Virus record (IMG/VR): IMGVR_UViG_3300010158_005441 | Location: 1 to 20,462 of that record | Strand: one strand, 5' to 3' | DNA from: a virus | Length of the DNA stretch: 20,462 nucleotides | Shown: piece after piece, positions 1 to 20,462 of the stretch | Layout: every line of letters starts with the position of its first letter | Position numbering within the stretch: the stretch's first letter is position 1 | Made by a program: the position numbers and the translations under genes | Notes under the pieces: generated by a model | The model's input: the letters and a program-made list of their open reading frames with translations, nothing else | The model's database searches: none | What the model was told of the DNA's origin: nothing

Positions 1-306
1 ACCACACTTGCTGGTGGCCTGAGGATTTTTTATTTCGAATTGTTCGCCCATGAGACTTTTGGTATAGGCTACCACGGACCCCTGTACATACTGCATGCTC
101 AGAGCATCTACCAGTACTGTCACACCCAGTTGTTCTATGACAAAATCATCGTCATTCTGTAGTTCGTCAAAGGTAAAGCCATACTGAAAACCACTGCATC
201 CTCCGCCCTGTACAAACATGCGAAGTTTTAATTCAGGATTGCTTTCCTCGGCCAACAACTCTGTAATTTTATCTGCTGCAGACTGCTCTATGGTTATCTG
301 GTCCAT
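1..306 (-). CDS. IscA/HesB-like iron-sulfur cluster carrier (partial, C-terminus off left edge)
   Basis: This is an A-type Fe-S carrier of the HesB/IscA/ErpA family, which delivers Fe-S clusters to apoproteins in the cytoplasm. The 102 codons visible from the ATG at 304-306 cover nearly the whole domain. The GGGCSGF motif puts the first ligand at Cys37. The frame ends in TSKCG at the window edge, giving Cys101. The family's third cysteine (CGCG motif) would be the next residues, outside the window. Cys spacing matches IscA. The gene follows the small membrane-protein gene by 12 bases. There is no clear Shine-Dalgarno sequence, and a TATAAATA box sits 5 bases before the start. A role in boosting host or phage Fe-S enzymes, such as QueE in this same phage, is inference. 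Confidence 0.9.
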
Positions 307-310
307 ATGC

Positions 311-318
311 TATTTATA
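311..318 (-). promoter_or_regulatory. T4-late-type TATAAATA box next to the iscA-like start
   Basis: An exact match to the T4 late promoter core lies in the 12-base gap before the IscA-like gene. Late transcription normally starts about 6 bases downstream, which here is at or just past the ATG. Either the message is leaderless, or the box serves genes further left, or it is a chance AT-rich spacer. Confidence 0.35.
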
Positions 319-543
319 TCAGCACAACCACCAGCGATATATGCCCCAGAGGTCTATGAAACTAAATATGATGTTGTGCCAGAGCATGGCCGGATCACGT
401 CGAAATACATACAGCCCCATGAGATGTCCTGCAAAGAAGGTCAGGAATCCTATGCGGCTGTATTCAAAATTACTGCTGAGTAAAAGAGCACTGCCCAGAA
501 ATGTCAGGCTCATGATCCATTTAAATTTTTGATCTTTACTCAA
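319..543 (-). CDS. Small two-helix membrane protein, function unknown
   Basis: A 74-residue protein that I do not recognise. It is hydrophobic, with one likely membrane segment near residues 10-24 and two hydrophobic stretches near 31-45 and 54-70, separated by a basic FRRDP turn at 47-51. The end is aromatic-rich (YRWWL). The TTG at 541-543 is chosen as start because a GGAG lies 8 bases upstream of it and the gene then overlaps the MazG-like stop by 8 bases, as expected for coupled translation. An internal ATG at 511-513 is the alternative. Inner-membrane location is inferred from composition only. Confidence 0.6.
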   Translation of the reverse strand: MSKDQKFKWIMSLTFLGSALLLSSNFEYSRIGFLTFFAGHLMGLYVFRRDPAMLWHNIIFSFIDLWGIYRWWLC

Positions 544-898
544 AGAGTCGACTCCATTTTGCTAATTTTTCTTGTTTGGTTATCTCGGCTCGGGTCACAT
601 TATTACTATCTATGATGCCCTGTTCAAACAGGATGTCTATCATGCAGATTAGATCGCCAACTTCTTTTTCCAGCTGTTCACGATTGGTTGTTCCGTCACC
701 CGCAGTTAAATACGGAGTATCCAGCCCAAAGCGTATGATCTTGCAGATCTGCTGAGTTACCTCAGCACATTCTTCTGCGGCAATGATCAGCGCTTCGTGA
801 GTTTTGGTGCCCAAGAGAGGACTCGAACCTCCATGACTTGCGTCGCCAGTACCTGAAACTGGTGCGTCTACCAATTTCGCCACCTGGGCCTGTTCCAT
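536..898 (-). CDS. mazG: MazG-like nucleotide pyrophosphohydrolase; start uncertain, ORF runs through tRNA-Leu
   Basis: The last ~90 residues carry the MazG signature: EECAE, then after about 30 residues KEVGDLICMID (the ExxD half). Such enzymes hydrolyse NTPs or dNTPs to monophosphates and pyrophosphate. Phage versions have been linked to nucleotide-pool or (p)ppGpp control. The frame is open back to an ATG at 896-898, which forms TAATG with the upstream stop. Residues 4-31 of that long form are simply the translated tRNA-Leu gene (805-889), a well-known source of spurious protein sequence. The first good start after most of the tRNA is a TTG at 812-814 in the acceptor stem. No ATG, GTG or TTG lies between the tRNA end and the MazG domain. 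The domain call is firm; the N-terminus is not. Confidence 0.72.
   Translation of the reverse strand: MEQAQVAKLVDAPVSGTGDASHGGSSPLLGTKTHEALIIAAEECAEVTQQICKIIRFGLDTPYLTAGDGTTNREQLEKEVGDLICMIDILFEQGIIDSNNVTRAEITKQEKLAKWSRLFE
805..889 (-). tRNA. tRNA-Leu(CAG)
   Basis: An 85-nt cloverleaf with long variable arm. The acceptor stem pairs GCCCAGG with CTTGGGC (one G-T pair). The anticodon stem CCAGT/ACTGG holds a loop with anticodon CAG (reads CTG). The T-arm is GGTTCGAGTCC, the discriminator is A, and the 3' CCA is encoded. It lies inside the frame of the MazG-like ORF, so processing it out would cut that message. Confidence 0.95.
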
Positions 899-1077
899 TA
901 AGCAGTGCCTGCTGTTTTCTTTTCTTGAATTTCTTTGCGACGAGCTCGGACCAGTTTGCCAATTTCGCCCAGTGCTTTACGAGCTCTAGCAGCTGACGCT
1001 TTTACGCCTTTGGTTTCAAACTTGTCATTTTCTGCTACATATACTGTTACTTGTTCTACGATCTGATCATGTATCAT
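898..1077 (-). CDS. Small basic conserved-type phage protein (59 aa)
   Basis: The ATG at 1075-1077 is preceded by AGGAGG six bases upstream, a strong ribosome site lying in the end of the preceding gene. The product begins MIHDQIVEQVTVYVAEND and contains a Lys/Arg/Ala-rich helix (KGVKASAARARKALGEIGK, about residues 23-41), ending in charged repeats. The composition is that of small DNA- or RNA-binding helical proteins, and similar short basic proteins occur in marine T4-like phages. No enzyme motif is visible. The stop at 898-900 overlaps a possible ATG of the MazG-like ORF. Nucleic-acid binding is inference from charge alone. Confidence 0.65.
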   Translation of the reverse strand: MIHDQIVEQVTVYVAENDKFETKGVKASAARARKALGEIGKLVRARRKEIQEKKTAGTA

Positions 1078-1078
1078 G

Positions 1079-1312
1079 TTAAGCCTCCTTGGCTTTGAAT
1101 AATTTTAATTTTGTTACTCTTTGTAGTCCAGCTGTTATGCGACGCTGAATTTCTTTGGTAATTTTTGCTTTCTCTTTCTTTACTTGAGTCTTATCTACTA
1201 GGGATGTTAATTGTTTAACATTAAGTGTACGAAGACGGGGTTTACCACTCTTGTAGGTCATGGGATTGTTATGACGTTTACTTTTGTGTACTTTTGGTCC
1301 AGCTGCTGCCAT
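1079..1312 (-). CDS. Small very basic protein (77 aa), function unknown
   Basis: Not recognised. It is rich in Lys and Arg along its length. A loop-like N-terminus (PKVHKSKRHNNP) is followed by KPRLRTLNVKQLTSL and a helical basic C-terminal half. Its ATG shares a base with the stop of the omega-like gene (TAATG), so the two are probably translated together. Its own 3' end carries the AGGAGG of the next gene. With omega, bS21 and two tRNAs as neighbours, a nucleic-acid or ribosome/RNAP role is tempting, but that rests on context and charge only. Confidence 0.65.
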   Translation of the reverse strand: MAAAGPKVHKSKRHNNPMTYKSGKPRLRTLNVKQLTSLVDKTQVKKEKAKITKEIQRRITAGLQRVTKLKLFKAKEA

Positions 1313-1569
1313 TATTTGGTTCCTTCGGGTGTTAGTTCGCCATCAATGATTTCTTTGAGCGCAGCATTGATGGGTTTGTAGGTCTGTGGGAGAATTTTAC
1401 CAGCTGCCTTGCAGGCAATGGTGTATTTGCGTTCTATGTCGCGAGCCCGAGCTGCTGCCACCAGAATCAATTTATACTGTTCTTGGCCAAACATTCGAAC
1501 TGCTCGTTGTACATCTACTCGGGGCGCTTCTTTGGGTTCACCTAGCATTACATGATCATAGTATTTCAT
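1312..1569 (-). CDS. RNA polymerase omega (RpoZ)-like protein
   Basis: An 85-residue protein resembling bacterial omega. The QEQYKLILVAAARARDIER segment (about residues 29-47) matches the omega helix that usually reads like NRFELVLLAAKRARQL. The later KPINAALKEIIDGEL segment (about 66-80) matches the KPVVxALREIxxGxI helix. Omega binds and stabilises beta-prime in host RNA polymerase. The N-terminal 28 residues (MKYYDHVMLGEPKEAP) look phage-specific. A GGAG lies 8 bases before the ATG and a consensus sigma70-like promoter lies just upstream, so the gene is probably early. It could replace or compete with host omega; this is inference from similarity seen by eye. Confidence 0.65.
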   Translation of the reverse strand: MKYYDHVMLGEPKEAPRVDVQRAVRMFGQEQYKLILVAAARARDIERKYTIACKAAGKILPQTYKPINAALKEIIDGELTPEGTK

Positions 1570-1593
1570 TCAAATTCTCCATGTTAAAATAAT

Positions 1594-1622
1594 ATTATAT
1601 GATACTATGGTGTTGCTGTCAA
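1594..1622 (-). promoter_or_regulatory. Sigma70-like promoter for the omega-like gene
   Basis: Perfect TTGACA (1617-1622) and TATAAT (1594-1599) separated by 17 bases. Predicted start near 1587, about 18 bases before the omega-like ATG. The -35 box overlaps the stop codon of the 53-aa gene. Confidence 0.85.
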
Positions 1623-1780
1623 TCTTTTAATTTTTTTAGTAACTCACCATGGTCTTTGATAACTTCTTCGAGCTTTTCCATTTTAACACTCCAGTCAATC
1701 TGATCAAAGTTACGATCAAACTGATCTGATGCTGGTTTACTCTTGATAAAATCGCCAGTGATATCGTTTTTTGTAGTCAT
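1619..1780 (-). CDS. Small phage protein of the MTTKNDITGD type (53 aa)
   Basis: A 53-residue ORF from ATG 1778-1780 to TGA 1619-1621. It starts MTTKNDITGDFIKSKPAS and has an FDRNFDQIDW motif in the middle, then a charged helix. Short proteins beginning with a NDITGD-type motif and containing F-x-x-N-[FY]-D-x-I are common in T4-like and cyanophage-like genomes; their function is not known to me. The start lies one base after the bS21 stop, without a clear Shine-Dalgarno sequence, suggesting coupling to bS21 translation. Confidence 0.75.
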   Translation of the reverse strand: MTTKNDITGDFIKSKPASDQFDRNFDQIDWSVKMEKLEEVIKDHGELLKKLKD

Positions 1781-1781
1781 A

Positions 1782-2036
1782 TTAGTATAATTTCGGTGGA
1801 AGTTTGTTTTTGCTTACTTCACGTTCCCAGCGTTTGACGGCAGCTGCCTTCTTTTGCTTGCGAGAGGTCGTGGGCTTGACATAATGTTCACGCAACTGTA
1901 GTTCACGCAGCAGATTACTAGCTTCAATTTTGCGTTTGAATTTACGAAATGCAACTTCAAAAGGAGCATCACCTACATGGACTGTTGAACCATCCAGGTT
2001 ATTTTTATTGGGTTTTTTAAATATTTTTTGTGCCAT
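1782..2036 (-). CDS. rpsU: Ribosomal protein bS21 homologue
   Basis: An 84-residue basic protein with the bS21 pattern: a short beta start ([20 protein letters not shown], about residues 17-36), a helix [18 protein letters not shown], then a Lys/Arg-rich tail ([14 protein letters not shown]). bS21 sits at the 30S platform near the anti-Shine-Dalgarno helix and affects initiation. Phage-borne bS21 genes are known from marine phages, including pelagiphages. The version here has about 16 extra N-terminal residues ([14 protein letters not shown]). A late-type TATAAATA box lies 7 bases before the ATG; the only ribosome-site-like sequence, AGGA, is 2 bases from the ATG, unusually close. It may bias host ribosomes toward phage messages; this is inference. 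Confidence 0.92.
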
Positions 2037-2043
2037 AGTCCTA

Positions 2044-2051
2044 TATTTATA
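2044..2051 (-). promoter_or_regulatory. T4-late-type TATAAATA box before bS21
   Basis: Exact TATAAATA ending 7 bases before the bS21 ATG. If used as a late promoter, the predicted start is 1-2 bases before the ATG, giving an almost leaderless message. It overlaps the stop of the 37-aa candidate ORF. Confidence 0.4.
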
Positions 2052-2160
2052 TTAAAAATTTACGGGCCATTGCTGGCCCTTCTGCCTGGTATTGTGAGTT
2101 ACTTGCCATACCAGCTAGTCGAAATGGCGCGTTACGTTCCATTGTCTGGATCTTGCTCAC
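2047..2160 (-). CDS. Possible 37-aa peptide gene between tRNA-Ser and bS21
   Basis: From GTG 2158-2160 (or ATG 2140-2142) to TAA 2047-2049. The peptide includes [18 protein letters not shown] and ends ARKFLI. Codon choice looks like that of its neighbours, and the Pro/Phe/Arg-rich middle is not obviously low-complexity. No convincing Shine-Dalgarno sequence precedes either start. It fills a stretch that otherwise has no gene. I do not recognise a family. It could equally be untranslated leader between the processed tRNA-Ser and bS21. Confidence 0.35.
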
Positions 2161-2196
2161 TCAAGCTCAGGGACTACCTGCCCTGAATCAGGTTAC

Positions 2197-2284
2197 TGGC
2201 GGAAATGGAGAGATTCGAACTCTCGAAACCTTTCGGTTTGCTTCGTTAGCAGTGAAGTGCCTTCGACCACTCGGCCACATTTCC
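2197..2284 (-). tRNA. tRNA-Ser(GCT)
   Basis: An 88-nt class II tRNA. The acceptor stem GGAAATG/CATTTCC is perfect, the variable arm is long, the loop CTGCTAA gives anticodon GCT (reads AGC/AGT), the T-arm is GAGTTCGAATCTC, the discriminator is G and CCA is encoded. The base pair next to the anticodon loop is an A-C mismatch. A promoter lies directly upstream. Confidence 0.95.
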
Positions 2285-2292
2285 ATTATACA

Positions 2293-2321
2293 ATTATAAG
2301 GGATTTTTAGTTAACTGTCAA
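2293..2321 (-). promoter_or_regulatory. Sigma70-like promoter directly upstream of tRNA-Ser
   Basis: TTGACA (2316-2321), 17-base spacer, TATAAT (2293-2298): a full consensus. The predicted start near 2286 is only about 2 bases before the mature tRNA 5' end (2284). It likely also drives bS21 and the 53-aa gene. Confidence 0.85.
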
Positions 2322-2324
2322 GCA

Positions 2325-2630
2325 CTATTTTGCTAGCTGAATTGTTTTTGGCGGTGTAATAAGACCAGAACCAAACACCTGATCATACTGTTTGGATAGT
2401 TCTTCAACTGGATTGGCATAGGTAACAATGTATTTGTTATCAAGTACAAACTCTTTGTTTTCTGCATAGGGCATCCAACGAGTCATGCCCAGGTTGGCTG
2501 GACCGCCATTGGGATTTTGACTTAGATAAACAATACAGGGATTTTCAATGGTAACTGTATCACCACTGTGTTCTACAACATCACCAATTAAGTCTTCGCC
2601 TGTGCTAAGGCGCATCAATTTTACGTTCAT
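2325..2630 (-). CDS. Conserved-type phage protein with Sm-like N-terminal pattern (101 aa)
   Basis: The N-terminus (VKLMRLSTGEDLIGDVVEH, then DTVTIENPCIVYL) has the strand pattern of Sm/SH3-like small barrels: a hydrophobic strand, a G-E/D turn, then alternating strands. A Pro/Gly-rich loop (NPNGGPANLGM, about residues 39-49) and a mixed C-terminal helix ending AKQ-like follow. Similar short proteins occur in marine T4-like phages with no known function. The start has GGAG 7 bases upstream, just past the UUCG hairpin. The Sm-fold reading is my inference from pattern and would need structure prediction. Confidence 0.7.
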   Translation of the reverse strand: MNVKLMRLSTGEDLIGDVVEHSGDTVTIENPCIVYLSQNPNGGPANLGMTRWMPYAENKEFVLDNKYIVTYANPVEELSKQYDQVFGSGLITPPKTIQLAK

Positions 2631-2645
2631 AATAACTCCAAAAGT

Positions 2646-2661
2646 GGGGGCCGAAGCCCCC
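2646..2661 (-). terminator. GC-rich UUCG hairpin downstream of hsp20
   Basis: On the transcribed strand a 6-bp stem GGGGGC/GCCCCC is closed by a TTCG tetraloop, followed by ACTTTT. This extra-stable loop is typical of T4-type intergenic terminators or message-stabilising hairpins. The T run is short (4), and the next gene's GGAG follows directly, so partial termination or 3'-end protection is likely. Confidence 0.7.
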
Positions 2662-2673
2662 GATTAATTATGT

Positions 2674-3186
2674 TTAGTCTTTAAGTTTTTCTTTCTCTAC
2701 CAGTAATTCCTGTACTCGGTCAATGCCAGTGCTGACGGCCGATACTGATCCAATGGCAATCTTTCTGGGTTTTTTAGCCTCGGGTATGATGCGTTCCAGT
2801 GCAATGGTCAATAATCCGTTTTTTAGATTAGCGCCAGTGACAATGACATCATCATTGAGTCCAAAAGTGCGAGTAAAGTCTCGGGTAGCAATGCCTCGGT
2901 GTACAAATTCAGAATCTTCTACAGGTGTTTTGTTACCTGAGACTGTGAGTTTGTTTTCGGCATATTCAATATCAATTTCAGCTTCGTCAAAACCAGCTAC
3001 GGCCAGTTCAATGGCATAGTTGATGCTGCTGAGCTTGGTGATATTGTAGGGTGGATAGCCTGAGGTGTTGCGTGATACTGCTTCGGCTACTTGATTTAAA
3101 TGATCAAAGTGTTCGTCAAATCCAACAAAAAATTTATCAAAGTCCCTGAAACCAGGGCCAAATACAAAAGCGTCTTGTAAAGACAT
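2674..3186 (-). CDS. hsp20: Hsp20/alpha-crystallin small heat-shock protein
   Basis: A 170-residue ATP-independent holdase chaperone. The alpha-crystallin domain spans about residues 50-140, with strands YAIELAVAGFDEAEIDIEY, the NKLTVSGNK turn, GIATRDFTRTF and the signature NGLLTIALER. The N-terminal ~45 residues are Phe-rich (FGPGFRDFDKFF), as in IbpA-like proteins that use this region for substrate binding. Hsp20 genes are frequent in cyanophage-type T4-like phages. It is the first gene after a TATAAATA box with a leader of roughly 78 bases, so it is probably expressed late and may help virion assembly. GGAG precedes the ATG. A strong hairpin follows the stop. Confidence 0.95.
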   Translation of the reverse strand: MSLQDAFVFGPGFRDFDKFFVGFDEHFDHLNQVAEAVSRNTSGYPPYNITKLSSINYAIELAVAGFDEAEIDIEYAENKLTVSGNKTPVEDSEFVHRGIATRDFTRTFGLNDDVIVTGANLKNGLLTIALERIIPEAKKPRKIAIGSVSAVSTGIDRVQELLVEKEKLKD

Positions 3187-3219
3187 GTTGTTCTCCTTGT
3201 TAAGCGAGTTTTATAAAAT

Positions 3220-3240
3220 GGTTATCCCTAAGGCATAACC
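3220..3240 (-). terminator. Hairpin in the hsp20 leader
   Basis: A 6-bp stem GGTTAT/ATAACC with a 9-base loop is followed by ATTTTAT on the transcribed strand. It could be a weak terminator for read-through from the regA operon or a leader element of hsp20. Confidence 0.4.
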
Positions 3241-3250
3241 AGGCTGTTTA

Positions 3251-3268
3251 AGGTCCGTCCCAGGACCT
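3251..3268 (-). terminator. Short hairpin after the 73-aa gene
   Basis: A 6-bp stem AGGTCC/GGACCT with a 6-base loop lies just past the stop of the 73-aa gene, without a T run. It lies around the expected late start of hsp20. Confidence 0.3.
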
Positions 3269-3270
3269 GA

Positions 3271-3278
3271 TATTTATA
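3271..3278 (-). promoter_or_regulatory. T4-late-type promoter TATAAATA for hsp20
   Basis: Exact T4 late core box, overlapping the end of the 73-aa gene. The expected start near 3264 leaves a leader of about 78 bases before the hsp20 ATG. This is the best placed of the four such boxes seen on this strand. Confidence 0.6.
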
Positions 3279-3495
3279 GTGCTTCTGGTGTTTCTGTATC
3301 AGCGTCGTTTACTGCTTTGAGCAAATCGGCCTGAAGTTTTTCACGATCTGCATCATTGCGATCTTCTTCTGGGACCTGAGGCAGGCTCTGACCACGAATT
3401 TTTTCAATCAGCGGTGCTACGGTTTCGTATGGCAGTTTTGCCAATGCCAATAAAATAGCATTTACTTCGTTGATGCTTAGGTCTAATTTAATCAT
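3274..3495 (-). CDS. Conserved-type phage protein downstream of regA (73 aa)
   Basis: Start taken at ATG 3493-3495, which overlaps the regA stop by 8 bases; the longer frame to 3570 lies wholly inside regA. The N-terminal half (MIKLDLSINEVNAILLALAK, then PYETVAPLIEKIRGQ) forms a compact helical pattern seen in many T4-like marine phages. The C-terminal half is acidic and probably disordered. Function unknown. Last gene of the clamp-loader/regA run, ending at the hsp20 late promoter. Confidence 0.75.
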   Translation of the reverse strand: MIKLDLSINEVNAILLALAKLPYETVAPLIEKIRGQSLPQVPEEDRNDADREKLQADLLKAVNDADTETPEAL

Positions 3496-3931
3496 TATTT
3501 TGTTCCTTGTAGTTACGTTTCTTACCAATGTTGTACTTGGTCTGCAGGTTCCATTGATTTTTTTCATCAAAGTTCAGTATTTTAATCTGGCTCAATGGTG
3601 CCTGATCAGTATATTTATCCGCATCCAGGATCACCAGCAGACCCCAATCAGCCAGCAGTTTGGCTATGCTGTTGCGTCTCTGTATGTCATTTTTGCTAAG
3701 ATCTGTTGTCTTACCATCCAGTGCAAACAACTCTTTGAAATGCACTATGAAGTAATGTCCTTGTTTGTGCAGGATATGACAGCTCTGATATAATGTATTA
3801 TCTCTGCGTGAAGCTACACCGATGCGAGTCAGTGTTTCTCGAATCTTCAGGAAATCGTCAGGCTGAGCCAGTTTGACTTCCAGAGGATAGTATTCGAAGG
3901 GTAGGTCCAGATTAAAAAAATCTGTGATCAT
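3488..3931 (-). CDS. regA: RegA translational repressor
   Basis: A 147-residue homologue of T4 RegA (122 aa), which binds ribosome sites of early phage messages and blocks translation. Shared stretches are clear: QPDDFLKIRETLTRIGVAS, LYQSCHILHKQGHYFIVHFKE, then RRNSIAKLLADWGL and a KYNIG near the end. About 16 extra N-terminal residues (ending YYPLEVK) precede the point where T4 RegA starts, with no ATG, GTG or TTG in frame closer to it, plus a short basic tail (KKRNYKEQ). The order gp45-44-62-regA is exactly that of T4. TAATG overlap with gp62 suggests coupled, self-controlled expression. Confidence 0.96.
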   Translation of the reverse strand: MITDFFNLDLPFEYYPLEVKLAQPDDFLKIRETLTRIGVASRRDNTLYQSCHILHKQGHYFIVHFKELFALDGKTTDLSKNDIQRRNSIAKLLADWGLLVILDADKYTDQAPLSQIKILNFDEKNQWNLQTKYNIGKKRNYKEQNND

Positions 3932-4377
3932 TATTCGCCACCTTTGTTCAATCGTTTTTTCATTAAAATAATCTGATCGGGAGTAAATAGAGGTAATACC
4001 TGGCGAGCTTTATGTATGCTATAACCATGATATTCTTGAATCACCTCTAACACTTCAACCGTTTCAGCTTTGATCCACTTGTTGTATCTTTTGCGTGGTC
4101 TAATAGTATTTATAAGAAAATCGAATTGGAGTTTGTAGTCCAGATGATGCCGAGCGTTCATTTCATTGGCATAAATCACGGTATCTGCACCAAAACTCAA
4201 TCCACGATTAACAAAGAAGGCTTCTTTTTTACACTGTTCCTCGTTGTCCTCAGTGATTAGGTCTGTCTGATGGGCATTGATGGCATTGATGATATCCCAG
4301 GGGCTTACCCGAACTTTCTTATAGACTTCTTCGGTAATTTCCCTGGGCTTTTCGACCCCTAATAGATCGCCTAGCAT
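3931..4377 (-). CDS. 62: gp62 clamp loader small subunit
   Basis: In T4, one gp62 joins four gp44 subunits to form the loader that opens gp45 on DNA. This 148-residue form resembles the shorter versions in cyanophage-like T4-like phages: SPWDIINAIN, then a middle containing FFVNRGLSF, YANEMN and FDFLINTIRPRKRYNKW (the part that aligns with T4 PRGKRYGKW), and a C-terminal helix that differs from T4. It sits between gp44 and RegA with single-base TAATG overlaps on both sides, which fixes stoichiometry by coupling. A TATAAATA sequence at 4107-4114 is internal to the coding frame. Confidence 0.92.
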   Translation of the reverse strand: MLGDLLGVEKPREITEEVYKKVRVSPWDIINAINAHQTDLITEDNEEQCKKEAFFVNRGLSFGADTVIYANEMNARHHLDYKLQFDFLINTIRPRKRYNKWIKAETVEVLEVIQEYHGYSIHKARQVLPLFTPDQIILMKKRLNKGGE

Positions 4378-5315
4378 TATTTAAACTTTACAGCTGCCAT
4401 GATCTCAGTCAGGCAGGCTACCAGGTTAATTTCAGCATCGGCTACAAAAGCTGCCTTGTACTGATAATCAGCCAGCAATAAAACCAGCTGAGGAACAGTT
4501 TCAACATGCTCCACCAGGGTATCATAGAGCTTACGGAATATGGTGGCAGGGTCATTGTCTATGTTGTTGACCACCCAGGTGCGCATTTTCTTAAAGTCCT
4601 TGTCTCGCAGACTGTCTACCAGTTCCTTGACATTGATGTCCTGTAGATTTACCAGCACACCTTCGTCTATGTAACCACCCACACTGTAGCGTTGCAGTTC
4701 ATTCAGCACTCGACGATAGTCTGGAAAATATCGTTCTACTAACTTGGCTACAGCCTTGTCATCATAACGTATGCCTTCGGCAGTTAGAATCTCTGTGGCG
4801 CGTTTGAAGAATGCTCCGGCAATTTTAGGTCTTTCGGCCTTGGGTAACTTGTATTCTATGACCGTGGTTCGGCTATGCAGTGGAGGAATGATCTTATTCT
4901 TAAAGTTACAGGTAAATATGAAACGACAGTTGCCTGAAAACTCTTCGATAAAACCACGCAGTGCAGGCTGGAATGCCCAACTTAAATAGTCAGCCTCGTC
5001 AAAAATAACAACCTTGGTCCTGCCATTGAAGCTGACCGTGGATGCGAATCCCTTGACCTTGGTTCTTAGTACATCGATGCCATTGTCCTGACTACCATTC
5101 AGTATGATGTAGTCAGCCTTGAGCTCTTCACACAGTGCTCGGGCAACTGTGGTTTTGCCCATGCCGGCTCCGCCACATAATAACATGTTGGGGATTTGAC
5201 CCTGATCCAGGAACTGCTGAAAGGTTGCTTTAGTTGCTTCGGGTAAGATACAGTCTCTGATGGTCTGTGGGCGATACTTCTCCACCCACAGAAATTGCTC
5301 GCGGTTTGCTTCCAT
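4377..5315 (-). CDS. 44: gp44 clamp loader AAA+ ATPase
   Basis: A 312-residue DNA polymerase accessory ATPase (T4 gp44 is 319 aa). It begins with the RFC-type WVEKYRPQTI box. Walker A GGAGMGKTT is at 48-56, Walker B VVIFDEAD at about 102-108, sensor 1 TCN at 135-137 and the HSRT motif at 147-150, where related loaders have SRC with the arginine finger. A helical collar domain follows. ATP binding and hydrolysis drive clamp loading. GGAG lies 8 bases before the ATG, 15 bases after the gp45 stop. In T4 this ribosome site is a RegA target; I did not find the T4 operator sequence here. Confidence 0.97.
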   Translation of the reverse strand: MEANREQFLWVEKYRPQTIRDCILPEATKATFQQFLDQGQIPNMLLCGGAGMGKTTVARALCEELKADYIILNGSQDNGIDVLRTKVKGFASTVSFNGRTKVVIFDEADYLSWAFQPALRGFIEEFSGNCRFIFTCNFKNKIIPPLHSRTTVIEYKLPKAERPKIAGAFFKRATEILTAEGIRYDDKAVAKLVERYFPDYRRVLNELQRYSVGGYIDEGVLVNLQDINVKELVDSLRDKDFKKMRTWVVNNIDNDPATIFRKLYDTLVEHVETVPQLVLLLADYQYKAAFVADAEINLVACLTEIMAAVKFK

Positions 5316-5330
5316 GATATAAACTCCAGA

Positions 5331-5987
5331 TTAGATTGTAGATTTTGGATCTAGTGCTAACCAGTATTGAGGTACTTCGGTACTGGTGCTGGCAAAATGC
5401 AGGAATTTCTTCTTGCTTACTGCCACAGCATAATCTGCTGGTAGGATCTGGAAATTCTGAATTTCTAAGATGGCTTCAAAAGTCTGATCAGTAGTGCCCA
5501 GTGTTTTCTTCCAGGTCACAGTACGAGCCTTGCCTGCTACTTCCCAGGTTGCCGTAGTACCATCGCCTTTGATGATGATGCTTTCGGCATTACTGATGCC
5601 AATGGCCTTTTTAATCATGATGACTTCGGCTGCTGTCAGATTGAATGTATAATGCTTGTCTAATTCAATGCTCTTGCCTGCTGGAGGTGCAATGATCACA
5701 CTTGGATCAGCATAGCGATATTCAAAAGTACTGCCATTGCTTGAAATGGTCAGACTATTTTCACCAAATTCAACTTCCTGATTCTCCATGTAGGATAACA
5801 ACGCCAAGAAGCTGTTTAGGTCATATATACAGGCATCGACTGGAAACTGATCTGGCACTGTGGCCTTGGCAAAGATGCTTTGCATAGGACTTAGTATGGT
5901 TAATTCTGAACCAGGATAGATGCGAATATTATTGCTAATGGTCGCATAATTCTGCAGAATGTTAATGGTTTGCTTGCTAAATTTCAT
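5331..5987 (-). CDS. 45: gp45 sliding clamp (DNA polymerase processivity factor)
   Basis: A 218-residue PCNA-like subunit (T4 gp45 is 228 aa) expected to form a trimeric ring holding the phage polymerase on DNA and, in T4, activating late transcription with gp33/gp55. The N-terminus MKFSKQTINILQNYATISN aligns with T4 gp45, as do the VDACIYDLNSFLALLS helix and the YRYADPSVIIAPP linker. A sigma70-like promoter lies inside the 3' end of the preceding kinase gene, about 26 bases from this ATG by predicted start. The start shares a base with the kinase stop (TAATG). Confidence 0.96.
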   Translation of the reverse strand: MKFSKQTINILQNYATISNNIRIYPGSELTILSPMQSIFAKATVPDQFPVDACIYDLNSFLALLSYMENQEVEFGENSLTISSNGSTFEYRYADPSVIIAPPAGKSIELDKHYTFNLTAAEVIMIKKAIGISNAESIIIKGDGTTATWEVAGKARTVTWKKTLGTTDQTFEAILEIQNFQILPADYAVAVSKKKFLHFASTSTEVPQYWLALDPKSTI

Positions 5988-6643
5988 TACAAAACTCCTT
6001 CTGGTTTATCAATACTACTATTATAAGATGACCCTTGTACAGAGTCAATAACTTTATTCAGAGACATGCACAAGTCTGCTATGTCACTGTCATTATGTAC
6101 TACAAAATCTTCACCTTGGCTTACCCAGGCCCATTCGCTGGCATGAACACCTGGCCATAATCTATCCATTTTTACTGCGTCACCAGTACGAGCCAATTGC
6201 CACCAGTAAGGTAATGCACCACGCTGTAGTCTGATGATTGAACCACCAGCATTCTTTATGGCCCAGATCTCGTTGGCAAAACGAACATCGCTTATGACTG
6301 TGTTGTGTGTTGTGTTCATTAATTTTCGTTCCAGGCTGGCCACCCAGATGTCATTGCTAAAATTATCTCGGCACACATCTGTACCGAAAAACTGGAGGAC
6401 CCAACGCGGGGTAAGGTGAGGGATACCCAAGCGTTCGGCCCACCAGTCATCGACCTCTTCTCTCCAGGCTCTGGACTCTGCGGTCTGGCCCTGAAGTAAT
6501 TCTCTGTCCCAATGGAAAATGTTGCTTACTGCATCTTTAAGTGTATTGGCAAAACTATCACGTTTAAAATCCCAGGCAGTGACCAGATGGTCTGCTGCAG
6601 TGTCTTTGCCGCTACCTATTAATCCTACAAAACCAATGATCAT
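5987..6643 (-). CDS. 1: Deoxynucleoside monophosphate kinase (T4 gp1-like)
   Basis: A P-loop kinase phosphorylating dNMPs, in T4 including the modified base nucleotide, to feed DNA synthesis. MIIGFVGLIGSGKDTAADHL starts with the P-loop (GLIGSGKD, residues 7-14; Asp after the Lys as in T4 gp1). A conserved block TPRWVLQFFGTDVCRD (about 78-93), ISDVRFANE and an acidic lid follow. Length 218 against 241 in T4. Neighbours are the clamp on one side and a small exported protein on the other, the latter with a 4-base ATGA overlap. If this phage modifies DNA at the nucleotide stage this kinase could matter, but TGT-type modification acts on finished DNA. Confidence 0.92.
   Translation of the reverse strand: MIIGFVGLIGSGKDTAADHLVTAWDFKRDSFANTLKDAVSNIFHWDRELLQGQTAESRAWREEVDDWWAERLGIPHLTPRWVLQFFGTDVCRDNFSNDIWVASLERKLMNTTHNTVISDVRFANEIWAIKNAGGSIIRLQRGALPYWWQLARTGDAVKMDRLWPGVHASEWAWVSQGEDFVVHNDSDIADLCMSLNKVIDSVQGSSYNSSIDKPEGVL
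6020..6048 (-). promoter_or_regulatory. Sigma70-like promoter for the clamp operon, inside the kinase gene
   Basis: TTGACT (6043-6048), 17-base spacer, TATAAT (6020-6025), embedded in the last codons of the dNMP kinase. Predicted start near 6013 gives a leader of about 26 bases before gp45. Confidence 0.75.
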
Positions 6644-6912
6644 TTACAGACATCCTTGTTATATTTACGAATCCAATCCCGCTCCCACATGCAGGCATAG
6701 GCATCATCTTTGATCCAATCTTCCTTGGCCCAGCGGTCAAACTTGGCCTGACGCTCTTTTGAATGAAAACCAGGATTGGGTTGATCTTTTATTTTATCTA
6801 CTACCCATTCACCGGCAGTATAGATTGCAGTCAGGGGACTGGGATTAATACCTGAATCAGCAGCGGCCGCTGGGACCGCTACCAATAATAGGATATTAAT
6901 AATCCTGCGCAT
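6640..6912 (-). CDS. Small exported protein, function unknown
   Basis: A 90-residue protein with a clear Sec signal: MRR, a hydrophobic core IINILLLVAVPA and an AAA/D cleavage site near residues 17-19. The mature part is hydrophilic with many Trp, Lys and Asp (DRWAKEDWIKDDAYACMWERDW) and two cysteines that could pair in the periplasm. Not recognised. The ATG overlaps the CobS-like stop region by 17 bases; the stop overlaps the kinase start (ATGA). A periplasmic role, for instance envelope change or superinfection exclusion, is possible but not shown. Confidence 0.75.
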   Translation of the reverse strand: MRRIINILLLVAVPAAAADSGINPSPLTAIYTAGEWVVDKIKDQPNPGFHSKERQAKFDRWAKEDWIKDDAYACMWERDWIRKYNKDVCK

Positions 6913-8152
6913 TATCTACCACAGCTGGACCCATGCCCGCTGCCGAGAACTGGCGCGTTACACTTTGGCTTACATCGGTATTAATCATACCATGATCGCC
7001 TGTGCTAGGCTTGTTCTGTGTGTCCATCTCATATTCAGGCATGCTAACCTCTTGATTTTCTTCGGGTTTATCTACCTTGTTATATAGGTCCATGAAGGCT
7101 GATTTCGTCTCATTATCAAAGCGATTAATACATAATTCAATGGCCTTGATACGGTTCTTACGGAACATGCTATAAGCCTTGACGATGTGCAACAACCTAC
7201 GGGTACTGATAATTTCATCTACGCCACCTTCGGCATAGGTTTTACGAATAATATCAGCCCAGGTTACCAGCAGATTAGCAAACTCATTGTCTACTGTCTT
7301 GAGTTCGGCCATCTTGTTCATGATGATTTCTTTTTCTACTTTGGTGCCAGGAAATTCTTGCTCAACTGTTATGGCAAATCGTTCCAGGAATGCCTCGTCC
7401 AGAATCTGTGCAGCAATAAAACGACCATCATCAGTTCCACGGCCTTTGGTATTGGCTGTGGCAATGATATTGAAACCTGCAGCTGGATGCACTACTTCGC
7501 CAGTCTTTTTATTAAAGTATGGTTTGCCTTCTAAGATGGCCTGCAGACACATTAATTTATTTGAACCACGGTCACATTCGTCAATAAGTAAAATAGCTCC
7601 GCGTTTCATGGCCAGCAATACTGGACCTTCACGATAAACTATATTACCATCTACCAAAGTATTACCGCCAATAAGGTCATCTTCGTCGGTTTCTACTGAA
7701 ACGTTTACACGTACACATTCACGACCTAGATCAGCGCAAACCTGCTCTACCATGGTGGTCTTACCATTACCAGACAATCCAGTTACAAATACTGGATAAA
7801 AGATATTGCTTGAAATGATGCTTTTCATGTCCTTGAAAAAACCAAAAGGCACATAATTTTCATCGCGACCTGGAATCATGTCGTCCACAGTTGTCTCCAA
7901 TTTTTTCTGACGTAGCATGGGAACTACGGCCATGGCAGGCTGGGCCACTGGAGCCTCGACCTGCTGTTTGGGTTTAAGATTATACTTACCACGACCAACT
8001 TTAAACTCAGCTGAGTCAATGATAAATCTAGGAAATGGAAGACTCTTGGTTACTGCATATTCTTCCACCTGACGGCGAGTAACTATCTCACCAAATTTAC
8101 TGCTCAACTCAGTTAAGAATTGATCTTGTTCTAATTTACTCCACTTGCTCAT
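6896..8152 (-). CDS. cobS: CobS-like / MoxR-type AAA+ ATPase
   Basis: A 418-residue AAA+ protein of the CobS/MoxR group, common in cyanophage-like T4-like phages, where it is annotated as a cobalt-chelatase subunit. Walker A GLSGNGKTT is at 125-133, Walker B ILLIDE at about 187-192, and an arginine-finger-type LERF follows later. The N-terminal ~90 residues hold a small helical domain and a Pro/Gln linker. Start at ATG 8150-8152 because GAGGAG lies 7 bases upstream; a GTG 15 bases earlier is inside that signal. The partner is the VWA protein just upstream, each gene with its own near-identical promoter. No other cobalamin gene is here, so chelatase function is doubtful; a MoxR/VWA-type chaperone is more likely. 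Confidence 0.9.
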   Translation of the reverse strand: MSKWSKLEQDQFLTELSSKFGEIVTRRQVEEYAVTKSLPFPRFIIDSAEFKVGRGKYNLKPKQQVEAPVAQPAMAVVPMLRQKKLETTVDDMIPGRDENYVPFGFFKDMKSIISSNIFYPVFVTGLSGNGKTTMVEQVCADLGRECVRVNVSVETDEDDLIGGNTLVDGNIVYREGPVLLAMKRGAILLIDECDRGSNKLMCLQAILEGKPYFNKKTGEVVHPAAGFNIIATANTKGRGTDDGRFIAAQILDEAFLERFAITVEQEFPGTKVEKEIIMNKMAELKTVDNEFANLLVTWADIIRKTYAEGGVDEIISTRRLLHIVKAYSMFRKNRIKAIELCINRFDNETKSAFMDLYNKVDKPEENQEVSMPEYEMDTQNKPSTGDHGMINTDVSQSVTRQFSAAGMGPAVVDNAQDY

Positions 8153-8188
8153 AATATAACTCCTCACCAGTTAATTAATTATACAACC

Positions 8189-8216
8189 ATTATATAGGAA
8201 CGATACTGAATGTCAA
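8189..8216 (-). promoter_or_regulatory. Early-type promoter A for the CobS-like gene
   Basis: TTGACA (8211-8216), 16-base spacer containing ATCGTTCCTA, TATAAT (8189-8194), then GGTTGTAT. Member of a three-copy promoter family. Predicted start near 8182, leader about 30 bases. Confidence 0.85.
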
Positions 8217-8221
8217 GCCTT

Positions 8222-10366
8222 TTAGGCAATCATCTGTATAAAACGATTCAAAAGTACTCGGTTCAGAACCTTGCCTCTCTGAAGCTTACGAAATGCCCGA
8301 CCTATGTCCTTGACATTGGCATCGGCTGCTACTTCAAACTCATCATGAATGCTCATGTCATTTTTAACTATGTAATACTCACTGTATCCTGCCTTGGTCA
8401 GAACAGCTACCCGATCTTTTTTAAACTGTTCCATGATGCGTTCTTCATCTCGTATGTTGCTGGCATCGGTCCAGTCGGTCTGTGCTCGCATTTCGGACTG
8501 AACTGTATTACGAACATTATTGGTCAGATAAAAACCAACTATGTTACAGCCCGTGACCATTCTCATTATTTCTAACAGAGCCACGTTTAGACTCTTGCTG
8601 GCCTGACGACCTCGGAGTTTTACCTGAAGCTTGGTGCGGCTATCTGTGATAAATGAATTACTGCGCCAGCCGCTATCAATATAGGCATAGCGTTTGTCCT
8701 GTACTCCATCGTCATAGTAGCCATTGCCGGCTTTGATACACTGATCACTTTCGCCATCGGTCAGGATGACCATGTTGACAATCTCAGCACCAGTACGAGC
8801 CTTGAATCTTTCGAACACATTGCGGCTCAGCAACACCGTACTGTTCAATGGAGTGCTGTGCAGATGCTCGCAGGCTGGCATGCTACCTGACCAATTATAG
8901 TCATAGGTATTGTTATAACGGCCCTGGTTATTCTCCCAGGTCTTCTTGATCATGCAAAGGTTCTGCACCATTTTCTTATAATCATTGGCACTCATGATGT
9001 TGCTAAAATACTGCTGCAGTCTAAAATCATTATCTGTGATGGACAGCTGACCTTCGACATGAGCACCTCGGCGTAGCTGAGCCTGTTCCTGATAGATCTT
9101 GGTAGGACTTCCATCCTGCCAGAACACTCGGTTGTCATTGGTAAAACCATATACTTCGAATGGAATGTTTACCTTGCGACAAAATTCCACCAGGATCAGG
9201 ATCTGCTCTATGACACCAGCAATGCTGTTGGACATGGAGCCTGACATATCATAGAACATGACCAGTCCGTGATTCTTGCCCTTGGGTATGCTGGTTACTT
9301 TAAGGAATAGGTCTTCGCTAAATTTATACTTGAACAACTGATCAACATCAATCTCACCGCTTTTGCTTACCTGAGCACGACTCAGTTGCTGAGCATTGCG
9401 ACGCAATTCAAACTCTTTGACCAGGTAATTGATGAATTTAAGATTCTTTAATCTAAAGGCTGCATATACTTCGGCACGACGAGCTTCTTGCTCTGGTGTA
9501 AAGTTATGCAGGCTCAGCATGGTTTTATAATTCCATACATAAGGGTTAGCATCATATTCGCCCAGAGTATAGTAATTATAGGGCATGGATTTTTCATCTA
9601 AAAGATCTTTTTCGCGATCTCTAAAAGCACGATCAGTTAGGCTTTCGGGCTCTGTCATGTCCTGATATTCGTCGGTTAGATCTGAGTTTTGATTCGGAGC
9701 AGCATCGGCTTCCTGTTGCTCAGCGTCTGAGCCTTTGCCTTGGTCGTCCTCGGTCTGTTCAGTCTCTAACAGATCGCCTTCGGATTTCATCTGCTTGTCC
9801 TTGAGTTCTTCCTCGGCCATCTTATACAGACGCTTGGCTATGTCAACTACCTGATCCCAGGTTTCAACAGCTTCAATTTCAGTAATAAGATTTTGTTCAG
9901 TTTCGGTAAACTCTAGATTAAGAAAAGCACCTACCTTAAAGTGTAGATTGATGCGGTCAATGAATAGGAGATCATCGAGATCTGCATCATTTACACCAAA
10001 GAAGTCTTTTTCATACAACTCTTTATAGGCAGCATAGAAATTTTTACGAATGCCTGGGTATTCACGCTTGATGAGTTTTTCAATGCGAGCATCTTCCAGA
10101 ACATTTAAGAAGCCTTTGAAGTGATCGTCAAAATCTTTGTCCTGAATCTGGTCGTGCCAACCAACAGCCGGAGTATATAAAGCATGACCAACTTCATGAC
10201 CAGTTAATAGGTCATAAAGGTCGCTGCTCATGTCTTTCCAGGTAGGTAATGCAAGCAGTCTATTTTTGGTATCAAAATAGGCCGTGGGGATATTTTTGTG
10301 CTGAACCGTTAGGTTTTCTTTGGCCAGGAGTCTGGCCAAGATACTTTTACTTTGTTTGATATCCAT
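8222..10366 (-). CDS. Large VWA-domain protein with N-terminal zincin motif (CobT-like)
   Basis: A 714-residue protein with two recognisable parts. Near the N-terminus GHEVGHALYT gives an HExxH zinc-protease motif at 57-61, and NVLEDARIE (about 88-96) supplies a possible third ligand, Glu91. Residues about 190-250 are very acidic and probably disordered. A von Willebrand A domain starts near 365, with the metal-site motif DMSGS at 373-377 and TDGESD at 536-541. MoxR-type ATPases usually work with VWA proteins, and the CobS-like gene follows directly. CobT-like proteins share the acidic-linker-plus-VWA layout. Whether the HExxH is catalytic is open. A leader of about 26 bases separates it from its own promoter. 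Confidence 0.88.
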   Translation of the reverse strand: MDIKQSKSILARLLAKENLTVQHKNIPTAYFDTKNRLLALPTWKDMSSDLYDLLTGHEVGHALYTPAVGWHDQIQDKDFDDHFKGFLNVLEDARIEKLIKREYPGIRKNFYAAYKELYEKDFFGVNDADLDDLLFIDRINLHFKVGAFLNLEFTETEQNLITEIEAVETWDQVVDIAKRLYKMAEEELKDKQMKSEGDLLETEQTEDDQGKGSDAEQQEADAAPNQNSDLTDEYQDMTEPESLTDRAFRDREKDLLDEKSMPYNYYTLGEYDANPYVWNYKTMLSLHNFTPEQEARRAEVYAAFRLKNLKFINYLVKEFELRRNAQQLSRAQVSKSGEIDVDQLFKYKFSEDLFLKVTSIPKGKNHGLVMFYDMSGSMSNSIAGVIEQILILVEFCRKVNIPFEVYGFTNDNRVFWQDGSPTKIYQEQAQLRRGAHVEGQLSITDNDFRLQQYFSNIMSANDYKKMVQNLCMIKKTWENNQGRYNNTYDYNWSGSMPACEHLHSTPLNSTVLLSRNVFERFKARTGAEIVNMVILTDGESDQCIKAGNGYYDDGVQDKRYAYIDSGWRSNSFITDSRTKLQVKLRGRQASKSLNVALLEIMRMVTGCNIVGFYLTNNVRNTVQSEMRAQTDWTDASNIRDEERIMEQFKKDRVAVLTKAGYSEYYIVKNDMSIHDEFEVAADANVKDIGRAFRKLQRGKVLNRVLLNRFIQMIA

Positions 10367-10398
10367 TAATTAAGTCTCACCTTATTAAACATACAACC

Positions 10399-10426
10399 AT
10401 TATATAGTAACGATGCTTGATGTCAA
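10399..10426 (-). promoter_or_regulatory. Early-type promoter B for the VWA/zincin gene
   Basis: TTGACA (10421-10426), 16-base spacer with ATCGTTACTA, TATAAT (10399-10404), followed by GGTTGTAT as in promoter A. Predicted start near 10392. Confidence 0.85.
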
Positions 10427-10430
10427 GCAC

Positions 10431-10619
10431 TTAATCCCAGTAATTACCAGCTGCGGCATAATAAGAATTGGTCTTAACACCATCCATCCAGGCCCAGGAA
10501 CCGTTATTCAACTTATCCATGACCTGACGATTCATCCAGACCATAGCCTGACTTGCGCTCTCAGCTATGACCTTGTGTTCTTCTTTACCTACCATAAAGT
10601 AATATGTCTGTCTTTTCAT
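10431..10619 (-). CDS. Small protein (62 aa), function unknown
   Basis: Start at ATG 10617-10619 because AAGGA lies 7 bases upstream; an earlier in-frame ATG at 10641-10643 lacks such a site and would sit on the predicted transcript start. The product, beginning MKRQTYYFMVGKEEHKVIAE, shows two strands and then a helix SASQAMVWMNRQVMDKL, ending in an aromatic tail (SWAWMDG, YYAAAGNYWD). Not recognised. Transcribed alone from promoter C and followed at once by promoter B, so it looks like an independent early gene, a typical position for small host-directed phage proteins. Confidence 0.65.
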   Translation of the reverse strand: MKRQTYYFMVGKEEHKVIAESASQAMVWMNRQVMDKLNNGSWAWMDGVKTNSYYAAAGNYWD

Positions 10620-10649
10620 CTTTGGTTCCTTTTTAATTATCATACAAGT

Positions 10650-10677
10650 ATTGTATAGGAACGATCCAAAAAGTCAA
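10650..10677 (-). promoter_or_regulatory. Early-type promoter C for the 62-aa gene
   Basis: TTGACT (10672-10677), 16-base spacer with ATCGTTCCTA, TACAAT (10650-10655), then ACTTGTATGATAATTAA, closely resembling promoters A and B. Predicted start near 10643. Confidence 0.8.
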
Positions 10678-10686
10678 GCATTTTAG

Positions 10687-10705
10687 GTGTCTAAAAAATA
10701 GACAC
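10687..10705 (-). repeat. Hairpin between tandem promoters D and C
   Basis: A perfect 7-bp stem GTGTCTA/TAGACAC with a T5 loop on the transcribed strand, lying about 17 bases into the predicted transcript of promoter D and just before the -35 of promoter C. No T run follows, so it is more likely a leader structure or operator than a terminator. Confidence 0.5.
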
Positions 10706-10728
10706 TTTCTATATCTGGTCAACCTTAT

Positions 10729-10757
10729 ATTATAGCAGAAAACACGCAGAAAGTCAA
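10729..10757 (-). promoter_or_regulatory. Sigma70-like promoter D, tandem with C
   Basis: TTGACT (10752-10757), 17-base spacer, TATAAT (10729-10734). Predicted start near 10722, about 103 bases before the 62-aa gene. It shares GCTTGAC at the -35 with A, B and C but not their spacer. Confidence 0.75.
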
Positions 10758-10785
10758 GCCTGCTAAGTCATTGATTATTAAGGAG

Positions 10786-10844
10786 AGTTTAAAAATCAGG
10801 GTCTACCTAAACTCTGAGTTTAGATGCAAAGGTATTTTTAAACT
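10786..10844. repeat. Symmetric nested palindrome downstream of tRNA-Thr
   Basis: Outer arms of 11 bp (10786-10796 and 10834-10844) and inner arms of 8 bp (10807-10814 and 10816-10823) share one centre at 10815, separated on each side by exactly 10 unpaired bases. The right outer arm ends 5 bases from the tRNA-Thr 3' end. As RNA it would form a long two-part stem; the transcribed strand has a T5 run inside the distal arm. It may terminate the gp47-gp46-PRT-tRNA transcript or act as a protein site. Confidence 0.6.
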
Positions 10845-10848
10845 GAAA

Positions 10849-10922
10849 TGGTGCTCTCAACGAGAATCGGACTCGTGATTCGTCCTTACCAAGGACGTGT
10901 TATGCCACTTAACTATGAGAGC
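10849..10922 (-). tRNA. tRNA-Thr(GGT)
   Basis: A 74-nt cloverleaf. Acceptor GCTCTCA/TGAGAGC is perfect. The anticodon stem CGTCC/GGACG holds loop TTGGTAA, so the anticodon is GGT (reads ACC/ACT). The T-arm is ACGAGTCCGATTCTCGT with a C in the usual TTC position, the discriminator is A and CCA is encoded. It begins 5 bases after the phosphoribosyltransferase stop and is probably cut from that transcript. Confidence 0.94.
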
Positions 10923-10927
10923 CTGGT

Positions 10928-11428
10928 TTAGTCCTTGTTGGTCCACCAGTCTTCCCAGGGGAACACAATCCAATCGTCGCAGGCAGAATCCATGAGCAAT
11001 TCACCATAGTAGTCACAGTCAAAACAACTGGTGCATTTTTCCAACATGGTGGCATATAAGAATATCTGATTAAAATATTCACCATCAACAAAATCTTTAA
11101 TGGCCTTGAGTGTGGCACCTGAGTCATTGATGTCATCAACAATTAATACACTGCCACCAACTTTTTCAGCATCCAGGTAGGCCTGACTGAGCATTTCACT
11201 ATCGTCTGGGCCAAACTCCTGAGCATTGTTGCGATCTCTGAGACTGTAGTCCAGTATGTACAGGGGCACATCATAATAATGGCTCAGCATCACAGCTGGT
11301 GTTAGTCCGCCTCGCACTATGCCAACTACAGCAGCAATCTTACGGTTATCTTTCTGTAAATGACGGACTATGTTGGCTACCAGTCCTTCGCTTTCTTTAC
11401 AGCCAATATATCTTTTCTTTGTAATCAT
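10928..11428 (-). CDS. Purine-type phosphoribosyltransferase
   Basis: A 166-residue type I phosphoribosyltransferase, which joins a base to PRPP to make a nucleotide. The PRPP loop VLIVDDINDSGAT is at 94-106; upstream GIVRGGLTPAVMLSHYYDVP (about 36-55) is the strand-loop-helix typical of xanthine/hypoxanthine enzymes, followed by the LDYSLRDR hood segment. Near the C-terminus a CTSCFDC cluster (Cys132, 135, 138) is unusual for the family. The substrate cannot be fixed by eye; in this phage salvage of purines, or of a deazapurine, is possible. It starts 2 bases after the gp46 stop and is followed by tRNA-Thr. Confidence 0.85.
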   Translation of the reverse strand: MITKKRYIGCKESEGLVANIVRHLQKDNRKIAAVVGIVRGGLTPAVMLSHYYDVPLYILDYSLRDRNNAQEFGPDDSEMLSQAYLDAEKVGGSVLIVDDINDSGATLKAIKDFVDGEYFNQIFLYATMLEKCTSCFDCDYYGELLMDSACDDWIVFPWEDWWTNKD

Positions 11429-11430
11429 AA

Positions 11431-13149
11431 TTATCCTTGCGCTATGCGACTAAAATTCTGATACTTCTCAAACTTAATAACACTACGGAACTTGTCAAAT
11501 AAAACATCACCCTTGTGACTGATAACAAACACATTGGTATCATCGCCCAGGGTATTCAAAATGTTCATTAAATAATCCGTGGCATTATGATCCAGACTGC
11601 TGTCAAACACTTCGTCCAGCAACAATAAATTGGTGCTGGCACTGTTCTTCATCTTGGCTATGGTACGCCAGGTAAAAAGCAGAGCCAGATCGATGCGTTG
11701 TTTTTCACCTTCACTAAAACTTGCATAGGTAAAATCATCACGGTGGCGACTTTTGATGGTCTCATTAAACGCCTCGTCCAGCTCAAAACTAACAAAAAAG
11801 TCCATGGCGGCCAGATACTTGTTGACCAGTTTATTAATCACAGGCAGATACTGACGCACAATTTTTGTCTTGATACCAGTATCTTTTAATAAACTGCTGG
11901 CTATGTCCTGATAGTATTTTTCTTCGTTCAGTGTGGTCTTTTCGCTGACCAGTGTCATGACTTCTCGAGCCATGGCTCGTAATTTTTGCTTTTCATCATC
12001 CAGATTGCTGGTATCGTCTTCATCGTGTAATTTTTCTTCCTGCAGCTTCTGTATGTATTTCTGTCCGGCTATGACCTGATGGTTATAGCTGATGAGATTG
12101 TCCTCGGCCGTGCTGATACCACTCTGTATCTGTACTATGTTGTCAATCTTGGCATTGATGCCCTGCATCTGAGCTTCCAGAGCCAGTATGGCTGTTTGTA
12201 GCTCGGCTTCTTTGGCACTGTGCTCAGCCAGAGCTTTTACTTTTAAATCGTCAGTCAGAGCCTGATCACAAGTTGGGCAATTATCATGTTCCTGATAAAA
12301 TTTAATATCAGTCTGAGTCTTGTTAATTTTATCTCGCAGTTGTCGGCTAATTACAAACATTTCATCTTTGTCACCATAGACCTTTTCGGCATCGGCTATG
12401 TTGGCCTGCAGGCCCATGATTTCTGCTTTGATTAAATCAACCTGTATGAGATGCTGGTTGATTTCTTCTTCGGTGATCGCAATGCGCTGATCAACATCTG
12501 CACTGCGTTTCTGCTGACTTTCTTTCAGAGTGCGAATGAATTCATCCTGCAACTTGACCTTTTCTTTGTGTACTTCGATGTCGCCATCCATCTGACGAAT
12601 GCGATCTGCCAGCTCTCGACCCTTGTCCTTGAGTATGCTGTTCATGACACTGAAGATACGAATGTCCAACAGATCCTCGATGATTTCACGACGATGACTG
12701 GGTGGCAATTGCATGAATGGTGTAAAGCTAGCACTTCCCAAAATTACAATCTGAGTGAATGATTTATAATTAAGTTTTAGAATATGCTCTTCTAAAAACT
12801 TCTGAAAGTCACGACTATCAGCTTCCTGGTTGAGCTGTACACCATCCACGAGTATTTCAAACCTAGCAGGTTTGTGGCCTCGGATAATCTTGTATTGCTT
12901 GCTGCCAATCTGAAATTCTAATTCTACTTCTAGATTTTTCTGATTAATTGAATTTAATAACTGTGGTTTACTGACATCTCTGAACCCCTTGTTAAACAGG
13001 GCAAAGCAAATGGCATCCAAGATGGTACTTTTACCTGCGCCATTTTCACCAACAATCAGGGTAGTTGTCTGACGATCTAACTGTACGCTGATGCCAGCAT
13101 TGCCAGTCGAAAGCATATTCTTCCAGCTTACGCGTTTAAATTGTATCAT
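11431..13149 (-). CDS. 46: gp46 recombination endonuclease subunit (SbcC/Rad50-like)
   Basis: A 572-residue SMC-type ATPase that works with gp47 to resect DNA ends for recombination-dependent replication and host DNA breakdown. Walker A GENGAGKST is at 34-42, the zinc-hook CPTC at 291-294 sits in the middle of a coiled coil (about 175-410), signature SFSEGEKQR at 477-485, Walker B LLLLDEVFD at 508-516, then the D-loop SSLD and a late ISHK switch histidine. Length is close to T4 gp46 (560). ATGA overlap with gp47 implies coupled synthesis of the complex. Confidence 0.97.
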   Translation of the reverse strand: MIQFKRVSWKNMLSTGNAGISVQLDRQTTTLIVGENGAGKSTILDAICFALFNKGFRDVSKPQLLNSINQKNLEVELEFQIGSKQYKIIRGHKPARFEILVDGVQLNQEADSRDFQKFLEEHILKLNYKSFTQIVILGSASFTPFMQLPPSHRREIIEDLLDIRIFSVMNSILKDKGRELADRIRQMDGDIEVHKEKVKLQDEFIRTLKESQQKRSADVDQRIAITEEEINQHLIQVDLIKAEIMGLQANIADAEKVYGDKDEMFVISRQLRDKINKTQTDIKFYQEHDNCPTCDQALTDDLKVKALAEHSAKEAELQTAILALEAQMQGINAKIDNIVQIQSGISTAEDNLISYNHQVIAGQKYIQKLQEEKLHDEDDTSNLDDEKQKLRAMAREVMTLVSEKTTLNEEKYYQDIASSLLKDTGIKTKIVRQYLPVINKLVNKYLAAMDFFVSFELDEAFNETIKSRHRDDFTYASFSEGEKQRIDLALLFTWRTIAKMKNSASTNLLLLDEVFDSSLDHNATDYLMNILNTLGDDTNVFVISHKGDVLFDKFRSVIKFEKYQNFSRIAQG

Positions 13150-14204
13150 AGTGTCTCAGTGTGTTGAGCTTCTACATAGAGTTCTTTGAGCAGATTTTTA
13201 ATCCTGGGCTTATCAGCATCAGTTTCAACTCCGTCAACAAATCCATTCAGTAGGCTAATGGTATCTTCTAGGTTGATGTCTTCGTCGTCCAGAGCGTCAG
13301 CTTCAAACTCGCTGAAGTCCTCGATGATCTTTAATTCTAATATATTTTCCTTGTAGAGTCGATCCATGAAACAATCATACTTGTAGAAGTCTGTCTTGTT
13401 AATTATGACTAACTTGACCAGTTTATCTTTGAATAAACCAGTATCAATCTGGTCTGGATCTATGCGAGTATCGTCATACAGATACTTAAAGAACATTTCA
13501 TTGGGATTGACTATGAGTTCCAAGTCCAGTGTGTCGGTGTCCAGTATGCTAAAGCCTCGGGGATCGTCATAGTCATTCCAGGTCAGTCCATAGGGGTTAC
13601 CTGTATAGGTTATGTTGCCCTGAGTGCTGCGATGATGAAAGTGTCCGCTATAAACATGATCAAAACGATCAAACAACTTGGCATCCATGCCGTGTTCATT
13701 TAACTGGCCCTTGTACATGCTAAAACCGGCCAGTTCCAGATGACTAAACATTACTGGAGCCGTTGTAGTCTGTACTAATTGCATGGCGTCTGCATAGTTG
13801 TCTGAACAGATCCAGGGCATCATGACAAATTTAAAATTGTCCAGAGTTACTTCGGTTGGAGCTGAATAGGTAGTTACTCTGTCATAGTCACTTAACAACA
13901 GATGTGGGCTATTTACATAATTGGTGTTCTTAAAATAAGTATCATGGTTGCCAGCTATGAGATGGCAATCTATGCCTAACTCTTCTAGTCGATCAAAGAA
14001 GTATTCACGACAACTTTTAAGTATGTAAAAATTTATGTACTTGCGACGATCAAAACAATCGCCCATGTGTATGATGGTCTTGATACCACGTTTTACTAGC
14101 TCTGGGAAGAACACTTCGTCATAGAATTTACGAAAGTACTGATCAAAGGGTATGCTGTCGCCTCGGGCTCCAAAATGTGTATCAGTTATTATGGCTAATT
14201 TCAA
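13146..14204 (-). CDS. 47: gp47 recombination endonuclease subunit (SbcD/Mre11-like)
   Basis: A 352-residue calcineurin-like phosphoesterase, the nuclease half of the gp46/gp47 complex. Metal-binding motifs are complete: DTH at 8-10, GDCFDRR at 48-54, GNHD at 85-88, SH at 154-155 and GHFHHR at 187-192. The TYTGNPYGLTWND segment that follows matches T4-like gp47. The acidic C-terminal third probably carries the gp46-binding part. Length close to T4 gp47 (339). The start overlaps the preceding small gene by 23 bases. Confidence 0.97.
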   Translation of the reverse strand: MKLAIITDTHFGARGDSIPFDQYFRKFYDEVFFPELVKRGIKTIIHMGDCFDRRKYINFYILKSCREYFFDRLEELGIDCHLIAGNHDTYFKNTNYVNSPHLLLSDYDRVTTYSAPTEVTLDNFKFVMMPWICSDNYADAMQLVQTTTAPVMFSHLELAGFSMYKGQLNEHGMDAKLFDRFDHVYSGHFHHRSTQGNITYTGNPYGLTWNDYDDPRGFSILDTDTLDLELIVNPNEMFFKYLYDDTRIDPDQIDTGLFKDKLVKLVIINKTDFYKYDCFMDRLYKENILELKIIEDFSEFEADALDDEDINLEDTISLLNGFVDGVETDADKPRIKNLLKELYVEAQHTETL

Positions 14205-14403
14205 CGTTGTCTCCCTGAATCAGTTTAAGTCGATTCAGTTCCATTTTGGTTAATAATTTTTCGTGCTTGAGTTTGGCCAGATGCTGGTCATTGATGTAGT
14301 TGCTGTGGCCCTGGATTATTTGCTCGTCTAATTGACGATGCTGCTGTTCTAACTGAACGATTTTTTGCAGGCGATATCCCTGATGATAGATCCGTTGTTG
14401 CAT
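14182..14403 (-). CDS. Small coiled-coil protein, DUF465/SlyX-like pattern (73 aa)
   Basis: The pattern HRQLDEQIIQGHSN, then a D followed by HLAKLKHEKLLTKMELNRL, resembles the small DUF465 (YdcH-like) family: H-x2-LD-x2-I, then LK-x2-KL-x2-K-x-E-x2-RL. Such proteins are antiparallel helical hairpins with unknown function. AAGGAG lies upstream of the ATG, 11 bases after the queD stop, and the 3' end overlaps gp47 by 23 bases, so it is likely co-translated with the nuclease. The similarity is short and judged by eye. Confidence 0.65.
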   Translation of the reverse strand: MQQRIYHQGYRLQKIVQLEQQHRQLDEQIIQGHSNYINDQHLAKLKHEKLLTKMELNRLKLIQGDNVEISHNN

Positions 14404-14414
14404 GAACCATCTCC

Positions 14415-14975
14415 TTATTTTGCGTTATAATAAGTTGAACGGCTCTTAGGAGTTTCCCACCATTCAATCATGTCTACTCTGACTCCCAACTTGTTCATTT
14501 TAGCATCAACCAAGTCAGCCATCCATTTACTTAAATTCTCAGATGTTGGAACAAAATCCACAATCATGAATCCTTCATAATATTCATATTCAGGTGTATT
14601 AGGTTCTAGGTCACCCAGATAGATCTGATGCCCAGCTACATGAGTAGTATCAGGAACATAGACTGGAATTAATTTACGGTCACCAATGATCTGGTTGTAC
14701 AATGGATCTGCACGATCCAGAACAAACTGATGATCAACATAGGTATTGATCCATTTCTTTAACCACTCTAGATGTCTGAAATCTGTTACCATGCCTGTAG
14801 CATCTAGTTTACAAATCTCATCTTTATTGGCCAAATGAACCTGCAACTTACCTTCATGACCATGCAGATGTCTGCAGGCACACTTTAGATCTGCTGCATA
14901 CTCACCATTGAGTTTCTGTGTCCAAACTCTGTGTCCATAACAAAATTCAAATGTCTTATCAATTACCCATGCCAT
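14415..14975 (-). CDS. queD: QueD 6-carboxy-tetrahydropterin synthase
   Basis: A T-fold enzyme converting dihydroneopterin triphosphate (the FolE product) to 6-carboxytetrahydropterin, the step before QueE. Zinc ligands are visible: His15 in FCYGHRVW, and His38 and His40 in CRHLHGH, with the catalytic Cys34 in the C-x3-HGH motif. MVTDFRHL (about 61-68), PTSENLSKWM and the C-terminal EWWETP with the substrate-anchoring Glu complete the family pattern. At 186 residues it is longer than usual (about 120), with extra sequence around 85-135. It is separated from folE by the sugar genes but on the same strand and apparently the same transcript. The start overlaps the TagD-like gene by 17 bases. Confidence 0.92.
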   Translation of the reverse strand: MAWVIDKTFEFCYGHRVWTQKLNGEYAADLKCACRHLHGHEGKLQVHLANKDEICKLDATGMVTDFRHLEWLKKWINTYVDHQFVLDRADPLYNQIIGDRKLIPVYVPDTTHVAGHQIYLGDLEPNTPEYEYYEGFMIVDFVPTSENLSKWMADLVDAKMNKLGVRVDMIEWWETPKSRSTYYNAK

Positions 14976-15396
14976 ATTCTGCCCTCTCCGCTTTTTTATG
15001 TTCTGCTAATGCTACACGTTGTCTTAGTTCACTGCTGCTGAAACTATGACGACGTTTGTTATAATGGATTTCTGTATCAAAATCTTTGCCAGTAAAATCT
15101 TTGTCTTTGTATTCTTCACCAACAAAGCGTACATCTATTCTATATGATAACAATAGGTCTGTCAATTCCTTTTCGGTAGCATAGGGAATAATTTCGTCAA
15201 CATACTTGCAGGCCTTGAGTTGTTCAAAACGTTCAAATAGACTCTGTATGGGTTTATTCTTTTCGGGACGATCAATGGTTGGATCTGATTGAACTCCTAC
15301 AATTAAATAATCACAGTGCTCTTTGGCTTCTTTGAGCATCATTAAATGACCAGCGTGAAACAGGTCGAATGTACTGCAGGTAAATCCTATTTTCAT
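14959..15396 (-). CDS. TagD-like glycerol-3-phosphate cytidylyltransferase family protein
   Basis: A 145-residue nucleotidyltransferase of the cytidylyltransferase fold, joining a phosphorylated small molecule to CTP. The HAGH motif (14-17) follows the strand MKIGFTCSTFDLF; GVQSDP (34-39) is the usual second motif; and HSFSSSELR (117-125) replaces the ISTTxI signature. Length matches TagD-type enzymes. The start forms ATGA with the glycosyltransferase stop. The substrate could be glycerol-3-phosphate or another alcohol phosphate. In this cluster it may supply an activated group to the glycosyltransferase, which is inference. Confidence 0.88.
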   Translation of the reverse strand: MKIGFTCSTFDLFHAGHLMMLKEAKEHCDYLIVGVQSDPTIDRPEKNKPIQSLFERFEQLKACKYVDEIIPYATEKELTDLLLSYRIDVRFVGEEYKDKDFTGKDFDTEIHYNKRRHSFSSSELRQRVALAEHKKAERAEYGMGN

Positions 15397-16466
15397 GGTT
15401 GCACCGTATTGATGTCTAAAAGTAAATCCAACATTTTATTGCAGTTTAAATAATGATTCTTGATGGTATCCTGAGCTATGCTCAGAGCCTGGGCATACTT
15501 GCCTGGATTGTTCATTCTGTCAGCAATAAATTCAGTTAACTGAGGTTTATAAGCCACATAGTTTTCATAGCTGCTGGTCCAGACACTGGGATACAGGAAC
15601 TCTGCAGGATACATTTCGGCATATGAACATCTGTCAGGTAACACTGGAATGGTTCCTGCCAGCACGGCTTCCATGATGCTGATGCCTAGATTTTCATGCA
15701 GGGCACAACTAAAGATTATGGCACTGGATGCCAGCTCAGCATAATAGCTGTCTTTGTCCAGTCCCATTTTAGCAGTTATAACCACATCAAAATCAGTCTT
15801 TAGGTCCTCGGCTATGTCAGGTTGCTTGTCTGCATTATATCTATGAGGCCAAATTACTTTATTATCTTTGACGATGTCTCTGAGTGCTTCTAATTTAGGT
15901 ATGATGTATTCATGAGGCTGACCACTTCTATGGGCCTTGTATGCATCTTTGATGTCCAGGTTTTTTAAGAACATGTCTCTGTGGAAGTTAGTAGCATACC
16001 AGTTATAATCACAGGCATAATACCAGGCGCGTTCCTGATGTGGTGGCCAATCCTTCTGCATCTTCATGCCCAGTATGTCAGTTGGGTCATAATGACCTGC
16101 ATGCCAGATGCCATGAATCTCCACAGGAATTTCCAACAGGTCAGACATGTAGCGAATAGCTGTAATGGCAAAATTCCAGGCATCGGTTACCAGGAACTTA
16201 TCACCAGCTTTAACATCGCCTCGCATAAAGCGTTCAGATATGTTCTGAATCTGCGAAGCCTTGTAGATATTAGTTGCTGCAAAGTCCAGGAATGCTCCAG
16301 CAGTTGTTCCATTGGTGGCACCTCGGCCTTCAATGGTAACCAATTCAACTGGATCTAAATCTAATTCACTGACTCTGTCGCCAATGATGCGTGGCAGATT
16401 TTCATACCACTGCTTGGTATAACGACTGTCAATTGGTTCTATGGGTACTAAATAGATTGTCTTCAT
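15393..16466 (-). CDS. Glycosyltransferase (GT4-like, GT-B fold)
   Basis: A 357-residue protein. The C-terminal half has the GT-B nucleotide-sugar site: the ALHENLGISIMEAVLAGT motif (about 255-272; the E-x7-E type) followed by PVLPDRCSYAEMY. The preceding FDVVITAKMGLDKDSYYAELASSAI segment is the usual strand-turn-helix. The N-terminal half has GDKFLVTDAWNFA and HGIWHAGHYDP, unlike common surface-sugar enzymes that I know. No membrane segment or signal, so it is cytoplasmic. The acceptor could be DNA (as for T4 alpha/beta-glucosyltransferases), a modified base or a virion protein; position inside the deazaguanine cluster favours a base, but this is unproven. It overlaps the upstream fusion gene by 38 bases. 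Confidence 0.8.
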   Translation of the reverse strand: MKTIYLVPIEPIDSRYTKQWYENLPRIIGDRVSELDLDPVELVTIEGRGATNGTTAGAFLDFAATNIYKASQIQNISERFMRGDVKAGDKFLVTDAWNFAITAIRYMSDLLEIPVEIHGIWHAGHYDPTDILGMKMQKDWPPHQERAWYYACDYNWYATNFHRDMFLKNLDIKDAYKAHRSGQPHEYIIPKLEALRDIVKDNKVIWPHRYNADKQPDIAEDLKTDFDVVITAKMGLDKDSYYAELASSAIIFSCALHENLGISIMEAVLAGTIPVLPDRCSYAEMYPAEFLYPSVWTSSYENYVAYKPQLTEFIADRMNNPGKYAQALSIAQDTIKNHYLNCNKMLDLLLDINTVQP

Positions 16467-17217
16467 TTATTCTCTCTATGTCAGATTCTTCACAATAATC
16501 ACCGTACTGTATTTCTATGATATGCAGGGCTTCTTTACCGCCATTGATTAACTGATGCCAGGCATTGCGTGGTACATGCACGTAATCACCAGTATATAAT
16601 ACTTTAGCCTCGCTGTCAATGATACAGCTGCCTATGCCTGATCTAACGAACCATAGTTCATCTCTGAACTCATGACTCTGATAGCTTAGACAATGGTTGG
16701 GTTCAACCACAATTTCCTTGAGCTTGCATTTTGGATATTTTTTAAGTATGTCAAAATGCCCCCAGCTGCGTTCGGTTCTTTCATATTGCCAATCCTCCAG
16801 AATCCAACGACTTGAATTCATTTTATTGTCACCACCAACACCAAACGCAAATTCTAACAGGGGATCTTCTAGATCCTGTTCGGGCACATTACCTTCGGTT
16901 CGGTCACCGCCATTGGCAAATATGATCTTGGTGCCAGGATAGGCTTTGCGGACCTGACGAATTAAATCACGACTGCTGTTATCGCTGTCATCGAATTCCC
17001 AGACCTGATCTACACCTTCTAGGGCAGCTAGTATGGCCAGACGTTCATGCAGGGGCATGAATGGTCGACCTTTTTTCTCAGTTAACCAGTTATCTGAATT
17101 GGCGCCAACAAATAATAGTTCACCCAGCTGTTTAGCTGCTTTGATGTAGGCAATATGACCTGAATGTATGGGGTCAAATCCGCCTGTGACTATGACTATG
17201 CTCTTAGGAATTCTCAT
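16429..17217 (-). CDS. Fusion: HldE-type nucleotidyltransferase + mannose-6-phosphate-isomerase-type cupin
   Basis: A 262-residue two-domain protein. Residues 1-145: VTGGFDPIHSGH (HSGH at 18-21) and GANSDNWL are the motifs of RfaE/HldE-like sugar-phosphate nucleotidyltransferases. Residues 150-250: WGHFDIL, then LSYQSHEFRDELWFVRSG, GDYVHVPRNAWHQL and a final YGDYCEESDIERI, the pattern of the ManC C-terminal / type II phosphomannose isomerase cupin, with metal ligands probably His182, Glu187 and His221. Together it could isomerise a sugar phosphate and activate it. Start at ATG 17215-17217, with AGGAAG 4 bases upstream; the longer frame to 17286 lies in the upstream gene. Confidence 0.85.
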   Translation of the reverse strand: MRIPKSIVIVTGGFDPIHSGHIAYIKAAKQLGELLFVGANSDNWLTEKKGRPFMPLHERLAILAALEGVDQVWEFDDSDNSSRDLIRQVRKAYPGTKIIFANGGDRTEGNVPEQDLEDPLLEFAFGVGGDNKMNSSRWILEDWQYERTERSWGHFDILKKYPKCKLKEIVVEPNHCLSYQSHEFRDELWFVRSGIGSCIIDSEAKVLYTGDYVHVPRNAWHQLINGGKEALHIIEIQYGDYCEESDIERINEDNLFSTHRTN

Positions 17218-17638
17218 GATTGCTTCCTGTGTAGTGTTGCATGCGTGGTTTATACTGCAGTATGGCTCCATTTTCACCATCTTCACTTACTTCAATTTCA
17301 ATGTCTCGACCTGCATAGCGATCTATGATCTGGCTGAGCAAATTGTCCGCAATCATTTCACAGCTCTTATAGTTGAGTTCTAGAATGTTGCCACTGTACA
17401 GGGATTCCAACCAGCGTTTGAATTGTATAAATTCAATTTCTCTGTCGTCGTGCCACACAACGATGCGCACCCTGAAATGAAACATATGGCGATGAGGATT
17501 AGCCAAAAACGATACATCATATGCATCTCCGGTTTTTAATTTTGGATCTGTTGCAGCAGCTGGATAGCAGTGTATGCCTTCCTTCTGAAAACGAACTTCA
17601 ATCCATTTGTTTATAACTCCTGCTCCACTGTGTGTCAT
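17204..17638 (-). CDS. Conserved-type phage protein, possible T-fold (QueD-like) relative
   Basis: A 144-residue protein resembling an uncharacterised protein of cyanophage-like T4-like phages. Notable segments are VRFQKEGIHCYPAA (about 15-28), FLANPHRHMFHFRVRI (about 44-59), the HDDREIEFIQFKRWLESLY run, and the end KSCEMIADNLLSQIIDRY followed by IEIEVSEDGENGA. The alternation of a His-rich strand, a long helix, and a final S-E-x2-A-x2-L helix then acidic strand parallels QueD (PTSENL then WWETP), so a T-fold homologue is plausible. The queD zinc/cysteine triad C-x3-HGH is not present. It has ATGA overlap with the TGT-like gene, so the two probably work together. Function unknown. Confidence 0.7.
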   Translation of the reverse strand: MTHSGAGVINKWIEVRFQKEGIHCYPAAATDPKLKTGDAYDVSFLANPHRHMFHFRVRIVVWHDDREIEFIQFKRWLESLYSGNILELNYKSCEMIADNLLSQIIDRYAGRDIEIEVSEDGENGAILQYKPRMQHYTGSNHENS

Positions 17639-18888
17639 GCAAATAATCCTCCAAGGGTTATGGGTTCAACATATTCCTGTACGGCTTCCGAGGCCATGTA
17701 TGGTCCAACCTCGGCCAGCCAATGATTAAAATCTTCAGTTGTACGTACTGAGTATAAGGCATTAAAGGCTGTGGCGTCAATACCTCGACTCATGTTCATG
17801 ATCTCATCACGACTGGTGCTTAATTTTTCAACATGAACCAGGAAGTTTTTAATGGCACTGGACACAAAGGCTACATAGGTCTGCAGGCTTGGATCAATAT
17901 TACCGTGCTTTTCCTGATAGGTTCGGCTACTGATGTTCAGAGCTTCATAAAAGGTATCCAGATCATATTCATAGAATGGAAAGTTTCGTTTGATGTCTTC
18001 CCAGACAATTTTGTAGCTCTGATCAAATACTCGGGTAAAGTTATAGGCTAGGTCATTCATGTAATAACGGCCCTGGGTAACGCCGCTGGTATGTGTGGTA
18101 GAGTCATAGCTCATTTCAACATTCTGATAGACACCAGACTGCATGAATATGAACTGTGGAATCATTCTGTATACACTGCCTACACCCAACAGATGCAGAT
18201 GTTTGCTTTCCAACTCTATGGGTAACTGAGTAAAGTAAAATGCTCGTTTAAAGTCCTCTAATGAACCCTTGCCCAGAGCAGCTGCCCCCATGGCTATGCC
18301 ACCAATGCGGCTGATGTGATATGGAGTTAATTCCTCCACAATATACTGCACCCATTTCATATAGCTGTCATAGTCATTGCCCTGAGCTATGAGCATGGGG
18401 CGAGCTTTACTTTCTTTTTCGTCAAAGAAGTCAATCTGACGACGCAGATTTTTACCAGTTGCACGAGCAGCAGTTTCTAACTGACTGCGATCAAAGCGAC
18501 GATTGCTCAGATCTAATCTTTCACTGCGGCCGCCGGCATCTAATGTACGAACTGGTATGACATCAAAACACATGGCAATATCAGAATTTTTTGCCTGGCT
18601 GGCGTATACTTCTTCTTTAAGTTCTGTGGTTATGGTGCGACCCAGTGTGACCATCTGCAGTCCACCTGAGTCACCATGAATACTATGCACCAGTGGTTTG
18701 TAGTGTTCGCCCATCCATTCGCCCTGACGTTTTTCAACATAGGCATTATAGAGCAGGCTTATTTTGTGATTGTGTGTGTTGTTTAAGCTGCCAAAGGTAC
18801 GAGCAAAGAAGTCTAGATTTTGTTTTTCTAGACTTTCCGCATACATGAGCTTAAAATAACTACTTCCACTGGCTACATATTCTAACAT
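17635..18888 (-). CDS. dpdA: TGT-like base transglycosylase (DpdA-type)
   Basis: A 417-residue TIM-barrel protein of the tRNA-guanine transglycosylase superfamily. Family landmarks in order: HGDSGGLQMVTLG (Asp73, general acid/base position), DIAMCFDVIP (103-111), PMLIAQGNDYDSY (164-176, the LFGIVQGG strand), ISRIGGIAMG (192-201), HLLGVGSV (232-239) and MSYDSTTHTSG (259-269; Asp262 at the nucleophile position). The CxCxxC...H zinc site of true TGTs is absent; Cys107 is the only cysteine. TGT swaps guanine for a 7-deazaguanine in tRNA, and phage DpdA proteins do this in DNA. With queE, folE and queD around it, DNA modification is the best reading. It starts 1 base after the exonuclease stop. 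Confidence 0.82.
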   Translation of the reverse strand: MLEYVASGSSYFKLMYAESLEKQNLDFFARTFGSLNNTHNHKISLLYNAYVEKRQGEWMGEHYKPLVHSIHGDSGGLQMVTLGRTITTELKEEVYASQAKNSDIAMCFDVIPVRTLDAGGRSERLDLSNRRFDRSQLETAARATGKNLRRQIDFFDEKESKARPMLIAQGNDYDSYMKWVQYIVEELTPYHISRIGGIAMGAAALGKGSLEDFKRAFYFTQLPIELESKHLHLLGVGSVYRMIPQFIFMQSGVYQNVEMSYDSTTHTSGVTQGRYYMNDLAYNFTRVFDQSYKIVWEDIKRNFPFYEYDLDTFYEALNISSRTYQEKHGNIDPSLQTYVAFVSSAIKNFLVHVEKLSTSRDEIMNMSRGIDATAFNALYSVRTTEDFNHWLAEVGPYMASEAVQEYVEPITLGGLFA

Positions 18889-18889
18889 A

Positions 18890-19399
18890 TTAACTTCCTA
18901 GTATTTTAATTAAGTGTCGTGTCTGGTGCAGAGCATCGTCCAGTGCATTGTGATACACACCTTGTCGTTCATCTGCGGGTACTTGTATGATATTTTTTAT
19001 GGTTCGGTAACAACGGTCTTCCCAGGGTCTCCAGGGACGTTTTGTATTCACAGCTCTGTAGGCATTTTCCATGATGACATTATCAAAGCCAGCGCCATTG
19101 CCCCACACAGGTAAGCTACTGCGGCCAAACCACTGAGTAAAATCATCCAGTGCCTGACTCAGGCTGACATTGTCTTTGAGCAGAGCCTGACGGGCTTCTT
19201 TGTTCTGCTGATTCCACCATTCCACAGTTTCTGGATCAACATGCAGTCCAACTGCCTTGCAGGTTCGTAAATCCACAGTACGATAAAATTGGTCCACAAT
19301 ACTTTTGCTTTCCAATTCAAATTTAACTGCACCTATGCTGGCAATGGCAGCATTGCTGCGAGTGCTCATGGTTTCCAAATCTAACATGACCTGTATCAT
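18890..19399 (-). CDS. dexA: DnaQ-fold 3'-5' exonuclease (DexA / Rv2179c-like)
   Basis: A 169-residue DEDDh exonuclease. The first motif MLDLETM gives Asp7 and Glu9; AAIASIGAV follows as in DexA. The helix ETVEWWNQQNKEARQ matches the T4 DexA STIEWWKNQ segment. The second motif VWGNGAGFDNVIME carries Asp106; the third, YHNALDDA, carries His150 and Asp155. T4 DexA (227 aa) is a non-essential A-type exonuclease; this form is shorter and close to the Rv2179c-like group. ATGA overlap with folE. Its place inside the modification cluster is notable: it could degrade unmodified DNA, or be there by chance. Confidence 0.88.
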   Translation of the reverse strand: MIQVMLDLETMSTRSNAAIASIGAVKFELESKSIVDQFYRTVDLRTCKAVGLHVDPETVEWWNQQNKEARQALLKDNVSLSQALDDFTQWFGRSSLPVWGNGAGFDNVIMENAYRAVNTKRPWRPWEDRCYRTIKNIIQVPADERQGVYHNALDDALHQTRHLIKILGS

Positions 19400-20091
19400 C
19401 GTGGAGCAAACTCCTGCTGTAGTTTAACATTTTCAAAGAATTCATTCTTGGTGCTTTGATCATCAATAAAACGACCTTTTAGCACAGTTGTCTGAGTCAG
19501 ACTACTATGTGCCATGATGCCTCGGTTCTCACAACAACCATGCGTGGCCTGAATATATACTGCTACATCAGCTGCACCAGTTGCCTTGATAATTTCACGA
19601 GCAATGTCATTACACAATTCTTCCTGCAGGGTGCCACGACGCGCACACCACTGAGCAATGCGTGTATATTTGCTGAGCCCAATAACTTTGCCATTGGGAA
19701 TAATACCAATATACGCTACTCCGCTCACAGGTTGATGATGATGACTACACATGCTGCGAAGTTCACTACGAACCACCAGCATGCCTTTGTAGGCTTCAGG
19801 TCCATCATTAGGGAATGCAGTGGCATTTGGAACTGGTTCATAGCGGCCTGACATAATCTCATAGATGTACATCTTGGCCAGACGACGAGCCGTTCCTTTT
19901 GAATTAGGATCGTTTTCTCGATCAATTACCAGACTATCCAGAACGCCTTCGAACTTTTCAGTCAATTCGTCCACCAACAATGCTTTATCATTATCAGAGA
20001 CATACTCGCTGATGTTATCACCAGCCCAGTATCTTTTATTAGCTTTTTTTAAATGATTGCGAATTTCTTCGCTAACAGGAATATATTTCAT
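19396..20091 (-). CDS. folE: GTP cyclohydrolase I (FolE)
   Basis: Converts GTP to 7,8-dihydroneopterin triphosphate, the entry to folate and to 7-deazaguanine synthesis. Zinc and active-site residues are seen: MCSHHHQP (Cys115, His118), GLSKYTRI (138-145), CARRGTLQEEL (149-159) and ATHGCCENRG (182-191; Cys186 as third zinc ligand). 231 residues, usual length about 220. In this window the product would feed QueD and QueE. It is first in its operon after a consensus promoter, with a leader of about 18 bases and only a weak GAAAG ribosome site. Confidence 0.96.
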   Translation of the reverse strand: MKYIPVSEEIRNHLKKANKRYWAGDNISEYVSDNDKALLVDELTEKFEGVLDSLVIDRENDPNSKGTARRLAKMYIYEIMSGRYEPVPNATAFPNDGPEAYKGMLVVRSELRSMCSHHHQPVSGVAYIGIIPNGKVIGLSKYTRIAQWCARRGTLQEELCNDIAREIIKATGAADVAVYIQATHGCCENRGIMAHSSLTQTTVLKGRFIDDQSTKNEFFENVKLQQEFAPR

Positions 20092-20115
20092 TTCAATCTT
20101 TCTATAGTATTATAC

Positions 20116-20144
20116 AGTATATGATTATTTAGTACGAATGTCAA
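20116..20144 (-). promoter_or_regulatory. Sigma70-like promoter for folE and the deazaguanine/sugar operon
   Basis: TTGACA (20139-20144), 17-base spacer, TATACT (20116-20121). The -35 begins right after the queE stop. Predicted start near 20109. A second TATAAT lies 1 base further downstream but at 24 bases from the -35. Confidence 0.8.
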
Positions 20145-20462
20145 TTACTTTCCAATAACATTGCCAAATACATAGCAATGATTTCGGGTTGCTACATTAA
20201 ATCCACGACGCATGGCATCCAGACTAATTTCAGCCACAGTTGGTAATTCCTGAGCGTCTTTGGTTGCCCCAACTGGCATGATCCAGACTGTTGGTGGTAT
20301 TTGATCTCGTTCAGTAAAATAACTTCTGATTCGGGTATAATGATCATCTAGTTCCGTCCAGCTGGCCGCAGTGCCATCACAGACAAATTTAAGCAAACTG
20401 GTTGCTGGTGTGTCAGCATAGCTCTGAATAATCTCTGGCAGAACTGCATCTTTTTCACCCGC
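20145..20462 (-). CDS. queE: QueE 7-carboxy-7-deazaguanine synthase (partial, N-terminus off right edge)
   Basis: The C-terminal 105 residues of a radical-SAM enzyme that turns 6-carboxytetrahydropterin into 7-carboxy-7-deazaguanine. The frame is open to the window edge. Recognisable QueE end motifs: LLKFVCDG, then PPTVWIMPVGATKDAQEL (LMPxGxTxEE type), then the AMRRGFNVATRNHCYVFGN helix-strand that corresponds to ALxxGYRVSPRLHxxLWG. The CxxxCxxC cluster that binds the Fe-S centre would be in the missing N-terminal part, so the enzyme's integrity cannot be judged here. It ends directly at the folE promoter. Confidence 0.88.
   Translation of the reverse strand, partial: AGEKDAVLPEIIQSYADTPATSLLKFVCDGTAASWTELDDHYTRIRSYFTERDQIPPTVWIMPVGATKDAQELPTVAEISLDAMRRGFNVATRNHCYVFGNVIGK

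Follow-up and report, generated by a model that had tools for sequence, protein, structure and literature searches.

A queC-less DpdA2-type 7-deazaguanine locus with a possible sugar-adding branch in a T4-like phage

The window analysed here is the entire 20,462-base record IMGVR_UViG_3300010158_005441, and nothing is readable beyond its right edge. Genes of the gp44/62/45/46/47 type are present, SbcC/D-like genes lie at 11431-14204, and the clamp-loader gene shows 62% identity to Methylophilales phage Melnitz (E=3e-127), which bears out the T4-like character assigned to the phage in a preliminary description. That description had also placed queE, folE, a TGT/DpdA-like gene and queD on one strand within 6 kb. 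The Pfam and PHROG matches agree with this, queE being represented by its 3' end only: all four genes lie on the minus strand, within 6 kb. Five additional genes belong to the same minus-strand run, encoding an exonuclease, the protein P144, a nucleotidyltransferase-cupin, a glycosyltransferase (GT) and a TagD-like nucleotidyltransferase. The identical gene set in identical order was found in the relatives L004, L009, L010 and L016, and since the order is kept in all of them, chance can be ruled out as the source of the gene set. A phosphoribosyltransferase gene (10928..11428, minus strand; PF00156 E=1.4e-14) is a recurrent neighbour, its family being present in 46 of the fetched loci. PADLOC gave no match in the window.

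The supply of the deazaguanine base is represented by three genes. The folE gene (19396..20091, GTP cyclohydrolase I; PF01227 E=1.6e-39) encodes the Zn and active-site motifs CSHH at 115 and HGCC at 184. The queD gene (14415..14975, 6-carboxytetrahydropterin synthase) matched PF01242 (E=9e-27), TIGR03367 (E=3e-14, below cut-off) and PDB entry 3jyg (E=8e-45), and the CxxxHGH and DH motifs are present in its sequence. Of queE (20145..20462, 7-carboxy-7-deazaguanine (CDG) synthase; phrog_2076, QueE-like, E=2.7e-8), the final 105 codons are contained in the window, with the frame open at the window end, so that the N-terminus falls outside. In relatives the gene is intact, e.g. at L010:7193-8116, where the NCBIfam QueE models gave E values of about 2e-9, below cut-off. 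The radical SAM cluster motif of these relatives reads CxxxCxxF, followed by a conserved GCD, in 64 of 77 copies, compared to the usual spacing CxxxCxxC. Since the third Cys is absent, the CDG synthase activity of these phage QueEs is not certain.

The lack of queC in the window, already stated in the preliminary description, was confirmed by a search with PF06508, which gave no match. The further suggestion that queC could lie to the right found no support, as it was detected in none of 14 close IMG/VR records, one of which comprises 166,912 bases, although these records may be fragments. The 21-kb contig L127, which carries an identical GT, begins within the locus and gives no further sequence to the right. 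Among the named phages with P144, 11 of 12 showed no QueC match over the cut-off and one showed a partial match of 33 bits, while all three DpdA2 phages without P144 (KVP40, pf16 and Ps15) carry QueC. For this contrast a value of 12/1365, about 0.009, was computed by hand with kinship ignored. QueF (PF14489) exceeded the cut-off only in KVP40 and pf16 and was absent from G001, G002 and G008. QueC may also be supplied by the host, giving preQ0.

The gene at 17635..18888, dpdA2, codes for a TGT-type transglycosylase (phrog_10773 E=7e-88; TIGR00449 E=8e-6; Pfam TGT E=9e-4, below cut-off). The protein shows 29% identity over 94% of its length to the homologue of KVP40 (E=8e-39), and the motifs D73-S74-G75-G76 (DSGGLQ at 73) and Y261-D262-S263-T264-T265-H266-T267 with Asp262 are invariant in the family alignment. 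Judged by these sequence features, the gene is a member of the known DpdA2 group of KVP40 and nt-1, and by homology its product would swap guanine of the phage DNA for a 7-deazaguanine base. For nt-1, modified DNA with mainly dPreQ0 was described, and a complete queuosine pathway is reported for the hosts of DpdA2 phages (PMC6884629). A gene for a DEDD exonuclease of the Rv2179c-like type (18890..19399; PF16473 E=3e-49) adjoins dpdA2 as a locus neighbour, and does so in the window-type relatives too. In some phages the GT is accompanied by a second type of transglycosylase, a family of roughly 520 aa, for which a Campylobacter phage match, sought with regard to a DpdA3 identity, was not found.

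P144 (17204..17638) belongs to phrog_17812 (E=3e-33), a family of unassigned function that is encoded by at least 593 stretches of IMG/VR. Since single-sequence searches of P144 and GT against PDB sequences, as well as searches of the A1/A2 profiles, gave nothing useful, the identities of both proteins were resolved by predicted structures only. The AF2 model of P144 reached a pLDDT of 91.3, and Foldseek returned QueD/PTPS as top structures (E 6e-5), with a VIA Z of 12.0 to PH PTPS and of 10.9 to E. coli QueD (109 residues, 2.6 A). A profile comparison with phage QueD gave a probability of 77%, compared to less than 1% for four controls. The residues H23, H49, H51, C93, E94 and E119 are invariant in the family alignment, and the three histidines sit as in QueD, at the end of strand 1 and the start of strand 2. 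By motif, P144 thus retains a putative three-His metal site and the substrate Glu of the QueD type. At the position of the QueD Cys, four residues before HxH, an invariant Leu45 was found, and no conserved Asp-His was seen between the two helices, as read by motif spacing and not by superposition. P144 therefore appears to share the T-fold of QueD while lacking its catalytic residues (the Cys of CxxxHGH and the Asp-His pair). Cui et al. 2023 reportedly predicted that DpdL is a CDG decarboxylase, and P144 could conceivably be this protein.

The GT gene (15393..16466) was recognised by its predicted structure and encodes an N-terminal ExxxxRYT signature. The AF2 model (pLDDT 93.7) showed the GT-B/GT4 fold, with VIA Z values of 21-27 over about 300 residues to GT4 structures, among them 26.6 to 6kih and about 25 to BshA. 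Together with the donor motif of the window protein (E258-x7-E266, R209 and K214), the model points to a GT4-type retaining glycosyltransferase. The ExxxxRYT signature lies in the acceptor-side domain and is kept in 128 of 130 GT copies; of the 32 positions with a conservation of 90% or more, 19 also fall into this domain. A kinship to queuosine mannosyltransferase (QTMAN), suggested by a likeness of sequence, may exist; QTMAN was absent among the 50 structural matches listed. On both sides of the GT lie nucleotidyltransferase genes. One encodes an HldE/RfaE-II-like domain fused to a cupin of the mannose-6-phosphate-isomerase type (16429..17286; PF01467 E=1e-14, PF01050 E=2e-23; TIGR02199 E=1.5e-20 and TIGR01479 E=3e-22, both below cut-off) and is a candidate donor-sugar enzyme. 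The other, of the TagD/HldE-C-like type (14959..15396; PF01467 E=2.5e-19; phrog_7878 E=8e-41), is a possible donor enzyme.

P144 and GT are connected by their distribution. A query with the GT only yielded 43 loci, all of which contained deazaguanine genes, and in 41 of them P144 lies within 3 kb of the GT, which in these loci is linked to a TGT gene as well; the remaining two are truncated close to the GT. Strong GT matches occurred in 15 records of named phages, each of which carries P144, and QueE together with a TGT-like transglycosylase accompanies most GT loci. Both genes co-occur across several gene orders and with two transglycosylase families, while their proximity persists. In the opposite direction, among non-redundant P144 loci that extend 5 kb to either side, 27 of 27 contained a TGT-like gene, FolE and GT within 3 kb, a count biased towards GT carriers by the retrieval of these loci through similarity to the window. 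For P144 loci in MAG contigs the GT was found in 9 of 12; with the P144 of Cellulophaga phage phiST as query, no loci were obtained in viral_contigs. P144 occurs without GT in phiST, RHph_I1_18, MA9V-3, Ahp1, Bakedbeans, D479 and Roos, and no clear case of a GT without P144 was seen in the fetched loci. A GT step that follows the step of P144 would be expected to produce this asymmetry. Altogether, the recurrence of P144 and GT in many unrelated phages suggests a sugar-decorated DNA base, and the gene linkage points to a DNA base as the acceptor of the GT.

The DpdA2 homologue with its TGT motifs, FolE, QueD and QueE make it very likely that this is a 7-deazaguanine DNA-modification locus, as the preliminary description had proposed, and more precisely one of the DpdA2 type; the DNA of this phage is predicted to be modified. 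The end product named there, the carboxy form or preQ0, is probably incomplete, as P144 with its QueD-like T-fold and the GT4-type GT belong to the system in tight linkage. Our preferred reading, to which we assign a probability of roughly 0.45, is a queC-less locus of this type with a sugar-adding branch and a glycosylated base. Based on homology and the established pathway, FolE, QueD and QueE would give CDG. P144 would substitute for QueC and either act on CDG or deliver it, with decarboxylation as its likeliest chemistry. By homology, DpdA2 would exchange guanine in the DNA for the resulting base, to which, as the gene linkage suggests, the GT would then attach a sugar from a donor perhaps made by the two nucleotidyltransferases. 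The roles of P144 and GT are not yet neatly compatible, because a decarboxylated product has no obvious O-acceptor and a link at C7 would be needed. That this arrangement is a widespread phage type, with P144 as a QueD-derived protein replacing QueC, either DpdA2 or the transglycosylase of roughly 520 aa inserting the base and the GT4 enzyme adding the sugar, appears possible at somewhat less than even odds.

It is rather unlikely that the window holds an ordinary DpdA2 locus, in which the phage boosts CDG, the host QueC forms preQ0 for insertion by DpdA2, and the GT is an adjoining gene for surface sugars. The queuosine pathway reported for the hosts and the dPreQ0 of nt-1 (PMC6884629) fit this explanation, as do the nucleotidyltransferases flanking the GT and the reading of GT clusters in jumbo cyanophages as outer-polysaccharide genes (PMC7824862). 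However, hardly any member of the GT family was retrieved away from P144 and a transglycosylase, and this across different gene orders; the DpdA2 phages that lack P144 have retained QueC; and the concentration of conserved GT positions on the acceptor side is easier to reconcile with a single common acceptor than with diverse surface sugars. Unlikely, too, is a queC-less deazaguanine locus where the final base (7-deazaguanine or CDG itself) comes from P144 and the GT leaves the DNA alone. The phages carrying P144 without GT argue for it, but it leaves the near-confinement of the GT family to P144 loci unexplained. Also in its favour, dCDG and dDG are reportedly known phage bases (Cui et al. 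2023). Very unlikely is a pterin-glycoside pathway, in which FolE and PTPS-like T-fold proteins would make a pterin for the GT to glycosylate, much like the tetrahydrobiopterin glucosyltransferases of cyanobacteria. The presence of FolE and of two proteins with the PTPS fold agrees with it, and tetrahydrobiopterin glucosyltransferases do match the GT in structure (9v0l, Z 22.1; 5zes, Z 21.3), but these matches are no better than those to dozens of other GT4 enzymes, and such a pathway needs neither QueE nor a TGT-like transglycosylase, yet both accompany most GT loci. A glycosylated queuosine-like base placed in tRNA by the TGT-like protein and the GT is the least credible, since despite the TGT ancestry (TIGR00449) and the existence of glycosylated queuosines in animal tRNA, none of the three tRNA genes found in the window, with the anticodons cag, gct and ggt, is a queuosine target (GUN). 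The transglycosylase moreover groups with the phage DpdA2 proteins, of which that of nt-1 accompanies modified DNA (PMC6884629).

If the preferred reading of a glycosylated base is true, a sugar-bearing purine would join the known phage DNA bases, the unannotated family phrog_17812 would gain a role and a GT family would be defined for an uncommon acceptor. In the literature searched, which left out the key 2023 paper (Cui et al.), no glycosylated 7-deazaguanine DNA base was found. A sugar on the DNA usually protects it from many restriction and CRISPR nucleases; the reading would thus be relevant to the escape of these phages from defence, and to DNA that is perhaps hard to cut or sequence.

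Among known systems, the DpdA2 locus of KVP40 and Vibrio phage nt-1 (Hutinet et al. 2019, PMC6884629) resembles the window in that a T4-like phage encodes FolE and further proteins of the queuosine type next to a transglycosylase of the DpdA2 family. In contrast to the window, KVP40 has QueC, QueF and a glutamine-amidotransferase-like gene, lacks P144 and shows no match to the GT family in its locus. The group of Pseudomonas jumbo phage PA5oct, previously listed with a deazaguanine system (PMC7824862), and Sinorhizobium phage Phosso share P144, GT, QueE and a TGT-like protein with the window, but instead of DpdA2 they carry the transglycosylase of roughly 520 aa, which in Phosso lies 170 kb away. 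Phage phiST has FolE, QueD, QueE and P144 and likewise no QueC, whereas its locus contains no GT. Acidovorax phage ACP17, Xanthomonas phage X1 and Synechococcus phage BUCT-ZZ01 comprise DpdA2, P144, GT, FolE and QueE together, although in another gene order and with P144 and GT annotated as hypothetical; a study of their DNA was not found in the literature searched. Cultured phages of interest are PA5oct, Paride, Phosso and ACP17. The glucosylation of hydroxymethylcytosine in T4, a base change followed by masking through a glycosyltransferase, parallels the proposed logic, although base, acceptor and GT subfamily are different.

The 20,462 bases of this T4-like phage form a complete virus record, and the clamp loader is closest to that of Methylophilales phage Melnitz (62% identity). 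The four genes named in the preliminary description were all found on the minus strand, namely, leftwards from the right window edge, queE (last 105 codons, 20145-20462), folE (19396-20091), a TGT-like gene (17635-18888) and queD (14415-14975). Between them, and absent from that description, lie further minus-strand genes for a DEDD exonuclease (18890-19399), a 144-aa protein (P144, 17204-17638), a nucleotidyltransferase-cupin fusion (16429-17286), a glycosyltransferase (GT, 15393-16466) and a TagD/HldE-C-like nucleotidyltransferase (14959-15396). Elsewhere in the window, a phosphoribosyltransferase (10928-11428; also L001:8736-9197) was observed that recurs near such loci (46 fetched loci) and adjoins queE in BUCT-ZZ01. 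The MazG-like reading frame as called (536-898) begins upstream of the tRNA-Leu(cag) gene (805-889) on the same strand and spans it, so that the true start is probably later.

By structure match, the GT is a GT-B/GT4 enzyme (model pLDDT 93.7; Z of 26.6 to 6kih and about 25 to BshA), and it carries E-x7-E and the R/K donor motif. With the GT as sole query, a scan of IMG/VR returned 43 loci, all of which comprised deazaguanine genes; P144 lay within 3 kb of the GT in 41 of them, while in the remaining two the sequence breaks off upstream of the GT, at distances of 259 and 1,639 bases. Among 50,697 phage records, the 15 strong GT matches all fell into P144 carriers (PA5oct group, Phosso, ACP17 and X1). 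Every one of the 27 non-redundant P144 loci flanked by 5 kb on either side had a TGT-like gene, FolE and the GT within 3 kb, although selection by similarity to the window biases this set. The only GTDB occurrences of P144 are 12 loci in MAG contigs (L170-L181) assigned to discordant taxa, among them archaea, and these contigs are apparently pieces of phage binned with cells; nine carried the GT and none showed a QueC match. The varied gene order (DpdA2-P144-GT, DpdA2-GT-P144, TGT520-GT-P144, P144-TGT520-GT and others, DpdA2 and TGT520 being two transglycosylase families) speaks against a merely inherited neighbourhood of GT, P144 and transglycosylase. Within the GT, 32 positions reach 90% conservation; 19 of them fall in the acceptor-side half, and the ExxxxRYT signature of the acceptor-side domain occurs in 128 of 130 copies, as expected if one acceptor were common to all copies. 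The GT probably belongs to the deazaguanine system, for which its linkage is the strongest evidence.

The TGT-like protein belongs to the DpdA2 group. It matched phrog_10773 with E=7e-88 and general TGT models weakly (Pfam, E=9e-4; TIGR00449, E=8e-6), and its named-phage relatives include KVP40 and kin (29%, E=8e-39) and, nearer, BUCT-ZZ01 (40%) and X1 (34%). The motifs DSGG and YDSTTHT are invariant in the family alignment, Asp262 within the latter being the likely nucleophile. Most P144-GT loci carry TGT520 instead, a family of roughly 520 aa with the motifs GDSGG(F)Q and FDCASP, present in 101 fetched loci (for example L044:7900-9444) and, among named phages, in PA5oct and Phosso. It had no match in PHROGs or NCBIfam, nor did the PA5oct member in Pfam; profile comparison with DpdA2 gave 82% (E about 1e-5). 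TGT520 is a possible candidate for the published DpdA3. One transglycosylase adjoining P144 and GT (locus L178) matches both profiles and is a possible link between the families. In most TGT520 loci, a family of roughly 170 aa (L044:9441-9947) without match in any library searched lies between transglycosylase and P144.

P144 had no match in Pfam or NCBIfam, and its family, phrog_17812, is annotated as function unknown. Its AlphaFold2 model (pLDDT 91.3, pTM 0.80) shows the T-fold order strand-strand-helix-helix-strand-strand, with PTPS and E. coli QueD as top Foldseek matches (E about 6e-5) and VIA Z values of 12.0 to 2dtt and 10.9 to QueD 4ntk (109 residues, 2.6 A). Profile comparison with phage QueD gave a probability of 77% versus less than 1% for four control families. 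Invariant in 141 sequences are H23, H49, H51, C93, E94 and E119. In the model, H23 lies at the end of strand 1 and H49 and H51 at the start of strand 2, like the zinc histidines of QueD, whereas Leu45, likewise invariant, occupies the position of the catalytic Cys in the QueD motif CxxxHGH, and between the helices the Asp-His pair is gone. As modelled, P144 is thus a stripped QueD. Since the metal histidines are kept while the catalytic Cys and Asp-His are lost, P144 probably binds a related substrate with metal and performs a different chemistry. Our best guess is a putative decarboxylation of 7-carboxy-7-deazaguanine (CDG); a CDG decarboxylase, named DpdL, to which P144 may correspond, was reportedly predicted by Cui et al. 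(NAR 2023). In Vibrio phage Bakedbeans (L122:9212-10363) and Chryseobacterium phage MA9V-3 (L125:7443-8324), P144 makes up the C-terminus of a longer protein, the N-terminal portion of which is unrelated.

The earlier statement that the window holds no queC was confirmed, as PF06508 gave no match there; the same holds true for 14 closely related IMG/VR records, among them one with 166,912 bases. The whole analysis is comparative, and the IMG/VR records are possibly fragmentary. Of 29 records, including the 167-kb one, 26 carried P144, and none of these 26 contained a full-length QueC; apart from a partial 33-bit match in D479 and a 25-bit match in G018, they showed no match over the cut-off. 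In KVP40, pf16 and Ps15, all three with DpdA2 and without P144, the QueC match exceeded it. Restricted to named phages (n=15), QueC matched in 1 of 12 with P144 versus 3 of 3 without (12/1365, about 0.009, kinship ignored). The same split was seen for QueF in KVP40 and pf16. QueC may still be provided by the host; for DpdA2 phages, the hosts reportedly carry the entire queuosine pathway (PMC6884629).

Phage QueE (relatives, e.g. L010:7193-8116) shows an unusual pattern, in which CxxxC is kept and the third Cys is replaced by Phe; a conserved GCD some 40 residues downstream may supply the missing Cys. A partial IscA/ErpA-like iron-sulfur carrier, recognized by eye at 1-306, could serve the radical-SAM QueE, though it lies at the opposite window end from the locus.

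Judged by homology, CDG would be made by FolE, QueD and QueE. Fold, motifs and split distribution suggest that P144 would take CDG in QueC's place, and DpdA2 or TGT520, again by homology, would swap its product into DNA. The linkage points to the GT as putting a sugar on the base; the sugar donor would be supplied or altered by the nucleotidyltransferases or, in other phages, by an epimerase-like gene and a DegT-like aminotransferase instead. Since P144 is found without GT (phiST and others) and the GT hardly without P144, the GT probably acts downstream of P144. The weak point of the scheme is the chemistry of these two steps together: a plain decarboxylase leaves no oxygen acceptor, so that either the sugar would be on carbon 7 or the P144 reaction differs. 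In the literature searched, with key papers outside that search, no description of glycosylated deazaguanine DNA was found, and such a base is provisionally regarded as new. The DpdA2 group was defined on Vibrio phage nt-1, the DNA of which carries dPreQ0, dADG and dG+ in low amounts (PMC6884629).
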